Shown: one piece after another, positions 1-64,000 of the stretch | Position numbering within the stretch: the stretch's first letter is position 1 | Layout of the letters: each line of letters begins with the position of its first letter | Origin: Desulfurococcaceae archaeon MEX13E-LK6-19 | Lineage (GTDB): Archaea; Thermoproteota; Thermoprotei_A; Sulfolobales; Desulfurococcaceae | Direction: 5' to 3' | Length of the DNA stretch: 64,000 bases | Assembly: GCA_029637525.1 (NCBI GenBank) | Contig: CP072660.1 | Span: forward strand, 1,637,612-1,701,611 | Position numbers and translations under genes: made by a program | The notes under the pieces: generated by a model | Database searches by the model: none | Seen by the model: the letters and a program-made list of their open reading frames with translations, nothing else | What the model was told of the DNA's origin: nothing

Positions 1-147
1 ATAAATAGTGGGTCTAGGCATCTAAATTCTATTGTTCCAATAAGTATTAGTGTGTTATAGTTTTTGTCTTAATAAAAGAAACGCTACAGTCTTATAACCT
101 GCACGTTGTTGTATATTTGGAGGGAAAGAGGGGGTAGACAGGGGGGT

Positions 148-699
148 TTGGATACGGATAAAGAGCTTGAAAACATACTCGATAAGATTGTAAAAAACCT
201 GATATCACGAAAGAAGGAAGAGAAGACTATGAGCAGCCAAGTAGTTGTCAAGCCTTTAAAGCCTTTAAAGAGAGTTAAGATAGTCGATGTAAAGAGCCCT
301 CATGGTGTATATGTTTATAACAAGAAGGACAAGCTATGGGACCTAGTAATGGTTGATGGAGAAGCCTTTAAGCCCTGGAAAGACGGATACTGGATTATCT
401 ACTTCGACAACACTAGATGCCCCGCTTGCCGTATATATGATTTCTCATGGTATGTCTATGTAGAAACCATTGGTAGAACAATGGATGATACGGAGTTCGT
501 TATCATACTATGCGACTGGTTTGCACGTGAATGCAAATCAGAAGCCGCCAAGAAGTCTTTCGAGGAATACGATATCCATGCCTCGCCGACAACCATACTA
601 ATGAAGGTTTCTAATGGTAAAATAGAGAAGATGGAGAGAGTACGTGGAGCAAAGAATTTGGGTGAACTAATAGAGATAATAAATAAGTTCAGGAAATGA
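148..699 (+). CDS. Thioredoxin-like protein with CPAC motif
   Basis: This is a thioredoxin-fold protein of 183 residues. A CPAC dithiol (residues about 91-94) follows the beta-strand WIIYFDN, and a cis-proline-type motif ASPTT lies about 66 residues later. Both are placed as in thioredoxins and protein disulfide oxidoreductases, so a thiol-disulfide exchange role is inferred. No signal peptide is visible, so it is probably cytoplasmic. I chose the TTG at 148 because a run of G (141-146) sits just upstream. An ATG at 229 (MSSQVVV) is a possible shorter start. The N-terminal part, rich in Lys and Glu, is outside the thioredoxin fold. The partner substrate is unknown. The following gene is in the same direction about 55 bases downstream. 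Confidence 0.8.
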   Translation: MDTDKELENILDKIVKNLISRKKEEKTMSSQVVVKPLKPLKRVKIVDVKSPHGVYVYNKKDKLWDLVMVDGEAFKPWKDGYWIIYFDNTRCPACRIYDFSWYVYVETIGRTMDDTEFVIILCDWFARECKSEAAKKSFEEYDIHASPTTILMKVSNGKIEKMERVRGAKNLGELIEIINKFRK

Positions 700-754
700 T
701 TTTACTTGGTATACTCCATCCTTAGTTTTGTACATATAAATGGTGGCTTTATCT

Positions 755-1240
755 TTGAAGAAAATATATACGATAGGCTACAATTCGAGAGGGTTTGATT
801 CTTTTTTGAGAATACTTGCATACTATGGTATTAAGATCGTTATCGATGTTAGAAGGTTCCCTAAAAGCAGAATAGAATATTATAGTAGAGATTTTCTCGA
901 AGAAAACCTTCCAAAGCATAGCGTAGAGTATTTCTGGCTCGGTGACAAACTAGGTGGATTCCGTGGAGACTACATAGAGTACATGAAGACTCCTAGTTTT
1001 AGAGAAGGCATCAAACATTTGATCGAAATAGTAGAGAATGGTTACTCGAGAAACGTGTTCTCGGTGATAATGTGTAGGGAGATGCTTCCATGGCATTGTC
1101 ATAGAAGGTTTATCGCTGCTACATTGTATAGTCTTGGCTATAGAATCGTTCACATAATTGATAAGGGAAATACTATTGAACAGAGGTATGGTTTAGAAAA
1201 ATATGGTCTTGATTTAAAGGATTTATTCCCTAATCATTGA
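755..1240 (+). CDS. DUF488 family protein
   Basis: This DUF488 family member has about 161 residues. Its hallmarks are the N-terminal KKIYTIGYNSRGF, the DVRRFPKSR stretch, and the C-terminal cluster CREMLPWHCHRRFIA, which matches the family's conserved Cys/Glu...CHR motif. Family members are small cytoplasmic proteins of unknown biochemical role, so no function is assigned. The start is taken as TTG 755, because GGTGG (742-746) lies 8 bases upstream and the protein then begins MKKIYTIGY, typical of the family. An ATG at 740 would add five residues. The 3' end overlaps the convergent radical SAM gene by 18 bases. Confidence 0.82.
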   Translation: MKKIYTIGYNSRGFDSFLRILAYYGIKIVIDVRRFPKSRIEYYSRDFLEENLPKHSVEYFWLGDKLGGFRGDYIEYMKTPSFREGIKHLIEIVENGYSRNVFSVIMCREMLPWHCHRRFIAATLYSLGYRIVHIIDKGNTIEQRYGLEKYGLDLKDLFPNH

Positions 1241-2734
1241 TTCTATCATCGGTATTACCTTCTTGACTTTCCACCTGACATACCGCATAAAGAGCTTTAA
1301 CCCGACTCTAACTGGTAGCAGATAAGGTTCTTTCAGATAGAACTTGTTCATTATATCTTCAGCCCAGTATAGTGTGTGATTCAGCGTCTTTATCAAAACA
1401 TCTATGTGCTCTGATTTCAGTGAATGTTTCCTAAACCAGTCCTTGTTCTTCAATGCCCCCATTGGGACAAAGAACATCGGGACTATGATACTCCTGTACG
1501 GTTTCAGCCTGTCTATGAGCTCTGCTGTCGCTATAACATCTTCAGGTTTTTCTTCAGGTAGTCCAAGGATAATTGTTGCAGCCGGTATTATCTTGTTTTC
1601 ATGCATTATCATGAACGCATCTTCAACTACATCGGGCCATTTCTCTGGTGGGTAGGGGAGGCTTTTGCCCGGCATTATGATCTTTGCTAGCCTAGGGCTA
1701 CCAGTCTCGATGCCTACTTCTACTCCTAAGAAATCTTGTTTAATCAGTATTATGTCGTGCATTATTTTTGATACAAGTTTGTACTCGTCTTCAGCGTATT
1801 TTATCGCGGCTAGACTTGCATGACTCCAAGCTATGTTTCCTGGCACGGTATCTCTAGTCATTTCATGGAGTTTAATCAATGGTTCAGGCCTTGGTTTTAC
1901 TCCATCGGCATGGTAGAGTAAGACATCTTCACTATGTAGTATAACATTCTTTACACCATTCTCCAGGTTAACCATTATTTCCTTCCTGATCATATCAAGC
2001 GGCATAAACCTTAATGGCCTAAGTGTTACTGAACAGAATTTACATCCTCTTGGACAACCCCTCATAATTTCCACGAGACCATTGACACTAGCACCCTTTA
2101 TGACTGGTATTTCTTCGAGACTTGGGCTGTCCCGGGGTCCTACATAGATGTAGTCTGGGAGAGGCTCATTGTTCAAAGCTTTCTCTACAACATCAACTAT
2201 AACTCTCTCAGCTTCACCATCGATAACAGTATCTACACCCCATTTCTTCCAGCTTTCGAGCTCCCATATCCATTGCCATGCCGCTGGGCCTCCAACAATG
2301 ATCTTCACGCCTTTCTCCTTAGCCTTCCTGACAACAGGACTTTCCATGAACTTCCTGAAGCTAACTCTGTTCACCGGCTCCTTGCCCGAGATCATCCACC
2401 ACTCACTACTAGGCGGGCATAAAGCGAAGAAATCATGGTGTCCTATCATGAGAACCTTCATAGTATCAAGATGTTTATGTAAGTGATCAGGATCTATTAT
2501 AGCAGCTTTAAACCCTGCTTCAATAAGTTTAGCCTCAACCTTCCTCATGCCATAAGGTGCTTCAACAGGCTTGCCTTCACTATCAACTTTTACCTTTGGT
2601 GCTGCAAGCCACATCCAAACTTTCTCAGGAACCCCTATGGCTGGGCCTGTAGCAAGGAAGCCTAGGAACTCTCTACCGTGATGGTTACTCATCATAGTCC
2701 TATCTGTAGACAATACAACTTCATAGCCAGGCAT
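1223..2734 (-). CDS. B12-binding-type radical SAM protein
   Basis: This is a radical S-adenosylmethionine enzyme of about 503 residues. The cluster motif C-PRG-C-KF-C (about residues 227-234) binds the 4Fe-4S centre. The N-terminal 200 residues look like the Rossmann-type cobalamin-binding domain found in B12-radical SAM proteins (DHLHKHLDTMKVLMIGHHD, then IIVGGPAAW and VIDGEAE, which resemble the family's GGP and GEGE motifs). The organisation resembles the archaeal B12-binding/radical SAM group of unknown substrate. No canonical DxHxxG cobalamin ligand motif is obvious, so B12 use is uncertain. ATG 2734 follows a GGGTGAT ribosome site; in-frame GTG 2743 and ATG 2740 lie within that site. 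The next minus-strand gene upstream is 20 bases away, so co-transcription with the small regulator pair is likely. Confidence 0.8.
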   Translation of the reverse strand: MPGYEVVLSTDRTMMSNHHGREFLGFLATGPAIGVPEKVWMWLAAPKVKVDSEGKPVEAPYGMRKVEAKLIEAGFKAAIIDPDHLHKHLDTMKVLMIGHHDFFALCPPSSEWWMISGKEPVNRVSFRKFMESPVVRKAKEKGVKIIVGGPAAWQWIWELESWKKWGVDTVIDGEAERVIVDVVEKALNNEPLPDYIYVGPRDSPSLEEIPVIKGASVNGLVEIMRGCPRGCKFCSVTLRPLRFMPLDMIRKEIMVNLENGVKNVILHSEDVLLYHADGVKPRPEPLIKLHEMTRDTVPGNIAWSHASLAAIKYAEDEYKLVSKIMHDIILIKQDFLGVEVGIETGSPRLAKIIMPGKSLPYPPEKWPDVVEDAFMIMHENKIIPAATIILGLPEEKPEDVIATAELIDRLKPYRSIIVPMFFVPMGALKNKDWFRKHSLKSEHIDVLIKTLNHTLYWAEDIMNKFYLKEPYLLPVRVGLKLFMRYVRWKVKKVIPMIESMIRE

Positions 2735-2753
2735 GAGCATCACCCAAAGGAAA

Positions 2754-3122
2754 TTAACTTATTTTCTCAACAGAGAGGCCACGAGTTAGAGCAACATTAT
2801 AATATTCGATCATATCATGAGAGACAAGAACAAGATGAGGCTTGTCCTTTACTTCATGAGCCAGGGAAGCAAGGTCTTCTACATTGGGTCCACGGTATTT
2901 TATGATTAATGTATAAGCGATATTGTTTGAGATAAGGTCTCTTAGCTTCTCAACATAATATGGCTTACCCATAGGAGATATGACGTGTATAATAAATCTC
3001 CTATACCCCTTCACAGCAATTTCATACAACTTAGCCAGAGCTGTCGTAGCCACACTATCGCTACCATTATTGTAGACGAGTATTACATGGAAAGCATTCT
3101 CTTCAAACAACATGGTTTTCAC
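2754..3122 (-). CDS. Hypothetical protein (regulator-linked)
   Basis: This is a 122-residue soluble protein that I do not recognise. The alternation of hydrophobic strands and helices (FHVILVYNNGSDSV, FIIHVISPMG, LIIKYRG, HLVLVSHDM) suggests a small alpha/beta, possibly Rossmann-like, fold such as the UspA/PP-loop type. That is inference only. The start is GTG 3122 behind a strong GGAGGTGA site. It overlaps the end of the winged-helix regulator gene by 20 bases, so the two are translationally coupled, and it precedes the radical SAM gene by 20 bases. The regulator, this gene and the radical SAM gene look like one operon. Confidence 0.65.
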   Translation of the reverse strand: MKTMLFEENAFHVILVYNNGSDSVATTALAKLYEIAVKGYRRFIIHVISPMGKPYYVEKLRDLISNNIAYTLIIKYRGPNVEDLASLAHEVKDKPHLVLVSHDMIEYYNVALTRGLSVEKIS

Positions 3123-3516
3123 TACTTCTCACCTCCTTCTTCTCGATAAGAGAATCAAGCTCCTTGATCAACGAATCAATGCCGTGAGAGAGCTCGGAAG
3201 GCGTGTAATCTAGAACAGCTCTCAGATTCTCTCTTATCTCCCTGATATGATCCATTATTACCTTCTCTATAGCACCAGGCTTAAGACTTATGAGTAGACT
3301 CCTGCGTTTACCACGTTTAAGCTCTACAAGAAACCTCTCCTCAAGAATCCTTAGTGCCGAAGACAAATGGCTTTTAGCATACCCTGTCTTCTCAGCCAAC
3401 TCACTAAGAGTCAATGGCCTACCCTCAGCTAATAATATCGCTACTATAGCGGCAGCTACCGGCGGGAACCCAAGTAGCATCATTAATCTTCCAATACTAT
3501 TCGCGATAAACGTCAT
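3103..3516 (-). CDS. Winged-helix transcriptional regulator (MarR/GbsR-like)
   Basis: This is a cytoplasmic DNA-binding protein of about 137 residues. The winged-helix part reads LTLSELAEKTGYAKSHLSSALRILEERFLVE, with a basic wing (LKRGKRRSLL), followed by a C-terminal helical region rich in Glu and Lys that probably dimerises. ATG 3516 is chosen because CCCTCCC on the plus strand (GGGAGGG on the coding strand, 3525-3531) is a ribosome site 8 bases upstream. An in-frame ATG at 3564 would add 16 residues without a ribosome site, and those codons overlap a 20-base dyad. The regulator is divergent from the dUTPase gene and precedes the hypothetical and radical SAM genes. Autoregulation through the dyad is inferred. 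Confidence 0.75.
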   Translation of the reverse strand: MTFIANSIGRLMMLLGFPPVAAAIVAILLAEGRPLTLSELAEKTGYAKSHLSSALRILEERFLVELKRGKRRSLLISLKPGAIEKVIMDHIREIRENLRAVLDYTPSELSHGIDSLIKELDSLIEKKEVRSSENHVV

Positions 3517-3538
3517 CAACACATCCCTCCCGCGCGAC

Positions 3539-3558
3539 TGTTCGGTTTGTTCCGAACA
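3539..3558. promoter_or_regulatory. Dyad, candidate operator of the winged-helix regulator
   Basis: TGTTCGG, a 6-base spacer, then CCGAACA forms a perfect 7-base inverted repeat just upstream of the regulator's ribosome site. Its position between two TATA-like elements and the start codon suits binding by a dimeric winged-helix protein. Autoregulation is an inference. Confidence 0.5.
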
Positions 3559-3592
3559 CTCCATATATTCCTAACTACTAGGTGACCATTAC

Positions 3593-3604
3593 GGATATAT
3601 AAGC
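3593..3604. promoter_or_regulatory. TATA element in divergent regulator/dut intergenic region
   Basis: The AT core ATATATAA (3595-3602), flanked by GG and GC, lies between the winged-helix regulator (minus) and the dUTPase gene (plus). It is nearly symmetrical and could serve either direction. Initiation about 25 bases downstream on the plus strand would give a dut leader of roughly 70 bases. Confidence 0.4.
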
Positions 3605-3696
3605 TTGCATCAACACCCAGCCAATAGATCAGTGATAACCCCTAGTTTCTAAGAAGACTACCTGCCAGCAACTTTTCCATAGAGGTGTATAGAGCC

Positions 3697-4164
3697 GTGA
3701 TCATCCCACCACAGAAACTAGTGGACCTAGGGTTCAGCAGCGAGAATATTGATTGCAGTGGCCTTAAGTTGACACTTGCCGAAGTATATGTTACTGCTTC
3801 GCAGGGAGTACTTGGCACTGATGAAAGGATTTTGCCTGAGTATAGAGCCCTAGAGCCTGATCATGAGGGATACTTCTATCTTGATAAAGGAGCTTATGTC
3901 ATTAGGTATAACGAATACGTTAAGATCCCTCGTGACACAATAGCATTAGCCATACCTAGGTCAAGCCTACTACGTATGGGTGTAACCCTCTTCACAGCTG
4001 TTTGGGACCCCGGCTATGAGGGGCGAGGTTATGGTCTACTTCTTGTAGAAAATCCCCATGGAGTTAAGCTGCAGAAAGGTGTGCAGGTAGCTCAACTAGT
4101 CTATATAAGGATGGAAGAAGAATCGTTGAAGCCATATCGTGGAGTATACTATGGTGAGCGATAA
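3697..4164 (+). CDS. dut: dUTPase / dCTP deaminase family nucleotidohydrolase
   Basis: This is a deoxynucleotide-sanitising enzyme of about 155 residues in the trimeric dUTPase/dCTP-deaminase superfamily. It most likely hydrolyses dUTP to dUMP and pyrophosphate, keeping uracil out of DNA. Visible motifs are IDCSGLKLTL near the N-terminus, the central IPRSSLLRMG (the conserved PRSSLxxxG motif), and AVWDPGYEGRGYG (the DxGYxGxG motif). The length fits archaeal dUTPases. Start GTG 3697 has GAGGTG (3682-3687) about 9 bases upstream; GTG 3685 would lie inside that site. The next gene, 62 bases away, is a radical SAM-HhH protein of the putative DNA-repair type. A dCTP deaminase activity cannot be excluded. 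Confidence 0.88.
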   Translation: MIIPPQKLVDLGFSSENIDCSGLKLTLAEVYVTASQGVLGTDERILPEYRALEPDHEGYFYLDKGAYVIRYNEYVKIPRDTIALAIPRSSLLRMGVTLFTAVWDPGYEGRGYGLLLVENPHGVKLQKGVQVAQLVYIRMEEESLKPYRGVYYGER

Positions 4165-4226
4165 TTAAACAATAGGGAGTAAACACAGTATAAAAAACAG
4201 TCTATAATAGTAGGGTAATAGCCGCT

Positions 4227-5270
4227 ATGTCTTATGAACAACTGATCAAGGGAGCTGTACTAGATAAGGATAGGATCGACCTATACAAGAAGCCTAAGTA
4301 CAGGTTATTCAAGACTCTATACTCTGATGCATGCAGAATGGATTGTAAGTATTGTCCATTCAGCAGACACTGCAACTACCCTAGAGCTTCATGGAGAGAA
4401 GACGAGCTAGTTAGAGTATTCCTAGACGCCTATAAGAGTCGCCGTGTAGACGGTTTATTCTTGTCTAGTAGCTTGTTCAACGATCCGGAGACTGTTGTTG
4501 AGAAGGAGCTATCTATTGTAGAAATACTTAGAAAGAGGGGTTATCGTGGATACATTCATCTACGGCTAATGCCTGGTACACCTAAAGACCTCTTGTTCCA
4601 TGCCGCGGTCCTAGCCGATAGAGCTGGCATCAACATAGAAGCCCCTAGACACGTATTCCACGAGATTGCTCCTAGTAAAGGAGATTGGCTCAACGATATC
4701 ATAAAAAGGATTGAATGGCTTGTATGGCTGAAAAGGAAGTTCCGGAGAGAGCAAAGACGTGGACCAGGCTACCTCTCATCGGGAATAGATACGCAGATCA
4801 TGCTTGGTGTTCTGGATGAAACCGATCTCGAGGTAATTGAGACTGTATGGCGTCTTCTTCAAGTAGGCGTCGACCGGATCTACATAAGTGGTTTCCGTCC
4901 CTACAAACAAACCCCTCTTGAGAACAAGAATCCTATTAACCATCATAGGTACTTAAGAGTAGTAAAAGCAGTAGAGCTCATGAGAGCCTATGGTTTCACT
5001 CTCGACGAAATAAAGACTATAGTTGACGGGAACGGCATGCTCATGCCAGGAGACCCCAAGGTATTATATGCTAAAATGAACAAGCACTTGTACCCTGTAG
5101 ACGTAAATAATGATCCCTATGAAAGATTGATACGTGTACCAGGAATAGGTCCCCGTACAGCTAGAAAAATAATTGCTCTACGCAAGGACAAGAAACTACA
5201 GCCAAATGACTTAATCAAGATAATGGGTTGGCAAAGATACAAACAGGCCAGCAAATACATCACAATGTAA
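4227..5270 (+). CDS. Radical SAM protein with C-terminal helix-hairpin-helix (putative DNA modification/repair)
   Basis: This 347-residue enzyme has the radical SAM cluster motif C-RMD-C-KY-C (residues 36-43), then PFSRHCNYPRA, and a C-terminal helix-hairpin-helix VPGIGPRTARKII (about residue 304 on). The architecture matches the COG4277-like 'putative DNA modification/repair radical SAM' family, whose bacterial members often neighbour a uracil-DNA glycosylase-type gene. The helix-hairpin-helix suggests DNA binding; the chemistry is unknown. Here the neighbour is a dUTPase, which keeps the uracil theme. It is shorter than the roughly 400-residue bacterial forms. The ATG at 4227 is the clear start. 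Confidence 0.85.
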   Translation: MSYEQLIKGAVLDKDRIDLYKKPKYRLFKTLYSDACRMDCKYCPFSRHCNYPRASWREDELVRVFLDAYKSRRVDGLFLSSSLFNDPETVVEKELSIVEILRKRGYRGYIHLRLMPGTPKDLLFHAAVLADRAGINIEAPRHVFHEIAPSKGDWLNDIIKRIEWLVWLKRKFRREQRRGPGYLSSGIDTQIMLGVLDETDLEVIETVWRLLQVGVDRIYISGFRPYKQTPLENKNPINHHRYLRVVKAVELMRAYGFTLDEIKTIVDGNGMLMPGDPKVLYAKMNKHLYPVDVNNDPYERLIRVPGIGPRTARKIIALRKDKKLQPNDLIKIMGWQRYKQASKYITM

Positions 5271-5697
5271 TCAATAACCTATATCAGCAAGTAATAGGTT
5301 AACGTAGAAAACAAGAGAGTCTGTGTCGTGTTTCTTGAAAATACGCCATAAATTCTATGAAGAGACAGGAAAAAGACCCAGAACATGCCAAGTATGTTTT
5401 GCATGAACATGATTATCTTGAAGCGGTTTTCAAACCAAAAGTCTCTTAAAATAAAGACTAGAAAAGATCTTCTCATTCAAAATAGCTGGTCTTTACATGG
5501 TTTCTCTATGGAACTTATATGTAATGTATACCGGCAAACCAAGAAAATTGCTTGTAACAAACACTATCTCTATAGCTTGCCAGTCTTCTCCTGCTGTACC
5601 AGTTTTATTAATTATACACCTTTAATACTAAGTTTGAGATAACCATGCTTAATATAGTATATAGTGGAAATACCGTGGCTATGGGGTGTTGTAAGTA
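5271..5697. other. Intergenic region, no gene seen
   Basis: This is a 427-base AT-rich stretch between two plus-strand genes. The two short open frames inside it lack ribosome sites and have no family resemblance. I saw no tRNA cloverleaf, no convincing C/D-box pair and no long inverted repeat. The last 60 bases presumably hold the promoter of the following oxidoreductase gene. Confidence 0.5.
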
Positions 5698-6789
5698 TTG
5701 AGTGATATTGTATTCATAGGTCTTGGACGTGTTGGTTCTCTTGCTCTCGAACTCTTTCTGAAAGACCTTAATGGCGACAGGTATAGTATTACTTGTATTG
5801 ATGCTGTTGATAGAAGTGATTTGGCGGAGAAGCTTGGGGCTAAGTTTGTAAAAGCGAGTTCTCCGAGCGAGATAGCTAGGGTTGCTTCGGAGGCTTCTCT
5901 TGCTTGTATAGCGTTACCTTCTATTGTAGCGTTCCGTGTCGCCAAGGAGGTTATTAATCATGGAGTAAACGTTGTTGATGTATCGTTTATTCGCGAAGAC
6001 CCTTATCTTCTTGACCTTGATGCCGTGAAGAATAATGTTTTCTACGTACCCGATGCAGGGTTTGCTCCCGGGTACAGTAATCTCGTAGCCGGGTTCTTCC
6101 AGGATAAACTGGGTGGCGAGCTAGACGAGCTCATCATACATGTTGGCGGCATACCTGTTGAGCCAGTACCCCCAATAGGCTATGTTATCACGTGGAATCC
6201 ACTGGATTTAATAGAGGAGTATACTAGGCCAGCCCGGATAGTTCTTAACGACACGATACAGTACGTCGACCCCTTGTCGATAATCCACCGTGTAGAGATA
6301 GAAGGGCTTGGAGTATTCGAGGGATTCTACAGTGATGGGCTAAGGACTATGCTAAGAAACATAAAGGCCAAGAAAATGGCCGAAATAACGATCAGGCATC
6401 CAGGACATTTACAAGCAATGAAGCTACTGAAGACACTGGGCTTCTTCCAGGATAAACCTGTTGAAGTCGATGGAGTCCGTGTTGAGCCTAAGAAACTGAC
6501 TGCGAAATTATTTGAAGAAAAACTATCGATAAAAACGAAAGACATCGCCATACTGGAGGTTATAGCCAGGAAGAAAGAACAAACACTACGCCACCTATCA
6601 TACCTTATAGGAGGAAACGGGAAACCACCAGCAACAACACTCTACACAGCACTAGTATACGCGAAAACAATAGATATCGCATTAAGAAACAACATAGAAC
6701 CAGGTGTGCAACCACTAGAAAAACTCCACAACTATAAAGAAGAATACGAACAATACCTAGGCAAATACATGAAAATAGAGTACAAATAG
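5698..6789 (+). CDS. Saccharopine-dehydrogenase-like oxidoreductase
   Basis: This 363-residue protein opens with a Rossmann NAD(P)-binding fold (VFIGLGRVGSLALELF, a GxGxxG motif at residues 7-12). It continues with the saccharopine dehydrogenase-type organisation: DVSFIREDPYLLDL, VPDAGFAPGYSNLVAG, and a catalytic/substrate domain containing HVGGIPVEP. The family includes saccharopine dehydrogenases and carboxynorspermidine-type dehydrogenases. The exact substrate is not visible, and archaea of this kind usually lack a saccharopine pathway. The start is TTG 5698 with GGGGTG about 11 bases upstream. It is a single gene with its own upstream gap. Confidence 0.78.
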   Translation: MSDIVFIGLGRVGSLALELFLKDLNGDRYSITCIDAVDRSDLAEKLGAKFVKASSPSEIARVASEASLACIALPSIVAFRVAKEVINHGVNVVDVSFIREDPYLLDLDAVKNNVFYVPDAGFAPGYSNLVAGFFQDKLGGELDELIIHVGGIPVEPVPPIGYVITWNPLDLIEEYTRPARIVLNDTIQYVDPLSIIHRVEIEGLGVFEGFYSDGLRTMLRNIKAKKMAEITIRHPGHLQAMKLLKTLGFFQDKPVEVDGVRVEPKKLTAKLFEEKLSIKTKDIAILEVIARKKEQTLRHLSYLIGGNGKPPATTLYTALVYAKTIDIALRNNIEPGVQPLEKLHNYKEEYEQYLGKYMKIEYK

Positions 6790-6917
6790 CATTGCCATAT
6801 CATGCTTCGTTATTTAGAGAAGATAATTGTATTTAATTTAACAAGACGTTTATTTTATGAACAGCTAAGTAATTAAATATAAAATATAATCAATCAAGAT
6901 ACTTGGGTGTGCCAGGC

Positions 6918-7865
6918 GTGGAGATTCCTGTTCTTGTTTTTATTGATGTTTTATCCAGTATTGTTATTGAAAGAAAGGATAGTGGTAAGATTATTGTTCC
7001 TAGTAAATGTGTACGTGAGGAATTATCTCGTTACCTTAGCGACGATAGATTATCTATAGATCTAGTTGAGAGCCGTGGTTTTGTTGATGCCGATATCGTG
7101 TATACTTCAATGGATTATATTAATAATGATGTAGCTACTAGCATTACCACGAGTTTTAACGGCGTCTTGATTATTGACGAGCCTATTCTTGGTGTTTACA
7201 AGGATCCTTTTCTCGTGAAAAAGCTTGTTTCCCAAGGGTTTGCTAGGTCATGGATTCCCGTTGGCAAAGGGATAGCGTTACTTGCTAGAAGGGGTTTTGA
7301 CAACGATTTTCTTAGAGGAACCATAGAGGTTTATCGTGAATCATTTATTAAAGGCCCTAATCCAATCCACTATAATACTGCCTACCTTCTATACATCATG
7401 ACGAAGTTTGCTTGCAGGTACTATAGTAAGGGGATTGTCGTTGAAGTAGGTACTGGCAGAGGTTTCTCGACACTATGGCTTGCCCATGCCTGTATGGAGA
7501 CTGGTTGCAGGCTAGTTTCTTATGATGTATCAGCTGAACGTATAGAATCTGCTAGAATGTTTCTCAAAAAGCTTGGCCTCATAGATCATGTGGAGCTTGT
7601 CTGTAGTGATGCAAGGAATCCTAGAGATTTTGCTGACGAGGTGAACTTGTTGTTTATTGATGGGAAGAAAGATGAGTACCTCGATTACCTTAAAGCCTTT
7701 GAACAATACTTGATTAAAGGAGCAGTGATCTTGGCACACAACACTATATCAAATAGCGACCTAACAGCCAACTACATTAAACATGTTTACAAGAAATACA
7801 AGTCCATAACAGTACTAAGCGACCCTGCTGGAGTGACGATAAGCGTAAAAACAACTAAACAATAG
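6918..7865 (+). CDS. SAM-dependent methyltransferase (class I, O-methyltransferase-like)
   Basis: This protein has about 315 residues. The C-terminal half is a class I methyltransferase: VVEVGTGRGFSTLWLA is the SAM-binding motif I, LVSYDVSAERIESAR the motif II acidic loop, and VELVCSDARN and LLFIDGKKDEYLDYL match the O-methyltransferase pattern. The N-terminal 150 residues (LVFIDVLSSIVIER, DIVYTSMDYINN, VLIIDEPILGVY) are not part of the catalytic domain and I do not recognise them. The start is uncertain: GTG 6918 follows GGGTG (6905-6909) by 8 bases, and TTG 6903 and GTG 6909 are in frame. The substrate is unknown. Confidence 0.78.
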   Translation: MEIPVLVFIDVLSSIVIERKDSGKIIVPSKCVREELSRYLSDDRLSIDLVESRGFVDADIVYTSMDYINNDVATSITTSFNGVLIIDEPILGVYKDPFLVKKLVSQGFARSWIPVGKGIALLARRGFDNDFLRGTIEVYRESFIKGPNPIHYNTAYLLYIMTKFACRYYSKGIVVEVGTGRGFSTLWLAHACMETGCRLVSYDVSAERIESARMFLKKLGLIDHVELVCSDARNPRDFADEVNLLFIDGKKDEYLDYLKAFEQYLIKGAVILAHNTISNSDLTANYIKHVYKKYKSITVLSDPAGVTISVKTTKQ

Positions 7866-8030
7866 CTAGTTTTAAGTGGAAGCAATGTTTAGATCATGCT
7901 TATAATTGACTACTATGATTCATAGTACAAAATTTATTTAGCACTCATAACACAATGTATGTTTGGGAACACTATAATCTGCCATGGATACAGCGCAATT
8001 AACCACATAGCTATACCAAGGTGAATATCA

Positions 8031-8480
8031 TTGTCTAACACCGCTAGTAGTCTCCAATACGAGCTTCTTGAAGAAGCTAACTTCGTGAAGACATTAAATA
8101 CTATTTCGAGAATAATAGCGTTCATTATATTCATAATAGAGGTACCATATGCACTCTTCCTCTTTGCAATAACATCACATATGCTTGAGTCATCAACATC
8201 GCCACCGCCATTCTTTTTCAAAGGAATACTTTTTGCCATCGTATTGTTTATGCTAGCCTCAGGCATAGTAAACTTCATAATATTTCTAGGCCTCGGCGAC
8301 GTAAACAACCTCATTAAGAGACAAGAGTATAAGAGAGCCCGCAACGCTACATTGATCTACATGATCCTAGGCTTCGTCTTCTCATGGATCCTAGTAGGTG
8401 CATTACTACTAATAGCATACATGAAATACGATACATTGATCAGATTGCATGAATCTATTTCCAAGCAGTCCTCAGTTTAA
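8031..8480 (+). CDS. Small multi-spanning membrane protein
   Basis: This 149-residue protein has about four hydrophobic helices (IIAFIIFIIEVPYALFLFAI; FKGILFAIVLFMLASGIVNFIIFLGL; NATLIYMILGFVFSWILVGALLLIAY). It begins with a polar head (MSNTASSLQYELLEEANF) and ends with a short charged tail. The start is TTG 8031 with AGGTGA 7 bases upstream. I do not recognise the family. It stands alone between the methyltransferase and a radical SAM gene, so the neighbours suggest no role. Confidence 0.6.
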   Translation: MSNTASSLQYELLEEANFVKTLNTISRIIAFIIFIIEVPYALFLFAITSHMLESSTSPPPFFFKGILFAIVLFMLASGIVNFIIFLGLGDVNNLIKRQEYKRARNATLIYMILGFVFSWILVGALLLIAYMKYDTLIRLHESISKQSSV

Positions 8481-8621
8481 ACATGGGGTCTCTGGCATAA
8501 CGTTTCAACCCAATACACGTATCAACAGCTATAGTAAACGAGCTATTGCTTGTAACCAGTTGATAAAGTATTGAGGGAGGTTAGGAGAAGAGAAGAAGCT
8601 AATGTGATGTTTTACAGCGAA

Positions 8622-8630
8622 TTTATAAAT
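8622..8630 (+). promoter_or_regulatory. TATA box upstream of radical SAM gene
   Basis: TTTATAAAT forms an archaeal TATA element about 120 bases before the radical SAM start. Transcription from about 8655 would give a leader of roughly 95 bases that includes the mini-ORF at 8692-8730. Confidence 0.5.
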
Positions 8631-8749
8631 ACATTACCGAATCCTTGGGTAGGGGTTCATGAACATAATTATAATTAAGGAGCCTATATCAATGGTATTT
8701 ATATTGGTTAATGGACATAAGTTCTTGTAGAAGCCATGGTGTAAAGTCT

Positions 8750-9919
8750 ATGGTATTGAAGAATAAGCCACGCAGTCTTATTGAGGTTATCGAGTTTAAG
8801 GAGAATGTTAAGAGGGAGCTAGAGAAACTTCTTGATCCCGGTTCTAGGAGGCGTGCTCTCCGTGACTACCATGCTCGTAGGAGGCCTCGCCCTTGCGGTA
8901 TGACTGTCCATACTGGTGTTGGCTGTGACTATGCTTGTCTTTATTGTTACATCATTGACATGGGGTTTAAGTGGGGCGCCAAGCCTTACCCGTTGTCTGG
9001 CCTCGAGCTCGCTTATGCTCTTGCAAACAACCCGTTCTTCATCCCGGGTCCGAGGGGCACTTTTATTGCCATGGGCTCTGTTACTGAGCCGTTCCTGGAG
9101 AAAACCAGAGAGAAGGCTTTCGAGTATATTGAGGCTATATCCCGGTTCCTAGGGAACCCTATACAGTTCTCAACGAAAGCATATTTATCGCTTGACGACG
9201 CGAAGAGACTCTATAAGCTCGAGCCTGGTATCAGCCCTCTCGTCACAATCGTGACGATAAAGTATAGTAGCAGACTAGAGCCGAAAGCACCCTCGCCCGA
9301 CGAGCGGTTTGAAAGCATAGAGAACCTGGCACGAGCAGGACTTAAACCTATACTGTTTCTCCGCCCAATAATACCCGGTGTTAATGACAGGGAGTATCCT
9401 GAGATCCTTGAGCGCGCCAAGAAAGCTGGCGCTGTGGGTGTTGTCGCTGGCTCGCTTAGGGTAACCGAGAGAATACTCTTCCTCTTCGAGAAAATAGGGA
9501 TCAATACAAGAGAGATCAAGAGAAGACTCAAGAAGACTCCTCATGGAACAGAACAAGTCGATATAGACACAACCGATATCAAAACCAGGATACTAGAGCA
9601 TGCCAGAGCAATCGGGCTCAAAACATTCCCAATGGCCTGCATGGCGAACCTCTACACCCACAACCAGTTATGCCACCCAATGATAGCAAGAAACATAGCC
9701 ACTTTCCAAGAGGGGCTCGAGAAACCACCCGAAGTAGACTACGAAGAAATAACCGAGGCAGCCAAACACCTAGGGCTAAGGGTAGAAGAAATAAAACTAA
9801 CTCCTAGAGGAGACAAAGCAATAATAAAGATCAGGGGAGACAAAACAAAAACCTTGTTCCTAGGAGAACTCATTAAATCCCACTATAGAATATGCATAAA
9901 AATACAAAGCAAGCACTAG
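8750..9919 (+). CDS. Radical SAM protein, spore-photoproduct-lyase-like (SplB/COG1533 group)
   Basis: This radical SAM enzyme has about 389 residues. The cluster motif is C-DYA-C-LY-C within VHTGVGCDYACLYCY, followed by aromatic and Gly-rich segments (FIAMGSVTEPFLE, PIQFSTKAYL, LFLRPIIPGVND) typical of the COG1533 group that includes spore photoproduct lyase. Archaeal members have no known substrate. A third conserved block, CMANLYTHNQLCHP, carries two further cysteines and could bind an auxiliary cluster. Start ATG 8750 has GGTGT 7 bases upstream; ATG 8711 is an in-frame alternative without a close ribosome site. AAGGAG (8678-8682) instead serves a 12-codon frame at 8692-8730 that overlaps ATG 8711 out of frame. 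Confidence 0.8.
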   Translation: MVLKNKPRSLIEVIEFKENVKRELEKLLDPGSRRRALRDYHARRRPRPCGMTVHTGVGCDYACLYCYIIDMGFKWGAKPYPLSGLELAYALANNPFFIPGPRGTFIAMGSVTEPFLEKTREKAFEYIEAISRFLGNPIQFSTKAYLSLDDAKRLYKLEPGISPLVTIVTIKYSSRLEPKAPSPDERFESIENLARAGLKPILFLRPIIPGVNDREYPEILERAKKAGAVGVVAGSLRVTERILFLFEKIGINTREIKRRLKKTPHGTEQVDIDTTDIKTRILEHARAIGLKTFPMACMANLYTHNQLCHPMIARNIATFQEGLEKPPEVDYEEITEAAKHLGLRVEEIKLTPRGDKAIIKIRGDKTKTLFLGELIKSHYRICIKIQSKH

Positions 9920-9940
9920 CATAACGGTTAGCAACACTAT

Positions 9941-9960
9941 TGGAAACCGGCCGGTTTCCA
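9941..9960. repeat. Perfect 20-base GC-rich palindrome
   Basis: TGGAAACCGGCCGGTTTCCA is its own reverse complement. It lies in the 117-base gap between two convergent genes. The GC-rich centre stands out against AT-rich surroundings. It could be a site for a dimeric protein or, as an 8-base stem with a GGCC loop, a bidirectional RNA 3'-end structure. Confidence 0.75.
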
Positions 9961-10036
9961 TAAATGACTGTAGATACACAAACTACAATACCCATCGAAT
10001 ATTTTGAAAAAATAATATGGTGTTTATTTAGGGTTA

Positions 10037-11251
10037 TTATCTTCCCGGTAAATACTTCTTAGCTATTAGCATAGATGAAATTGCTGAAAGTAGAATAGCT
10101 ATTACAATGATTGTGTATAAACTATTATCTACAGCTCCTGCTGTCTCATTGTCTTCTATATCATCCTCCCCAGTAGATGGTAATTGTGCTGTAATTGTCG
10201 TACGCGGCTCTATTATTATAAGCCACGCGCCTTGTTTAAATAGATCACCATATTCTTCAATGTTCTGCAACTTGAATACTATCTTATTTATAAACTCTTC
10301 TAAACCCGTATTACCATTCGTCATATCTATTACGCAATCACTACGCAAATGTATGAAGTCAATATATAGCTGCATAGAGCCTATGCCATTGAAACAAGGT
10401 ATCTCATTCTTTAGTACATGGTAGAGTTGAGGAGAAAGAATATCTTTATGCAGATAGTAGTAACTATAAGGACTCCAGGGCTGGTCTAGTATTATTACTG
10501 TATTGACTTGTTTAAACGAGTTCTTTATTTGTCTCCCAAGTTCTTCGAGAAGATTTGTCGGTAGCTCTACATTATCTATGTATATTATGATGTTTTCTTT
10601 GATACCATTATCGTCTACCACGATCATTTCCTCAACATCGTATTTCCGGACTCCATGGCTGTTCATGAATTTTCTTAGCATATAGTGTATGGAATGTGCT
10701 TCACTTTTACTCTTAACAATTCTTAGTAAATATGTCTTGAACGAGCTAACACTATTGCCTAGCTTCTCGGCATCAACTTGCCCTATTAGATGAAAATACC
10801 TAGCTACAACTTTATACTTGATAAGCCCGCTAATACTTGTATTGAAGTAGCTAAAAACAATATATGGGTCTTCTCGTTCACTCAATAAATTCATTACAGT
10901 ACTTAAATTCATCTTATTTTTCTCAGCATAATCAAGATCGATATTGTTGAGGTCAAAACCTGGGGGTATTAGCATTTGATTCTTCTCAAAAACAATACCA
11001 GTGATTTCATCTATTTGACTGGAGAACTCATTCGGTGTCGACGAGATATACACGTAGAAGTTACCGTTAACATATGTGAACACCCGGCGATTTACTCTAA
11101 ATACGATAACATCTCCATAATTATAGACATGATACAGCTCTTTGCCACCTACACTACTATACTCCAATACACCAAAAGCAATATGCATGGTCGTCGATGT
11201 TAGTAGAATAACTAATATGAGTGAGACAAATAGATATCCATGTTTTCTCAT
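10037..11251 (-). CDS. Secreted, C-terminally membrane-anchored protein of unknown function
   Basis: This is a 404-residue extracytoplasmic protein. It has an N-terminal signal sequence (basic MRKHG, then a hydrophobic core of about 22 residues) and a C-terminal transmembrane helix near residues 378-398 followed by a short basic tail (KKYLPGR). The tail is preceded by an acidic linker (EDDIEDNETAG). The bulk is a mixed alpha/beta exterior domain with no motif I recognise. Start ATG 11251 follows GGGTGA by 6 bases. It has the same anchoring plan as the surface proteins at 16-18 kb, though without obvious sequence similarity. It is a monocistronic minus-strand gene ending near the 20-base palindrome. 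Confidence 0.7.
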   Translation of the reverse strand: MRKHGYLFVSLILVILLTSTTMHIAFGVLEYSSVGGKELYHVYNYGDVIVFRVNRRVFTYVNGNFYVYISSTPNEFSSQIDEITGIVFEKNQMLIPPGFDLNNIDLDYAEKNKMNLSTVMNLLSEREDPYIVFSYFNTSISGLIKYKVVARYFHLIGQVDAEKLGNSVSSFKTYLLRIVKSKSEAHSIHYMLRKFMNSHGVRKYDVEEMIVVDDNGIKENIIIYIDNVELPTNLLEELGRQIKNSFKQVNTVIILDQPWSPYSYYYLHKDILSPQLYHVLKNEIPCFNGIGSMQLYIDFIHLRSDCVIDMTNGNTGLEEFINKIVFKLQNIEEYGDLFKQGAWLIIIEPRTTITAQLPSTGEDDIEDNETAGAVDNSLYTIIVIAILLSAISSMLIAKKYLPGR

Positions 11252-11658
11252 ACAGTTTCACCCAGATCAGGAAGCTAGTACAGGGGTTATACCCAGGGTT
11301 TGAATATCTTGATATACACTCATCCAATAGCTATAGAAGACATCAGCACCTATTAAATGACCTATTAATACAACTTCGCCAGACCTTTGTGACATAACAG
11401 CTTCACCTGTCCTAAGTAATTACTTTCTCATTAACAAGCTTATTTTTTCTCTACTAAGGTACAAAACACTATTTAATCGAATATTGATTGCCAAGAATAT
11501 GGTTAAGTAAAGCGTTTACAATAATGAGTTTATGGTGATTGTTCGTATTTGGTCATCGAAGATATTTGGTACAATGTTATGGACACGTATGTACTGGATG
11601 GTTTCGAGTCGATTGTATTGAAAATTATTGTTTGCTTGGGTTGTTTAAATCTGGGGGA
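11252..11658. other. Intergenic region, probable promoter only
   Basis: These 407 bases lie between two minus-strand genes. The part next to 11251 should contain the promoter of the anchored secreted protein. I found no coding frame with a ribosome site and no RNA gene. The plus-strand frame entering this region at 11539 is a shadow of the small gene at 11659-11919. Confidence 0.45.
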
Positions 11659-11919
11659 CTAGCTTTGTTTCTGTTGTTTCTTCTTTTCTTCTTCCTCAAG
11701 CTTCTTTACTTCGTTGAGTATTTGCTCTACTGTTTTCTTGAAGTCTTCCTCGCTGACAAGGTCATTGACGTGTTTTTCTATTCTGACGAGGTATACTTTG
11801 TTTGTGGAGGTATTCTTTACACGAACGAGATCATGGTCTTTAAACCTGTAGATATCAAGTAGCTCGTACTGTGTTTGGGCAAGCATGTTCTTTAGTATGA
11901 CACTAGGGGTCTTAGGCAT
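11659..11919 (-). CDS. Small charged hypothetical protein
   Basis: This is an 86-residue protein. The N-terminal part (QTQYELLDIYRFKDHDLVRVKNTSTNKVYLVRIEKHVNDL) looks like a small beta-rich domain. The C-terminus is a highly charged helix (EQILNEVKKLEEEEKKKQQKQS), probably a coiled coil. ATG 11919 follows GGAGGCG by 8 bases; an upstream in-frame TTG at 11943 would precede that ribosome site. I do not recognise the family. Its small size, charge and lack of a signal suggest a cytoplasmic accessory protein. Confidence 0.65.
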   Translation of the reverse strand: MPKTPSVILKNMLAQTQYELLDIYRFKDHDLVRVKNTSTNKVYLVRIEKHVNDLVSEEDFKKTVEQILNEVKKLEEEEKKKQQKQS

Positions 11920-12065
11920 ATCCCGGGCGCCTCCGCTACTCAATTATTTTCCACTAGGAGTATTCATTAAACAGCTATAGTAGAATATAAACTATTGCCT
12001 TAAATAAAACTATACATACACGTTGATACCAGAAAATAAGCTATAGATAAAAGCCTAGAACGGGG

Positions 12066-12512
12066 TTACTGATGTTCAGTATAATACTGTTTTAATTCCT
12101 CTAGGAATTTTTCTTTCTCCTTGAAGTGTTTATCGAAGTATTCTAGGAATAGTTTTAGTCTAATAATAGTGTCTTTGTGGATTCCGTGTTCTATATAGCA
12201 TGCATCTTTTTCCGCGATCTCCTCAGGGAGCATCAGTATTTCTTTGAGAAACCTTCTTACAACCTTATGGTACTCGTATATCTGTTTGGCCAACTCCATG
12301 CCTTTCTCTGTTAATCTGATATACTCTCGTTTCTCGTAGACAACAAGTCCTTCGCGAGAAAGCTTCTCGAGATGCTCTACTACAGTCGAGGGCTTTACGC
12401 CGAGGAGTCTCGATAGATCACGTACTCTGGCCACGCCTTTCTCTTTCTCAAGCAAATATATTGCCTCAAGATAATCTTCGAAACGCTTGCCATGCGGGGC
12501 TTGTTGGGGCAA
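12066..12512 (-). CDS. DtxR/MntR-family metal-dependent regulator
   Basis: This 148-residue repressor has an N-terminal winged helix (VRDLSRLLGVKPSTVVEHLEKLSREGLV with the wing EKREYIRLTEKG), then the helical dimerisation/metal domain. Candidate metal ligands, numbered here, are D13 and E16 in EDYLEAIY, H82 in EYHKVV, and C105, E108 and H109 in DACYIEHG. D13 corresponds to the MntR Asp8 position, while C105 corresponds to the Cys of DtxR/IdeR, so the site mixes the two types. There is no C-terminal SH3-like domain, as in MntR. It likely controls Fe or Mn homeostasis. The start is TTG 12512 with GGGTG 7 bases upstream. It is divergent from the hypothetical gene at 12667, and dyads lie in between. 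Confidence 0.85.
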   Translation of the reverse strand: MPQQAPHGKRFEDYLEAIYLLEKEKGVARVRDLSRLLGVKPSTVVEHLEKLSREGLVVYEKREYIRLTEKGMELAKQIYEYHKVVRRFLKEILMLPEEIAEKDACYIEHGIHKDTIIRLKLFLEYFDKHFKEKEKFLEELKQYYTEHQ

Positions 12513-12527
12513 CTATATGCACCCTAT

Positions 12528-12539
12528 TTTCATATGAAA
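12528..12539. promoter_or_regulatory. Palindrome upstream of the DtxR-like gene
   Basis: TTTCATATGAAA is a perfect 12-base palindrome 15 bases before the TTG start, overlapping where transcription of the regulator would begin. It is a candidate autoregulatory operator. It does not match the classical DtxR box. Confidence 0.35.
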
Positions 12540-12622
12540 TAACCTACTATGCAATAGTATTTCTCGGCAACAACTACTAGCTCTAAATAGTTTTGTGTAA
12601 ACCTCATTTATATCTTAGCAGG

Positions 12623-12639
12623 TTTTACTTGAAGTAAAA
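12623..12639. promoter_or_regulatory. Inverted repeat upstream of 12667 gene
   Basis: TTTTACTT-G-AAGTAAAA is a perfect inverted repeat with 8-base arms. It lies about 10 bases after a TATA-like ATTTATATC (12607-12615), where transcription toward 12667 would start. It is a candidate operator for the divergent DtxR-like regulator. Confidence 0.4.
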
Positions 12640-12666
12640 GCATATTCTTATTTATTGTAGGATAGC

Positions 12667-13137
12667 ATGTATAGTTATGGTTTGAAGGGATGTTTCATGA
12701 AGACTGGCGGTAGGAGAATAGCTTTCCAGAAAGGGTTTATCGATATTGTCGTTAAATCAGGTATACTTACGCTTCAGTCAAGTAATCTCGTAATGGAGCT
12801 AAGGCCTCGAGCAATTATTCTACAGGATAAAATCAGGGATTACGAGGAAACAGAGATCGGTAAGACTAAGAGGAAGAAAGTCATATATCTCCACCTTGAA
12901 GAAGCCATTGAGCCCTTCAAGGGCAGAGGAGAAGTTGTCAAAGAGGTTTTGATCGAGAACTACGAGATCCGGAGACAGGACCTCGGGTTCGAGGAATACA
13001 TAACGATCGTAACACCTGGGACACACTTATATGAATACATAATCATTTCGAGCGACACAATAACAGTCTCTCTAAGCGCTAAAAGACAAGCTTATGTAGA
13101 TAAAGAAGACCATACCACAACCATATACTTCGTGTAA
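12667..13137 (+). CDS. Hypothetical protein divergent from metal regulator
   Basis: This is a soluble 156-residue protein. The predicted strands (IVVKSGILTLQSS, RPRAIILQDK, KVIYLHLEEAIEPF, YITIVTPGTHLYEYIIISSDTITVSLSAKR) suggest an all-beta or beta-sandwich fold. There are no metal-binding Cys/His clusters, signal peptide or membrane segments. I do not recognise it. ATG 12697 (MKTGGRR) is a possible internal start with GAAGGGA upstream. Its promoter carries a perfect inverted repeat opposite the DtxR-like gene, so metal-dependent regulation is possible but inferred. Confidence 0.6.
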   Translation: MYSYGLKGCFMKTGGRRIAFQKGFIDIVVKSGILTLQSSNLVMELRPRAIILQDKIRDYEETEIGKTKRKKVIYLHLEEAIEPFKGRGEVVKEVLIENYEIRRQDLGFEEYITIVTPGTHLYEYIIISSDTITVSLSAKRQAYVDKEDHTTTIYFV

Positions 13138-13213
13138 AAAGGTCAGTAAGGCCGGAAGACATCACCATGTTCAGACAATCCAGCGTACATCATCCCTATT
13201 CGTAGTCTTGTTT

Positions 13214-14011
13214 CTACCAGTATATTACTGTGCCAGTTCCAGGGTTCCCCGAGACAATTGCTTTCACTGAGTCCTCTATATTGAACCCCGATACCACTAT
13301 ACTTGGTATCTTGTACTTCTTCGCTATCTCTAATGCTAGGAGAATCTTGGAGGCCATACCACCTGTTACATCTATACCCTTGCTTCCACCCAACCCCTCT
13401 TTGATCAAACCAATATTTCTCCTATTGATCTCTTTTATCAATACTGCGTCCTTATAGAGGAAAGGATCTTTATTGTAGACTCCTGGAACCCGTTCAAGGA
13501 ACACTATTCTATTTGGCTGCAAATTGTTTTCAATAAGCACCTTGAAGATCTTTTCTGTAGAGTACACTGTATAAACATTGTTTTTATCGTGAATACATTC
13601 TCCATAGATAACTGGTATAAGGTTGTTATTTAGAGCAGTAACTATGGGTTCTATATTCACATGTAGTTCATCACTGCAACAAATAACCATGCTTGTCTGG
13701 GCTTGTACAACAGGAATACCTTCATCGACAAGATAGTCGAGAATAATCTTATTGAGATGCCTTGTAGCTTTCTGGCAATAAACAATAGCTTTCACGCGAT
13801 CACTAGATTTCTTGAACATCTCTACTACCGGATGCGCAAAAGAGCCTCCTCCATGTCCAAGCAGAATTCTTATTCCACCATGCTCTGCTACTTTCTTTAA
13901 GATCTTGGCTAGACTCTCGAGAGCCCTATAGTCTATTGTGAATGGCTTATCCTTGTAAGTTATGAAAGAACCCCCTATTTTAACGAAGACAAGTTGCCGT
14001 TTGTTACTCAA
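13214..14011 (-). CDS. ipk: Isopentenyl phosphate kinase
   Basis: This 265-residue amino-acid-kinase-fold enzyme phosphorylates isopentenyl phosphate to isopentenyl diphosphate, the last step of the archaeal mevalonate route to isoprenoid lipids. Visible motifs are VFVKIGGSFIT (nucleotide/phosphate loop), LGHGGGSFAHP (residues about 53-63, with the His that marks isopentenyl phosphate kinases in the GHGGGxFxHP motif), GVYNKDP, DVTGGMASKI, and the C-terminal GNPGTGTVI. The length fits the family. The start is TTG 14011, overlapping the upstream phosphatase stop as TTGA, so the two genes are translationally coupled. Confidence 0.9.
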   Translation of the reverse strand: MSNKRQLVFVKIGGSFITYKDKPFTIDYRALESLAKILKKVAEHGGIRILLGHGGGSFAHPVVEMFKKSSDRVKAIVYCQKATRHLNKIILDYLVDEGIPVVQAQTSMVICCSDELHVNIEPIVTALNNNLIPVIYGECIHDKNNVYTVYSTEKIFKVLIENNLQPNRIVFLERVPGVYNKDPFLYKDAVLIKEINRRNIGLIKEGLGGSKGIDVTGGMASKILLALEIAKKYKIPSIVVSGFNIEDSVKAIVSGNPGTGTVIYW

Positions 14012-14724
14012 CCTAGTCTTCCCTCAAGAATCATTTGGGCAAGCTCGATAAAACCTTTTGAGCTAGCTCCTCTGGTAACATATTTTGCGACTTTCTTTAA
14101 TTCTTCATCAGCGTTGGCAACAGCCACACCGAAACCAACTGCTTCAACCATATCTTTATCCATAACGCTATCGCCTATGGCTACAAAGTCCTCGAGACTG
14201 TACCCTAATTTCTCTGCTATAAACGATAACGCTTTCTCCTTAGATACATCAACTGGGGTTAAATGTATGGCGTACCCGCTATACCCGACTTTAATATCTG
14301 GATAATGTTTTCTAATATACTCCCTTAACTCATTGATCACTTTATCCGCGTTATTAATACACTCTTTTCTCACATGAAAAGCGTAGTCGTGGAGACGGAA
14401 AGCGTTCTGCCAACTAGGGTATATGCACTCGCTAAACAGTTTCTCTATATCCTTGGCTGCATTAGCAGCACTCCTATTGGTCAGCGAATATATTTTACCA
14501 TCCATGAATACTAGTGAACCAGATTCACCGATACACGGCCCTTTAAGCCCGAAGTATTTCTTTAAACCAACCACAATAGGTAGCGCATTAGCAGATACAA
14601 GAACTACGTATACACCTTTCTTCTCAAGGGCTCTCATATACTTTATAACATCAGTATCAACCATAGTAGTTGTTCTATCAATAGTTATAGTGCCATCAAT
14701 ATCCGTTGCAAGAACTTTGACCAA
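14008..14724 (-). CDS. Phosphoglycolate phosphatase, archaeal HAD type
   Basis: This 238-residue HAD-superfamily phosphatase of the archaeal phosphoglycolate phosphatase/Cof-like group hydrolyses 2-phosphoglycolate to glycolate or a similar small phosphoester. Motif I is DIDGTI (nucleophile D8 and acid/base D10), motif II is VSANALP, and motif IV is GDSVMDKDM, with VAVANADEELKKVA typical of the C-terminus. The cap is of the C2 type, as expected for its length. The start is TTG 14724 with GGTGAG upstream. It is the first gene of a two-gene operon with the isopentenyl phosphate kinase. It faces away from the hydroxyacid dehydrogenase gene, whose product family uses glyoxylate-like substrates. 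Confidence 0.87.
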   Translation of the reverse strand: MVKVLATDIDGTITIDRTTTMVDTDVIKYMRALEKKGVYVVLVSANALPIVVGLKKYFGLKGPCIGESGSLVFMDGKIYSLTNRSAANAAKDIEKLFSECIYPSWQNAFRLHDYAFHVRKECINNADKVINELREYIRKHYPDIKVGYSGYAIHLTPVDVSKEKALSFIAEKLGYSLEDFVAIGDSVMDKDMVEAVGFGVAVANADEELKKVAKYVTRGASSKGFIELAQMILEGRLG

Positions 14725-14881
14725 GCTTCTCTCACCAATACTTGTACTTACCTTGGAGAATAATCTATACGAGTAAGTGGATTATTAACTTAAAACATAC
14801 CTCGTGGGAACTTGGTGGGAATAAATAATAAATATCCCCTTAGTATTCTCCCAATGCCGAGAAAGAAGAGCGGCGGTGGGC

Positions 14882-15883
14882 ATGGCAAAAATTGTCTTCC
14901 TTGAGCTCGAGGGCTGGGAGGAACCTATTATAAGAAGAGAACTTAGTGGACATGACCTTGTTCTCTTAAAGGAGAAGCTAGCTCCTGAAATCATTAGTAG
15001 AATTAGCGATGCCGAAATACTTAGTATCTTCATTTACTCCCGTATAACCAGAGATGTCTTAGAGCAATTACCTAGACTAAAAGCTATTGTAACAAGATCC
15101 ACAGGATACGATCACATAGATCTTGATGCTTGTCGTGAGAGAGGAGTAGAAGTCTATAATATACCTGATTATGGCTCGAATACTGTTGCCGAATTCACTT
15201 TCCTCCTCATAATGGCGTTGCTTAGGAGACTCAAGGAGATCCAGGAGAGCAAGTGGTTCGATCCGGTCAAACTACGTGGACACGAACTCCAGGGCAAGAC
15301 AATAGGTGTCGTGGGCACCGGGAGAATAGGAAGCTATGTCGTGAAACTAGCCCACGCATTCGGCATGAAGATTCTCGCATACGATATATACCCAAGGAAA
15401 GAACTCGTGGAAAAATATGGTGTAAAGTACGTTGACCTAGAGACTCTACTAAAGAACTCTGACATCATAACGCTTCATCTACCATTAACCAAGGAGACCT
15501 ACCACTTAATCAATAGGAACAATATACATTTGATAAAAAGAGGAGCGATACTGGTAAACACAGCACGAGGCCCATTAGTTGAGACTGAAGCTCTTGTAGA
15601 AGCACTAGACAAAGGCATATTGGCGGGGGCAGCCCTCGATGTTATTGAGGGAGAACGTGTACTCAGAGAAGAAATGGACATCATCTATGGAAGAAAAGAG
15701 TATAGTCTTGAAGAATTAAAGAAAGGTCTGGAAGCCCATATCCTAATGAAGTACCCCAACGTAATAATAACACCACACATAGCATACAATACATGGGAAG
15801 CCGTCCACAGAATACTCGATAAGACAATTAATACAATAAAACAAGTACTAGAAGGAAAACAGCCTAGCAACAAAGTAGCATAA
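14882..15883 (+). CDS. D-isomer 2-hydroxyacid dehydrogenase
   Basis: This NAD(P)-dependent oxidoreductase of about 333 residues interconverts a 2-keto acid and a D-2-hydroxy acid. Present are the Rossmann motif GVVGTGRIGSYVVKLA with the acidic YDIYP that favours NAD, the catalytic Arg in NTARGPLV, the Glu region in DVIEGE, and the catalytic His in ITPHIAYNT. An insert between the Glu and His motifs (REEMDIIYGRKEYSLEELKK) resembles D-lactate dehydrogenases more than glyoxylate reductases, so D-lactate dehydrogenase-like activity is a fair guess. ATG 14882 is used; GTG 14876 is in frame. It is divergent from the phosphatase/kinase operon. Confidence 0.85.
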   Translation: MAKIVFLELEGWEEPIIRRELSGHDLVLLKEKLAPEIISRISDAEILSIFIYSRITRDVLEQLPRLKAIVTRSTGYDHIDLDACRERGVEVYNIPDYGSNTVAEFTFLLIMALLRRLKEIQESKWFDPVKLRGHELQGKTIGVVGTGRIGSYVVKLAHAFGMKILAYDIYPRKELVEKYGVKYVDLETLLKNSDIITLHLPLTKETYHLINRNNIHLIKRGAILVNTARGPLVETEALVEALDKGILAGAALDVIEGERVLREEMDIIYGRKEYSLEELKKGLEAHILMKYPNVIITPHIAYNTWEAVHRILDKTINTIKQVLEGKQPSNKVA

Positions 15884-16027
15884 GAAAAGAATAACGCCTT
15901 ATCTATAATCTATCAGTTCATACCCCCACATAAAGACAGTACTTTTACATATAATTGTTCAAACCTTTTGACTAAAAACCAGTCTTAACTAAACTAATAT
16001 TTTAGATAGAGTCGCGGGGAAACAATA

Positions 16028-17053
16028 TTGAATAAAAACACTGTATTTACACTACTACTTTTACTTGGCATGATCATTACATTGACACCATTACCTTCAT
16101 TTAATGTGGTTAATGCTGAAAGTAGTTATAGCTATGATAGTCATGATAGCGCATACAAGCTTATTCCACCAAGCAACGTGATTTCTCCAAAAGTGGCTAA
16201 AGTAAAGGAGTATCTCAACGGCACTACTATTATCAGAGCTGAGTTTCTGCTACATAATGCCCGTATAGGAGTTTACTGGTTCAAACCAACAGTCATTCTC
16301 TGCAATGAAAGCACAAAATATATTATTATTGAAGCAATCGTCATTACTTCTAAGCCTTTCCTGACTAGAGCCCTAAACTACTTTTCGAAAAGTTTTCCCG
16401 TAGCAGTTCCCGAGCCAGGCATCTATACTGTAATATTCTTTATCAACGGAGAGGAAGTCTTAACAACAACAATGGAGCTACACTATGCCAGTAAAGACGC
16501 TGAAGCTATCACGAATTGTGTTTTTCACACAGTCCCCCACTGGACTCCCAAAGGACACCCTAAAGTCGAGGTAAAAATAACTCCCATGGCTTTCGGCCAT
16601 AAAGTAGAAATAAAAATATGGACTGCCGGTCCAATAGGAGTTCTTGTATTCCCGATTAACAATCCTCCAGAACAAATAATGTTTGAATCCCATGGTATAG
16701 AAAATCCCATTGTTGACAAAGATGAAGGAGCTATAGAATTCTACTTCCTGGAGCTACAACGGAGTGTAGTAAGTCTTGCCTTAGTATGTCACACATATAC
16801 TTACTATGTAGATGAACTCTCCTTGACTAATTGGAAGATAAAAGTCTATATTAATGGAGAACTCGTGCTCCCTACATCATCTAAATCATCGACTCCAAGC
16901 GATGAAGGAACAGCAAGACTCTACATTGATTTCAATGTATATCATTTCATACTAGTGGTAACAACTATAGCAATAGTATCTACAGTACTTACAATACTTT
17001 TCTCAAAGATAGAACAAGCCGAAAGAATAGCCGGGACAAAAACAATAAAATAA
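16028..17053 (+). CDS. Secreted membrane-anchored protein, tandem paralogue 1
   Basis: This 341-residue surface protein has an N-terminal signal peptide (about residues 5-30, ending near VNAES) and a C-terminal transmembrane helix (FILVVTTIAIVSTVLTILF) with a short cytoplasmic tail. The extracellular part appears to be beta-rich. It shares blocks with the next gene: VYWFKPTVI / VYWFRPSII, PHWTPK / PHWTPY, and TAGPIGVLVFPINNPPE / STGPDGVLVFPINQPPE. The two are therefore a tandem duplication. I do not recognise the family. The start is TTG 16028 with a GCGGGGA stretch upstream. It lies near a glycan-utilisation region, so a carbohydrate-binding or cell-surface role is possible but unsupported. 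Confidence 0.7.
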   Translation: MNKNTVFTLLLLLGMIITLTPLPSFNVVNAESSYSYDSHDSAYKLIPPSNVISPKVAKVKEYLNGTTIIRAEFLLHNARIGVYWFKPTVILCNESTKYIIIEAIVITSKPFLTRALNYFSKSFPVAVPEPGIYTVIFFINGEEVLTTTMELHYASKDAEAITNCVFHTVPHWTPKGHPKVEVKITPMAFGHKVEIKIWTAGPIGVLVFPINNPPEQIMFESHGIENPIVDKDEGAIEFYFLELQRSVVSLALVCHTYTYYVDELSLTNWKIKVYINGELVLPTSSKSSTPSDEGTARLYIDFNVYHFILVVTTIAIVSTVLTILFSKIEQAERIAGTKTIK

Positions 17054-17224
17054 GTAGTCGAAAATAACCTGACAAAAGATGACATGACAACAAGAACTAT
17101 TTAATAATACAACCATATTTTCTCGACTACATAGTATTACCGTACATACAGTTACTATATTGTTATGCAACTATCTATTCATATACTGTTTTTGACACAA
17201 ATAGTAGTGGGAGGCGAGTACTCT

Positions 17225-18211
17225 TTGGAGAAAGTCTCCGTTGGAATAATGACAATGCTGACTATTATGGTTACAAGCCTTATAGCACCTATATGTTCTG
17301 GTTTTACATATGGGATACATGCTTTATCTTCAGAGGACTACATTCTTGCACCATTGTATTTGATAACTAGTCCTTGGGTTAGTAAAATAGCTGAGTACCC
17401 TAATGGCACTATTGTTGTTAATGCAGGGTTTTACTTGAGGTCCCTACTATATAATGTATATTGGTTTAGACCATCAATTATAGAAGTTAATAATACTAAG
17501 TACATCATACTTGAAGTGCTGGTAATTGTGAATAAAAACTCCTTGAACACAACACTACACTCTATTATAATTAAAAAAATTCACATTAGCCTTCCCGAGC
17601 AAGGGAAGTACACTATTTTGTTCTTCATAAACTCCAAGAAAGTTCTTGAGAAAAACATAGAGGTAAACGTTTCCAGCCAAACCACAGGCTATATGAAACT
17701 AGACTTTATACCACATTGGACACCATATGTGCAAGAAATACCGGGGTACAATAAGGCAGTCATCGCGTGGAAACCCGCTCCTAACAACAGCGTAATTATT
17801 GTTAGAGTATGGAGTACCGGACCCGATGGAGTACTTGTTTTCCCTATAAACCAGCCACCAGAAGATGTAGTACATTATGTATGTAATTTAGAGAACCCTG
17901 TTATACATAAAGACAACAAGACTATAGACATATACTTTGTTGAACTACACTGGAGTATGCAGACATCAGCATTAGTACTCAGCACCTATGAGCTACACGT
18001 AAACGTGACAAACCTTGAGAACTGGATAATAAGAGTACACTTCATAGGGTATACCAGAGAAAACAATACAACAACACCTATAGTGTTCGACCATGGCCCA
18101 ATACAGTTACCAGGCGAGCCTACTTATGAAGAAAAAATTATCGCATTAACCACAATAATATTCTTCACCGCTTTTATAGTAGCAATTACTGCAAAGAGTA
18201 TATTTAAATAA
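17225..18211 (+). CDS. Secreted membrane-anchored protein, tandem paralogue 2
   Basis: This is a paralogue of the preceding gene, about 328 residues, with the same layout: signal peptide (MTMLTIMVTSLIAPICSGF), beta-rich ectodomain, C-terminal helix (IIALTTIIFFTAFIVAITA). The shared core VFPINQPPEDVV...ENPVIHKDNKTIDIYFVELHWS aligns with the first copy over most of its length, but overall identity looks modest, so the duplication is old. TTG 17225 is chosen because GGAGGCGA (17210-17217) lies 7 bases upstream and the protein then starts with a clean signal peptide. ATG 17165 would add 20 residues that include an extra hydrophobic stretch. Function unknown. Confidence 0.7.
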   Translation: MEKVSVGIMTMLTIMVTSLIAPICSGFTYGIHALSSEDYILAPLYLITSPWVSKIAEYPNGTIVVNAGFYLRSLLYNVYWFRPSIIEVNNTKYIILEVLVIVNKNSLNTTLHSIIIKKIHISLPEQGKYTILFFINSKKVLEKNIEVNVSSQTTGYMKLDFIPHWTPYVQEIPGYNKAVIAWKPAPNNSVIIVRVWSTGPDGVLVFPINQPPEDVVHYVCNLENPVIHKDNKTIDIYFVELHWSMQTSALVLSTYELHVNVTNLENWIIRVHFIGYTRENNTTTPIVFDHGPIQLPGEPTYEEKIIALTTIIFFTAFIVAITAKSIFK

Positions 18212-18259
18212 ACACAAAATAAAAGTTACGATACAATGTAAAACAATATACCACATAGG

Positions 18260-19588
18260 TTAACTAATGTAATGAATAAATTCTACTAGAAACTTCTTTA
18301 CACTCAAGATAGCCTCGCTATTTACATTACTTTTAATGTAGGGTTTTTCCCGTCCTAGACTCCAAGCCTCCTCATAGATTTTATTCATTACATCTAGTGT
18401 CCGCGTAGATTGATATGGCTTGATCTCTCTTGGAATAAGTACTGTATCCCTAGCATACTTATTGAATACTTCAAGCCAGTCATTAACACTAAGAGCGTCT
18501 GGCCACTTGGTCCTCTGTTCTTTATAACCATATGGGACAGTCACGTACACTAACTCGCTTACTTTATTTCCATCGATTATCTTCTCCAACAACTTGTCGG
18601 TATAATACAGTGATTTCCGCGTAGTAAACACACTCCATAGAGGCAAGTACTTCTTTTTGACAAATAGTGTTGAAGAACTCTGTTTATAATTCTCTACAAC
18701 AACTCCCTTGTACTCCCCCATCAGCGCCAAGTAAGCCGAGGTTCCAAGAAACATTGTATGGTAGAAGTTATCAAGTGTTATCACTTCTAGCCTGTAGCCA
18801 TTCTCTTCAGCAAAATGCTTTACGTCTTCTAGAAGCTGCTCTCTTGAACCCCATTCGCTTTCAGGTAATCTCGTCTTCTCTGCTTCATCAAGAAGATCTG
18901 TTCTCCAAGGATACTTTTCTATATTAAATACATCAACATACTTCTTTATCTTATCGGACTCCTCTACGTACTCCCAGTCATCCAGGTCATCTGCTCCACC
19001 CACTTGCACGTATATGTTTTCAGTAAACTTGTATTGTATCCAAGGATGCTTCACATCGACATATATTATTGTCCCATTGGATACTAGTTTACCCTTGATG
19101 AACTCCTTGTATACTTGGGGTAGTTTCTTAAAGTGAATTCTTATTGTCAGGTTATGTGTAACCCAGTTTCTGTCGTGAATAGGGTCATAGTGGATCAAAA
19201 TATCGATTTTATTACCAGTCCTCCGCTCAAGCAATAGAGCCAGTTCTAATGCTTCACTAAGATAAGAATCAATATCATCGGGATGGCCTCTCCTATCTCG
19301 TTTAACTGGTGTAAGAATATTGCATGGAAGGAGAGGTGCATTGAACAGTATAGCTAACTGGGCAGCACCGCCGCTTGGCGCTCCAATTACTACGTACTCG
19401 TATTTACCATGCTTGTATAGATCTGTAACAATTCTCGCTTCATCATCTAGGTCTAGCCTAGTGAACTCCGGGGGAGTGTATTCTGTTTTCACTGGAACAA
19501 GCTTAGTGTATGTGTCTAAGAGAGCAGCTGCCGTGTTACATGCAAAAACCGTTGCTGAGCATAAGGGACGTTTACATTCCAATACCAT
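18260..19588 (-). CDS. Conserved-looking unknown protein linked to GH130
   Basis: This is a soluble 442-residue protein that I do not recognise. It is cytoplasmic by lack of a signal or membrane segments. Visible features are a Rossmann-like beginning (YEYVVIGAPSGGAAQLAILFNAPLLPC, glycine-rich), a polar centre with DILIHYDPIHDRNW and GGADDLDDWEY, and a C-terminal helical part. The DILIHYDPIHDR block with paired Asp/His could be a metal or active site, which is inference. It is 14 bases downstream of the GH130-type gene on the same strand, so it is almost certainly co-transcribed. A sugar-related enzyme or glycosyltransferase-like role is possible, but nothing in the sequence proves it. Confidence 0.65.
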   Translation of the reverse strand: MVLECKRPLCSATVFACNTAAALLDTYTKLVPVKTEYTPPEFTRLDLDDEARIVTDLYKHGKYEYVVIGAPSGGAAQLAILFNAPLLPCNILTPVKRDRRGHPDDIDSYLSEALELALLLERRTGNKIDILIHYDPIHDRNWVTHNLTIRIHFKKLPQVYKEFIKGKLVSNGTIIYVDVKHPWIQYKFTENIYVQVGGADDLDDWEYVEESDKIKKYVDVFNIEKYPWRTDLLDEAEKTRLPESEWGSREQLLEDVKHFAEENGYRLEVITLDNFYHTMFLGTSAYLALMGEYKGVVVENYKQSSSTLFVKKKYLPLWSVFTTRKSLYYTDKLLEKIIDGNKVSELVYVTVPYGYKEQRTKWPDALSVNDWLEVFNKYARDTVLIPREIKPYQSTRTLDVMNKIYEEAWSLGREKPYIKSNVNSEAILSVKKFLVEFIHYIS

Positions 19589-19602
19589 AGTGGTTTTCCC
19601 TA

Positions 19603-20544
19603 CTACTCAATTCTATGCTTGTCTAGTATTGATACCAACTCGCTTAAACTACCATAAGCCATCATTACTACCTTGTCTCCGGCACCATAATATATCCTAA
19701 GTTCATCATCAATAACTATTGCACCACATGGAAAGACTACAAAAGGCACATCTCCATGCAGCTCCCAGATCGTTGAAGGCACTAGTATTGGCTTAGGCGC
19801 ATCCGCTATTATCCTGTTAAACTCTTTGTCAACAAGTGCGGCATGGACTGTATAGTACTCTGGAGGATGAACCACATGATACAAGAAGAGCCACTCACCA
19901 TTATCAAGTCTTATCGGTGGAGCAGCCATGCCTGCTTTTATGTCGTTGACAGGAGTGTCATAGAGTATCCAAGACTGGCTTGGAACAGCTTTTACAATAC
20001 CCTTGTACGTGTCTACTCTTGAAACCCATATACTAGGGCGAACACCCCAGTACCAGGGTCTATGGATCAAGAGTATTTTATCGCCTATTTTTATGAAGGC
20101 TGCATTCTTATTGTAGGCGGGGAACTTGACTATACCTTTACGTTTGGCGACAACCTTGTCTCCCATATCTACTATCTCGGCTATACCCACTAGAGTTGTT
20201 CTCCTATCCCACATAGTGTACGTCATAATGATCTTTCCATCAATAAATGTTACCCTAGGGTCTTCAACACCCCACCATTCCTCAGGCCTTTCAGGATAGA
20301 GTATGGGCTTGTTGCCCATAAAGGTAAAGTTTATTCCATCTTCACTAATAGCAACACCAATTCTACTGATATACCTATAGTGTTCGCCGATAGCACGGTA
20401 CAATAGCTTAAATCTTCCTTCCTTGTCAATATATATTGCCGGATTAAATACAGCTATTTTACGCCATATTACATTATCTGGTTTTAAGACGGGTTTAGGA
20501 TATTTCTTCAGTGTACCAAGAGGCTTAGGTATTTTTAGTGTCAA
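19603..20544 (-). CDS. GH130-type glycoside phosphorylase/hydrolase
   Basis: This 313-residue protein has the five-bladed propeller pattern of glycoside hydrolase family 130. Visible blocks are FNPAIYIDKEGRFKLLYRA, IGVAISEDGINF, the signature WGVEDPR (residues 91-97, with the catalytic-region Asp at 95), ITYTMWD-like strand repeats, and YHVVHPPEYY. Family members are phosphorylases or hydrolases acting on beta-1,2- or beta-1,4-mannosides and related oligosaccharides. The exact linkage cannot be read here. There is no signal peptide, so it acts on imported oligosaccharide. The start is TTG 20544 with GGGGTGT upstream. It is in an operon with the 442-residue unknown and probably the polytopic membrane gene upstream. 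Confidence 0.83.
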   Translation of the reverse strand: MTLKIPKPLGTLKKYPKPVLKPDNVIWRKIAVFNPAIYIDKEGRFKLLYRAIGEHYRYISRIGVAISEDGINFTFMGNKPILYPERPEEWWGVEDPRVTFIDGKIIMTYTMWDRRTTLVGIAEIVDMGDKVVAKRKGIVKFPAYNKNAAFIKIGDKILLIHRPWYWGVRPSIWVSRVDTYKGIVKAVPSQSWILYDTPVNDIKAGMAAPPIRLDNGEWLFLYHVVHPPEYYTVHAALVDKEFNRIIADAPKPILVPSTIWELHGDVPFVVFPCGAIVIDDELRIYYGAGDKVVMMAYGSLSELVSILDKHRIE

Positions 20545-20672
20545 ACACTACACCCCTTTAGACTAAACCTGACCCAGTACAAACAAGACTAGCAATTTCA
20601 AGTAAAAGCTGTTTAGTAATTACATGTATATAACCTATATAACCAAACACATTACTTACCTTACTGCTCGTC

Positions 20673-22214
20673 TCAACCACGTGTACGCTCAAATACAATA
20701 TACTTTATAGTTAGCAAAGCTACTATAATGCTAGTAATTGTAAGCAAATAATCGTAGAATGTAGTCCCTAAGTCAAGACCCAATGTTATGAGATAATATT
20801 TATAATTAATTATACTGTTCTTCATAATTCCTAGCAGTTCATTAAATTTAAGAACAACAAGTCCTGGAGCCAGATTAGCTAGGCCAAGCACGATCAAACA
20901 TATGGCATCAAGTTTCTTACCGATATACCTTAAAACAATAACACCACTCAATATCAATGGGATCGATGAGAAGAGTATAGGTATAAGCACTGCATTAACT
21001 CCTTCAACACTATAGTAGAGATTCTCTTTAACAACTATTAACGGATCTAATCCACGCTGAATAAGGTCATATGGCGAGAGCACTGTCTCGTTCTCGGTGA
21101 TAACTCCACTTTCTATACCAATTTTATAGAGACTTCCTGCATACATTAATGGCATCATCAACGTGTATATGAGTAAAACCAATAGTCCCGCTGAAGACAA
21201 CAAGATAGTATATGTTATTTGTCTACTCCCAGTATATTCACGTAACCATAGTGACAAGCATGACAACAATATAGCCAATGATAGATAGTAGACTACAACC
21301 ATATATAATAACTTATAACCTGATGCAATCATTAATGCGATTATTGCATACGTTAATCCGGAGACTATCATTAACACATATGTTTTCCTGCCACAAGTTT
21401 TTTCACCAAGTTCTCCAACAAGCATACTCCAAACTATTATTGTCCCAAAGAATAATACTGTATTAAAGATGATGTGTTTACCATAATCTACATCAACTAG
21501 ACGCTCATAAACTATTGCATAAAGGAAGTATTCCTTTAGTGGATGACTACTATAGTTTGTCAAGAACACTCTTATTGTTGTATACTTGTTTGATGAATAA
21601 TATTCTGCTTTTAGTGCTATACCTGTATACTTATGTATGGTGATAACTAGTGGTAGCTCTCCTGCAGTAATATTGTCTCTCTTGTACTCTCCAGCTCTCA
21701 TGATAATGACTTTTGCAACAGCATTAGCTAATTCTTCAAGCTTAATAGTGTCTTCTCCTCTATACATCAGGGCAACATTATCTATAACCACTAGATTACC
21801 TCCTGATGCTAAGAGTTCGTCGATAACGTTATTGCCGAGACTATAGACGAGCGGATTACTTAACATGAACAGTTTCTTAAACATTGTTTCGTTTACAAGA
21901 TTCTCATTGAGTTCTTTCTTGTCAACTTGCTCCTCAGGTACATAATAATATATATTGTAATTATATGTGAAGTTCTTTACCCAGATACCATTTTTGTCTA
22001 CAACTATAGTGAAAGATCCATTGTACAGTATTGAGAACTGCATTGTATTAGTTGATCCCTTTATCGTATAGACTAGCTCGTAGGGATAGCTTACAGAGCG
22101 CTCCATAACATCATGATATACATTAATGTTAAATGTTAATAGAACAGGATAGGCTACTACAACTAGTATAATCGCTAGTATGGTGAGATACTTCACCAAT
22201 TTAGCGTTAGACAC
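20673..22214 (-). CDS. Polytopic membrane protein with large extracytoplasmic loop
   Basis: This 513-residue integral membrane protein has one N-terminal helix (residues about 7-28), a roughly 210-residue extracytoplasmic domain, and then some eight hydrophobic helices to the C-terminus. The layout, an N-terminal helix, a large external domain and a helix bundle, recalls ABC-2-type permeases, but no ATPase is adjacent on this strand and no diagnostic motif is visible. I do not recognise it. The start is GTG 22214 behind AGGAGGAT. It is divergent from the ABC importer operon and 128 bases upstream of the GH130 gene on the same strand. Confidence 0.7.
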   Translation of the reverse strand: MSNAKLVKYLTILAIILVVVAYPVLLTFNINVYHDVMERSVSYPYELVYTIKGSTNTMQFSILYNGSFTIVVDKNGIWVKNFTYNYNIYYYVPEEQVDKKELNENLVNETMFKKLFMLSNPLVYSLGNNVIDELLASGGNLVVIDNVALMYRGEDTIKLEELANAVAKVIIMRAGEYKRDNITAGELPLVITIHKYTGIALKAEYYSSNKYTTIRVFLTNYSSHPLKEYFLYAIVYERLVDVDYGKHIIFNTVLFFGTIIVWSMLVGELGEKTCGRKTYVLMIVSGLTYAIIALMIASGYKLLYMVVVYYLSLAILLSCLSLWLREYTGSRQITYTILLSSAGLLVLLIYTLMMPLMYAGSLYKIGIESGVITENETVLSPYDLIQRGLDPLIVVKENLYYSVEGVNAVLIPILFSSIPLILSGVIVLRYIGKKLDAICLIVLGLANLAPGLVVLKFNELLGIMKNSIINYKYYLITLGLDLGTTFYDYLLTITSIIVALLTIKYIVFERTRG

Positions 22215-22388
22215 TATGCTATCCTCCTACTAAAGTTGTTAATCGACTAAAATACTCTATTCCAGTTCTTTTATTTAAGTAGGTATAATTATTACTAATG
22301 GGCATGTAAACTAGTTTTAAGATTAATATTAGGCAAAACTAGTACCTAGGTCTTAGAGTACGTTCTAGCCAGGTGGAGGAGAACATAG

Positions 22389-23450
22389 TTGGCAAAAACA
22401 CTAGCATCACTAGAGGCTTTTACCGAGCCAAGACTACCATCGTGGTCTATTATAGGATTACGCCAGTTGAGTGTTGTATACAAAATGCCCCGTGGTATTG
22501 CACGTGTCGTCGATAGCGTCAATATAGATATCCCTAAAAACAAGATCACAGGTATTGTTGGTGAAAGCGGTTCAGGTAAAACAATGCTTGCGTCAGCAAT
22601 AATAAAAACAATACCTCCCCCGGGCAAGATTCTTGGCAAAGTATTGTTTAGGAGTCCTAGTCTCGGCGAAATAGATGTGTTATCTTTACCGAAGAAACAA
22701 CTGAAGAAAATAAGATGGAAAGAAATAGCAATGGTTTTCCAGGGGGCACAAAACGCGTTTAACCCAACAATAAAAATCAAAGACCATTTTCTAGACACAG
22801 CCTACGCGCATGGATGGTATGATAAAGAAGCTGTTCTAGATAAAGCGTCAAAACTACTAGAAATAGTCAAACTAGAGCCTGACCGTGTTCTTGAGGCTTA
22901 CCCGCACCAGCTTAGCGGTGGAATGAAACAACGTACACTAATAGCGCTGGGCCTGTTATTGGATCCTGTGGTATTAATACTTGATGAGCCTACGTCAGCA
23001 CTAGACACGATATCCCAAAAAGTCATCGTGGATCTACTAAGGAGTATCCATGAGAAAACAGGTATCACAATGATATTCATAACACACGACCTACCATTAA
23101 TATCAAGTCTTGTAGACTATGTTGCAGTAATGTATGGGTTCAAGATAATAGAGTTCGCGGAGATAAAGGAGATACTAACGAACCCGCTTCATCCATACAC
23201 CAAGGGCTTACTTAGATCAATACCTCCCGTTAAAGGCGATTTATCCAAAGTTAGACCAATACCTGGTGAGCATCCTGATCCCATTGAGCCCCCGCCTGGG
23301 TGCAGGTTTAGTCCACGGTGTCCTGTCGCCCGTGAAGAGTGTTTCAAGAAGCATCCACCATTAGTACAAGTTGGCAAAGAGCACTGGGTTGCATGCCATA
23401 GATGGAGTGAAATGGCTGGACTCGATCCATGGGAGGTAGCCAAGACTTGA
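22389..23450 (+). CDS. Opp/Dpp-type ABC transporter ATP-binding protein (OppD-like)
   Basis: This 353-residue ATPase subunit of a peptide/oligosaccharide ABC importer is cytoplasmic and bound to the permeases. Visible are Walker A GESGSGKT (58-65), a Q-loop in VFQGAQNAFNP, signature LSGGMKQR, Walker B VLILDEPTSALD, and H-loop ITHDLP. The C-terminal oligopeptide-transporter extension contains GCRFSPRCPVAREEC, three cysteines seen in this family. The start is TTG 22389 behind GGAGGAG. It is the first gene of the operon, coupled to the second ATPase gene by a TTGA overlap. Confidence 0.93.
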   Translation: MAKTLASLEAFTEPRLPSWSIIGLRQLSVVYKMPRGIARVVDSVNIDIPKNKITGIVGESGSGKTMLASAIIKTIPPPGKILGKVLFRSPSLGEIDVLSLPKKQLKKIRWKEIAMVFQGAQNAFNPTIKIKDHFLDTAYAHGWYDKEAVLDKASKLLEIVKLEPDRVLEAYPHQLSGGMKQRTLIALGLLLDPVVLILDEPTSALDTISQKVIVDLLRSIHEKTGITMIFITHDLPLISSLVDYVAVMYGFKIIEFAEIKEILTNPLHPYTKGLLRSIPPVKGDLSKVRPIPGEHPDPIEPPPGCRFSPRCPVAREECFKKHPPLVQVGKEHWVACHRWSEMAGLDPWEVAKT

Positions 23451-24454
23451 GCCATGGTTACCCCCTAATAAGACTCGATAAAGTCAAAGTATACTTTGAG
23501 ATAAGACGTGGTCTCCTCAAGAGGAGATTTATTGTACGTGCATTAGAGGAGATATCGCTTGACCTAGATCAAGGCGATGTACTCGTTGTTGCGGGAGAAA
23601 GCGGCTGTGGAAAAACAACACTCGGTAGGGTCATAGCTGGCTTACAGAAACCCACCAGTGGTAGAGTATTGTTCAAAGGACGAGACGTCTATAGGCTTGG
23701 CGGTAAAGAGTATATGGAGTATCGTAGGAGCGTACAGCTTGTACACCAAGACCCTTATTCATCGCTTAACCCTACTAAGACCGTGTTTGATATATTGGCT
23801 ACACCACTGAAATACTGGGGTCTGGTTAAATCGAAGGAAGAAGCTGTGGATGCTGTGATTAGGCTTCTTGAAGACGTTAAGGTCACACCACCCGAGGAGT
23901 ATATTTACAGGTATCCACACCAGCTTAGTGGCGGTGAAAAACAAAGAATAAGCTTGGCACGTGCTCTAACGGTTAGACCAAAACTTATTGTAGCAGACGA
24001 GGTTATATCAGCTATAGATGTTAGTTTAAGAATAGACTTGATGAACCTTATGATTGATTTCTGGAGGAAATACAAGATAGGCTATGTCTTTATAACACAC
24101 GAACTCGCCAGCGGCAGATATTTCGCCGAGAGGACAAACGGTAAAATAGCTATAATGTATCTAGGAGAAGTAATCGAAATAGGTAAGCCTAGTCAAGTAA
24201 TATTTAATCCTCTACACCCCTATACTAGAGCATTACTTGAAGCAACACCAGAAATTGATTTATCAAGACTAAAGAGGACAAAGGAATTACCATTAAGAAG
24301 AGTTGATATACCTAGTGCAACAAAGTATATTCCTGGATGCAAATTCCATACAAGATGTCCTTTAGAGAAGGATATATGTGCAAAGGTAAGACCTAAACTC
24401 ATTGAAGTCGAGAAAGATCATTATGTTGCATGCCACCTATATGCAAAGAAATAG
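23447..24454 (+). CDS. Opp/Dpp-type ABC transporter ATP-binding protein (OppF-like)
   Basis: This is the second ATPase subunit, about 335 residues. Visible are Walker A GESGCGKT, Q-loop VHQDPYSSLNP, signature LSGGEKQR, Walker B LIVADEVISAID, H-loop ITHEL, and the C-terminal GCKFHTRCPLEKDIC extension. Walker B ends in ADE with the catalytic Glu, followed by VISAID rather than the usual PxSALD. I prefer TTG 23447, which overlaps the previous stop as TTGA and has GGGAGGT 10 bases upstream; ATG 23429 is in frame. It would pair with the OppD-like subunit to drive both importers in this window. Confidence 0.92.
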   Translation: MSHGYPLIRLDKVKVYFEIRRGLLKRRFIVRALEEISLDLDQGDVLVVAGESGCGKTTLGRVIAGLQKPTSGRVLFKGRDVYRLGGKEYMEYRRSVQLVHQDPYSSLNPTKTVFDILATPLKYWGLVKSKEEAVDAVIRLLEDVKVTPPEEYIYRYPHQLSGGEKQRISLARALTVRPKLIVADEVISAIDVSLRIDLMNLMIDFWRKYKIGYVFITHELASGRYFAERTNGKIAIMYLGEVIEIGKPSQVIFNPLHPYTRALLEATPEIDLSRLKRTKELPLRRVDIPSATKYIPGCKFHTRCPLEKDICAKVRPKLIEVEKDHYVACHLYAKK

Positions 24455-24463
24455 GTGGTGTGT

Positions 24464-24664
24464 TTGGTTGAACCAGTTTTTGGCAAAATGATTTTCACTA
24501 TACTCCTAATACTGATTGTAATGGCGGTTCTTCCATTACTCTACTTGGACCCCTCAACACCGCAATATTATGTATCTCTAATATCACTGATTATACTTCT
24601 AGTTCTCGTAATGATACTGGTTATCGATATACGTAGACAGGCCAGAGCCTACAGAGAGATATAG
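24464..24664 (+). CDS. Small two-helix membrane protein of ABC operon
   Basis: This protein of about 66 residues is made almost entirely of two hydrophobic helices (MIFTILLILIVMAVLPLLYL and YVSLISLIILLVLVMILVI) with a basic tail RRQARAYREI. It lies between the ATPase and binding-protein genes, with the ribosome site GGTGGTG overlapping the previous stop. GTG 24455 and 24458 are alternative starts. The family is not recognised. Its place in the operon suggests a transporter accessory protein. A different small membrane protein (44718-45128) sits in the other permease operon. Confidence 0.6.
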   Translation: MVEPVFGKMIFTILLILIVMAVLPLLYLDPSTPQYYVSLISLIILLVLVMILVIDIRRQARAYREI

Positions 24665-24736
24665 GTAAGTTTCTGTAAGTAAAGACAATACATATATCTC
24701 TAGTTGAAAATTCTAAATACTAGGGGTGTCCCAAGA

Positions 24737-26710
24737 GTGACAAAATCCGTTTATACAATACTGTTAATACTCCTAGTATCATCATCGCTCTTAACAACAA
24801 CACTAGCATTATCACCTAGAGCGTTCAATGAAGGGGAGAAAGTATTTGTCATACCATCATGGGTTGGACCAATCTCTGATACAAAATTCAACCTCATAGG
24901 ACCAGCATTCTGGTGGGATCTAGCTAACGAGCTCATCTGGGAGAAACTAGCAATTTATGTACGTAAAAACAATTCATTCATACCATGGCTAGCGGAGTCA
25001 TGGGAGTGGAGTGGAAACAAACTAATTATTCACCTAAGAAGAAACGTGACATGGAATGATGGTCGTCCGTTTACAAGCAAAGACTTGTGGACACAAATAA
25101 TCATAGTAAAGGAGTGGGGATGGCGTGAATACCAAGACATAACGAATATTGAGACGCCTGACAATTACACCGTTGTTCTAGAGATAAAACCCGGTACATG
25201 GCGTCTCCTCGAAGAATACTTTATATTGTATAGTGTACCCATAGCAATGCCCTACCATATCTATGGACACTGGGCTGAAGAAATTGTTGAGGCAAAAGCC
25301 TCCGGTAATATGACGAAAGTACAAGAGATCTTGGCCCAGGTATTTGGTTATAACCCATCTCAACCAATAGGTACAGGACCATATATACTCCAGTCTAGAA
25401 CAAGTGCTGAAGCCATACTCGTGAAGAATCCACATTACTGGAGACCAAAGAGCCAGGTATTCGACAAAATCAAAGTTATCCGTGCACAAGACAACCCCCA
25501 CATGTGGCAGTACTATCTAGGCGGTGTTGTTGACAGTGGAGACGCTGTAATGGACCCGAATGTTGAGGCACAAGTACTCAGCAAGCCTTGGGCATATATA
25601 GTGAAAGTACCTGACTCTGGTGTAGCAATTTACTTCAATACCGAAGCACCCTGGTTCAACTATACAGAAGTTAGACAAGCAATAGCCTATGTTATTGATA
25701 GAACAGAAGCAGTCCAAAGCTGGAGATCAGTGTATACACCTGTAGAAATACCTGATGCACTACATGACTGGATGAGAAGCGAATGGCTAGACCCAGCTAC
25801 AATCAACATGCTCGACCCATATGAAAAGAATCTCGAACGAGCAAGACAGTTACTAGAAAGCATAGGCTTCTATAAGGGGCCCGACGGCAAATGGTATACC
25901 CCTGACGGCCAGTTGTTTACAATAAGATTCTATGCACCAAGCGGATGGACTGACTGGGCTGCCATAGGTCAAGCCATAGCAGCACAGCTCGAGGAATTCG
26001 GGTTTGAAGTAGATTTCCGTGCAGTAGAAGATACAACCTACTGGAGCCAAATATGGGCTGGCCTACAATTCGACATGATCCTCAACTGGTGGGGTGCCTG
26101 GAACATACTACATCCATGGACATGCCACTGGCAATGGGTTAGCAGATTCGAGGGTCTCGGACTAAATACAACCTTTGTCGTGGAGGGCTATGGTGCTCTT
26201 AATGCTAGCAAACTATGGAGAGACCTTGAGAGCAGTGACGAGAACACTGTTAGGAACGCTGTTAGGCTATTATCTATCCTTGTAAACAAAGAACTACCCA
26301 TCTTACCGATAGGCGAGAAGAGAATACCTGTATACGTTAGCACAAGAGAGGGTCTTGATAGCCCATTCATCATGAAATGGCCTCCAAGCGATGACCCACT
26401 TTGGTGGAATGGCAGTATAAGTAGATTCGAGACAACAATAGTGATGATACTTCTAGGAAAGGTAAAAATCATACCAAAGACTTCACTAACAGAAACAACA
26501 TCACCAACAACGACAACGCCTACAACGACAACCACCACAACTACAACAACCACGACCACTACAACAACGACAACCACAACCACGACGACAACAACCACAG
26601 AAACAACGACAACAACTGCCCCCGGTATTAACACGACTCTACTTCTAGCAGCCATTGTAGTAATCATATTAGGCGCAATAGGGCTTGTTCTAGCTAGGAA
26701 GAAAACGTAG
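24737..26710 (+). CDS. ABC transporter substrate-binding protein, family 5, Thr-stalked and membrane-anchored
   Basis: This extracellular solute receptor has about 657 residues, with a signal sequence (VYTILLILLVSSSLLTTTLA) and a large SBP family 5 ectodomain. Diagnostic stretches are WLAESWEW, LRRNVTWNDGRPFTSKDLW (the family's 'W.DG.pftA.Dv' motif), GTGPYIL, and ARQLLESIGF. A Thr-rich stalk at 26494-26617 leads to a C-terminal transmembrane helix (TLLLAAIVVIILGAIGLVLA) and KKT. Family 5 receptors in hyperthermophilic archaea often bind oligosaccharides rather than peptides. GTG 24737 follows GGGGTG by 8 bases; TTG 24704 would add 11 residues. Confidence 0.92.
   Translation: MTKSVYTILLILLVSSSLLTTTLALSPRAFNEGEKVFVIPSWVGPISDTKFNLIGPAFWWDLANELIWEKLAIYVRKNNSFIPWLAESWEWSGNKLIIHLRRNVTWNDGRPFTSKDLWTQIIIVKEWGWREYQDITNIETPDNYTVVLEIKPGTWRLLEEYFILYSVPIAMPYHIYGHWAEEIVEAKASGNMTKVQEILAQVFGYNPSQPIGTGPYILQSRTSAEAILVKNPHYWRPKSQVFDKIKVIRAQDNPHMWQYYLGGVVDSGDAVMDPNVEAQVLSKPWAYIVKVPDSGVAIYFNTEAPWFNYTEVRQAIAYVIDRTEAVQSWRSVYTPVEIPDALHDWMRSEWLDPATINMLDPYEKNLERARQLLESIGFYKGPDGKWYTPDGQLFTIRFYAPSGWTDWAAIGQAIAAQLEEFGFEVDFRAVEDTTYWSQIWAGLQFDMILNWWGAWNILHPWTCHWQWVSRFEGLGLNTTFVVEGYGALNASKLWRDLESSDENTVRNAVRLLSILVNKELPILPIGEKRIPVYVSTREGLDSPFIMKWPPSDDPLWWNGSISRFETTIVMILLGKVKIIPKTSLTETTSPTTTTPTTTTTTTTTTTTTTTTTTTTTTTTTTETTTTTAPGINTTLLLAAIVVIILGAIGLVLARKKT
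26494..26617 (+). repeat. Thr-codon tract (stalk of binding protein)
   Basis: This is a run of ACN codons mixing ACA, ACC, ACG and ACT, so it is a protein-level repeat and not a pure microsatellite. It encodes the extended, probably glycosylated stalk lifting the binding domain from the membrane. Confidence 0.8.
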
Positions 26711-26797
26711 TTACCAAAATCTTTTATCTATCAAAACCCTTTTTCCATCATAGAATAAGTGCGTGAAGCCAATATTATCAAGTAGGGGTTAGCGAGA

Positions 26798-27790
26798 TTG
26801 TACTGGCTTGCCCGCAGAGTAATACTGGCTTTCTCAACGCTACTAGCCGTACTTATCATAGGATTCATGCTCCTCCGTCTTATGCCAGGTAACCCTATAC
26901 AGGCATATATCAACAGCCAGCTTGCCCAAGGTGTTCCACCAGACATAGCCTATAGTAGAGCGAAAACACTCTATGCTATTTATCCCCAGAAACCACTATG
27001 GGAACAATTCTTCGACTACATTAGATCGGTTTTCCACGGTAATTTCGGGCAAAGCTTTCAGTACCAAGGCAGGCCAGCAATAGATATTGTGTTAAGCGCT
27101 CTACCATGGACTGTCTTCACATTATCCATAGCAATAACAATACAGTTCATAGTAGGCATACTTATAGGCATGCTGATAGCGTATAGAAGAGGAACCAAGA
27201 TCGATAGCGTAGTCACAGTAATGCTGATGGCTTGGAGAGCTATTCCAGACTACGTTATCGGCATCATTATACTCATAGTATTTGCCGTACAACTCAAACT
27301 ATTCCCGTACTACGGAGAGTATAGTGCCGGAGTCACTCCTGGTTTCAACCTAGAGTTCTTCAAGGACGTATTATGGCATGCAACACTCCCTATACTAACA
27401 TATGTAATAGTAGGATTCCCCGGATGGGCCCTAGCAATGAGGGGTAGCACAATAGGTGTCCTCGGCGAAGACTATGTGGCGGCAGCCGAGGCACGTGGTT
27501 TGCCCGGCAGAAGAATAGCGATTACTTATGTTGGTAAAAACGCTATACTACCACTGTTCACAAGCTTCGTCATAACACTAGGCTACATGTTCGGTGGATC
27601 AAACTTTATCGAGTGGCTATTCACCTACAGGGGAATAGGATACTTCTTCATAATGTCCACGTGGGCTCGTGACTACGCTGTAGTACAAGCGTGTCTATTC
27701 ATTGAGGTACTTGCAATCATAGTTGGCGTCACACTTGCCGACCTGCTCTACGGTTTAATCGATCCTAGAGTGCGTGTCTCTGGTAGGTGA
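26798..27790 (+). CDS. ABC importer permease (DppB/OppB-like)
   Basis: This 330-residue integral membrane permease of the Opp/Dpp class has six predicted helices. The N-terminal MLLRLMPGNPIQAYI is the classic DppB beginning, and the EAA-type loop EDYVAAAEARGLPGRRI near residue 226 contacts the ATPases. The C-terminus LADLLYGLIDPRVR matches the family's 'YxxxDPRxR' end. The start is TTG 26798 after a GGGG stretch. It overlaps the second permease gene, so the pair is translationally coupled. Confidence 0.92.
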   Translation: MYWLARRVILAFSTLLAVLIIGFMLLRLMPGNPIQAYINSQLAQGVPPDIAYSRAKTLYAIYPQKPLWEQFFDYIRSVFHGNFGQSFQYQGRPAIDIVLSALPWTVFTLSIAITIQFIVGILIGMLIAYRRGTKIDSVVTVMLMAWRAIPDYVIGIIILIVFAVQLKLFPYYGEYSAGVTPGFNLEFFKDVLWHATLPILTYVIVGFPGWALAMRGSTIGVLGEDYVAAAEARGLPGRRIAITYVGKNAILPLFTSFVITLGYMFGGSNFIEWLFTYRGIGYFFIMSTWARDYAVVQACLFIEVLAIIVGVTLADLLYGLIDPRVRVSGR

Positions 27791-27795
27791 TGAGC

Positions 27796-28701
27796 ATGCA
27801 CGAGATCTTGATGATTATATGGAGGAATAAGAGAGCATTCATAGGTTTAATGCTAGTATTTATGTTCATAGCGCTTGGTATCCTAGGACTATACATAGCC
27901 CCATTCTCCAACATAAGATATGAAGGATCAAACATTATGCCTTGCCTTGAACATCCTCTTGCAACAGACCCTCTAGGCAGAGACATGCTTGTACTCCTTG
28001 CAAATGGCGCAGCAAAAATACTCCTCATAAGCCTACTTGTAGGATTAATAACGACGGGTGTGGGAGTCACACTAGGTATTCTAGCTGGATACAAAGGCGG
28101 AAAAGTAGACTCCGGGCTTATGGCTGTAACTGATATAGTACTGAATATACCTGGCTTACCATTATACATAGCTATAGCAGCGTATTTCCAGAGAGTACCA
28201 GAGCTAGCCTACAACCCGCTCGTCATAGCTGGAGTGCTGAGTATAACATCATGGGCGGGTCTCGCCCGAGCCATACGTGGACAAGTATTAAGTATCAAAC
28301 AGCAACCATTCGTTGAGGCGTCAAAATGTCTTGGTTTACCGACTAGACACATAGTATTCAGTGAAATAGCCCCCAATATCATGAGCTACATAGCAGTAAA
28401 CTTCATATTCAATGCAACAGGAGCCGTATATGCGATCGTAGGACTATACTTCCTTGGAATACTACCAGTAGACCCAACAAACTGGGGCATGATGCTCAAC
28501 ATAGTCTACAACACAAGCGGCGCTTTCCTAACACCCAGGCTATACTACCTACTCATAGCACCGCTTCTCGCGATAGTACTACTACAAGAAGGATTCATAA
28601 TGTTCTCATACGCTCTCGAAGAAATATTCAACCCAAGAATAAGATCCGAGTACTATAAGAAGTTCAAAAAGAAGATCTCACGAAAAGGCGCCAAGAAATG
28701 A
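27796..28701 (+). CDS. ABC importer permease (DppC/OppC-like)
   Basis: This is the second permease, about 301 residues. The DppC-type features are FIGLMLVFMFIALGILGLYIAP, HPLATDPLGRDML (the conserved 'GTDxxGRDxxSR'-like element), and the EAA loop FVEASKCLGLPTRHIVFSEIAPN. The C-terminus has FNPRIRSE. AGGTGA lies 5 bases before ATG 27796; GTG 27787 and ATG 27790 are in-frame alternatives overlapping the preceding stop. Its own stop overlaps the glycosidase start by 4 bases (ATGA), so transport and extracellular hydrolysis are encoded in one transcript. Confidence 0.91.
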   Translation: MHEILMIIWRNKRAFIGLMLVFMFIALGILGLYIAPFSNIRYEGSNIMPCLEHPLATDPLGRDMLVLLANGAAKILLISLLVGLITTGVGVTLGILAGYKGGKVDSGLMAVTDIVLNIPGLPLYIAIAAYFQRVPELAYNPLVIAGVLSITSWAGLARAIRGQVLSIKQQPFVEASKCLGLPTRHIVFSEIAPNIMSYIAVNFIFNATGAVYAIVGLYFLGILPVDPTNWGMMLNIVYNTSGAFLTPRLYYLLIAPLLAIVLLQEGFIMFSYALEEIFNPRIRSEYYKKFKKKISRKGAKK

Positions 28702-30944
28702 AGAAAAACACGATCATAGCCATAACATCAATAATAGTACTCATAATACTTGTGGCATTCATATTCACCACATTACCGTTCACACCAACACAACAAGAGT
28801 ACACAAGCACCACCCCAACAATCACTCAAACAATAACTACAACCACAACAACTACAACCCTCATTGAAACAACCACTACGATCACTCCCATTACCACAAC
28901 TACTGTAACCACAACGACGACGTCAAAACAAGAAATAGAACAAGAACATATTCTCTACAAGAAAATTCTTGTAGGCGTAGCATACCATGCACTTGAAAAC
29001 ACTCCTGAATCCTGGAGAAAAGACCTACTGTTGATGAGAGATCTTGGTTTCAACACCATAAGAATATTCTATGTAGCTCCTTCAAATATAGTGCTCAGCT
29101 CTCCTTATGGGTTAAAATATAAGTATGATAAACTAGAACAGTTCCTTAGCCTTGCTTGTGAAATGAATTTTAGTGTTATAGTGACTATCCATTATACTCT
29201 TCCTGATTGGATGTGGGAAAGAGGCTTCGTGATGGAGGATCAGAATGGAGAACTTCTTCCAACTAGTTTCCCAAACATATTTAACCCTAAAGTACGATCG
29301 TTTATAGAGACATTCTTTGAGAAAACAGTTAATGTAACAAAGAATTACGGATGCATTGTGGCTTACAATATAGTTAATGAACCCCATTATCCCGAGAACA
29401 TGTACTGGGGCAATAGACTTGCCGATTATAGTAGTTATGCTATAGATGCGTTTATTGAATGGGCTAGAAACAAGTATGGCATAGACATTTCACCAGATGA
29501 GATCCCGAGACCTAGAAGCGATGTGTGGACCACATGGAGCTTAAGTAGAGAATTTATTACAAAATGGATTCTCTGGCGTCAATTCCATATCGAGGCATTA
29601 TCTAACTTTACACAAGACCTAGCCGAGATAGTGAGATCAATTGATCCAGGTAAACCAATCATAATCAACATTATGCCATGGTGGTTGTGGAGCCAGGGAG
29701 CCTACTCAAGTACAAGCCCATACTACAGCTATAATCCAGCCGACATAATGGGTCTTGACATATATCCTATAGAAACCACAAGCGAATGGATTACACTTAG
29801 CTACGATATAATGATGTCTATTCACCCAGATAAAGAAATAGCATTGATGGAGATTAATTGCAAGGATGGATATCCTTCTGAAGAACAAATACTACGATGG
29901 ATATCAGCTGCTCTCCAATATGGTGCAAAAGCCATTATATGGTTTGAATGGGATGACATGTTCCATTACATGGATGGAGGATATTATGGGCTTGTGGACC
30001 CGTATAAACAACCTAAACAACAATACTATAAATTAAAGAAGGTTCTTGCCTTATTAAACCACCTAGAAGATTACCTGGTTGATATAGGGAAGTATTATAG
30101 ATCCTATAAGTATGATGCAGGGGTCATATATAGTGAATACAATAATTTATTTATAGTGAGCGACTGGATATGGGCACGTTCATACTTGTACGCATGTACA
30201 ACAATTTCTTACACTCTTGGTTACAAACCATACTTTATATACGATGGAATAACAGTAAACGGGTTCACCAATGAAATCCCCTGGAGTTTACCAGTGATAT
30301 TCGCTCCTGCAACATATTTTGTATCAAACAAGACAATGTCTTATCTACTCAAATACGTTGAAAACGGGGGAGTACTAATAGCTGATGCGTTCTTCGCTAA
30401 ATGGATTATCAATGGAGACCAAAAGGTGTTTCAAAAACTATTTGGCGTGACGAGAACAGGGAAATACATTATGCATAATCCAATGGACTATAGTACAGAG
30501 CATACTCTTGGTATTGTTAGTATAGCATTAGGTAACAAGACCTATAGACTTGTTCTTGGACCAGATTTCGACTACATTAATGTCACCAGCAATGATGTTG
30601 AAGCATTAGGCGCTTATCATGGACACCCTGTTGTTACCATTAAAAAGTATGGTAAAGGCTATGCTGTCTACATAGCAACTTCACTAAGGCATTCATGGCG
30701 TAATATCTATTGGAAAGAGTTTTTAGAGTCACTATTACTGAAGCTAGGATGTAACAATAGATCGTATTTCCCGGAGATATTATTTATGCTAAGAGAAAAA
30801 CACTCCAGAATACTATACATGGAGCCTGGCACCGACAAATACAATGAATTAGTCGCTTTAATCGACAACGTTTACCGTGAACTAGATCTCCTTCTTCAAG
30901 AGAACAAGTCTCTTGAATCAATACTTTTACTACTTAATAAGTAA
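28698..30944 (+). CDS. Membrane-anchored extracellular glycosidase, GH42/GH35-like
   Basis: This 748-residue surface enzyme has an N-terminal transmembrane anchor (IIAITSIIVLIILVAFIF), a Thr-rich stalk (residues 36-75), then a TIM-barrel glycosidase. YNIVNEPH places a likely acid/base Glu at 228, and IALMEINCKDG a likely nucleophile Glu at 385; the 157-residue spacing suits GH42. AIDAFIEWARNKYGI and the RQFHIEAL region resemble GH42 as well. A C-terminal amidotransferase-like domain (ENGGVLIADAFF) matches the GH42 trimerisation domain. Substrates could be beta-galactosides or, as for archaeal GlmA-type enzymes, glucosaminides; the nearby amino-sugar genes favour the latter, as inference. ATG 28698 overlaps the upstream permease stop. 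Confidence 0.83.
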   Translation: MKKNTIIAITSIIVLIILVAFIFTTLPFTPTQQEYTSTTPTITQTITTTTTTTTLIETTTTITPITTTTVTTTTTSKQEIEQEHILYKKILVGVAYHALENTPESWRKDLLLMRDLGFNTIRIFYVAPSNIVLSSPYGLKYKYDKLEQFLSLACEMNFSVIVTIHYTLPDWMWERGFVMEDQNGELLPTSFPNIFNPKVRSFIETFFEKTVNVTKNYGCIVAYNIVNEPHYPENMYWGNRLADYSSYAIDAFIEWARNKYGIDISPDEIPRPRSDVWTTWSLSREFITKWILWRQFHIEALSNFTQDLAEIVRSIDPGKPIIINIMPWWLWSQGAYSSTSPYYSYNPADIMGLDIYPIETTSEWITLSYDIMMSIHPDKEIALMEINCKDGYPSEEQILRWISAALQYGAKAIIWFEWDDMFHYMDGGYYGLVDPYKQPKQQYYKLKKVLALLNHLEDYLVDIGKYYRSYKYDAGVIYSEYNNLFIVSDWIWARSYLYACTTISYTLGYKPYFIYDGITVNGFTNEIPWSLPVIFAPATYFVSNKTMSYLLKYVENGGVLIADAFFAKWIINGDQKVFQKLFGVTRTGKYIMHNPMDYSTEHTLGIVSIALGNKTYRLVLGPDFDYINVTSNDVEALGAYHGHPVVTIKKYGKGYAVYIATSLRHSWRNIYWKEFLESLLLKLGCNNRSYFPEILFMLREKHSRILYMEPGTDKYNELVALIDNVYRELDLLLQENKSLESILLLLNK
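28803..28922 (+). repeat. Thr-codon tract (N-terminal stalk of glycosidase)
   Basis: This Thr-rich segment of about 40 codons follows directly after the N-terminal anchor helix. It is the mirror arrangement of the C-terminal stalks in the neighbouring surface proteins. Confidence 0.7.
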
Positions 30945-31009
30945 GGTCAAGTAAATAAGGGGTTTCCCGACTTAGTTTGCTAGAAACATTATTGAGGGGG
31001 AACCCTACA

Positions 31010-33904
31010 GTGTATAAGTACATGGCTATACTGTTTATACTCGCCTTAATGTTACTGTCTCAACTACCTATAAATGCCCAAGACATTAATTATATGGCTA
31101 ACACAACAAGTATTGACACAGATTATATTGTTGCTGCTGTAAACTACTACTATAACATGTATAAAGATGTAATCCCCTATTATGATATTTACTATAAGCT
31201 TCTTGAAGCATACAATATTGTTGAATCAAATCCTGTATATGCATGGGAGCTTCTACAAGAAGTGCTCACAACCGATACTGATGGCGACGGCCTATATGAT
31301 CTTGAGGAATTGTATAGTGGATTCAGCCCATTTAATGGACGTAGCTTCTGCGCACCAGACATTATATCAATGGCTAGACAAGGCCCGTTAATAGATGGTT
31401 TCGTAAATGAATGGAGTGCACTACGATACAAAGAGATAGCTATTAATAGCGTAGACGATTACCCGGCTTATCCTGGTACTGCCATAGAGAAAGTATTGGT
31501 AACACGGAAACCCGGGTACCTCTACATAGGCATAGTATTTAGTGACAAACCGCTTAGCAATACTAGCTACGTGAATTACAGAATATACATCAATACCTCG
31601 GGGAGAATATACTATCCCATAAAGACGGTTGTGGCAATGGATCTTGAAGTCCTGTTTGATGACACAGTATTTTCGTCAACAAGCAAGTCCACATTAGTTA
31701 TAATCATAACTGTAGACGGTACTGAAGAGACCTTTAGTGTCTCGTTTTCCTCTGAAGAAATACCATTAGCTAAAATACCTGATAACGTACTGGAAAAGTA
31801 CAAGGCACCGTTATGGGTGTGGTATAGATTTATACCAAAGTATCTTCCTTGGTACCCTGTTATAGCATATGGCGATAATAGACCCAGTGACTGGGTTAAC
31901 TCGTATAAATTTGACCAGCCATTCTATGATAATCTAGCGCAATTCATGATAGCTAATCCTGTTGCTTACCTAGGTTCAGGTGATCACGTTGGCGCAGGCA
32001 AGAGGAACCAGATAGACGAGTTCCTCAAGGTACTCATAGGCTATAACAACATGTGGGTTACAGCAGGAAACCATGACTGGAGCTACACACACTTAGGAGC
32101 AGATCGCAATTACTGGGAGACCATGGTTGCACCAAACCTTTACTATCGCGACGATATACCCGGCTGGAGAATGATACTAATAAACGGATATGCGATCGAT
32201 AACAAAATCAGTAGAGACGATATAGTAAATTTAGTCGAAAACAGTGGGTCGAGAAGCATAATACTAGTATTCCACGTGCCCCCGTTAACAAGTAACTACA
32301 ATTATCCAACAGATTTCAGCTATCAACAAATGGAGTTTTTACGTCAACTGGTTAGAGACCATAGTGATAAGATAAAGTTAGTGATAACAGGGCACTGGCA
32401 TGTATGGAGGATTGAGGACTACTATGGCACAAAACTCATTATAACGGGTGGCGGAGGAGCACCATTATCTAGTTCATCAGTAGGCCTACCAGTATACCAT
32501 TATGTGTTCCTTATACTGAAGCCCGATGGAACCTACGAAATCATCCCGGTAGGAACCTATAAGGGAACCATATCTATCAGAGAAGAAATGATCAGTCCTC
32601 TAGATTGGAGATACACTATAATGAACTACAAGGAGACAGTATATGGGGAACACACAATATTCCCATTGAGGATAGAGAAGTACCTCAAGGGACTCCATGT
32701 ACAAGTATTCATTAAGGCACCTTATGGTACAACAAATATAGAAATCAAAATGACTAACACTACAATAGAAATAAAAGGACCTGCCGATAGTGACTGGTTT
32801 GCTTTAATCGGAAACAAGCTCTACAATCCAGTCAATGGTGCTGTAATAGTTGATCTTAAGAGTTTTGATATACCATCAAGTATCCAGACAATATTAGAAA
32901 CAATAGATACTAATAGAACATTATTGCTTACTTTAAATACTACACAAGACACCCTGGTATCATTGTCTTCCATAGTATCTTCGGGTACGATAATCTCATC
33001 TAATGAGATAACACCAATTACCAATACTTTAGCCAAGGGCTTCGTTTTCATTCCCAAGGACGAGTATTACAATATTACTATAATAGCTACCAATGGTATC
33101 AATGTATCAAAGATCCTGGAACAAGAAAAACTCATCGACGTCTATCCTCCGGAAATAATTGTAAAGTATCTCCCGAAATACACCTCGATAACCATATCAG
33201 GACAAATAGAGGTCTCCGATTACACACTAGACAACATCTCAATATATGTTGACAATAATCTAGTGTATTCAGACAAAGCCAGTAAACCCTGCATCATTAT
33301 CAATGTCACAATAGACGTATCGAAGTACGGTGAAGGAGAACATGTACTAAAGATCATTGCCTATGACCACTTTGGCCACAAATCATCACTGGACTACAAT
33401 ATAATAATAGACAAGACGCCTCCAGAGATAATATTCGTTGGCCCAGACTACATTGAAAAACCTAATATCACTGCAACAATAAAGATACTTGTCGTCGATA
33501 CGTACCCTGATAAGATCGCTATTTACGTGAATAATACACTAAAATACTATGGTACTCCGAAAAATGATTACCAACTTTGGGAGCTAGGTCTATTAAGTAA
33601 CGGAACGTATACGCTTAAGATAATCGCTTATGATAAGGCAGGTAATAATGCTTCACTAACAAAAATAGTACATATAGGAAAACCATCTCCTGCCACAACA
33701 ACCACAACAACAACGACCACCACTACAACGACTACGACAACAACCACTACAATAACAACATCAACGACCACCACAACTACAGAAACAACAGCGGCAACTA
33801 CAACACCTACAATTCTACCAAGTTTCCTGCAACCATTAATCATTACCATTATAGCGTTACTTATAATAGTGATATTCATAGTAATAACAAGAAAGAAACG
33901 TTAA
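31010..33904 (+). CDS. Large surface protein with metallophosphoesterase domain
   Basis: This extracellular protein has about 964 residues. The signal peptide (MAILFILALMLLSQLPINAQ) is followed by a calcium-binding thrombospondin-3-like motif (TDTDGDGLYDLEEL), a beta-rich domain, and a calcineurin-like metallophosphoesterase: YGDNRPSDW (about residue 287), GSGDHVG, AGNHDW (about 350), VFHVPP, and TGHWHVW (about 458). After it come Ig-like repeats (FGHKSSLDYNIIIDKTPPEIIFVGP, KAGNNASLTKIV), a Thr stalk and a C-terminal helix ending RKKR. All metal-ligand motifs are present, so a phosphatase or phosphodiesterase acting at the surface is likely. GTG 31010 follows GAGGGGG; TTG 30977 is in frame. 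Confidence 0.83.
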   Translation: MYKYMAILFILALMLLSQLPINAQDINYMANTTSIDTDYIVAAVNYYYNMYKDVIPYYDIYYKLLEAYNIVESNPVYAWELLQEVLTTDTDGDGLYDLEELYSGFSPFNGRSFCAPDIISMARQGPLIDGFVNEWSALRYKEIAINSVDDYPAYPGTAIEKVLVTRKPGYLYIGIVFSDKPLSNTSYVNYRIYINTSGRIYYPIKTVVAMDLEVLFDDTVFSSTSKSTLVIIITVDGTEETFSVSFSSEEIPLAKIPDNVLEKYKAPLWVWYRFIPKYLPWYPVIAYGDNRPSDWVNSYKFDQPFYDNLAQFMIANPVAYLGSGDHVGAGKRNQIDEFLKVLIGYNNMWVTAGNHDWSYTHLGADRNYWETMVAPNLYYRDDIPGWRMILINGYAIDNKISRDDIVNLVENSGSRSIILVFHVPPLTSNYNYPTDFSYQQMEFLRQLVRDHSDKIKLVITGHWHVWRIEDYYGTKLIITGGGGAPLSSSSVGLPVYHYVFLILKPDGTYEIIPVGTYKGTISIREEMISPLDWRYTIMNYKETVYGEHTIFPLRIEKYLKGLHVQVFIKAPYGTTNIEIKMTNTTIEIKGPADSDWFALIGNKLYNPVNGAVIVDLKSFDIPSSIQTILETIDTNRTLLLTLNTTQDTLVSLSSIVSSGTIISSNEITPITNTLAKGFVFIPKDEYYNITIIATNGINVSKILEQEKLIDVYPPEIIVKYLPKYTSITISGQIEVSDYTLDNISIYVDNNLVYSDKASKPCIIINVTIDVSKYGEGEHVLKIIAYDHFGHKSSLDYNIIIDKTPPEIIFVGPDYIEKPNITATIKILVVDTYPDKIAIYVNNTLKYYGTPKNDYQLWELGLLSNGTYTLKIIAYDKAGNNASLTKIVHIGKPSPATTTTTTTTTTTTTTTTTTTITTSTTTTTTETTAATTTPTILPSFLQPLIITIIALLIIVIFIVITRKKR
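33695..33808 (+). repeat. Thr-codon tract (stalk of metallophosphoesterase)
   Basis: This run of mixed ACN codons lies just before the C-terminal transmembrane helix. It is the same type of stalk as in the binding protein at 26494-26617. Confidence 0.75.
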
Positions 33905-34079
33905 TCCATACAATTCTTTTATAACAAAATTCCCTAACCTAACCCCATTCAATACGTTCTATAAAATATTGGTTTACCTAATGGTTAATCTCATTCTCAA
34001 TCTCTAAATATTTCAAGAAAACCTCATTAACCCATTAGTTATTAGGAATCATCAAATTTGTATATATATTCGTACACTC

Positions 34080-34090
34080 TACATATATAT
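34080..34090 (+). promoter_or_regulatory. TATA-type element upstream of beta-helix gene
   Basis: TACATATATAT precedes the GTG start of the giant surface protein by about 32 bases. A second element, TATATATATT (34061-34070), lies just upstream. Two overlapping TATA elements suggest strong expression, as expected for a surface protein. Confidence 0.45.
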
Positions 34091-34122
34091 CTTGGTAATA
34101 GACAGTTGGAGAGTGTTCTACC

Positions 34123-37100
34123 GTGAAGAGGCTTCTTTCGGCAATAGTTGTATTACTCTTTATCCTCAGCATAATACCACCATCCATGATAACAGGACTT
34201 AAATACGTAGCATACGCGCAAACACCAGTAGAGATCGTTATTACGCAAGATAATATTACAAACTCCCAGTATTTTAAAGGCGGTAGCGGTACACCCGATG
34301 ATCCATGGATTCTAGAGTTCGGCACACTACCCCTAGAAGGCGGAAAGATATGGTTAACAAACTTCACTGGAGGATACATACTAATAAAGGATAGCGAAGT
34401 ATACAATGGAGGCGATTACCTCCTCAATATATGGAAGAACGTAAGCAACATACATCTTACTATAATGAACTGTAAACTCCATGGAATAACAGGCAAAGGA
34501 CCAATACTCTACATTAGTGCCACAAACTCAACTATATACGTAATGAATTCAGTATTATACAATGCTTCATCAAAAGATTGGTGGGAGGCAGTACTTACAA
34601 TAGAGGACTCCTACAACACCATGGTCTTAATCGATAACTCAACACTATACTGGGGCGGACATATCATAAGAGTAAGTAATGTTGACAACGTGACACTAAA
34701 TGTCTTCAATTCAAATCTCTATGGCGTCAGAGATGACGTAGGCTGGGGTACTGACTGGAGAGGACTGATACGTGTTGATGGATCAACATCTGGTCTAAAC
34801 ATTTATGTTGTAAACTCAACTGTAAGCGGTAAAGATGCGGCCGGGCCAGCTTCATTTATTGAAGTAGAGGCAAGCGTTGACAATGTCTACGTCATAAACA
34901 CCACAGTAAAAAGCGGTGGACCAGGGCTCGTGTATGGTGTCTATGTTAAACATGGCCATATAAGCAACTTGTTTATAAACAATGTATATGTAGAGTATGG
35001 AGCCATTACAACACACTTTGTAGCAATATACTCAGGCGAGGACATGAACTCTCTTACATTGCAAAGAGTAGAAGCACATGGGCTTGGCAAAGACCTTGTC
35101 CACATAGGTTCTGATGCAGCTGGTATACACATCAACTCAATAACGCTATCCAATATAGTATTCACTGACAGCAGATACCTCCTAGGATTCAGCCCACAAG
35201 TAAACATAGATCTCATATCAGTATCATTTGTAAACTGTTCCGGAATATCAAAAGTCATGTCAATACCCAATGATAACAACAAGATCGGGCTATTCCTGGT
35301 ATCATACATGAATGTATACAAAGCTGGCGATGGATTCGATATCAGGGGTATTAGTAGCGGATACTTCAGCTACATTAACCTAACATACTTCAACCCCAAC
35401 GACGACTACTGGATCGACGGTAACGGATTCTATCTAGTAAACGTCAACAACACAGTATTCGAGAACATATTCTTCTGGGGCGCTGGCTGGAAAGAATTCA
35501 TCCTGGACAGGGGACACTTCGAGAACATAACAATAAGGAACTTCGTATCAATGGAGTACCCTGGAACCAATGGCAGGAACCCATTCATAGGAATAGGTGC
35601 ATGGGGTACTGCCACAGTAAAGAATCTCATCATAGAGAACGGTACTATCTACGATGAAGACTTGATAACCCAGTATGATACCAGCGACTATATTGAAGGA
35701 CTCGTTATAGCTAATGTATCAGTACATGGTTCAGCACCAGCTGGATGGGAAGGCGGGCGCTGTGGTAGGCTAATATACCTACTCAACGCAAAAGACGTGC
35801 TAATAAGGAATGTACTTCTCGAAAACGCTGAGATCAATGGTATTTACTTAAACAAGACAGAAAACGTGGAGATAGTATATACAAACATTAGCCATGCAAA
35901 AGACTACGGTCTCTACATAGAATCTTATGCATCAAACGTTATTGTACACAACAGCACATTCTGGTACAACGCTGTTAGCCCACAAGCATACAGTGATAGC
36001 AGCGATGTAGTAGCTATGTACAACCTATACACAGACCACACTGCAAGAGATCTTGATGGAGACGGTATTGCCGACGAACCATATGCCTGGGCTGGCGCAG
36101 GCAATGTCGTTGACTTATACCCAATATACTCAGGAACATACTTGTACTTCATCAACATAACCGATGACAATGCTGCTGACCTAGCTGTTAGCGGTAGTGG
36201 TACAGCTGAAGACCCATACATCATTGTCTTACATGTGACCAACGTGCCCGAAAGCTATAGATACGCTGTCTACATAAACGTGACACAGTATCACATAGTA
36301 GTCAAGGGTGCTGTAGGCGGCTCACAAAGCGAAGCCGCTGTCTATGTAAGTAGAGAATCCTCAGGTCTAGTCAGAATAGAAGACCTAGAGATCACAAGTT
36401 CAGGTAAGCATGGACTAATTCTTGATGGAGCCAGCGATATAGTTGTCGAGAACCTCACTATAGGACCTGTTGGAGGATGGGCTATAGGTCTATGGGGAGC
36501 TAGCAACGTAGTATTTGATCAAGTATACATAGACATGCAGGGTAGTGGATGGGACGGTGTCTACATGGACTCTTGTGACCACGTGAAACTCCTCAACGTA
36601 AAGATCTATAACCCACAATACAAAGGCATCTACTTGAAGAACAGCCACTACGTAGTACTAGACAACATCAAGATCGATAATACTGGAGATGACGCAATCC
36701 AGGTATACAATGTAACCCACTTCACGCTAAAGAACTCATTCCTAGGCAACGCCAAGTGGCATGACCTGAAGGTAGTAAGCGGCTCCTACATAACAATCAT
36801 CAACACAACATTCAACGGCATAGTAACCGGCGGTGATGGAGTAGTATTTGGTGACGGCGGCGAAGTATACAACGTCTATATAGAGAACGTTGTAATCAAG
36901 AGAGCCGAGTGGAAAGGACTATGGCTCTACAACACTGTCAATGCAACACTCGTGCACGTAGTAATCGATGGTGAAGGCGTCTGGTTCAGGCACCCAGGAC
37001 TAGGAGTAGAGGGCAGAAGCAAGGACGATAAGAACACCCGTGACATAGTAATCAAAGACTGTGTAATCAAGGGAGTTGTAAGCAATGGTGAAGGATGGGA

Positions 37101-37983
37101 GAGCGGTATATTCATTAAATACGCTAAGAACGTAGTCGTAGAGAACTGTGAAGTAGCCTTCAACACAAGATACGGTATACAAGTATATGTAAGCGAGGAC
37201 GTCATCATAAGGGACAGTAATATCTACAACAACAGCGGAACCAACATAATACTCTTCGGCTCAGTCAACGTTGTAATAGAGAACAACACCATAACAGGCG
37301 CCAAGGACGGCTATGGTGTTGGCATATACTGGAGTGGTGCACACCAGTTCTACAGCAGAGATGTAGTCATCAAGGATAACTACATTGCATACAACAGCAG
37401 ATCTGGTATCAAGATACAGAGAGGAAACATCGAAGGAGTTACTGGAGGACAGAAGAACATCCTAATAGCATACAACGTAATAGAGCACAACGGCTATGGC
37501 AACACAACACTTGAACACAGCTACGGCTTAGTAATTGAAGAGAATACCGAAAACATCACGGTAATATGGAACGACTTCATAGACAACTACCACAAGCCAC
37601 AAGCACTCATAAACTCAAGCAGTGTCGTACTAAAGTACAACTACTGGAGCGACTACACCGGCACTGACGAGAATCTAGACGGGTATGGAGACCAGCCATA
37701 CATAACCGATGGTGTCGGAATTGCTGACCCATACCCAAGACTATTCAAGCTAGGCGAGATATACACTGCAACTGTAACAACAACGGTAACCGAGACAACA
37801 ACAGAAACAGTAACCACAACACAGACAACAACAGAAACGGTGACTACCACTGAAACAACCACAAAGACCGAGACAGAAACAGTAACACAGACAACAACAG
37901 ATTGGACAATGACAGGCATTATCGCTATAGTATTGCTAATTATAGGGCTACTCATCGGTTTCTTTGCTGGAAAGAGAGGCTAA
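34123..37983 (+). CDS. Giant parallel beta-helix (NosD/pectate-lyase-like) surface protein
   Basis: This 1286-residue extracellular protein has a signal peptide (LLSAIVVLLFILSIIPPSM...YAQ), then dozens of short repeats with the PbH1 rhythm, for example VVIKDNYIAYNSRSGIKIQ, VIIRDSNIYNNSGTNIILFG and VVIENNTITGAKDGYGV. These form a right-handed parallel beta-helix. Two Asp-rich loops (LDGDGIADEPY; ENLDGYGDQPY) resemble NosD-type calcium motifs. A Thr/Glu-rich stalk (about 37768-37902) and a final helix (TGIIAIVLLIIGLLIGFFAGKRG) anchor it. Such folds bind or cleave polysaccharides; no catalytic triad is identifiable by eye. GTG 34123 has GGAGAG 9 bases upstream. A T-run follows the stop. Confidence 0.85.
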   Translation: MKRLLSAIVVLLFILSIIPPSMITGLKYVAYAQTPVEIVITQDNITNSQYFKGGSGTPDDPWILEFGTLPLEGGKIWLTNFTGGYILIKDSEVYNGGDYLLNIWKNVSNIHLTIMNCKLHGITGKGPILYISATNSTIYVMNSVLYNASSKDWWEAVLTIEDSYNTMVLIDNSTLYWGGHIIRVSNVDNVTLNVFNSNLYGVRDDVGWGTDWRGLIRVDGSTSGLNIYVVNSTVSGKDAAGPASFIEVEASVDNVYVINTTVKSGGPGLVYGVYVKHGHISNLFINNVYVEYGAITTHFVAIYSGEDMNSLTLQRVEAHGLGKDLVHIGSDAAGIHINSITLSNIVFTDSRYLLGFSPQVNIDLISVSFVNCSGISKVMSIPNDNNKIGLFLVSYMNVYKAGDGFDIRGISSGYFSYINLTYFNPNDDYWIDGNGFYLVNVNNTVFENIFFWGAGWKEFILDRGHFENITIRNFVSMEYPGTNGRNPFIGIGAWGTATVKNLIIENGTIYDEDLITQYDTSDYIEGLVIANVSVHGSAPAGWEGGRCGRLIYLLNAKDVLIRNVLLENAEINGIYLNKTENVEIVYTNISHAKDYGLYIESYASNVIVHNSTFWYNAVSPQAYSDSSDVVAMYNLYTDHTARDLDGDGIADEPYAWAGAGNVVDLYPIYSGTYLYFINITDDNAADLAVSGSGTAEDPYIIVLHVTNVPESYRYAVYINVTQYHIVVKGAVGGSQSEAAVYVSRESSGLVRIEDLEITSSGKHGLILDGASDIVVENLTIGPVGGWAIGLWGASNVVFDQVYIDMQGSGWDGVYMDSCDHVKLLNVKIYNPQYKGIYLKNSHYVVLDNIKIDNTGDDAIQVYNVTHFTLKNSFLGNAKWHDLKVVSGSYITIINTTFNGIVTGGDGVVFGDGGEVYNVYIENVVIKRAEWKGLWLYNTVNATLVHVVIDGEGVWFRHPGLGVEGRSKDDKNTRDIVIKDCVIKGVVSNGEGWESGIFIKYAKNVVVENCEVAFNTRYGIQVYVSEDVIIRDSNIYNNSGTNIILFGSVNVVIENNTITGAKDGYGVGIYWSGAHQFYSRDVVIKDNYIAYNSRSGIKIQRGNIEGVTGGQKNILIAYNVIEHNGYGNTTLEHSYGLVIEENTENITVIWNDFIDNYHKPQALINSSSVVLKYNYWSDYTGTDENLDGYGDQPYITDGVGIADPYPRLFKLGEIYTATVTTTVTETTTETVTTTQTTTETVTTTETTTKTETETVTQTTTDWTMTGIIAIVLLIIGLLIGFFAGKRG
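37768..37902 (+). repeat. Thr/Glu-rich codon tract (stalk of beta-helix protein)
   Basis: This stalk segment has repeated TETTT/TVTTT units before the C-terminal transmembrane helix. It differs from the other stalks by regular Glu and Val interruptions. Confidence 0.7.
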
Positions 37984-38331
37984 ATAATATCATCCTAATT
38001 AACTAATCCAAATTCTTTTTTATACTGTATAATTCTTTTATCCATCTAAGTCATGAAAATTACCTTTACACATTCTATTTAAAATTATGTATGAATATAC
38101 AGCGTGTATACCGGTTACCTATCGTAAACTATCGAAAAAGCTGATGAAGTATGCTACATTAGGTTTATTATCCTGTCCATCAGCCCTGATTATGGCATCC
38201 TTCAACCGCCTCCAAAACATGTCTTTAAAGCTGATGAATATGTATGTAATTGAGTCTCCTTATAAAATACTTTTTATGTTGGAAAAATATATTTCTGAAT
38301 AGTTGTCTATAATATATATGATGGTGAGAGG
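37984..38331. other. Intergenic region with terminator and promoter
   Basis: This 348-base AT-rich gap begins with a T-run terminator (38016-38021) and a second TTTT at 38036. It contains a 71-codon frame (38087-38302) that lacks a ribosome site and any family resemblance, so I do not count it as a gene. TATA-like stretches at 38284-38293 and 38308-38319 probably drive the following regulator. Confidence 0.45.
38016..38021 (+). terminator. T-run terminator after beta-helix gene
   Basis: Six T residues lie 33 bases after the stop, the typical archaeal intrinsic termination signal. A second T-rich stretch follows at 38034-38039. Confidence 0.5.
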
Positions 38332-39255
38332 TTGCCACTTTATGAAACAAGAAAAGTATTGCGTGTGGGAGAACGAAGCTACGCAATATCTATACCTAAG
38401 GAGTGGGCCAAGAGGCTTAACATTAAGCCAGGCGATCTACTTGAATTAGTATTACATGATAATGGTATTATTGAAGTAAAACCTATTGATGCCGATAGTG
38501 AGCATTCTACGAAATATCGTATACTAACATTTGATGATAAACTAGATCTTTCACTTAATAGTGTTAAAGGAATTATAGAGGCTGCCTATTGTACTGGCGT
38601 GAATAAAATTAGATTAAAGAACAACAGGTTGAGTAAAACACTCGTAAAGGATATTATATCAATCTATCCGGGTGTGATAACTAACCTCAACAATGGATTT
38701 GTAATGATAAATATAGCATTATCTGAAGAGCTTCTAGACTGGAAAGAGGTTTACCACGACATTCTTGTTCTATTAAGAGAATACTACGACTTATTTGAAA
38801 CAGTTATAGAAGCGGATGGAACCAGTAAAGCAAATGATATGGAGAAACTATACTATGATATAAACAAGAATATCCTCTTGTTGATGAGGCTTTGCGGGAA
38901 AAGCATTTATATAAAGAAGAAAAACGGCAGGATTAATCCGTATAGTATATTTGAAACAATAAAAATAATTAAACTCCTTGTGTCGGTAATGCTTGACTTT
39001 TCAAAGAATATCACAGAGCCTCTTAATGAAAACCAGTTATATGTAGTTAAGAGATTAGACAAAGTATTATTTGACAGCCTATCGCTAATTGAAAACGAGA
39101 ATATAGAGAAAATCATTAAACTCCATGAAAGCATTAATGATGTTAGAAAACTAATAGAAGACGATAACACTAAGTATAGGGGCTACTTGTACTCATTGTA
39201 TATTCTTGTCGAAGACCTTGTTTCAACAATGCTTAAACTAGGTCTTAGTAGTTAA
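38332..39255 (+). CDS. AbrB-PhoU fusion regulator, copy 1
   Basis: This 307-residue cytoplasmic protein has an N-terminal SpoVT/AbrB-type swapped-hairpin DNA-binding domain (RKVLRVGERSYAISIPKEWAKRLNIKPGDLLELVL, residues 7-41). A helical PhoU-like region follows to the C-terminus (DILVLLREYYDLFETVIEAD...RLDKVLFDSLSLI). Archaeal AbrB-PhoU proteins are usually linked to phosphate or nutrient regulation; the target here is unknown. It is a paralogue of the minus-strand gene ending at 44646, and both begin with TTG exactly seven codons before RKxxRVGE. It lies directly upstream of the GH130-like gene. Confidence 0.82.
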   Translation: MPLYETRKVLRVGERSYAISIPKEWAKRLNIKPGDLLELVLHDNGIIEVKPIDADSEHSTKYRILTFDDKLDLSLNSVKGIIEAAYCTGVNKIRLKNNRLSKTLVKDIISIYPGVITNLNNGFVMINIALSEELLDWKEVYHDILVLLREYYDLFETVIEADGTSKANDMEKLYYDINKNILLLMRLCGKSIYIKKKNGRINPYSIFETIKIIKLLVSVMLDFSKNITEPLNENQLYVVKRLDKVLFDSLSLIENENIEKIIKLHESINDVRKLIEDDNTKYRGYLYSLYILVEDLVSTMLKLGLSS

Positions 39256-39365
39256 TAGGATTATTGTTTTAAATATAAAAGACTTCATGTTATATACGTT
39301 TACTTACCATACTATTTTATCTATCCTTTAGTGATGTAATAGTTGGTTAAAACCGGGTGTAGGAT

Positions 39366-40526
39366 ATGGGTATTAGAGAAAAAGTACCCTTAAATGAACT
39401 TGTCTTCAGGAACTATGATAAAGTAACAACTCATGAGTTCAAAAAGTATATGTTTAATGTTATGGCTAAGATAAGGCATGCAAGTATAGAGAGGATTCTT
39501 GAGGCAAAATATTTTGAGGCACGTAAGCGTATCAGGGTTGAGAGGAAATATGTTGATAGAGATCTATTTAATGTAAGAGCCTATATTCTCCCATGGAATG
39601 TAGAGTACCGTACCCCTGAAGGCATACCGATCAAGACAAAACTTGTCATGAACTCAGCAATATTCCATAAGGGAGGAGGTAAATTCGGTATTTTCCTTAG
39701 ACTATTGAGTCTAGGAGGTTTCATGCTTGGCTGCAGATTATCCAGAACATTTATCGGCTACACGGAAATAGATTACGAGGATCTTGTTGGAGAAGTTAAA
39801 GTGAAGGCGAAACCGGTTCTCTACCCTATTCTCAGTGCCGAATGTATAGAAGACCCTCGTGTAGACCCGTTAAACCCACATGACCTATATCATGTCCGTG
39901 GGTACTACTTGTTCTATAGAGTACACGGCATGGATGTTGCTGTACTGATGTTTAGAGCGAAACTAAACGAGTCCATGGAGCCATATGAGGTAGAGCCTAT
40001 ACATTTCACTTTAGACGATGACATAGTTATCATTAGGGACTTTAGAGATAGCTTTCCATTGTCCCCGAAGACAATGGTGTTACGCCCATGGCTCACAAGC
40101 ATTAACACGGGCGGCGTATACGTTGGATATAGAGAAGAGACAACAGTTGACTTCAAGTCCCTGGAGCCAATACCAGAGCTACTACCCCATGGAGATGAAA
40201 AGAAGACTGGCGGTAATGCTTCAGTTAAGATAGGGAGCAATGAGTACCTACTTATATTCCATGCAGTCGATATCTATGGACAGTATCCACAGTATGCAGC
40301 AGTATTTTCTGAAGACGGCGAATTACTTGGTGTAACACCAGAACCCGTCATATCGCCGCAGCCCAGGTTATACCATGGTGCTAGACCGGGTACAATATTT
40401 GTCTGTGGAGCAGCATTGTATAAAGATAAATTGCTATTGAGTGCCGGTAAGGACGATGAAATACTCGTCATCTATGAAGCCGATCTGCAGAAGATACTTG
40501 ATGCAATGAAGTGGGTTAAAGGATGA
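39366..40526 (+). CDS. GH130-like glycosidase (divergent member)
   Basis: This 386-residue cytoplasmic protein has propeller-type strands and the GH130 signature SAECIEDPRVDP (EDPR at 162-165), plus NASVKIGSNEYLLIFHAVD and the late blade VCGAALYKDKLLLSAGKDDEI. It is longer than the copy at 19603-20544, with an N-terminal helical extension of about 60 residues and an insert (PWLTSINTGGVYVGYREE). It probably acts on imported oligosaccharides by phosphorolysis or hydrolysis; the linkage is unknown. The start is ATG 39366. The neighbours are the AbrB-PhoU regulator and a polytopic membrane protein. Confidence 0.72.
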   Translation: MGIREKVPLNELVFRNYDKVTTHEFKKYMFNVMAKIRHASIERILEAKYFEARKRIRVERKYVDRDLFNVRAYILPWNVEYRTPEGIPIKTKLVMNSAIFHKGGGKFGIFLRLLSLGGFMLGCRLSRTFIGYTEIDYEDLVGEVKVKAKPVLYPILSAECIEDPRVDPLNPHDLYHVRGYYLFYRVHGMDVAVLMFRAKLNESMEPYEVEPIHFTLDDDIVIIRDFRDSFPLSPKTMVLRPWLTSINTGGVYVGYREETTVDFKSLEPIPELLPHGDEKKTGGNASVKIGSNEYLLIFHAVDIYGQYPQYAAVFSEDGELLGVTPEPVISPQPRLYHGARPGTIFVCGAALYKDKLLLSAGKDDEILVIYEADLQKILDAMKWVKG

Positions 40527-40665
40527 TTTTTACATAAGAAAACCATATTATCATTACTAGTTGAGGTTTACTTAAATGTTAGTAAGTTCTTTTTATTACA
40601 TTAAATAGACAATAAACGGGATTAGAGAACTTATCAGTGACAAAGAAGATGACGGGATGAAATAA

Positions 40666-41823
40666 ATGGCGCAAAATAATATAAGCTATGAAGTAAATCC
40701 GTTTTGGATCAAGTTCTTTAAGGTATTTGGTGCCTACATGATACTCTTAATGGTAGTTGTTATTGCAACTAATATGTATATATTAACAACGCCAAGTGAT
40801 GTGGACCCCTATATCCTAGATGTAATAAAGGGGCTCATCGTGTCAAGTATTACTGTAGCGATTATCTCATTTATAGTAAGTTATACTTTAGCACGTGTAC
40901 CGAAGAGGAATATAGATAGGTTAATAAATAAATTCATGTCAACTACACGTAAAAGCATGGATGTACGATACAATGGTGTACTTGGTTCGTTACTGGTACT
41001 TGTCACAATAATACTCTACCTTGGTATGCCACATTATTCGTTAATCATACAATTACTTATATTGATTAGTCTTATTATGGTTTTAACAGGTATAGTCTAT
41101 TATTCAAGAAATGTCAACGATAAAGAGAAAATGACTATTGGTGTAAAGGTCATAGAGCAGGGTATTTCCATAGCTGTTGTTTCTATACTTGGTTATTTTG
41201 CTATAGAGTATAATGTATTTAATGATTACATGTTATTGCCTGCTATACTAGCAGGCTTTACATTGATAGGGTTAGCTGTAATCAGTTATCTTGCAAGTTA
41301 TGGAGAATACGGTAACGTAGCCCCTGTAGCAATGTCGATAATCTTGTGTCTACTCTTAATAGTAATGCCCTTTACTATTCCATATGCAGTTAATAGTGTG
41401 GACACCAGCTTCAAGATACCACTTATACTATTTTCATGCTACACATACATATCATTGATCACAATGACTCTTATCCTCTTAGCTATAGGAGTAGAGGTAA
41501 TTATTGATAAGACTGAATCTTACGCCATGGGAACCGCGTACACTCTCATAATGCTGATGCTTGCAATATATGTTATACAATCAATAACAGTTTATAGTAC
41601 TGTAAGTATACTCGCTGATACATTGAAGTCTAACCATAACCTCATTACACAGTTCACGCTATCAATGAATTACGCTGACAAGCTTGGTCTTCTCCTTGTA
41701 TCCCCAAAAATATTATTCGCATTACTATTATTCATCAGCATTGCATTTATAGTTGGGTTTATTCTTGTTAGGCCAGAGAAACGCTATCAGCCAAAATATG
41801 AAGAAACTGTTGGTATTGAGTAG
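40666..41823 (+). CDS. Polytopic membrane protein, about ten helices
   Basis: This 385-residue integral membrane protein has about ten hydrophobic segments (MILLMVVVIATNMYIL; IVSSITVAIISFIVSYTLA; LVLVTIILYLGM; and so on), short basic loops (RVPKRNIDRLINKF) and a basic tail (VRPEKRYQPKYEE). No transporter signature is recognisable. It stops 3-18 bases before the Gfo/Idh/MocA gene, so the two are co-transcribed. A sugar or metabolite transporter is a plausible reading from context only. Confidence 0.65.
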   Translation: MAQNNISYEVNPFWIKFFKVFGAYMILLMVVVIATNMYILTTPSDVDPYILDVIKGLIVSSITVAIISFIVSYTLARVPKRNIDRLINKFMSTTRKSMDVRYNGVLGSLLVLVTIILYLGMPHYSLIIQLLILISLIMVLTGIVYYSRNVNDKEKMTIGVKVIEQGISIAVVSILGYFAIEYNVFNDYMLLPAILAGFTLIGLAVISYLASYGEYGNVAPVAMSIILCLLLIVMPFTIPYAVNSVDTSFKIPLILFSCYTYISLITMTLILLAIGVEVIIDKTESYAMGTAYTLIMLMLAIYVIQSITVYSTVSILADTLKSNHNLITQFTLSMNYADKLGLLLVSPKILFALLLFISIAFIVGFILVRPEKRYQPKYEETVGIE

Positions 41824-41841
41824 GGCTTGGGTGTACAGTGT

Positions 41842-42816
41842 ATGATTGTCAACGTCGGCATTATAGGTTATGGGTTTATGGGACGGATGCATGCCAAGAG
41901 CTTAACAAAAATACAAGATGCAAAACTATATGCTATAGCCGACGTTTCACACGAGGCTTTGAAGAGCGCAAAAAAGGATTATCCCTGGATAAAAACTTAT
42001 GATAATCCTGTTCACCTAATTACTGATAAAAACATTGATGCAATAGTTATTGCCAGTTATCCAAATACCCACATCGAATATCTTATTAAAGCACTGGAGA
42101 ACAACAAGCACGTTCTTGTAGAAAAACCCTTAGCCATAAAGTTCGCTGATGTAAAACCCTTACTCAAAATAGAGTACGATACAGTTGTAATGGTTGGCTT
42201 TAGTTTAAGATATCATGACATGTACATTAAAATCAAAGAGCTAATCGACTCCCATGACGGGGCGTTTATAGCTCACCATACAGCTCTCGGCGGATTACCA
42301 GATATACCATGGCTTAAGAATCCCGACCTATCTGGAGGGTTACTTAATGAAAATGCTGTACACATAATATACTTGTTCTTATGGTATATGGGCGATATTG
42401 ATAGTGTTTTCTCGAGAATATACTCAATCACCGGATCAGGTATTGATGACAACTTCGTTCTCGTAATGACACATACAAATAATACAACATCATCACTGGT
42501 TAGGTCGTGGACTGGAGGACAAATAGTAAGATACTATGATTTCTTGACAAAGGAAGGGTCAATACATGTCGATGGCTATCTTGAAGGGAGGATAAGAGTA
42601 CATGAGAAAGAAAAGGAATATACAATAGAGTACCCAAGGATTTTTGAAGAAATGTATCTTAATGAGATGAAACACTTCATTGAAGCAGTGAAATCGGGTA
42701 GAAAACCGTATACAAGTCTTGAAGATGGTATTAAAGTACAGGCTGTTGTTGAGGCGGCAAGAATTTCTAGCAAAGAAAAACGTATTGTAAAGCTCAGTGA
42801 GATATACGGATACTAA
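41842..42816 (+). CDS. Gfo/Idh/MocA family oxidoreductase, copy 1
   Basis: This NAD(P)-dependent sugar or polyol oxidoreductase has 324 residues. The Rossmann motif GIIGYGFMGRMHAKS opens the protein, the catalytic EKP motif is in VLVEKPLAI, and the C-terminal domain contains GGLLNENAVHIIYL, where the Asn-x-x-x-His pair is typical. It is similar to the second copy at 57903-58880 (shared SLRYH, SGGxLNENxVHIIYL and SWxGG), so the two are paralogues. ATG 41842 has GGGTG 8 bases upstream; TTG 41827 is in frame. Substrate unknown. Confidence 0.88.
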   Translation: MIVNVGIIGYGFMGRMHAKSLTKIQDAKLYAIADVSHEALKSAKKDYPWIKTYDNPVHLITDKNIDAIVIASYPNTHIEYLIKALENNKHVLVEKPLAIKFADVKPLLKIEYDTVVMVGFSLRYHDMYIKIKELIDSHDGAFIAHHTALGGLPDIPWLKNPDLSGGLLNENAVHIIYLFLWYMGDIDSVFSRIYSITGSGIDDNFVLVMTHTNNTTSSLVRSWTGGQIVRYYDFLTKEGSIHVDGYLEGRIRVHEKEKEYTIEYPRIFEEMYLNEMKHFIEAVKSGRKPYTSLEDGIKVQAVVEAARISSKEKRIVKLSEIYGY

Positions 42817-42819
42817 GTA

Positions 42820-43569
42820 CTAGGGCACCGTATTTTGACTAGCCTTTCTCTCAACTACAACAAAATTGTTTGATTCCAGCCATGAACGAAGTGTATTGTT
42901 TTTCCATGAATTAATTATTTTGTTAATGAAATCATTTACATACTCTTCTTTTACTGTCCCATTATAGTAAGCTACATAAGAAGCTCCTTTTTCCACAAGC
43001 TTTTCAGCAAAACCAGATACATTGCCGAACCCACAAGTAAGCATTATTATTGGTTTATTTATTGGCGATGGAATATAGTCAAGTATTTTTTGTGATACTC
43101 CAATACGTTGCTCCCCATCAAACGTCTTCCCACGAACAACAGCACCCTCAACTACATAAAGAGGATGAAAAACAGGATAGAAGACCGAGGGTTCTTCTGA
43201 AGTACCTAAAATAAATTCATTGTCCTCATATATGAATCCATGTGCTACAATAATAACTAAGTCAGCGTCTAGTTTGGGCAACGAGAATAAATCCGTTAAC
43301 ATAAATCCCTTTACAACCACGACCTTAACACCAGTGAAATTGTTTTCTACAATATCCTCAGCATCAAATACAACAATACTGCCAGAAGTACGTGGTTCAG
43401 CAACATAAGGCAATATGTAGTCAGCCAATATGAAGACCAACAATGTTAGTATAATTATCGACTCAACTAGTATAACATACTTAAGGACACGTCGAATTTT
43501 CTCTATATTGACCACTTTCATATATTTGAAGAAAATTCTTTTAGCAGTTTCTAGCGACAATATAACCAC
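42820..43569 (-). CDS. Membrane-anchored CHAT/caspase-like (clan CD-like) protein
   Basis: This is a 249-residue protein with a basic N-terminus, one transmembrane helix (about residues 30-52) and a predicted outward-facing C-terminal domain. That domain has LVIIVAHGF (His 110 followed by Gly) and IIMLTCGFGNVSG (Cys 179), then FAEKLVEKGASYVAYYNGTVKEE and FINKIINSW. The order His-Gly ... hydrophobic strand-Cys-G ... 'A..L...GA..V' matches the CHAT/caspase-fold peptidase pattern. Proteolytic activity is inference. No partner gene is obvious. Start GTG 43569 lacks a clear ribosome site, so TTG 43560 is possible. Confidence 0.6.
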   Translation of the reverse strand: MVILSLETAKRIFFKYMKVVNIEKIRRVLKYVILVESIIILTLLVFILADYILPYVAEPRTSGSIVVFDAEDIVENNFTGVKVVVVKGFMLTDLFSLPKLDADLVIIVAHGFIYEDNEFILGTSEEPSVFYPVFHPLYVVEGAVVRGKTFDGEQRIGVSQKILDYIPSPINKPIIMLTCGFGNVSGFAEKLVEKGASYVAYYNGTVKEEYVNDFINKIINSWKNNTLRSWLESNNFVVVERKASQNTVP

Positions 43570-43668
43570 ACTAATAAATTCTATATCTACTCTATAGAAT
43601 AAGATACGTGTCTCAATATTATTAAATATTAGGACGTATTTAATCTATAAAATTCTACATCCAAGACA

Positions 43669-44646
43669 CTATTTGTGTGAAGAAGCTAGGTTTCTTATGT
43701 ACTTACTCACTGCAAGTTCTGATATATCCATCGCTATTGTTGATAATAATTCCAATTCACTTGCAACACCTTGGAGTTCCTGGAATTTTGTTCTTATTTC
43801 AGCAATCATTTTCTTGAACTCACGCCTTCTTACGAGTAATTTGCCTGTAAGCCCTATATCGGAGTTGATATATGCCGTTATTGCATCTGATATTATTTTT
43901 CTTGAGAACGCGAATGACTTAAGCATATACTCTCTTGCTTTAGACCAGTCGTTTTCCATGAGGATCCTTATACTACGGTCTAACGAGTCTCCTATATGCT
44001 CTATGCTTCTTATTAGTAACAGCTGGTCTAGGAGTTCTTGGTATTTGGGCGCAGTAAGTGAGGCAAATCCCTTGCCGCGTTTAATAAGTCTTAAACCTAG
44101 GAAATACAGTCTGTCTAGCTCGTCATCAGTTTCAAGAACTTTCTTTGCAAGTGTTTCATCGTTTTTCTCAATATAATCTTCAACATAATCGTACATTAGG
44201 TTCAATACTCTAATCATCCTAGTTAGCACTTCTTCTATATCGACCATGTTTTCTGATATAGCGATCTTTATTGTTATATCCCCTGATGGCGATTCTAGTA
44301 CTACTATACCGGGTAGTTTAGTGGCAAGAGCATTGAGTACACCTGTGAATTCAGGTTTTGTATTGACAAGTACTACTTCGTCATAACCTTCGACGTAGCA
44401 TCCCATAATGGTTCTAGACAATATATCTCCATTGAATCCTGATGAATCCACTACTACTTTATTAGGTATACTTGTTTTACTCTTCTCCTTACTAGGATGA
44501 ATACATATTGACCCATTTTTCTCGAGTATTAGGTTTACTGTATCTCCTGATTTGAGTCCAAGTGATTGTATCCATTTCTTAGGTATTGTTACGGCGTAGC
44601 TTTTTTCTCCGACACGAATAATTTTCCTTAACTCAAGCCACGACAA
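43669..44646 (-). CDS. AbrB-PhoU fusion regulator, copy 2
   Basis: This protein of about 325 residues has an N-terminal AbrB domain (RKIIRVGEKSYAVTIPKKWIQSLGLKSGDTVNLIL) and a PhoU-like helical region (MIRVLNLMYDYVEDYIEKND...SIEHIGDSLDRSIRIL). It is paralogous to the copy at 38332. TTG 44646 is chosen because it gives the same N-terminal length before RKxxRVGE as the other copy; an upstream in-frame start would add 12 hydrophobic residues. It lies 71 bases downstream of the small membrane gene of the permease operon and 99 bases upstream of the CHAT-like gene. Confidence 0.8.
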   Translation of the reverse strand: MSWLELRKIIRVGEKSYAVTIPKKWIQSLGLKSGDTVNLILEKNGSICIHPSKEKSKTSIPNKVVVDSSGFNGDILSRTIMGCYVEGYDEVVLVNTKPEFTGVLNALATKLPGIVVLESPSGDITIKIAISENMVDIEEVLTRMIRVLNLMYDYVEDYIEKNDETLAKKVLETDDELDRLYFLGLRLIKRGKGFASLTAPKYQELLDQLLLIRSIEHIGDSLDRSIRILMENDWSKAREYMLKSFAFSRKIISDAITAYINSDIGLTGKLLVRRREFKKMIAEIRTKFQELQGVASELELLSTIAMDISELAVSKYIRNLASSHK

Positions 44647-44717
44647 TATTATCGACCATGAAATAATTATGGAAGAAAACACTATATTTACTCTGTAAGT
44701 AACGTTATAACCAGGTA

Positions 44718-45128
44718 TTACCCTCTCTCCGATACTTCTATTTTAATCTTATACGTTGTTATAGTTGATGCTATAAAGCCTATAACATATATTATTATGA
44801 GGCCCGTTGCTGTAATTACCTTTAGTATATTGTTACCGATACTTTCAACACAAAATGGTATTGACACCGTTGCAAACATCATTGGGCCGAGGAATATCAT
44901 GTAAAGGAATTTCTTGTTCCTATAGATAGCGTATGCTCCTCCAATGTGCATCAAGAATACTGCTAGTGCTGAAAACTTTATTCCCACGAGCTTCTCTCCT
45001 AGACGTGATGCAATGCCAAGGTATGGTAGTCCTTCAACCCATACTCTATACAGTACGTAACCATAATATATAGCAAGACCTAGTATGAGAATGAGCCCTA
45101 TTATTTTGACCATAATCCTGGCCTCCAT
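44718..45128 (-). CDS. Small four-helix membrane protein in permease operon
   Basis: This 136-residue protein has four hydrophobic helices (IIGLILILGLAIYYGYVLY; FSALAVFLMHIGGAYAIY; FLYMIFLGPMMFATVSIPF; IIIYVIGFIASTITTY). Start ATG 45128 has AGGTGAT 6 bases upstream and lies 6 bases after the second permease stop, so it belongs to the permease operon. The family is not recognised. Its location suggests an accessory subunit of the second importer, analogous in place but not in sequence to the protein at 24464-24664. Confidence 0.6.
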   Translation of the reverse strand: MEARIMVKIIGLILILGLAIYYGYVLYRVWVEGLPYLGIASRLGEKLVGIKFSALAVFLMHIGGAYAIYRNKKFLYMIFLGPMMFATVSIPFCVESIGNNILKVITATGLIIIYVIGFIASTITTYKIKIEVSERG

Positions 45129-45134
45129 AGTACA

Positions 45135-46082
45135 TCACCTTTTACGGAGCCTTGGGTTAAAGTACTCCGATAATGCTTCACCTAAACAGATAAACCCTAT
45201 CACCGTCAAGGCTATGAATAATCCCGGTACAATAAACCATAGCCACATTCCTTGGTCGGTAACATAACTCCAGTTAGCAAAAGCATCACTTATAACGGCT
45301 CCCCAGTCAGCCCGCCCACTAGCTTGAGGTATTAGGAAACTCAGGGATGCGACAGTAACTATTGCTCCTGCAATAAGTACTGCCGCCCTAGCAAAAGCTA
45401 GCGGGAGTACTTGTGGTAGAATATGGCGGGTTATGATCCTCTTACCACTTGCACCAAGCGCCTTAGCTGCATCAACATATCCTGACGATGCTAACTGCAT
45501 TGTGAGAGCTCTAGTTGCTCTAGCAGTACTCGGCCACGAGATGATAGCTATCAATGCTATTGTATGCCATATACTCCATATCTCTCTAAACAATGTTATA
45601 GCAAGCAGTATCAATAATAGACTCGGTATCATCATTATAACATCCGACAATAATGTTAATAGAGCATCTAGTTTACCACGTACATAACCAGCAATAGAGC
45701 CCACGAGAACACCTATAATCGTCGCTATTAATGCTACTAGAATTCCAGCCGTCAGCGACACTCGTGTACCATAAACCACTCGAGCCCATATGTCTCGTCC
45801 TCTCTGGTCTATACCCAGTGGATGATCAGGCGTCGGCGGGTAGGGGACTTCTCCTCCCATTGCAATAATTTCACGCCTAAAATCTTGGTCAGGTGTATAG
45901 GGTGTGAATAACCATGGGAACAACGCTATTATAATAAATGCCGATAATATCACTACGCCTGTAATACCGTATCTGTTTCTTAGAACAAACTTGATACAAT
46001 CAACTACTCCCTCAAGAGCTTCTTTAAGTGGCGATGGCTTCTTTTTCACCTGTTTTCTATCTATATCCTTTACCTGTGTCAT
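45135..46082 (-). CDS. ABC importer permease (DppC/OppC-like), system 2
   Basis: This 315-residue permease has the DppC features YGITGVVILSAFIIIALFPWLFTPY, HPLGIDQRGRDIWARVVYGTR and the EAA loop YVDAAKALGASGKRIITRHILPQ. The C-terminus EALSEYFNPRLRKR matches the family's end. ATG 46082 follows AGGAGGTGA by 6 bases. It sits 6 bases after the DppB-like gene of the same operon. No ATPase gene accompanies it here. Confidence 0.92.
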   Translation of the reverse strand: MTQVKDIDRKQVKKKPSPLKEALEGVVDCIKFVLRNRYGITGVVILSAFIIIALFPWLFTPYTPDQDFRREIIAMGGEVPYPPTPDHPLGIDQRGRDIWARVVYGTRVSLTAGILVALIATIIGVLVGSIAGYVRGKLDALLTLLSDVIMMIPSLLLILLAITLFREIWSIWHTIALIAIISWPSTARATRALTMQLASSGYVDAAKALGASGKRIITRHILPQVLPLAFARAAVLIAGAIVTVASLSFLIPQASGRADWGAVISDAFANWSYVTDQGMWLWFIVPGLFIALTVIGFICLGEALSEYFNPRLRKR

Positions 46083-46088
46083 AGATGC

Positions 46089-47111
46089 TCACCTCCTAAT
46101 ACGTGGGTCAAGATAGGAGTAGAGCATCTCGGCTATGGTGATCGCAATGAGTACTGCAAGAGTTATTATCGTGAACCCGCCTATGATGAGAGGTTGATCG
46201 TTAGCCTTCATAGCATCGTACAAGAGACTTCCAACACCAGGGTAATGAAATATTGTTTCGGTGACGACAGCACCACCGAATACAAAACCAAGATCTATTG
46301 CCATGAGAGTTATAATTGATGGCGCTACTGCTCTGAATATATACCTGTTAAATATACTATCTTCCGGCAATCCTGCTGCACGCAGAGTTACAACATAATC
46401 TTGAGTCATTTCCTCTGTAGTCATATTCCTTACTACAAGAAGATACTGCACAGCATAGATTTTCGATAGTGTCAACATAGGCAATATACTCATCCAGAAC
46501 CATGCCACCATATGCGATCCTATGTCAGGAGCCCTTGTTACACCTGTTTCAAGTCCCCAGGGGAACCAGCCTCTACTGCTGGAGAAGAGGTACAGTAATA
46601 GTAGACCGAGCCAGAACACTGGTAGAGCTCTTATACCTACTATAAGCCACGTCATACTTATGTCTAGTAGAGTTCCCCTCTTTCTCGCAAGATATGTTCC
46701 AAGAGCAAGCCCTATCATCGACCCGAATATGAAGGCGCTACCAACAAGGCTTATAGTCCATGGCAACCTCTCTAGAATTACTTCACTAACAGGACGGAGT
46801 CCATGACGTGCCGATGGCCCGAAATCGAAGGTAAACACGCTCTTTAGGAACTTAAAGTACCTAATGTATATGGGGTCCTTGTATACCGGTCTTCCGAGTT
46901 CCTCATCGTATTTGTATCCAAACCTGTCAAGATAGTATAGGTATTGCTGGAAGACTCCTGGTTCTCTACGCTCTAATAACTGGTCAAACGGTGTTTTACC
47001 TGTTATAATAAACGATAATTCTGTTAAACCCCAGATTATAGTTAAGATTATTAGAAACGTTAGCAATCTCTGTAACAAGATTTTAACAATATGTCTTGCT
47101 AGCCCCGCCAC
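46089..47111 (-). CDS. ABC importer permease (DppB/OppB-like), system 2
   Basis: This permease has about 340 residues and the DppB pattern: N-terminal helix LLQRLLTFLIILTIIWGLTELSFII, the large loop PFDQLLERREPGVFQQYLYYLDRFGYKY, the EAA loop EEMTQDYVVTLRAAGLPEDSIF and the C-terminal YSYLDPRIRR. GTG 47111 follows GGTGG by 8 bases, and the remaining upstream open frame overlaps the divergent receptor gene, so it is not used. It is the first gene of the operon, divergent from the binding-protein gene at 47249. Confidence 0.9.
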   Translation of the reverse strand: MAGLARHIVKILLQRLLTFLIILTIIWGLTELSFIITGKTPFDQLLERREPGVFQQYLYYLDRFGYKYDEELGRPVYKDPIYIRYFKFLKSVFTFDFGPSARHGLRPVSEVILERLPWTISLVGSAFIFGSMIGLALGTYLARKRGTLLDISMTWLIVGIRALPVFWLGLLLLYLFSSSRGWFPWGLETGVTRAPDIGSHMVAWFWMSILPMLTLSKIYAVQYLLVVRNMTTEEMTQDYVVTLRAAGLPEDSIFNRYIFRAVAPSIITLMAIDLGFVFGGAVVTETIFHYPGVGSLLYDAMKANDQPLIIGGFTIITLAVLIAITIAEMLYSYLDPRIRR

Positions 47112-47159
47112 TCTGCAATCCACCAAGCTAGCATTGTCCATGTGTGTAATAAAAAAATG

Positions 47160-47180
47160 CGTATTAACGGGGTAAATACG
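47160..47180. promoter_or_regulatory. Dyad in the divergent promoter region of importer system 2
   Basis: CGTATT, a 9-base spacer, then AATACG lies in the 137-base gap between the divergent permease operon and the binding-protein gene. It may be an operator controlling both halves of the importer. The arms are only 6 bases. Confidence 0.3.
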
Positions 47181-47248
47181 GTTACTACGGCTTTGTAAAT
47201 GAGGTTTAATAATTTTTTGAAAAATAAAAACGAAATAGGGATTGTCCC

Positions 47249-49462
47249 ATGAGATACAATACAGTTTTATCAAAAACCCTGCTTGCCTTACTAGCATTAA
47301 CCCTAATACTACCAGTCATACCAGCCCTTCAGGTAAGTGCAGAGGATGGACCAGACTTAGTATTGGTACTACTAACAGAGCCATCAGTAATCAACCCATT
47401 CACATACACTTCAGTATACGAACAAGTAGTACTAGAGGCAATCTATGAGCCCTTAGTCAGAATGGCTCCAGACGGCTCGATTGTACCAAACCTAGCTGTA
47501 TCCTGGACTAGCGAGAACAATACATGGACATTCTATCTTAGATCCGATGTAGTATGGCATGACGGAGAACCATTCAACGCCTCAGATGTAGCTTTCACAC
47601 TCTTACTCGCCAAACAACACCCAGAGCTCCAGGGCGGTAATGCCGACTTCTATGCTGCACTACAAAACGTAGTAGTCGAGAATGCTACTGTAGTAAAACT
47701 AGTATTCAACCAGACTGTCCCAGTACTAGAGAAGCTCGCATCAATATACATTGTACCAAAACATGTATGGGAGACCATACCCGCAGACCAGCTTGCAGCA
47801 TCACTACCAGAGGACAAGATCATTGGTTGTGGCCCATTCAAGTGGTCTGAACATGTACCTGGAAGCTACATAAAACTTGTTAGATTCGACCAGCACTTCC
47901 GTGGAACACCCGAACCAGCTTCACTAACATTCAAGTTTGTCTCTAGCGTGGATGAGGCAGTAAACCTAATCTACACCGGTGAAGCTGACGCTGGATTATA
48001 CTATGTATACAAGAAAGTACACACATCTAAGCTAAACGAACTGGTACAGCAAGGAAAAGCCATTGTATGGCAGGGTCTAGGTTCCAGTACACACGTATTA
48101 ATGTTCAACTTACGCAAGTACCCATTCAGCGAGAAAGCATTCCGTCTAGCAGTAGCACTAGCAATCAATGTAACCGATATTGTAACCAAGTACTATGGAA
48201 AATGGGTGTTCGCTGCCCCAGGTAACCTAGGATTCGTTAGCCCAAGATGTGGTAACTTCACATGGTATGCATACAAGGAGGACGTATATCCATACAACCC
48301 AGAGCTTGCCAAGAAGATACTAACAGATGTACTAGGCTTCAAGGATGTTGATGGAGACGGCTACCTAGAACTACCTGATGGAAGCGACTTCAAGGTACAC
48401 ATAATACAAGTACCAAACGATGCATTCTATAGAGACCTCATCTCAGAAGACATAGCAAACTACCTCAAAGCAGTTGGAATCGATGCAGAGTTCACACCAA
48501 TCGCTAGCAGCTCTGACTACTGGTCAATGCTTGCACAAAGAGACTTCGAGATGACTGTTGTAGGATGGGTAACACCACGTTCAGACAGAGCACTAGCTTC
48601 ACAAGCAGGCTGGTGGGTACCATTAACATTCCTATCATGGCTCACATCAACCGAGGACAGGCCCGGTGGTGGCAACACACCAGGATTCAGGTCAAGAGAG
48701 TACGACACCATATATGCTGAGTTCAAGAACGCATTCATGAGCGGCGACTACACAACAGCTGCCTACAAAGCCTACGAGCTACAGTACATAATAGCCCGCG
48801 ACCTACCAGTGATAGGCTTCTATCACCCATACGTTGTAACAGCTGTTAGAATAGACAAGTACCAGGACTGGGTTATCACAGCCGAGAACTACGCTCTGAA
48901 CTACTGGAGCTACATCGGAAGCCAAGTAGCTGGACTAGGGCCTGGCCCACTAAAGTATGGTGAACTAAGCATCGATGCATTCCCGGTATACAAGGCTCCT
49001 GAAGACGACATACTGAAGCTAAACAAGCAAATACAGGATCTACTAGTACCAGCTACTCTAAAGAAGCTAGGTGAATCAGTATCAAGCCTAAGTGAGAGAG
49101 TAGATGAGCTAAGCGGTCTAGTACAACAACTCAACGAACAATTATCATCACTACAAAACGCTACAACAGCTGACATCGCATCCATAAGATCAACACTCGT
49201 AACAGTAGCAACAACACTCAACACAACAGCACAAACACTACAAGAACTATCAGACACTCTCAGCGAAATGAAGAACACCCTACAGACACTATCAGAAGAT
49301 GTAAGCTCAGCTAAAGAAGAAGCATCCAAAGCCGCATCAGAATCCTCAGATACAGCCAGCAAAGTCGATAGCCTAGCATCAACAGTAAACATACTCCTAG
49401 CAATAGTCGCCATATCACTAATACTAAACATAATTGGTCTCATAAGAGCGTTCAAAGGCTAA
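47249..49462 (+). CDS. ABC substrate-binding protein, family 5, with coiled-coil tether
   Basis: This is a 737-residue extracellular receptor. The signal peptide (TLLALLALTLILPVIPALQVSA) is followed by the SBP family 5 domain with VLLTEPSVINPF, VPNLAVSW, VVWHDGEPFNASDVAF and GCGPFKW. After about residue 590 comes a long coiled coil (KLGESVSSLSERVDELSG..., then SDTLSEMKNTLQTL...EEASKAAS) and a C-terminal helix (VNILLAIVAISLILNIIGLI). It therefore uses a coiled coil, not a Thr stalk, to stand off the membrane, and may oligomerise. ATG 47249 is the start. It is divergent from its permeases. Confidence 0.92.
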   Translation: MRYNTVLSKTLLALLALTLILPVIPALQVSAEDGPDLVLVLLTEPSVINPFTYTSVYEQVVLEAIYEPLVRMAPDGSIVPNLAVSWTSENNTWTFYLRSDVVWHDGEPFNASDVAFTLLLAKQHPELQGGNADFYAALQNVVVENATVVKLVFNQTVPVLEKLASIYIVPKHVWETIPADQLAASLPEDKIIGCGPFKWSEHVPGSYIKLVRFDQHFRGTPEPASLTFKFVSSVDEAVNLIYTGEADAGLYYVYKKVHTSKLNELVQQGKAIVWQGLGSSTHVLMFNLRKYPFSEKAFRLAVALAINVTDIVTKYYGKWVFAAPGNLGFVSPRCGNFTWYAYKEDVYPYNPELAKKILTDVLGFKDVDGDGYLELPDGSDFKVHIIQVPNDAFYRDLISEDIANYLKAVGIDAEFTPIASSSDYWSMLAQRDFEMTVVGWVTPRSDRALASQAGWWVPLTFLSWLTSTEDRPGGGNTPGFRSREYDTIYAEFKNAFMSGDYTTAAYKAYELQYIIARDLPVIGFYHPYVVTAVRIDKYQDWVITAENYALNYWSYIGSQVAGLGPGPLKYGELSIDAFPVYKAPEDDILKLNKQIQDLLVPATLKKLGESVSSLSERVDELSGLVQQLNEQLSSLQNATTADIASIRSTLVTVATTLNTTAQTLQELSDTLSEMKNTLQTLSEDVSSAKEEASKAASESSDTASKVDSLASTVNILLAIVAISLILNIIGLIRAFKG

Positions 49463-49482
49463 ATAAAAATTTGAAACCATTC

Positions 49483-49488
49483 TTTTTT
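49483..49488 (+). terminator. T-run terminator after receptor gene
   Basis: Six T residues lie about 20 bases after the stop codon, fitting archaeal intrinsic termination. Confidence 0.5.
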
Positions 49489-49562
49489 ATCCATATAAAG
49501 CATTTTATTTTCCTCAAATATCATATTAGTTGACATAATACATTAGTTGAGGCATTACCATC

Positions 49563-50519
49563 ATGTTTATAGCAGGTATTGATGCTGGTGCAACAAAAAC
49601 AAAAGTAGTAATCACTGACTCTAATGGACATATTCTTGCAAAAACCATGGGCGGACCAGGAAACCCTACTGCTTTAGGCTGGGATAACGCTTTATCAAAT
49701 ATAGTAGAGACACTACGCAATGCACTGCAACAGGCGAAACTAGATTATGTCGATAAAATCATTGCAAGCGTTGCCTATACAGGATGGGGTAAGTATAGAG
49801 GAAGATACGTAGAGACATTCATCCGTGAGAAAATAGCTCGTCAAGTAATTGTTCTAGAAGACTATAAGGCTTCGCTTTATACATGCTTTCCTGAAGGCGA
49901 GGGAATAATATACATTATGGGCACCGGAAGTAGTTGCTATGGATACTATCGAGGCAAAGAAGCCCTCGTAGGAGGATGGGGGCATTTGCTCGGAGACGAG
50001 GGAAGCGGCTACTATGTTGGTAGAGAAGGAATTACCGCGGCATTGAAGTACTTTGATGGACGAGGAGAACCAACATTATTACTACGTTACCTTAGAGAAT
50101 GGGGTAAACAAGATAGTGTATACGAGATCGTGTCAATGATATATACAAGCAATTCGCCAAAGACGCTCATAGCCAGCTTTGCACCATATGTAGTTAAAGC
50201 ATATAATGAAGGAGATGATGTTGCAGCAAGAATACTACGAAATGCCGTAAAAGAAGCCCTTCTAACAATCAAGACATGTATAGAAAAACTCCATTATGAT
50301 AGACGCGAAATAGGGTTCACTGGAGGATTCTATAGTGGAGCAAAAAATATACTAGCTAAACTGATTGATTCGGAATCCGAGAAAATACTTGGGTTTAAAA
50401 TAACGATAAAAGAACCTATCGCACCAATAGAGTGTGCTCTTGTACTACATGAATTAAGGAAACAAAATACTTCTTTTAACGAAAATGAATTCATAAGCAA
50501 ATGTAAGAACTATACATAA
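49563..50519 (+). CDS. BadF/BcrA-family sugar kinase (N-acetylglucosamine kinase-like)
   Basis: This 318-residue ATPase of the BadF/BadG family has the ASKHA fold and is related to eukaryotic-type N-acetylglucosamine kinases. Phosphate-1 loop GIDAGATKTKVVITDSNG opens the protein, followed by the acidic NPTALGWDNAL, the phosphate-2 loop MGTGSSCYG, GGWGHLLGDEGSGYY (the family's 'GGwG..lGDeGSg' motif) and an adenosine loop in GFTGGFYSG. Cytoplasmic. The likely reaction is ATP-dependent phosphorylation of GlcNAc or a related hexosamine, which would feed NagA at 61970. The start is ATG 49563. Confidence 0.85.
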   Translation: MFIAGIDAGATKTKVVITDSNGHILAKTMGGPGNPTALGWDNALSNIVETLRNALQQAKLDYVDKIIASVAYTGWGKYRGRYVETFIREKIARQVIVLEDYKASLYTCFPEGEGIIYIMGTGSSCYGYYRGKEALVGGWGHLLGDEGSGYYVGREGITAALKYFDGRGEPTLLLRYLREWGKQDSVYEIVSMIYTSNSPKTLIASFAPYVVKAYNEGDDVAARILRNAVKEALLTIKTCIEKLHYDRREIGFTGGFYSGAKNILAKLIDSESEKILGFKITIKEPIAPIECALVLHELRKQNTSFNENEFISKCKNYT

Positions 50520-50610
50520 GCCCTTTGTTATAAACTGTTCAAACAAAGTTGGTAATTATAGTACATTATTCTTTTACAAAATCTTCTCTACAAGAATACT
50601 GGGCGAGATT

Positions 50611-53600
50611 ATGTTGAGAAAAACACGTTTGCTGCCTTTATTTAGTTTAGTTGTATTACTGCTAATTAATCTAGTAGCATTAACACCACATGGCACTACC
50701 ATTAATCCCAGTATCAACACTAACAACTCGAGCTCAGGTATTCTACTCATAGTATTGCCTGCAAGCATACCTGACGATCCTGTTCTAGCAGACAATGTTA
50801 TTGAAGCATTGATAACAATTAACAAGGCACTATATAGTGGAGAAGTCAAAGCATACATGCTTGTAAACGATGAAGTTATTGAGGGCACAACTGCGCCAAA
50901 GGGGTCTATAATAGTTACTGGTGATACAACAGAGCTAGAACAAGAGCTGAAGTCTCTGGGAATAACTGTTGTTGAACTACATGCTCTACCAGCAGTCAAG
51001 GTATTAACTCTTAACCCACCTAAGATAGGTATACTTGACGTCGGCAAGACTTATACAATACATAGTGTTTTGAGAGAAATGGGTTTTGTTTACAGTGTTG
51101 TAAGCCCTACGGCTGTAGACAGACTCTTAAACGAGGGCTATAATGTCTTCATACTACCACCAGGAAGCGGCACATACATAGCCAAGCTATTGGGTGAGGA
51201 AGGAGCTAGAGAATTAGCTGAATATGTTGCTGAAGGAGGAGGATTAATAGGTATCTGTGCTGGCGCGTATGCTGTCATAGAAGGATACAATAACTGGACA
51301 GCACTCCTACAGCTAGTTGATGCGAAACTGAAGAATTGGCCAACATGGTGGCTTGGGACAGGTATAGTTCATGTAGAGGTAACTAATCCTGATAACCCTG
51401 TTGTATACGGGTTTAGCGATGGATTCGATGCAATATACTACAATGGCCCAATACTTGTTCCAAAAGATCTTGGCGATAACACAACACTAGGAATAGACGT
51501 AGAACCATATATTGAACTTGTAAAATACGTTTCAACAAGCCATGAACCAGGTGCTTTCAGTTATGGATGGGGTGACTTAGACCAATCCTACGTCGACAAC
51601 GTTATGGCCGGCGGCTCGGCTGTAACATTCTCTCACTACGGAAAAGGCAAGATAGTATTGTTCAGCATACATCCAGAACTCACAAGCGGTGATACAAGCT
51701 ACGCGCCAAACAGTACTCTAGCAACCAAGTATAACTGGAGAATGCTATTCAACGCAATATACTATGTGTCAAACTCCAACACAATAACTCTAGCAAGAGC
51801 CCTCAAAGGAGCATGGATCTGGCCATCAACATTCAGGTACATCTACGAGTTTATCAGAGAAAACTATCCGGCTCTAACTAAAGACGAGGCAGCCTATTAT
51901 GCAGCCGAGTTATTCGCATACGAATTATCAAGCTACGGAATTACTGATGTGTTTATAGAAGTCAAGTCTACTCGTGGATATGCATTCTATCCAAGCAATG
52001 TCCTCCCACCATATCCTCTAGAACCATATAATAACACAAACTTATACAAACCATTAATAGTAAAGCTCCATGAGTATGGTATAAGAGTACATGCTTGGAT
52101 ACCATGTTTCTATGACAGAGAGGTATGGGGACCAAAGGATCCCGTGTGGCATGTCGGTAAATCTATAAGCAATTGGAAACCCTATCCTGTGACAAAGTAT
52201 GTTAGACCAGCAAACACGACATACGTTAACATCTTGGCGGAGTTTACGAGAGAGCTTCTTTCCATGGGATTCGATGGAATACATTTAGATTACATACGTT
52301 ACGGACACATGGTCTATAGTTTCTCGCCAAGAGACATCGAGAGAGCTGAGGCATCCGGTATAAACGTCACAAAAGTTATTGATGCAATTAGAAGGACATT
52401 CTATACAGATTATTCAGGCGGCTATGATCCAACATATGTGTGGAGACTCTACATAAATGGAGATCCCGACATTACTAAATGGTTTAGTCTTAGGAGACAG
52501 GACATAGTCAACGCAATAACGACTATAGCCGAGGCAGCAAGAGATCAAGGAACAATATATGGCACTGAACCCATTCTCTCAGCAGCATTAATGCCCGACG
52601 TTACTATTAACAGGACAATAGAGGGGTACAACTTCACGATACCGGGACCAGTATTCCAGATGCTTCATTATGGACAAATATATGAAGACTTTGCAAGACT
52701 GGGCTTCTGGTTAATACCAATGGCGTACTATGTTAGCTATGGACAAAACGTTACTTGGATCAAAACCGTCGCTGAATATGTTGTATCCGTAACTAACGAA
52801 TATGGAGGTACACCACTGATAGGTCTACAAGCATGGAGTGTAGGTTACGATGATATTAGAACAGAAGAAAGCCTGGCAATAGAGGGCGGGGTACTAGGGT
52901 ATGTCTATTTCAGATGGGCAACCTATAGATCAACAGTAAAGGGAGAGACATGGAGTACGTATTCTGACGCATACGATGAACTGTATTCACTAATACCAAA
53001 GGTAATCAGCGCAGTTTCATCTCTACAGCCAAACAGTACTATCTCAAACGATCTTATCAAATACTACATGATAGTTGACGCTGTTGAAGCAGGAGTACTG
53101 TATCCAAATCCACAAGAGTTCATACCAGAAGCCTATGGTAAAGTACTGCTGGTAATAGATAACTTGGCTCCAGTAATCGCTAAGAAGATTACACTACTCA
53201 GAAACCTCATTACAACACATGATCTTGAAGAATACAGTAGCTCTATAACATTATTAGAGCTACTACTATCAAGACTTAATACAACAAGCGATTTGAGTCA
53301 AAGAACTCTCCTCTTAGAAGAAATAACAGATACAATAAGTATTCTCGAGATCAAGGTAATTACAGCAATTGTTGATAATATCGCAGAAGAAATAACACAG
53401 TTAAAAGAAAACCTAACAAGAGTTTCATTGAAGACAGCATCGAATGAAGAGTCAATAAGTTCACTAACAACAAAGATAAGTCAATTAGAGAATGAATTAA
53501 TGGAGCTAAAGAACACCAATATAACGAACATAGAGAACATTATAGCAAGCCTTAACAGTACATTAGTAGAGCTCAAACAATCACTAGAAAAACAAGACCA

Positions 53601-53769
53601 AGACTTGAGTAGAATCAATGAAACATTCAGAACCGATATAGACACCATCAAAGATAAGGTATCAGACCTTGAAGCAGGCAGTAGGAACACTTTATACTTA
53701 GCCATAGGAGCATTAGTATTATCAATAACTGCACTTGGAGCAATGGTACTCGCTTTCACTAAGAAATAA
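50611..53769 (+). CDS. Surface fusion: GATase-like domain plus glycosidase-like TIM barrel with coiled-coil anchor
   Basis: This is a 1052-residue extracellular protein. The signal peptide is followed by a class I amidotransferase-like domain of the biotin-protein-ligase-N type (VFILPPGSGTYIAKLLG, then GGGLIGICAGAYAVIEG with Cys near residue 216). A GHL10-like TIM barrel follows (IWPSTFRYIYEFIREN, GIRVHAWIPCFYDR, MGFDGIHLDYIRYGH with the conserved 'DGIhlDYIRY'). A long coiled coil (TLLEEITDTISILE..., ISQLENELMELKN...) leads to a C-terminal helix (YLAIGALVLSITALGAMVLAF). GHL10 proteins are putative glycoside hydrolases; activity is inferred. It resembles the TIM barrel at 59705-60940. Start ATG 50611 is followed by TTG 50614. 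Confidence 0.78.
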   Translation: MLRKTRLLPLFSLVVLLLINLVALTPHGTTINPSINTNNSSSGILLIVLPASIPDDPVLADNVIEALITINKALYSGEVKAYMLVNDEVIEGTTAPKGSIIVTGDTTELEQELKSLGITVVELHALPAVKVLTLNPPKIGILDVGKTYTIHSVLREMGFVYSVVSPTAVDRLLNEGYNVFILPPGSGTYIAKLLGEEGARELAEYVAEGGGLIGICAGAYAVIEGYNNWTALLQLVDAKLKNWPTWWLGTGIVHVEVTNPDNPVVYGFSDGFDAIYYNGPILVPKDLGDNTTLGIDVEPYIELVKYVSTSHEPGAFSYGWGDLDQSYVDNVMAGGSAVTFSHYGKGKIVLFSIHPELTSGDTSYAPNSTLATKYNWRMLFNAIYYVSNSNTITLARALKGAWIWPSTFRYIYEFIRENYPALTKDEAAYYAAELFAYELSSYGITDVFIEVKSTRGYAFYPSNVLPPYPLEPYNNTNLYKPLIVKLHEYGIRVHAWIPCFYDREVWGPKDPVWHVGKSISNWKPYPVTKYVRPANTTYVNILAEFTRELLSMGFDGIHLDYIRYGHMVYSFSPRDIERAEASGINVTKVIDAIRRTFYTDYSGGYDPTYVWRLYINGDPDITKWFSLRRQDIVNAITTIAEAARDQGTIYGTEPILSAALMPDVTINRTIEGYNFTIPGPVFQMLHYGQIYEDFARLGFWLIPMAYYVSYGQNVTWIKTVAEYVVSVTNEYGGTPLIGLQAWSVGYDDIRTEESLAIEGGVLGYVYFRWATYRSTVKGETWSTYSDAYDELYSLIPKVISAVSSLQPNSTISNDLIKYYMIVDAVEAGVLYPNPQEFIPEAYGKVLLVIDNLAPVIAKKITLLRNLITTHDLEEYSSSITLLELLLSRLNTTSDLSQRTLLLEEITDTISILEIKVITAIVDNIAEEITQLKENLTRVSLKTASNEESISSLTTKISQLENELMELKNTNITNIENIIASLNSTLVELKQSLEKQDQDLSRINETFRTDIDTIKDKVSDLEAGSRNTLYLAIGALVLSITALGAMVLAFTKK

Positions 53770-53804
53770 CAAAAATAATACTATTAATTACACAATACTA
53801 AGTC

Positions 53805-53810
53805 TTTTTT
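53805..53810 (+). terminator. T-run terminator after GATase/glycosidase fusion
   Basis: Six T residues lie about 36 bases after the stop codon, fitting archaeal intrinsic termination. Confidence 0.45.
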
Positions 53811-53896
53811 CTATACATAAATTTGGTATAAATAAGCTCCCCATCTCATCAAGTTATTACTTGGTATGCGAAATTACCTTACGTGGAGGAATAAAA

Positions 53897-55177
53897 ATGG
53901 AAGAGTATATTGCAAAACATGAATTAGGTAAAACACGGAGTAGTGAATTAGAGAAGTTGCTCGAAGTAATGAAGTCGGCGTTCACTGTATTTAGGCACAT
54001 AAATCTAAAACCCAGCTACATGAGGAAAATCATGTCTTTCGATGATGGCGTAAAAAATGGTTTCATTTATGCTTATTACAGCAAGGATACTCCGGTATCT
54101 GTAATCCAGGTTGTTTTAAGAGAGTTATCGCTACGCACAACAGTGATCAAAACCTATGGCATAGCTAATGTTGCTACTCATCCACAACACCGTGGAAGAG
54201 GATATGCATCAAAACTGCTAAGCAGTATTCTACAGGAACCACATGAAGATTATTGTTTGGCGGCATTATTTACAGGATATGGTAGTCCTGCACATAGAAT
54301 TTATAGAAGACTTGGTTTCAAAGATATCGTGGTTTACAGCGATCGCGTATGTGTTCTTGATGATATTAACAAGCTTACATTACTTGGAAGAAATACAAAA
54401 GGTAGTACTAATGCTTCCATAAGGATCTTAGACAGAATTTATAGAAACCATATTTTGAAAAAATACTGTGGTAGTATAGCGAGGAAATACAAGTTCTGGA
54501 AAGGAGTAATAAAGTATAATCCATATGCAACGTGGTTTCTAAGTACTGAAAACGATAACCATATTATTGTCGATGATACAGAAAACGGCTACGCTGTATT
54601 ACATCCGATCAGAAAAAGTGTATTGACGGGACTAATTGATCCCTCAAAAGCCATTGTTACCGAGCTTGTTGCAAGCAATAAAGATTCTTTGAAAAATATT
54701 GTATCTCTAGTAGCCAGACAGGCATTATCAAATGGTATAAAAACGCTTGTATTTCGTACCCCTATAGAATACAGCGCTGTCATTAAGTATTGTATGGATG
54801 TAGGAACTGATGAAGTGTTCATGGTAAAGATAATTGATTACGAAAGATTCTTCAATAACATAGCATGGGCTTTGCAAAAGAACTATAGTGGTAAGCCATG
54901 CATAATAGGTGTATCGGTAGGTAATACGGGTTGTGTAGAACTATATTTATCTGAAAAAGGAGTTGAAATACTCCACAAAGATAATTGTTCAACAGATACA
55001 ATTATTACTGAAGAAGGTTTCCTGAGGATTTTGTTTGGAGCCTCTAGTGCTTATGAAGAATATTCTAGAGATAATGTATACATTAACGATACCAATATTA
55101 AAAACAAACTACGGCTAGTAGATAGAATTGTACGTAAAAAGAGCACCCACTATGTATCACTTATTGATAAGTGGTAG
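53897..55177 (+). CDS. GNAT N-acetyltransferase, Eis-like
   Basis: This protein has about 426 residues. The GNAT acetyl-CoA site is IANVATHPQHRGRGYASKLLSSIL (the 'V.p..RgrGyA..Ll' motif A), followed by HRIYRRLGFKDI (motif B). The rest resembles the long Eis-type acetyltransferases, which have a second GNAT-like and an SCP2-like domain (CIIGVSVGNTGCVELYLSEKGVEIL). Likely transfers acetyl groups to an amine; the substrate is unknown, and an amino sugar is possible from context. ATG 53897 follows GGAGGA by 7 bases; the open frame upstream to 53735 is not translated in this reading. The stop abuts the convergent peptidase stop. Confidence 0.82.
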   Translation: MEEYIAKHELGKTRSSELEKLLEVMKSAFTVFRHINLKPSYMRKIMSFDDGVKNGFIYAYYSKDTPVSVIQVVLRELSLRTTVIKTYGIANVATHPQHRGRGYASKLLSSILQEPHEDYCLAALFTGYGSPAHRIYRRLGFKDIVVYSDRVCVLDDINKLTLLGRNTKGSTNASIRILDRIYRNHILKKYCGSIARKYKFWKGVIKYNPYATWFLSTENDNHIIVDDTENGYAVLHPIRKSVLTGLIDPSKAIVTELVASNKDSLKNIVSLVARQALSNGIKTLVFRTPIEYSAVIKYCMDVGTDEVFMVKIIDYERFFNNIAWALQKNYSGKPCIIGVSVGNTGCVELYLSEKGVEILHKDNCSTDTIITEEGFLRILFGASSAYEEYSRDNVYINDTNIKNKLRLVDRIVRKKSTHYVSLIDKW

Positions 55178-56413
55178 CTAAACTACTTCTATAGATACAT
55201 CATAAAATCTATCGAGCGTATAAGGTCCTTTTTTCATTTCCTTAAGTTTTCTATTATACTCACATTCACTATCCAATAGTATCAACGCCATTCTACTTCT
55301 TTCCTGAGGAAGCTTAATTATGATTCCATCACTTCCTGCTTCATAATTAATCTTATGAAGTTCCAGAACTTCTTTCACTTCCTCAATTTCACTTCCTTTC
55401 ACAACATACTTACGTCCGTGCATACTGAAAACTTCCTTTTCCTCTCTTAAATGATCAGTTTTTGCATTAATAAATAGGTCTTCATTATTATACAAAACAT
55501 CAATTGATGTCATGACTGTATAGAAGTGTGCTATAACTCTTTCTTCAAATAGATAGTTATGAAGTCCAACACCCCATGTTTCAACAAGTACTTTAGGATA
55601 ACCTTCCAATGCCACGTGAGCACCAAGTATCGAAGGTAATGCAACAGGTTTCTCGCTTTCATCACCGCCCGTGAAATGCCTATATTTTATCGGCCAACCT
55701 GCGCCCATTAGTGACTTTAGTGTCGTAGCTATTGACTCCATTGCTATGTAAGATGCTTTATTCACAAGACTGTTCACCCACATATATGGTGCATCCGTCA
55801 GCGTTATCATGAAACCTAGTGTCCTAGAAGGCCATTGGGGTGGCGTATTCTCTCCTCCATAGAACTCATGTAGATCAATTATTAAGTGTGGGTCCTGTTC
55901 ATTTATTATTTTATGTAGTATTCTTGTCTCAGCTTGTGTAAGAAACATCCAGTCCCTATTTATATCATAACCAAGGCTGTTTGTCCGTGCATTACTACAG
56001 GTATTACTCCATAAAGGCTTATTGTCTAGTGCGGCGCAATTATCGTACTCTTCAAGACCCTCAGGATTAGCTGTTGGAATTATAGTCACTTTCACTTTTC
56101 TCAAATAGTCTCTGACACTAAAGTATGGATTAAACGGACTTCTTTTTTCAGACAAAATTAGTAACGATAATAATGCAGCATTGACTGGTGCAGGCTCATT
56201 TCCGTGAATACCAGCTATTACTAATAGCCTAGTCTCTCCCTCCCCGATCTCAACCGTATATATAGGCTTGCCTTTCATCGTATACCCAGCAATACTTACG
56301 TTAACACCCTTGTCCTTTAACACACTTATCACACGCCTAACCAGATCCATGGATGGCAGGGTATAGAATAGCTTCTTGAAGAGAGCGCGCGTACTCATAA
56401 ACACTATCCCCAT
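55178..56413 (-). CDS. M14-type zinc carboxypeptidase/deacylase
   Basis: This 411-residue protein has the M14 fold. VIAGIHGNEPAPVNAAL contains the HxxE zinc motif, and LIIDLHEFYGG supplies the third histidine. NPEGLEEYDN and INRDWMF resemble the substrate-Arg region, and HVALEGYPKVLVETWG carries the likely catalytic Glu. M14 members include carboxypeptidases and succinylglutamate-desuccinylase/aspartoacylase-like amidohydrolases. No signal peptide, so cytoplasmic, with removal of a terminal residue or an N-acyl group inferred. An in-frame ATG at 56398 (MSTRALFKK) is an alternative start behind GGGG. It is divergent from the ceramidase-like gene. Confidence 0.82.
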   Translation of the reverse strand: MGIVFMSTRALFKKLFYTLPSMDLVRRVISVLKDKGVNVSIAGYTMKGKPIYTVEIGEGETRLLVIAGIHGNEPAPVNAALLSLLILSEKRSPFNPYFSVRDYLRKVKVTIIPTANPEGLEEYDNCAALDNKPLWSNTCSNARTNSLGYDINRDWMFLTQAETRILHKIINEQDPHLIIDLHEFYGGENTPPQWPSRTLGFMITLTDAPYMWVNSLVNKASYIAMESIATTLKSLMGAGWPIKYRHFTGGDESEKPVALPSILGAHVALEGYPKVLVETWGVGLHNYLFEERVIAHFYTVMTSIDVLYNNEDLFINAKTDHLREEKEVFSMHGRKYVVKGSEIEEVKEVLELHKINYEAGSDGIIIKLPQERSRMALILLDSECEYNRKLKEMKKGPYTLDRFYDVSIEVV

Positions 56414-56563
56414 GCATTACTTGCTTTTCAATAGTATAGTTATTGATGCACTAATTTTACTAACGCATTACTAGACTCTAATTAAGTACTCCTTAATTTT
56501 TCTAGAATCCACACTACATAACTGGCGTCTATAGACTATGGAGATGTAAGGTGAAGAAGTAAT

Positions 56564-57922
56564 TTGGTAAACAACTATATTGCCGGCTTTGCAAAGACCG
56601 TGATAACCCCAGAGAAAAGCATGCCTATGGCAGGCTACATTAATAGAGAGCACCATGCAACAGGCAAACTTGACGATCTTTATGCACGTGTTCTTTACCT
56701 AGAATCCCCCCTAAAGGGCTCGGTACTAATAGTGTCCCTGGACTTGATAAGAATAGACAATGAATTATATAAAGAACTGAGAAACACTATTGCCACAAAG
56801 TATAACCTCAATCCTGATTCAATACACGTAGTTGCTACACATACACATTCGGGACCGGAAATAAGTCTGGAAGTCTGGAATACAAAGCCACTTAATCACA
56901 TTGAAAAAGAGCTTGTTAGAGAATACAGGAATTTTCTCTTAGAAAAAATTACCGAAACCGTAGGTACGGCTCTCAATAACCTGCACCCCGTAAAGATACA
57001 AGTTGGTTCAACACAAATAGAGGGTGTTGCCAGCAATAGAGTTGACCCCAATGGCCCTATAGATAACGAGACAGTAATCATTACCATCAAAGATAGCGAG
57101 GACAACATAAGGGCTATTGTGATAAACTATGCATGCCACCCAACGGTACTAGGTCCCCTAAATACACTATACTCCGGAGATTTAGCAGGAAAAGTATCTA
57201 AAATCATTGAAGACACATACAACTGTGTATGCCTATACCTCAATGGAGCTGCGGGTAATGTAAGTACCAGATTTACACGTAGAAGCCAAGACTATCATGA
57301 AGTAGAGAAATTCGCGTCACTAATAGTTAATAAAATAAAAGAGAAGCTCACACAAGGACTTGAAGAAATACCCGTGTCAACAATTACAACAACATGGCAT
57401 AAAGAGACTATAAAGCTCAGAAATCCACCTAGTGAAGAGGAGTTAAGACTTGCTGAAATGGAGTTAAAAAGAAGGCTTGAAGAGGCTCTGAAGAAGAACT
57501 ATAACGAAGCTGTATTGAGGGGCTTAAAAAGCGATTTAGCAGCAACACTGATATCTAAGGAAAGAAGGTGGTTTCTAGAGAAGAATAGATTCATTGAACT
57601 CGAGATAGCGTTGACTAGAATAGGCGATTATTTATCAATACTATTCTTCCCTGGCGAGGCGTTTATAGAATACCAGATTAGCGCGAAGCAATGCAGTACA
57701 ACCAAGTATACAGTTTTCGTAGGTTACGCCAACGGATATTGGGGTTACATACCATATAAGAAACATTCCCCAAAACTAGTCTCCTATGAGGAAGTAGTAT
57801 CAATGATTGATCCTAGTGAGTACCCTAAGATAGAAATGCTTATCAAAAAAGCATTGGGATGCGGGATCAAAGACTTGGCATTATCGTCAACACTAACTAA
57901 AACTAAAGTAAAGGAAGTCTAA
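56564..57922 (+). CDS. Neutral/alkaline ceramidase N-terminal domain-like hydrolase
   Basis: This 452-residue protein resembles the neutral ceramidase catalytic domain. Visible are AGFAKTVITPEKSMPMAGY (the 'dITP....MaGY' opening), VVATHTHSGPE (zinc-ligand motif THTHSGP), YACHPTVLG, and YLNGAAGNVSTR. The family hydrolyses N-acyl amide bonds of ceramides using zinc. Archaea lack ceramide, so the natural substrate is likely another N-acyl amine. No signal peptide is evident, unlike the secreted eukaryotic enzymes, and the C-terminal beta-domain is absent. The start is TTG 56564 with AGGTGA upstream. Its 3' end overlaps the convergent Gfo/Idh/MocA gene by 20 bases. Confidence 0.82.
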   Translation: MVNNYIAGFAKTVITPEKSMPMAGYINREHHATGKLDDLYARVLYLESPLKGSVLIVSLDLIRIDNELYKELRNTIATKYNLNPDSIHVVATHTHSGPEISLEVWNTKPLNHIEKELVREYRNFLLEKITETVGTALNNLHPVKIQVGSTQIEGVASNRVDPNGPIDNETVIITIKDSEDNIRAIVINYACHPTVLGPLNTLYSGDLAGKVSKIIEDTYNCVCLYLNGAAGNVSTRFTRRSQDYHEVEKFASLIVNKIKEKLTQGLEEIPVSTITTTWHKETIKLRNPPSEEELRLAEMELKRRLEEALKKNYNEAVLRGLKSDLAATLISKERRWFLEKNRFIELEIALTRIGDYLSILFFPGEAFIEYQISAKQCSTTKYTVFVGYANGYWGYIPYKKHSPKLVSYEEVVSMIDPSEYPKIEMLIKKALGCGIKDLALSSTLTKTKVKEV

Positions 57923-58880
57923 TAGATGTATTTTCTTTAGCTGATTTATACGCCGCCTCTATTATTTCCTGTACTTTAACACCATCAACAATACTTGTTA
58001 CAGGTCTTATGCCATTGACAATACAGTCTATGAAGTGGTCTAGCTGTTTCCTGTACATATCGAGGGGGTCAATAGTTATACTTGATTCCTCAACAATCTT
58101 ATCCTGAGACAACGATATAGTGTAGTTGCCAGACAAATATCCTTCACAAGTAATTCTTCCTTTCTCGGTAACAACTCCCCATTTCCTCCATCTATGCCCG
58201 CCACTCCAGCTCTGTATAAAAGATGATCTTGCCAATGAATGCTCCATTTCCACAATAATATTGTCCTCAATACTGATACCCTTTGTCAGTGTCCACATTC
58301 TCGCTGTTACACTCTTCGGTACCCCAGCCCACCAATAGTAAAGGTATATGATATGAACACCATTTTCGTTGAGCATACCGCCGCTAATGTTTCTATCAGT
58401 AACCCATTTCATTGGCGGTATTCTCCCTAGGGCGATATGCCATAGTAGTAGTGGTTTCCCTAGTTTTTCATCCATGATCTTTTTTATTTTCTCGTAAAAC
58501 GGGTGATAACGTAGACTAAAAGCTACCATGATCTTAGTAGTATCCCCAGTAACATTATACAATTTCAATGCATCATCGAGACTTGTTGCAACCGGTTTCT
58601 CTAGAAGGACGTAAAGCCCTTTCTTGTAAGCGTATATAGCTTGCTCAACATGATGTTTGGGAGGTGTAGCAATGATAACAGCGTCAAACCCGCCTTCATC
58701 AATCATTGCCTGATAGTCTTTATAAAGCCTCTTAACACCTTTCTTTTCAGCTTCCCTAAGTCTCTCTTCATCGATATCACAAACAGCTTCTACAACAACA
58801 TCGTTTCGCTCCTTCAATAAATCTAGGTGAATCGAGCCCATTTGGCCTACTCCAATAATCCCAAATCTAGGCTTTTCCAT
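57903..58880 (-). CDS. Gfo/Idh/MocA family oxidoreductase, copy 2
   Basis: This is a 325-residue oxidoreductase. GIIGVGQMGSIHLDL is the Rossmann motif, VLLEKPVATSLDD carries the catalytic EKP, and GGMLNENGVHIIYLYYW the conserved Asn/His region of the substrate domain. It likely oxidises or reduces a sugar or inositol derivative with NAD(P). The upstream genes of the operon (sugar-isomerase-like and TIM-barrel glycosidase-like) indicate carbohydrate metabolism. It is paralogous to the copy at 41842-42816. ATG 58880 is 14 bases downstream of the isomerase-like gene's stop. Confidence 0.88.
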   Translation of the reverse strand: MEKPRFGIIGVGQMGSIHLDLLKERNDVVVEAVCDIDEERLREAEKKGVKRLYKDYQAMIDEGGFDAVIIATPPKHHVEQAIYAYKKGLYVLLEKPVATSLDDALKLYNVTGDTTKIMVAFSLRYHPFYEKIKKIMDEKLGKPLLLWHIALGRIPPMKWVTDRNISGGMLNENGVHIIYLYYWWAGVPKSVTARMWTLTKGISIEDNIIVEMEHSLARSSFIQSWSGGHRWRKWGVVTEKGRITCEGYLSGNYTISLSQDKIVEESSITIDPLDMYRKQLDHFIDCIVNGIRPVTSIVDGVKVQEIIEAAYKSAKENTSIRLPLL

Positions 58881-58894
58881 TAATACTACCCCCG

Positions 58895-59704
58895 TTAACC
58901 AAAGATCTTCTTCAGGCTGGTGAAGGTGTCTTCAACAGCTTTGTAGGGATCACCGCGATATGGAGGTACCTCAGCCACTATGAATCCTTTGTAACCTATT
59001 TCCTCCAGCCTCTTCCGTACAACACTCCAGTTTATGTCTCCAAAGAGTGGTATGCCGAATCTCAGTTCCGCCATGTTAAATCCTTTTACGTGTACCTGGA
59101 GTATTCTTTTGCCAAGTACTTCTATCCAGTGTTCTGGCAGACTATGAGGAAGAGTATTTCCTACATCAAAGTACGCCCCAAATACCTCAGGGTCGAGATT
59201 GTCTAGGAGTTTCTTGAACTCAAGGGGGCCTGCAAACACTCTATTCCATACTTTTTCGAGACCTATTCTTACCCCGTAATCTCTCGCTATCTTTTCTGCT
59301 CTGGATAACGCCTTTACAGCTTTCTCGAAATGCTCCTCGTAACTCAACTCTGGTACACCGACACCCGGTACAACAAGTATTACCTTTGCGCCGACAATAC
59401 TGGCTGCCTTAGCTTCTGCTTCAACAACACGTAGAGCTTTCTCAACATCACTTTCCTTAACCCAATTGTATCTCCAGAATAACCCTGTAGCAATACTTGG
59501 TATCTCAAGTCCTAGACTACTGGCTTCCTCACTTATACGCCGCCATTTCTCGTCAAAACTGCTTGAACCAAAAACCTCGATATCATCTAGAGTTATAGCT
59601 GGCTCAAATCCATTGTATCCAGTTTTCGCCGCATGTTTCATAATATCTCTTATATCAAGAGACTTAGGATAACTCCATATATTTACTCCTAGTTTAAACC
59701 CCAT
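58895..59704 (-). CDS. Sugar phosphate isomerase/epimerase-like TIM barrel
   Basis: This 269-residue xylose-isomerase-like TIM barrel (AP endonuclease 2 superfamily) has LGVNIWSYPKSLDIRDIMKHAAKTGYNGFEP as its first strand/helix, RIGLEKVWN with a metal-ligand Glu, FGAYFDVGNTLPHS with Asp/Asn ligands, LQVHVKGF with His, and FIVAEVPPYRGDP with Glu. Metal-dependent isomerase or epimerase activity on a sugar is likely. ATG 59704 directly follows the TGA of the upstream gene (TGAATG), so the two are coupled. Substrate unknown. Confidence 0.86.
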   Translation of the reverse strand: MGFKLGVNIWSYPKSLDIRDIMKHAAKTGYNGFEPAITLDDIEVFGSSSFDEKWRRISEEASSLGLEIPSIATGLFWRYNWVKESDVEKALRVVEAEAKAASIVGAKVILVVPGVGVPELSYEEHFEKAVKALSRAEKIARDYGVRIGLEKVWNRVFAGPLEFKKLLDNLDPEVFGAYFDVGNTLPHSLPEHWIEVLGKRILQVHVKGFNMAELRFGIPLFGDINWSVVRKRLEEIGYKGFIVAEVPPYRGDPYKAVEDTFTSLKKIFG

Positions 59705-60940
59705 TCAACACACCCCCGTGAGTACGCACGATGCCTCACGTAAAATTGCACGCGGAGCCCATCCATAAGAATACAGGTAAACACCATCAACACTTGTTTT
59801 AATAGCAAGCCTTATGTCTCTAGCTAGAGTCTCGGGTGTTTGAGGAGGCCAAGCAGCTAGACCAGCAATAATCTTCACATGACCTGGAAGCATCTGCCTG
59901 GCTTTCATGATCTCATAGGGTATCCTATTGGGAGATTCACTAAATGGCTCAGTATAAAGCATTATCTTTGCAGAGTCAAGAAGCTTCCCAATAACACTAT
60001 AGCATTGCCCAACAAGCCAACTTCTCGATGGAGGAACCAGGTCTGCTGACAGCAACGTATTTTGCCTATAGGACTTCAGTGTATCCCTAACAATAGTAAC
60101 TATTTCAGCAATGCTTTCACATCTAAACTCTATCCATTTAGCCAGCATCTCATCGCCTAGTATATCATTGATGAAGCTCCAGTACCTTGATTCAACACAA
60201 TCAATATCATTACTCGTACAATACACGGAAGTTTTCTCGTGAACACTAATGGTGGCTTCAAGCAATTGTTTTATCTTGGAAGCAATTCTATTGAGGTCTA
60301 TCCCTTTCTTCTCAGCTTCTCTTCTACAGTCTTTACAGAAGCATGGAAGCTGTGAAAATAGTATGTATGGATCCTTAATTGTAGCAAGCGGGTGAGGAAA
60401 CCTTATGTAGTCTAGTTCAAGTTCGTCGAACTCGTAGTTCACACTAATATCCTCAACAATAAGACGAATGAGCTTCTTTATAAGAGGGTTATTTGGACAG
60501 ACAAAATATCGTTTATAGCCTGCAATACTCTCATAAACATCTTTAACACCATAATCAGGATTCGCCCTAACGATACTACCCCATCTAAGCATAGGTAACC
60601 AGAAAACACAACGAATACCCTGTGCACGACTCCTCTCAGAAAACTCCTTAACAACATCATATCCTACATCACGGCTTCGACGTGGTCTCAGCTCCTCAGG
60701 TAGTTCCGTATAGCGTCGCTCATCAAGATCCCAGTATACTGTTGCTTCTTCAGAGACAAACGTTTTCCTCACAGGGTTCCTGTAGATAACACTTGTACCG
60801 GGGTAGGCTTGTTTTTCCTCAACATATCTAATGGCCATACTGACACTATTGAATCCAAGATTCTTTACATCACTAAGAAACTCGTCAACACCTATGTTAG
60901 CTATATCCCAGGGATGAACCCATATACCCTTGATAAACAA
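59705..60940 (-). CDS. Putative glycosidase-like TIM barrel protein
   Basis: This 411-residue cytoplasmic protein with a TIM-barrel glycosidase look opens with FIKGIWVHPWDIANIGVDEFLSDVKNLGFNSV. It has FDELELDYIRFPH, comparable to 'DGIHLDYIRY' of the fusion at 50611, where the first Asp/Glu pair would sit at the barrel end. A CFCKDCRREAEKKGI segment with CxxC is reminiscent of bacterial GHL-type hypothetical glycosidases. No signal peptide, so intracellular substrate. The exact family is not certain. It is the first gene of the operon with the isomerase-like and Gfo/Idh/MocA genes; dyads are upstream. Confidence 0.7.
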   Translation of the reverse strand: MFIKGIWVHPWDIANIGVDEFLSDVKNLGFNSVSMAIRYVEEKQAYPGTSVIYRNPVRKTFVSEEATVYWDLDERRYTELPEELRPRRSRDVGYDVVKEFSERSRAQGIRCVFWLPMLRWGSIVRANPDYGVKDVYESIAGYKRYFVCPNNPLIKKLIRLIVEDISVNYEFDELELDYIRFPHPLATIKDPYILFSQLPCFCKDCRREAEKKGIDLNRIASKIKQLLEATISVHEKTSVYCTSNDIDCVESRYWSFINDILGDEMLAKWIEFRCESIAEIVTIVRDTLKSYRQNTLLSADLVPPSRSWLVGQCYSVIGKLLDSAKIMLYTEPFSESPNRIPYEIMKARQMLPGHVKIIAGLAAWPPQTPETLARDIRLAIKTSVDGVYLYSYGWAPRAILREASCVLTGVC

Positions 60941-61002
60941 TTTCGAGTTACACCCTCGTTAAACCAAAGTCTAGTCAAAATTGTTAGGGAGACAAAGATA
61001 TT

Positions 61003-61036
61003 ATTACATATGTAATTACAGGGTTGTAACGGTTAC
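61003..61036. promoter_or_regulatory. Cluster of dyads upstream of glycosidase-like operon
   Basis: ATTACATATGTAAT (61003-61016), overlapping TGTAATTACA (61011-61020), and GTAAC-G-GTTAC (61026-61036) lie about 60-100 bases before the 60940 start. Three dyads sharing TGTAA/GTAAC elements suggest an operator for a sugar-responsive regulator, or tandem sites. Confidence 0.4.
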
Positions 61037-61047
61037 TAAAAATATCA

Positions 61048-61788
61048 TTACAACAACTTTATCCTACTCCTATATTTCTCGTACAAAGCCCTATTGTATT
61101 CATCAGCACCCGGTAAATGCGAGCTAATCCAGACCGGTGGCTCCACACCCTTCTCAACAAGTTTTCTTATGGTCTCAGCCACGATGCTATTAACTATGAA
61201 TGTATTGAGTATAGTTGATACCGGTGCTACACGCGTACTAAATCCCTCGACTTCTAGTACAGCATCACCACGTGGTACATGGTTATCTATAACAACATCA
61301 ACAACTTCATAAAGCCTCTTACCAAACTTGTTCTTCGGCTCAAGTTGCGAAGAGTATTTCACCGAGGTAATGCCTATTGTTTTGGCACCCATTTCACTAG
61401 ATTTTATAGCTGCTTCAACAGGAAATTGGTTTACACCACTTGTTGAAACAACTATTACTACATCACCAGCAGAAACACCGTGATGCTTTAACAGTATTTC
61501 AGCATAGCCTACGATATGCTCCATTGCTGTTGATTTTAGACTACCATGATGGACCGTAATATCGTTATCAAGTATAGGATCAATAGCTGCTAAACCTCCA
61601 GCTCTGTAAAACATTTCCTCACCAACCATAGCAGAATGTCCTGCCCCAACAACATGTATTATCTTGTCATTCTCCAAAGCCTCGGCTACAACAGTTGACG
61701 CTTTATCTATATTCTCCTGTTCGTCTCTAAGAACTTGAGTCAATAATTCTACAACAATATCATAGTATTTCTTAACGAGGCTAACCAT
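61048..61788 (-). CDS. SIS-domain phosphosugar-binding protein (UPF0309-like)
   Basis: This 246-residue protein has a SIS (sugar isomerase) domain. IIHVVGAGHSAMVGEEMFYRAGGL is the phosphosugar-binding loop, and GDVVIVVSTSGVNQFPVEAA and AKTIGITSVKYSSQLEPKN are the later conserved SIS strands. The full-length pattern fits the UPF0309 group, related to MurQ-type N-acetylmuramic acid 6-phosphate enzymes. It likely binds or isomerises an N-acetylhexosamine 6-phosphate. ATG 61788 has GGGTG 7 bases upstream. It is divergent from nagA. Confidence 0.85.
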   Translation of the reverse strand: MVSLVKKYYDIVVELLTQVLRDEQENIDKASTVVAEALENDKIIHVVGAGHSAMVGEEMFYRAGGLAAIDPILDNDITVHHGSLKSTAMEHIVGYAEILLKHHGVSAGDVVIVVSTSGVNQFPVEAAIKSSEMGAKTIGITSVKYSSQLEPKNKFGKRLYEVVDVVIDNHVPRGDAVLEVEGFSTRVAPVSTILNTFIVNSIVAETIRKLVEKGVEPPVWISSHLPGADEYNRALYEKYRSRIKLL

Positions 61789-61820
61789 TATATACGCACC
61801 CAGAAAAATCTTTGAGTCTC

Positions 61821-61864
61821 TAACTAGACTTCATCAAACCAATTTGATAAATAGTGTCTAGTTA
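61821..61864. promoter_or_regulatory. Nested inverted repeats in SIS/nagA divergent promoter
   Basis: Outer arms are TAACTAGAC (61821-61829) and GTCTAGTTA (61856-61864). Inner arms are ATCAAA (61833-61838) and TTTGAT (61843-61848), roughly concentric. This is a candidate operator in the gap between the SIS gene and nagA. Confidence 0.45.
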
Positions 61865-61969
61865 TACGTTATCCTTATGTATAAACGTTACTTACGAGGT
61901 TCTAAAATATGGTTATATCCATAGGCAAAATGCGGAGGACGAGATTACACTCATAGAGGATACCATACC

Positions 61970-63139
61970 TTGCCCGGCGAATTATTGATAAGACATGCAA
62001 GGATCTATACCCCTCTAACAATAATAGATAATGGATTCATATACATCAAGGAAGGCATAATTAAGGACGTTGGCAGCGAGCCATGTCCCATAAAATGCTC
62101 GAATATTATAAACGCCGAAGACCTTATTGTAGCCCCTGGCTTTATAGATACACATATTCATGGATACAAAGGCTATGATTCTAATGACTGTAAACCAGAG
62201 AGTTTTCTCGAAATCTCAAAACTCATTACAAGACACGGCGTAACCGCGTTTATCCCATCAACTGTCACGGCATCACATGAAACACTTTTGGAGGCGTCAA
62301 AAGCGGTTTACGAAGCAATAAAATCATGGAATGGCGGAGGAGCTAGAATACTTGGTCTACATCTTGAAGGACCCTACATTAGTAAAGAGAAAAGAGGTGC
62401 CCAAAACCCAGAATACATTAGACCAGCTTCAAGACAAGAACTCAGAGAATACATCAAAGCCTCAAATAACCATATCAGACAGATCACTGTAGCACCGGAA
62501 GCTCCTGGTGTAATTGATCTCATACCCTATGCTGTTGAAAACGAGATAACAGTTTCTATTGGTCACACGAATGCGTCCTACGAGGAAACCAGGAAAGCTA
62601 TTGAAGCCGGGGCATCCAAGGCAACCCATTTATACAATGCAATGAAGTCTATCCATCACCGTGAACCAGGTCCTATCATAGCCCTGTTAGAAAACCCTGG
62701 TGTCTACATAGAATTAATTACAGATTTTATTCATGTAAGCAAGCCTATGGTGAAGTTTACCATTGACTACGCAGGCTATGAACGCATAGTATTGATTACA
62801 GATGCTATAAGCGCGACAATGCTCCCTGATGGAAAATACAGTCTAGGGGGACTCGATGTAATAGTCGAAAAAGGCGTCCCAAGGCTTGCTTCAACACATG
62901 CACTCGCCGGTAGTACTCTTACAATGGATAAAGCCGTTAGAAACGTGTATAGCCTTGGCTACAGTCTCCAACAAGTACTATCAATGGCTACCTTGAATCC
63001 GGCTAAGTCAATCCATGCTATATACAGGGAGAAGATCGGTTTGATCAAACCAGGATTCAAGGCAGATATTGTTTTCCTCGATGAAAACCTCGAAGTAGTC
63101 AAGACCATGGTTGAAGGAGAACTTGTTTACGAAAAATAG
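61970..63139 (+). CDS. nagA: N-acetylglucosamine-6-phosphate deacetylase
   Basis: This 389-residue amidohydrolase converts N-acetylglucosamine 6-phosphate to glucosamine 6-phosphate and acetate. All active-site motifs are present: DTHIHG (H62, H64), HLEGPYIS (Glu 133), SIGHTNA (H199), THLYNAM (H220) and ITDAIS (catalytic Asp 278), with the C-terminal 'NPAKSIH' and KADIVFLD of the amidohydrolase superfamily. Length and motif spacing match bacterial NagA. Cytoplasmic. The start is TTG 61970 with GAGGAT 8 bases upstream. It is 30 bases before the GlmS-like gene, forming an operon, and downstream of a divergent promoter with nested dyads. Confidence 0.95.
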   Translation: MPGELLIRHARIYTPLTIIDNGFIYIKEGIIKDVGSEPCPIKCSNIINAEDLIVAPGFIDTHIHGYKGYDSNDCKPESFLEISKLITRHGVTAFIPSTVTASHETLLEASKAVYEAIKSWNGGGARILGLHLEGPYISKEKRGAQNPEYIRPASRQELREYIKASNNHIRQITVAPEAPGVIDLIPYAVENEITVSIGHTNASYEETRKAIEAGASKATHLYNAMKSIHHREPGPIIALLENPGVYIELITDFIHVSKPMVKFTIDYAGYERIVLITDAISATMLPDGKYSLGGLDVIVEKGVPRLASTHALAGSTLTMDKAVRNVYSLGYSLQQVLSMATLNPAKSIHAIYREKIGLIKPGFKADIVFLDENLEVVKTMVEGELVYEK

Positions 63140-63169
63140 TTCGTTGAACACCCCAGGTGAGGTGATATA

Positions 63170-64000
63170 ATGGGCGGTATATTCGGTGTGATATGCTCTG
63201 AGAAAATAGGTAAAGGTGTTGTAATAGAGGGGTTAAAGAGGCTAATTTACAGAGGATACGATGGCGCTGGAGTAGCTTTTCTCGATCCAAAAGGCAATAT
63301 TATCGTGAAGAAAGCACCTGGACATCTCGATGAAGCTGTTAAAAAAGCTGGTTTAGATGAAACTCCCTCAGATATCGTATTAGGGCATGTGAGATACGCT
63401 AGCAGAGGCTGGCCATCATATGAGAACACTCATCCTCTTCTCGACTGTGATGGAAAAATAGCTGTTGTCGGCGATGGTGTTATCGAGAACTATGAAGATG
63501 TAAAGAAAGAGCTTGAAAAGAAAGGACATAAATTCTCCTCGAGAACTGATACCGAGGTATTTGCTCACCTACTTGAAGAACTAGTCTACAAAGACAATAA
63601 AGAGCCATTAATAGCCATGGCAGAGGCCTCAAGAAAACTTAGTGGAGTCTACGCAATAGCGGCATTGTTTTCTGGGAGAAAGAAGCTCTATGCCGTAAAC
63701 ATGGGCCAGCCCATAGTGATAGGTCTAAGAAATGATGGTAGATGCGTCTATATTTCCAGCGACATACCTAGTCTCTACGGCTTTGCTGATGAGGCTCTTA
63801 TTCTTGAGGAGGGTATGGCTGCTGAAGTGGGTCTTGATGAGATAAAGGTTATCGATATCTCATCCTTCACAGAAGTAGGAGAACTTAAGAAGAAACGCGT
63901 CAAGTACCCTATCGAAGTCATTGACAAGGCTGGGTTCCCCCACTTTATGTTGAAAGAAATATATGAGATCCCGGACGCCATTATTAGGACAACATATTCA
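63170..64000 (+). CDS. glmS: GlmS family aminotransferase/deaminase lacking the glutaminase Cys (partial)
   Basis: This is the 5' part (277 codons, running off the window) of a GlmS-family protein: a glutaminase-like domain (YRGYDGAGVA, HVRYASRG, TDTEVFAHLL) and the start of the isomerase part (FPHFMLKEIYEIPDAI, matching 'HFMLKEI.eQP'). The catalytic Cys normally following the initiator Met (MCGI) is Gly here (MGGIFGV), the oxyanion Asn-Gly of 'NGIIEN' is Asp-Gly (GDGVIENYED), and the THG histidine is Arg (ASRG). The glutaminase site therefore looks inactive. It follows NagA by 30 bases, so it may deaminate or isomerise glucosamine 6-phosphate without glutamine. ATG 63170 has GAGGTG upstream. 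Confidence 0.88.
   Translation, partial: MGGIFGVICSEKIGKGVVIEGLKRLIYRGYDGAGVAFLDPKGNIIVKKAPGHLDEAVKKAGLDETPSDIVLGHVRYASRGWPSYENTHPLLDCDGKIAVVGDGVIENYEDVKKELEKKGHKFSSRTDTEVFAHLLEELVYKDNKEPLIAMAEASRKLSGVYAIAALFSGRKKLYAVNMGQPIVIGLRNDGRCVYISSDIPSLYGFADEALILEEGMAAEVGLDEIKVIDISSFTEVGELKKKRVKYPIEVIDKAGFPHFMLKEIYEIPDAIIRTTYS

Follow-up and report, generated by a model that had tools for sequence, protein, structure and literature searches.

A membrane-anchored CHAT/caspase-fold family of predicted cysteine peptidases in Thermoproteota and its association with VGG-tailed surface proteins

Class A sortases are tethered by one N-terminal helix, as is the enzyme of the family described here. GPI8/PIG-K, the C13 subunit of the GPI transamidase, has a caspase fold and one membrane helix and, outside the cytosol, processes hydrophobic C-terminal signals at small residues; it does so, however, within a multi-subunit complex, and its helix is at the opposite end of the protein compared with the family. 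Apart from an S-layer, most Thermoproteota are not known to possess a cell wall. The described sorting systems, namely sortase/LPXTG, exosortase/PEP-CTERM, archaeosortase/PGF-CTERM and rhombosortase/GlyGly-CTERM, resemble the arrangement reported here in the succession of motif, helix and basic tail, in the many substrates served per enzyme, and in the occurrence of adjacent dedicated pairs (PMC3237569), but here the enzyme is caspase-fold, and about 14 residues separate its VGG motif from the core of the helix that follows. A 2021 paper sought a sortase for another archaeal tail motif and reports none in those loci (PMC8416519). The openly licensed literature that we searched yielded no pairing of a caspase-fold enzyme with an archaeal C-terminal sorting signal. 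That is, sorting systems are known, a caspase-fold enzyme in such a role was not found described, and the role discussed below is a proposal.

Among caspase-fold proteins, the TPR-CHAT protein (Csx29) of type III-E CRISPR systems (PF12770) is like the family in its fold and in the position of its His and Cys. Its aspartate D543 lies 42 residues before its His (PMC9729208), and the family has an aspartate, Asp69, 41 residues before its own. Unlike TPR-CHAT, the family has no TPR or sensor domain, is membrane-anchored and is predicted to lie outside the cell, and the stretch from His to Cys is 69 residues here versus 42 there. Separase (C50) shares a CHAT-like catalytic fold, with a Z of 8.5 to ctSPD that is only about 1 above unrelated folds; unlike the window protein, it is a giant cytoplasmic or nuclear enzyme held by securin. 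Some bacterial metacaspases/orthocaspases (C14B, PF00656), 46 sequences, comprise nothing but a catalytic domain and a single membrane helix at the N-terminus, according to a 2012 survey that reports archaeal metacaspases in 5 of 114 genomes, Euryarchaeota only (PMC3501461).

Gene and predicted fold of the window protein

The window, i.e., the whole stretch of 64,000 nucleotides that was analysed, contains a reading frame at 42820-43569 that an earlier note had singled out. The frame is real and lies on the minus strand, where it encodes 249 aa from a GTG start; the plus-strand reading of the same interval is full of stops. Initiation at the ATG of codon 17 (43521) would yield a 233-aa form, the start of which is closer to the starts of relatives. 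Residue numbers refer to the 249-aa form, except that R92, D196 and positions in the structure model are named in the 233-aa form (add 16). The gene is present as a single copy in its genome (G000; 1.91 Mb, one contig). Its end is 3 bp away from that of a convergent Gfo/Idh/MocA gene, and about 100 bp upstream of its start lies a same-strand AbrB-PhoU gene. An AbrB/MazE-type DNA-binding domain is found in two flanking proteins (38332-39255 and 43669-44682), the second of which is fused to PhoU. Further along, 47249-49462 encodes a solute-binding protein of family 5 that has a long region resembling a coiled coil and a C-terminal helix; its gene is divergent from a permease gene (46089-47297). 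The features of the peptidase gene are as follows.

42820..43569, minus strand: open reading frame of the predicted CHAT-like membrane-anchored peptidase, 249 aa from GTG (frame and relatives)
42820..43521, minus strand: alternative ATG start (codon 17), 233-aa form, basis of the structure model
43402..43506, minus strand: predicted N-terminal helix (6-40 in the 233-aa form) that holds the membrane anchor and is preceded by a flank rich in K/R (model; hydrophobicity 2.76, N-flank +6, C-flank -1)
42841..43389, minus strand: predicted CHAT/caspase-fold catalytic domain, residues 45-227 of the 233-aa form (model and fold matches)
43363..43365, minus strand: Asp69 (Asp53 of the 233-aa form), end of the first strand (invariant, 59/59)
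43240..43242, minus strand: predicted catalytic His110 (His94) (invariant, 59/59)
43246..43248, minus strand: Val108 (V92), Arg in 50/59 members (family alignment)
43033..43035, minus strand: predicted catalytic Cys179 (Cys163) (invariant, 59/59)
42934..42936, minus strand: Asn212 (N196), Asp in 50/59 members, the other nine being precisely those that also lack the Arg (family alignment)

An AlphaFold2 model was built from the window protein and three relatives; for the window protein the mean pLDDT is 87.8 and the pTM 0.84. The model consists of a helix at 6-40 followed by an alternating domain, in which His94 comes directly after strand 88-92 and Cys163 after strand 157-161. Fourteen of the 18 best PDB chains found by Foldseek are titled TPR-CHAT, Craspase, Cas7-11/Csx29 complexes or CRISPR effector with caspase regulator; the remaining four are two chains of DdvA and two titled only 'bacterial protein complex'. 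When compared by VIA-align, for which a Z below 8 may reflect merely a common arrangement, two TPR-CHAT/Csx29 chains reached a Z of 11.5 (rmsd 3.4 over 148 and 3.2 over 147 residues), well above that level, followed by DdvA (10.7), separase (ctSPD, 8.5) and the best unrelated folds (about 7.4). GPI8 is absent among the 50 VIA-align matches listed, and no sortase or exosortase model appeared in the Pfam or NCBIfam scans or among the fold matches listed.

Sequence searches of Pfam, NCBIfam and the PDB with the window protein returned nothing usable. PF12770 (CHAT) and PF00656 (C14), the two profiles that the earlier note had suggested consulting, do not match it in Pfam, nor does PF01364 (C25), and PF12770 has no match in the whole of its genome. 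The matches to DUF1353, ATP-synthase 8 and Ish1 (E 0.008-0.024) are all under the cut-off and were discarded. Scanned singly, 13 family members gave one sub-threshold match to PF12770 (12.1 bits, cut-off 24) and one to PF01364 (E 0.1, 12.3 bits of 23), and none of the members scanned matched PF00656. By contrast with these single-sequence scans, a profile of the family domain aligned by hhalign with five canonical CHAT proteins of the same phylum gave a probability of 92% (E 6.5e-7), with His on His and Cys on Cys, versus 0.1% for the reversed-family control. Chains of short-chain dehydrogenases retrieved by the family profile (E 0.15 and worse) have only a strand-helix pattern in common with it and were rejected.

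Taken together, the structure prediction and the fold comparison, whose top solved matches are TPR-CHAT/Csx29, DdvA and separase, support the reading of the window protein as an anchored CHAT/caspase-fold (clan CD) predicted cysteine peptidase. This upholds the fold proposed earlier from the motifs VAHGF (His110) and IIMLTCGFG (Cys179) and the C-terminal block FAEKLVEKGASYVAYY, all of which are present as described. It likewise upholds the clan CD order of the two residues, both of which follow predicted core strands and are put in the CHAT register by hhalign.

Family members, conserved residues and topology

A search with the window protein alone reached 4 of the 197 genomes of its order, its own included, and a profile of four sequences (A1) extended this to further single-helix proteins; many of the weak profile matches turned out to be other proteins and were set aside. 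With a profile of 13 sequences (A2) at E 1e-4, the family was detected in 64 of 398 Thermoproteota genomes (56 of the 316 of good quality) and in 44 of 164 genera, whereas canonical CHAT proteins occur in 5 of 250 genomes. No Pfam or NCBIfam model for the family exists. The earlier description of a small, stand-alone and poorly described archaeal protein thus holds as regards the lack of a curated model, but the protein is not isolated, being a divergent member of this family. An origin from mobile elements was set aside because plasmid, phage and viral-contig searches were without relatives: 72,556 plasmids and 50,697 phages contained none of the window protein, and neither L028 in plasmids nor L026 in viral contigs had one. 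Among viral structures, the best match has an E of 0.0017, and two giant-virus caspase-domain proteins are among the next three.

The family alignment has 59 rows, i.e., 61 stretches minus L119 (a fragment) and L127 (no match). Asp69, His110, Cys179 and Gly195 are invariant in all 59, and His110 and Cys179 are also invariant in three diverged relatives with 21-34% identity; for these two reasons the His110/Cys179 pattern is beyond chance. The residue after the catalytic His is Gly in the window protein and in 24 of the 59 members overall, and Ser in 23. The residue closing strand 5 is Trp in 47 members; in clan CD, three regions determine S1 specificity, among them the loop that follows strand 5 and carries a conserved aromatic (PMC4357240). 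Asp69 probably lines or gates the active site, since D543 of TPR-CHAT, which is more distant from its His by one residue, touches the dyad when that protein is inactive (PMC9729208).

Two other positions divide the family. An Arg two residues ahead of the His and an Asp at 196 are each present in 50 of the 59 members, and the same nine lack both. These nine fall into two separate clades of the tree, each with a support of 100/99: one comprises the window protein with L120, L121 and L122, the other a set of five (L111, L113, L114, L116 and L117). A second strongly hydrophobic segment, downstream of Asp69, is present in all five members of the latter clade, and also in L118, L122 and L124. The branch of the window is long (1.56 changes per column), and the placement of its member L120 is unsure; judged by sequence, the window protein is on an early or fast-evolving side branch of the family. 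The Asp lost there (D196) may correspond to the Asp of separase that binds the P1 Arg. The P1-Arg-binding Asp itself has been described for separase (PMC10317155, PMC9729208). A separase-like basic P1 specificity arising from D196 is no more than a lead, because the two clades have lost R92 and D196 jointly, which an R92-D196 salt bridge would fit as well.

The topology was deduced from the sequences flanking the helix and from the composition of the domain. A strong hydrophobic segment lies ahead of the domain in 57 of the 59 members. Across the 59, the mean net charge flanking this helix is +5.6 on the N side and +0.4 on the C side, with the N-side flank the more basic in 53 and three ties. 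From Asp69 onward, N-x-S/T sequons number 179, versus 67.8 expected from shuffles, i.e., a 2.6-fold enrichment, while the control of 201 soluble proteins from the same stretches gave 240 observed versus 221.8 expected. The window protein has 4 sequons where 1.35 are expected. Because of the charge bias and the excess of N-glycosylation sequons, the catalytic domain is predicted to be outside the cell, in agreement with the orientation first proposed for the window protein.

VGG tails beside family genes and across genomes

Single-pass or tail-anchored proteins of at least 250 aa make up 28 of the 114 immediate neighbours of family genes, versus 46 of the 673 other genes in the same stretches, and PKD, Ig-like or CARDB domains were found above the Pfam cut-off in five of the six large neighbours scanned. 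These neighbours share a tail plan, in which VGG comes first, then a spacer with a median length of 14 residues, the membrane helix and at least two Lys/Arg. Across 25 aligned tails the GG is invariant, preceded by V in 24 and by I in one. The pattern [VITAL]GG ahead of the helix occurs in 25 of 32 C-tail membrane proteins within 400 bp of the family gene versus 13 of 61 farther away, and composition shuffles expect 11%; the motif was first noticed in these same neighbours, so that only the non-training counts given below are independent. An adjacent VGG protein is found at 22 of the 59 loci, spanning 15 of 26 taxonomic families and often just upstream on the same strand, and 37 loci have no VGG neighbour. 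The rule had counted 23 loci, but L076, with its multi-pass neighbour, was later removed; TGGGEI, the tail of L107, is counted as VGG among neighbours and is absent from profile A4. Other recurrent neighbours, not of the cell surface and named by eye (Lrp-type regulator-like, quinolinate-synthase-like and others), belong for the most part to a single group of related genomes.

Since the motif had been found in those same neighbours, VGG tails were searched for genome-wide. Profile A4, made from the 25 tails, was run over the 398 genomes of the phylum, and matches had to cover the VGG columns. At E 1e-5, VGG tails are present in 30 genomes, 28 of which have the family, versus 36 of the 368 others. 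When the 20 training genomes are left out, the family is present in 8 of 10 versus 36 of 368 (p 7e-7, which ignores relatedness; some non-training genomes are in the same genus as training ones), and at E 1e-3 in 11 of 16 non-training VGG genomes versus 33 of 362. Out of 50 tails at E 1e-4, 26 are non-training, and 23 of these are in family genomes; eight of the 26 have a family gene at most 3.5 kb away, which for three of them is a second copy at a distance of 59-71 bp (G451, G534 and G525). Nine non-training tails were read back from the DNA, and eight had the expected form; that of L155 was not recovered.

The correspondence is incomplete in both directions. VGG tails occur without a detected family member in G220 and G496 at E 1e-5, and in G530, G342 and G237 at E 1e-3, while 33 of the 64 family genomes, including that of the window, have no VGG tail at E 1e-3. 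Several genomes, e.g., G400 and G350, encode several unlinked VGG proteins far from the family gene, which is the many-to-one pattern of known sorting systems (PMC3237569). No NCBIfam CTERM model matched at cut-off in the 10 VGG-tail proteins scanned. Tails of the PEF type (IPEF or VPEF, helix and basic residues) were seen on other secreted proteins of L089, L091, L096 and L102, all more than 3 kb from the CHAT-like gene, and are probably a second, separate sorting signal.

Proposed mechanism, alternatives and the window's side branch

Because VGG tails are found almost only in family genomes, the main branch is most likely the caspase-fold counterpart of a sortase or of the GPI transamidase. 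We consider it likely that the family as a whole comprises N-anchored extracytoplasmic CHAT-type peptidases, that its main branch acts at the VGG tails of surface proteins, and that the window protein belongs to a side branch with another substrate. The earlier note gave no role, and the genomic evidence for one is new here. From the computed features, i.e., the fold, the conservation of the dyad, the outward topology, the gene adjacency and the co-occurrence with VGG, we infer cleavage, a cleavage site and possibly transfer by analogy with known enzymes. A surface protein would be exported and kept in the membrane by its C-terminal helix, and the enzyme, tethered via its N-terminal helix, would bind VGG outside the membrane. 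The His-activated Cys would then cut in or near VGG to form an acyl-enzyme, to be resolved either by water, releasing the protein, or by an anchor molecule, transferring the protein to a new anchor; one enzyme would serve several substrates. A more specific version, which we hold to be somewhat less likely than not, is a sorting system of Thermoproteota not described before, in which a caspase-fold, single-helix extracytoplasmic transpeptidase cuts at VGG and passes surface proteins to a lipid or glycan anchor. In function this archaeal enzyme would correspond to the eukaryotic GPI transamidase, to which it might be distantly related, and the window protein would be an early branch that has a different signal.

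A caspase-fold enzyme paired with a VGG tail would be a directly testable answer to the question of how surface proteins are anchored without an archaeosortase. If true, it would add another unrelated enzyme class to C-terminal sorting, beside sortase, exosortase/archaeosortase and intramembrane proteases such as rhombosortase. It would also give an archaeal caspase-fold protein a housekeeping role at the cell surface, with a bearing on the origin of GPI transamidase and separase.

The family might instead be a surface sheddase or quality-control endopeptidase that clips membrane-proximal stalks or misfolded surface proteins, with VGG incidental to one class of tails. This would fit the more than half of family genomes without VGG tails at E 1e-3 (33/64), and also the surface proteins of the window's genome, which have T-rich stalks and membrane tails but no VGG. 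The aligned tails, however, have little but VGG in common (GG invariant, V/I before it in 25/25) despite differing extracellular domains, a pattern that looks like a recognition signal. As VGG, moreover, tracks the family genome-wide, we regard a sheddase as unlikely. Co-occurrence also bears on whether VGG tails are processed by an archaeosortase-type enzyme, with the CHAT-like gene merely a frequent neighbour or accessory. A protein of the exosortase/archaeosortase family PF09721 is present in 15 of 31 VGG genomes, but none was detected in the other 16 at the sensitivity used, and the co-occurrence is far better for the CHAT-like gene (28/30); we judge this explanation quite improbable.

Two further alternatives concern the enzyme itself. 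The nearest solved folds being TPR-CHAT, the protein could be a signalling or defence CHAT protease that, as in Craspase, cleaves a cytoplasmic partner upon infection. Its outward topology and the lack of a sensor domain argue against this, as does the absence of a convincing PADLOC match in the window gene, six neighbours and three relatives (two weak neighbour matches have E 0.004-0.005), and such a role appears very improbable. Hardly more credible is a catalytically dead caspase-fold receptor or scaffold, which the fast evolution of the side branch and its loss of two otherwise conserved residues might suggest, but His and Cys are kept in 59 of 59 members, both clades without the Arg-Asp pair included.

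Returning to peptidases that act at VGG in the main branch, the side branch differs in what lies around its genes. A VGG neighbour was found at none of the nine loci without the Arg-Asp pair versus 22 of the 50 others (p 0.02, which ignores relatedness). Eight genomes have only copies without the pair (one of them, G234, also has a broken fragment of a family gene), and none of the eight has a VGG tail at E 1e-3. Three of these have A4 matches at E 0.015-0.019, the one in the window's genome being no VGG tail; that genome has four weak A4 matches in all, none of them a VGG tail. Because loss of the Arg-Asp pair and absence of VGG coincide, pair and signal appear to go together, and the window protein seems to have parted from both while keeping the dyad. 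On sequence grounds, we read it as an extracytoplasmic peptidase that has most likely remained active while its substrate changed. What this brings for the window itself is more modest than for the family: a protein so far hypothetical can be described as a predicted peptidase with a named fold and an outward orientation. G227 has copies of both kinds, and its VGG protein adjoins only the copy with the Arg-Asp pair.

Two other genes of this genome deserve mention. A PF09721 gene is located outside the window, on contig 1 of G000 at 1034227-1034985 (E 2.3e-19). Within the window, about 4.8 kb from the peptidase gene, 34123-37983 encodes a surface protein without VGG, a 1286-aa secreted beta-helix/NosD-like protein with a Thr-rich stalk and a C-terminal helix ending in GKRG.

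Follow-up and report, generated by a model that had tools for sequence, protein, structure and literature searches.

A GlmS paralogue encoded beside nagA in Desulfurococcaceae archaeon MEX13E-LK6-19 has lost the residues with which GlmS hydrolyses glutamine, and retains an intact isomerase site. Judged from its sequence and genomic setting, the protein is probably a glutamine-independent glucosamine-6-phosphate (GlcN-6-P) deaminase-isomerase of N-acetylglucosamine (GlcNAc) catabolism that carries a catalytically dead glutaminase domain; we put the probability of this reading at roughly 0.66. The paralogues form a single clade, in which the loss of the nucleophile, the oxyanion-hole asparagine and the channel-gate tryptophan is fixed.

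Gene structure and start site

The analysed stretch of DNA (the window; 64,000 nucleotides) ends inside the gene: the open reading frame begins MGGIFGV and is still open at the last position. The rest of the gene was recovered from the source genome, a single contig of 1,910,795 bases, and extends the gene to 63170–64990 (+) in window coordinates. The complete, intact frame encodes 606 amino acids, with both SIS domains whole. As the first-pass annotation had noted, NagA is encoded next door; 30 bp separate the nagA stop codon from the paralogue ATG. Only three codons upstream of this ATG are open and the Shine-Dalgarno-like GGTGAGGTGA precedes it, which leaves no room for an overlooked N-terminal extension with a cysteine and makes the start secure.

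The source genome also encodes an ordinary GlmS, recognised by MCGIIGV, RWATHG, HNG and a C-terminal VTVE, which shares 37% identity with the window protein and whose gene lies directly upstream of a GlmU-like nucleotidyltransferase gene. Glucosamine phosphate synthesis is thus already covered, and the window gene is a paralogue. Among 147 genomes of the order, most of those that carry the paralogue likewise keep an ordinary GlmS.

Table 1. Features of the paralogue gene and its surroundings, in window coordinates. Residue counts refer to 71 paralogues and 27 ordinary GlmS sequences.
Feature	Position	Strand	Evidence
BadF/NagK-type kinase, candidate GlcNAc kinase	49563..50519	+	PF01869 126 bits; NF046058 NagK 107 bits, below cut-off of 370
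SIS_2 sugar-phosphate-binding protein, recurrent nagA neighbour	61048..61788	-	PF13580; NF002805 305.8 bits
nagA	61970..63139	+	TIGR00221 328 bits, cut-off 226
Shine-Dalgarno-like GGTGAGGTGA before paralogue ATG	63156..63165	+	Sequence; start context compared across 60 orthologues
GlmS paralogue, residues 1–277 of 606 (glutaminase domain dead)	63170..64000	+	GATase_6/7 and two SIS domains (Pfam)
Codon GGC (Gly) replacing catalytic Cys1	63173..63175	+	Gly in 71/71 paralogues; Cys in 27/27 ordinary GlmS
Codon TAC (Tyr76) replacing ammonia-channel gate Trp74	63395..63397	+	Trp lost in 71/71 paralogues; kept in 27/27 ordinary GlmS
Codon AGA (Arg79) replacing His77 of THG	63404..63406	+	Paralogues: Arg 38/71, His 33/71
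Codon GAT (Asp102) replacing oxyanion-hole Asn98	63473..63475	+	Asp in 71/71 paralogues; Asn in 27/27 ordinary GlmS

Loss of the glutaminase site

Residues were counted in an alignment of the paralogues and ordinary GlmS sequences, using E. coli GlmS numbering. Alignment of the N-terminal domain with E. coli GlmS showed that Cys1, Trp74, His77 and Asn98 are all substituted in the window protein, with THG becoming SRG and HNG becoming GDG. The glutamine-pocket residues Arg73, His86, Gly99 and Asp123 are still present, as are the fold motifs YRGYDGAG, TDTE and HFMLKEI that had been read from the window beforehand. Two substitutions called in the first-pass annotation, Cys1 to Gly and Asn98 to Asp, were found in the window gene and in every paralogue aligned. 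The third, His77 to Arg, is real in the window gene but lineage-specific rather than clade-wide. The change of Trp74 to Tyr is an additional loss that had been missed.

In human GFAT-1, glutamine hydrolysis is assigned to Cys2, Asn123 and Gly124 (PMC7000685). Because the nucleophile, the oxyanion-hole asparagine and the channel-gate tryptophan are all gone, the glutaminase domain of the paralogue is predicted to be unable to hydrolyse glutamine. Sequencing error had already been argued against, and this explanation, together with that of a decaying pseudogene, is refuted: Gly1 and Asp98 occur in all 71 orthologues, the 606-residue frame is intact, and the gene has both a Shine-Dalgarno sequence and an operon position.

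Distribution, origin and constraint

Paralogue-type matches, at about 40–69% identity, occurred in 60 of the 147 genomes of the order; ordinary GlmS matched at 33–39% identity, with scores well apart from those of the paralogue type. Sampling across the phylum added paralogues in Thermofilum-like, Thermoproteus-like and Caldivirga-like genomes. Other lineages of the phylum sample gave ordinary-level scores only, and all seven borderline matches checked start with MCG. Among the best 80 loci of a wider contig scan, 70 were readable: three have Gly1, all from Thermoproteota, 66 have Cys1 and one was unclear. Absence of the paralogue outside Thermoproteota is only indicated by these best 80 loci.

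A tree was built from the isomerase domain alone, so that the glutaminase changes cannot bias the grouping. In this tree, all 34 sampled paralogues fall into one clade (support 99/99), sister to ordinary GlmS. One ancient loss of glutaminase function is the simplest reading of this clade.

The N-terminal domain of the paralogues diverges faster than that of ordinary GlmS, with a ratio of N-terminal to isomerase identity of 0.74 versus 1.02, as expected after a loss of function. Fifteen columns of this domain are nevertheless invariant among the paralogues, including Gly1, Gly2, Arg73, Gly78, Asp98, Gly99, Asp123 and Glu125. Glycine would not be expected to persist at the nucleophile position under neutral decay, and the dead domain is partly frozen. 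The part of the domain within the window was predicted to fold with a mean pLDDT of 88.6. The best fold match of the model is the GlmS glutaminase domain with bound glutamate (1xff; TM 0.91, normalised to target length); the GlmS C1A mutant (3ooj) comes next. These predictions suggest that the dead domain still folds.

Conservation of the isomerase site

Residues Lys485, Glu488, His504 and Lys603, as well as Ser347-Gln348-Ser349 (E. coli numbering), are retained in all 71 paralogues. In the window protein's own numbering, the isomerase residues are Lys488, Glu491, His507 and Lys602. The retained residues correspond to catalytic or substrate-binding residues of human GFAT-1, in which Lys558, Glu561, His577 and Lys676 are the catalytically relevant residues of the isomerase (PMC7000685). 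Class-specific changes occur near the sugar-site residue Val399: Ala400 is replaced by Pro in 71/71 paralogues, Gly398 by Ala in 96% and Gln408 by Thr in 90%.

Association with nagA

Of the 41 genomes that contain both genes, 18 have nagA no more than 350 bp from the paralogue, and 22 have the two genes within 12 kb of each other. For the ordinary glmS gene, nagA lay within 350 bp in 0 of the 22 nagA genomes with coordinates listed. Arrangements of nagA and the paralogue differ by lineage (tandem in both orders, convergent and divergent), and adjacency is also seen in Thermofilum-like genomes; the link is therefore not one inherited gene order. The 41 genomes with both genes compare with totals of 60 with the paralogue and 50 with nagA (odds ratio 18.7, p = 2.6e-13, Fisher's test, uncorrected for shared ancestry). 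No nagA above the cut-off was found in 19 of the 60 paralogue genomes; there, GlcN-6-P must come from elsewhere or the protein must have some other role. A PIG-L deacetylase was considered as a substitute for NagA in these genomes and rejected: only some carry one, and most of those examined do not.

Other genes of the neighbourhood were also noted. The SIS_2 gene, which matches NF002805, is found again next to nagA and the paralogue in different families. A neutral-ceramidase-like protein (PF04734, N-terminal half; 56564–57922, +) is found again close to nagA in Thermofilum-like genomes and at locus L055. Positions 50611–53769 (+) encode a 1052-residue protein in which a BPL_N domain is fused to a DUF4015 glycosidase-like domain; its gene adjoins that of the NagK-type kinase and lies near that of a GHL10-like protein at 59705–60940.

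Alternative candidate deaminases in the order

NagB (PF01182) was found in none of the 147 genomes of the order, the source genome included, and in 9 of 14 control genomes. The window protein has GATase and SIS domains only, with no PF01182 match, and a scan for SIS domains found no stand-alone two-SIS deaminase in the source genome.

Nine genomes have nagA without the paralogue, and five of these (G050, G004, G015, G026 and G036) encode a stand-alone two-SIS protein of 328–420 residues. Four such proteins, of family f5, retain the KE...H.E and RHGP motifs and a C-terminal lysine. In G050, the 328-residue two-SIS gene overlaps nagA, and its product retains KLKE, LHGP and the C-terminal lysine. 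Two congeners of G050 (G136 and G146) lack that SIS gene next to nagA, where ABC genes of the same kind are found, and carry the paralogue elsewhere. SIS-domain scans of eight genomes with both nagA and the paralogue (the source genome, G065, G002, G146, G136, G078, G113 and G046) found no such stand-alone protein. The pattern is not exclusive, since eight other genomes combine the paralogue with a stand-alone GlmD-like protein. The nagA genomes G001, G023 and G060 have neither the paralogue nor a stand-alone two-SIS candidate; SIS proteins of 323–335 residues in G023 and G060 were rejected as deaminases because their Glu/His motifs are missing.

At one locus (L056 of G145; 5665–10791), the paralogue, an SIS_2 gene, nagA and a stand-alone GlmD-like protein form a single cluster, which places two candidate deaminases next to each other. 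The stand-alone GlmS-type isomerase proteins of family f5 (L274–L277; 364–420 residues) form a well-supported group in the isomerase tree that branches just outside the pair of GlmS and the paralogue, separate from the GlmD-like group.

Relation to known enzymes

The paralogue shares with GlmS/GFAT (TIGR01135) its two-part architecture, full-length homology and isomerase catalytic residues. In contrast to GlmS, every paralogue lacks the catalytic cysteine, the oxyanion asparagine and the gate tryptophan, and the paralogues form a separate, nagA-linked clade. As the window protein scores 492 bits against TIGR01135 (cut-off 418), automatic annotation would name it glutamine--fructose-6-phosphate transaminase, and the clade is probably misannotated as GlmS. 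The engineered E. coli GlmS mutant C1A, which folds without Cys1 and ranks among the closest structural matches to the predicted domain, is a laboratory counterpart; the paralogue family is natural, fixed and old, and carries further changes.

GlmD (NF041128; 2dec, 2cb0) has two SIS domains of the GlmS-isomerase type and catalyses the reaction proposed here for the paralogue. However, GlmD has no glutaminase domain, whereas the 606-residue paralogue has a GATase domain that is predicted to fold. The window protein scores 78.9 bits against the GlmD profile (cut-off 580), and GlmD-like stand-alone proteins branch apart from the paralogue clade in the isomerase tree. Similarly, NagB-II (NF046059; 8eol, 8eym, 8fdb) is an SIS-type GlcN-6-P deaminase whose gene adjoins nagA in Xanthomonas, where a nagB-II-nagA operon has been described (PMC13055268), but it is a stand-alone SIS protein, and the window protein scores 130.5 bits against its profile (cut-off 430). 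Scores against the NagB-II and GlmD profiles were discarded as a deaminase marker because they did not discriminate among the members scanned: paralogues gave 107–133 and 70–79 bits, respectively, and ordinary GlmS 100–136 and 77–143 bits. By the tests applied here, the paralogue is a GlmS homologue that fails the glutaminase features defining GlmS, and it belongs to neither GlmD nor NagB-II. No published description of the clade was found in the open-access literature searched.

Proposed function and competing explanations

Conversion of GlcN-6-P into fructose-6-P and ammonia needs the isomerase half of the enzyme only, and GlmD and NagB-II use that half alone. It is proposed that a kinase would make GlcNAc-6-P, from which NagA would make GlcN-6-P. 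The two SIS domains of the paralogue would then open the ring, isomerise the sugar and release ammonia to yield fructose-6-P, the GlmS reaction in reverse, using the retained Lys488, Glu491, His507 and Lys602. The dead glutaminase domain may be retained as a cap with a structural or a ligand-sensing role.

We infer deaminase activity, in this direction, because the isomerase site is intact and because adjacency to nagA recurs for the paralogue and is absent for ordinary GlmS. Furthermore, the order lacks NagB, a separate ordinary GlmS is present, and stand-alone two-SIS proteins occur in some nagA genomes without the paralogue. Against this assignment stand the 19 paralogue genomes without recognisable nagA, the eight genomes with both the paralogue and a GlmD-like protein, the three nagA genomes with neither candidate, and profile scores for NagB-II and GlmD that are no higher for paralogues than for ordinary GlmS.

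The same intact isomerase residues would also serve an ammonia-dependent GlcN-6-P synthase, in which the isomerase domain would work in the synthetic direction on free ammonium, with no need of glutamine. Reversibility has precedent: GlmD of P. furiosus, a protein without a glutaminase, has been used in yeast to produce glucosamine from glucose and ammonium (PMC12385614). This explanation is unlikely, as the paralogue adjoins nagA rather than GlmU or GlmM, and most paralogue genomes keep an ordinary GlmS, which in the source genome is the copy adjoining the GlmU-like gene. The class-specific changes near the sugar site, along with the 19 paralogue genomes without nagA, could instead point to a different sugar phosphate, such as GalN-6-P or one derived from some other 2-amino sugar, or to a plain aldose-ketose isomerase. 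A phosphate loop and catalytic residues identical to those of GlmS, and nagA as the commonest neighbour found, make such a change of substrate or reaction improbable.

It is more doubtful still that the paralogue is a pseudoenzyme, serving as a regulatory subunit for the cell's ordinary GlmS. Most paralogue genomes do offer such a partner, and the partial freezing of the dead pocket (Gly1, Arg73, Asp98, Gly99 and Asp123) would suit a regulator; yet a pure regulator would have no need of isomerase catalytic residues kept in 71/71 sequences, and linkage to nagA is seen for the paralogue and not for ordinary GlmS.

Within the preferred reading of the paralogue as a GlcN-6-P deaminase, the invariance of Arg73, Gly99, Asp123, Gly1 and Asp98 in a domain that otherwise evolves faster suggests a tentative role for the dead domain. 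As a sensor, it might bind but not convert glutamine, glutamate or ammonium, and so switch the deaminase on or off, placing it under nitrogen control. This is a possibility to which we attach rather low confidence. If it were true, the paralogue would be a natural amidotransferase running in reverse under nitrogen control.

Implications

Many Thermoproteota possess nagA and no NagB, and the paralogue is a candidate for their missing GlcN-6-P deaminase. Members of this clade, which NCBIfam scores as GlmS, should not be taken as glutamine-dependent glucosamine synthases. The clade also shows, as a clear example from nature, a multidomain amidotransferase that has lost the function of its ammonia-producing half and yet keeps that half under constraint.
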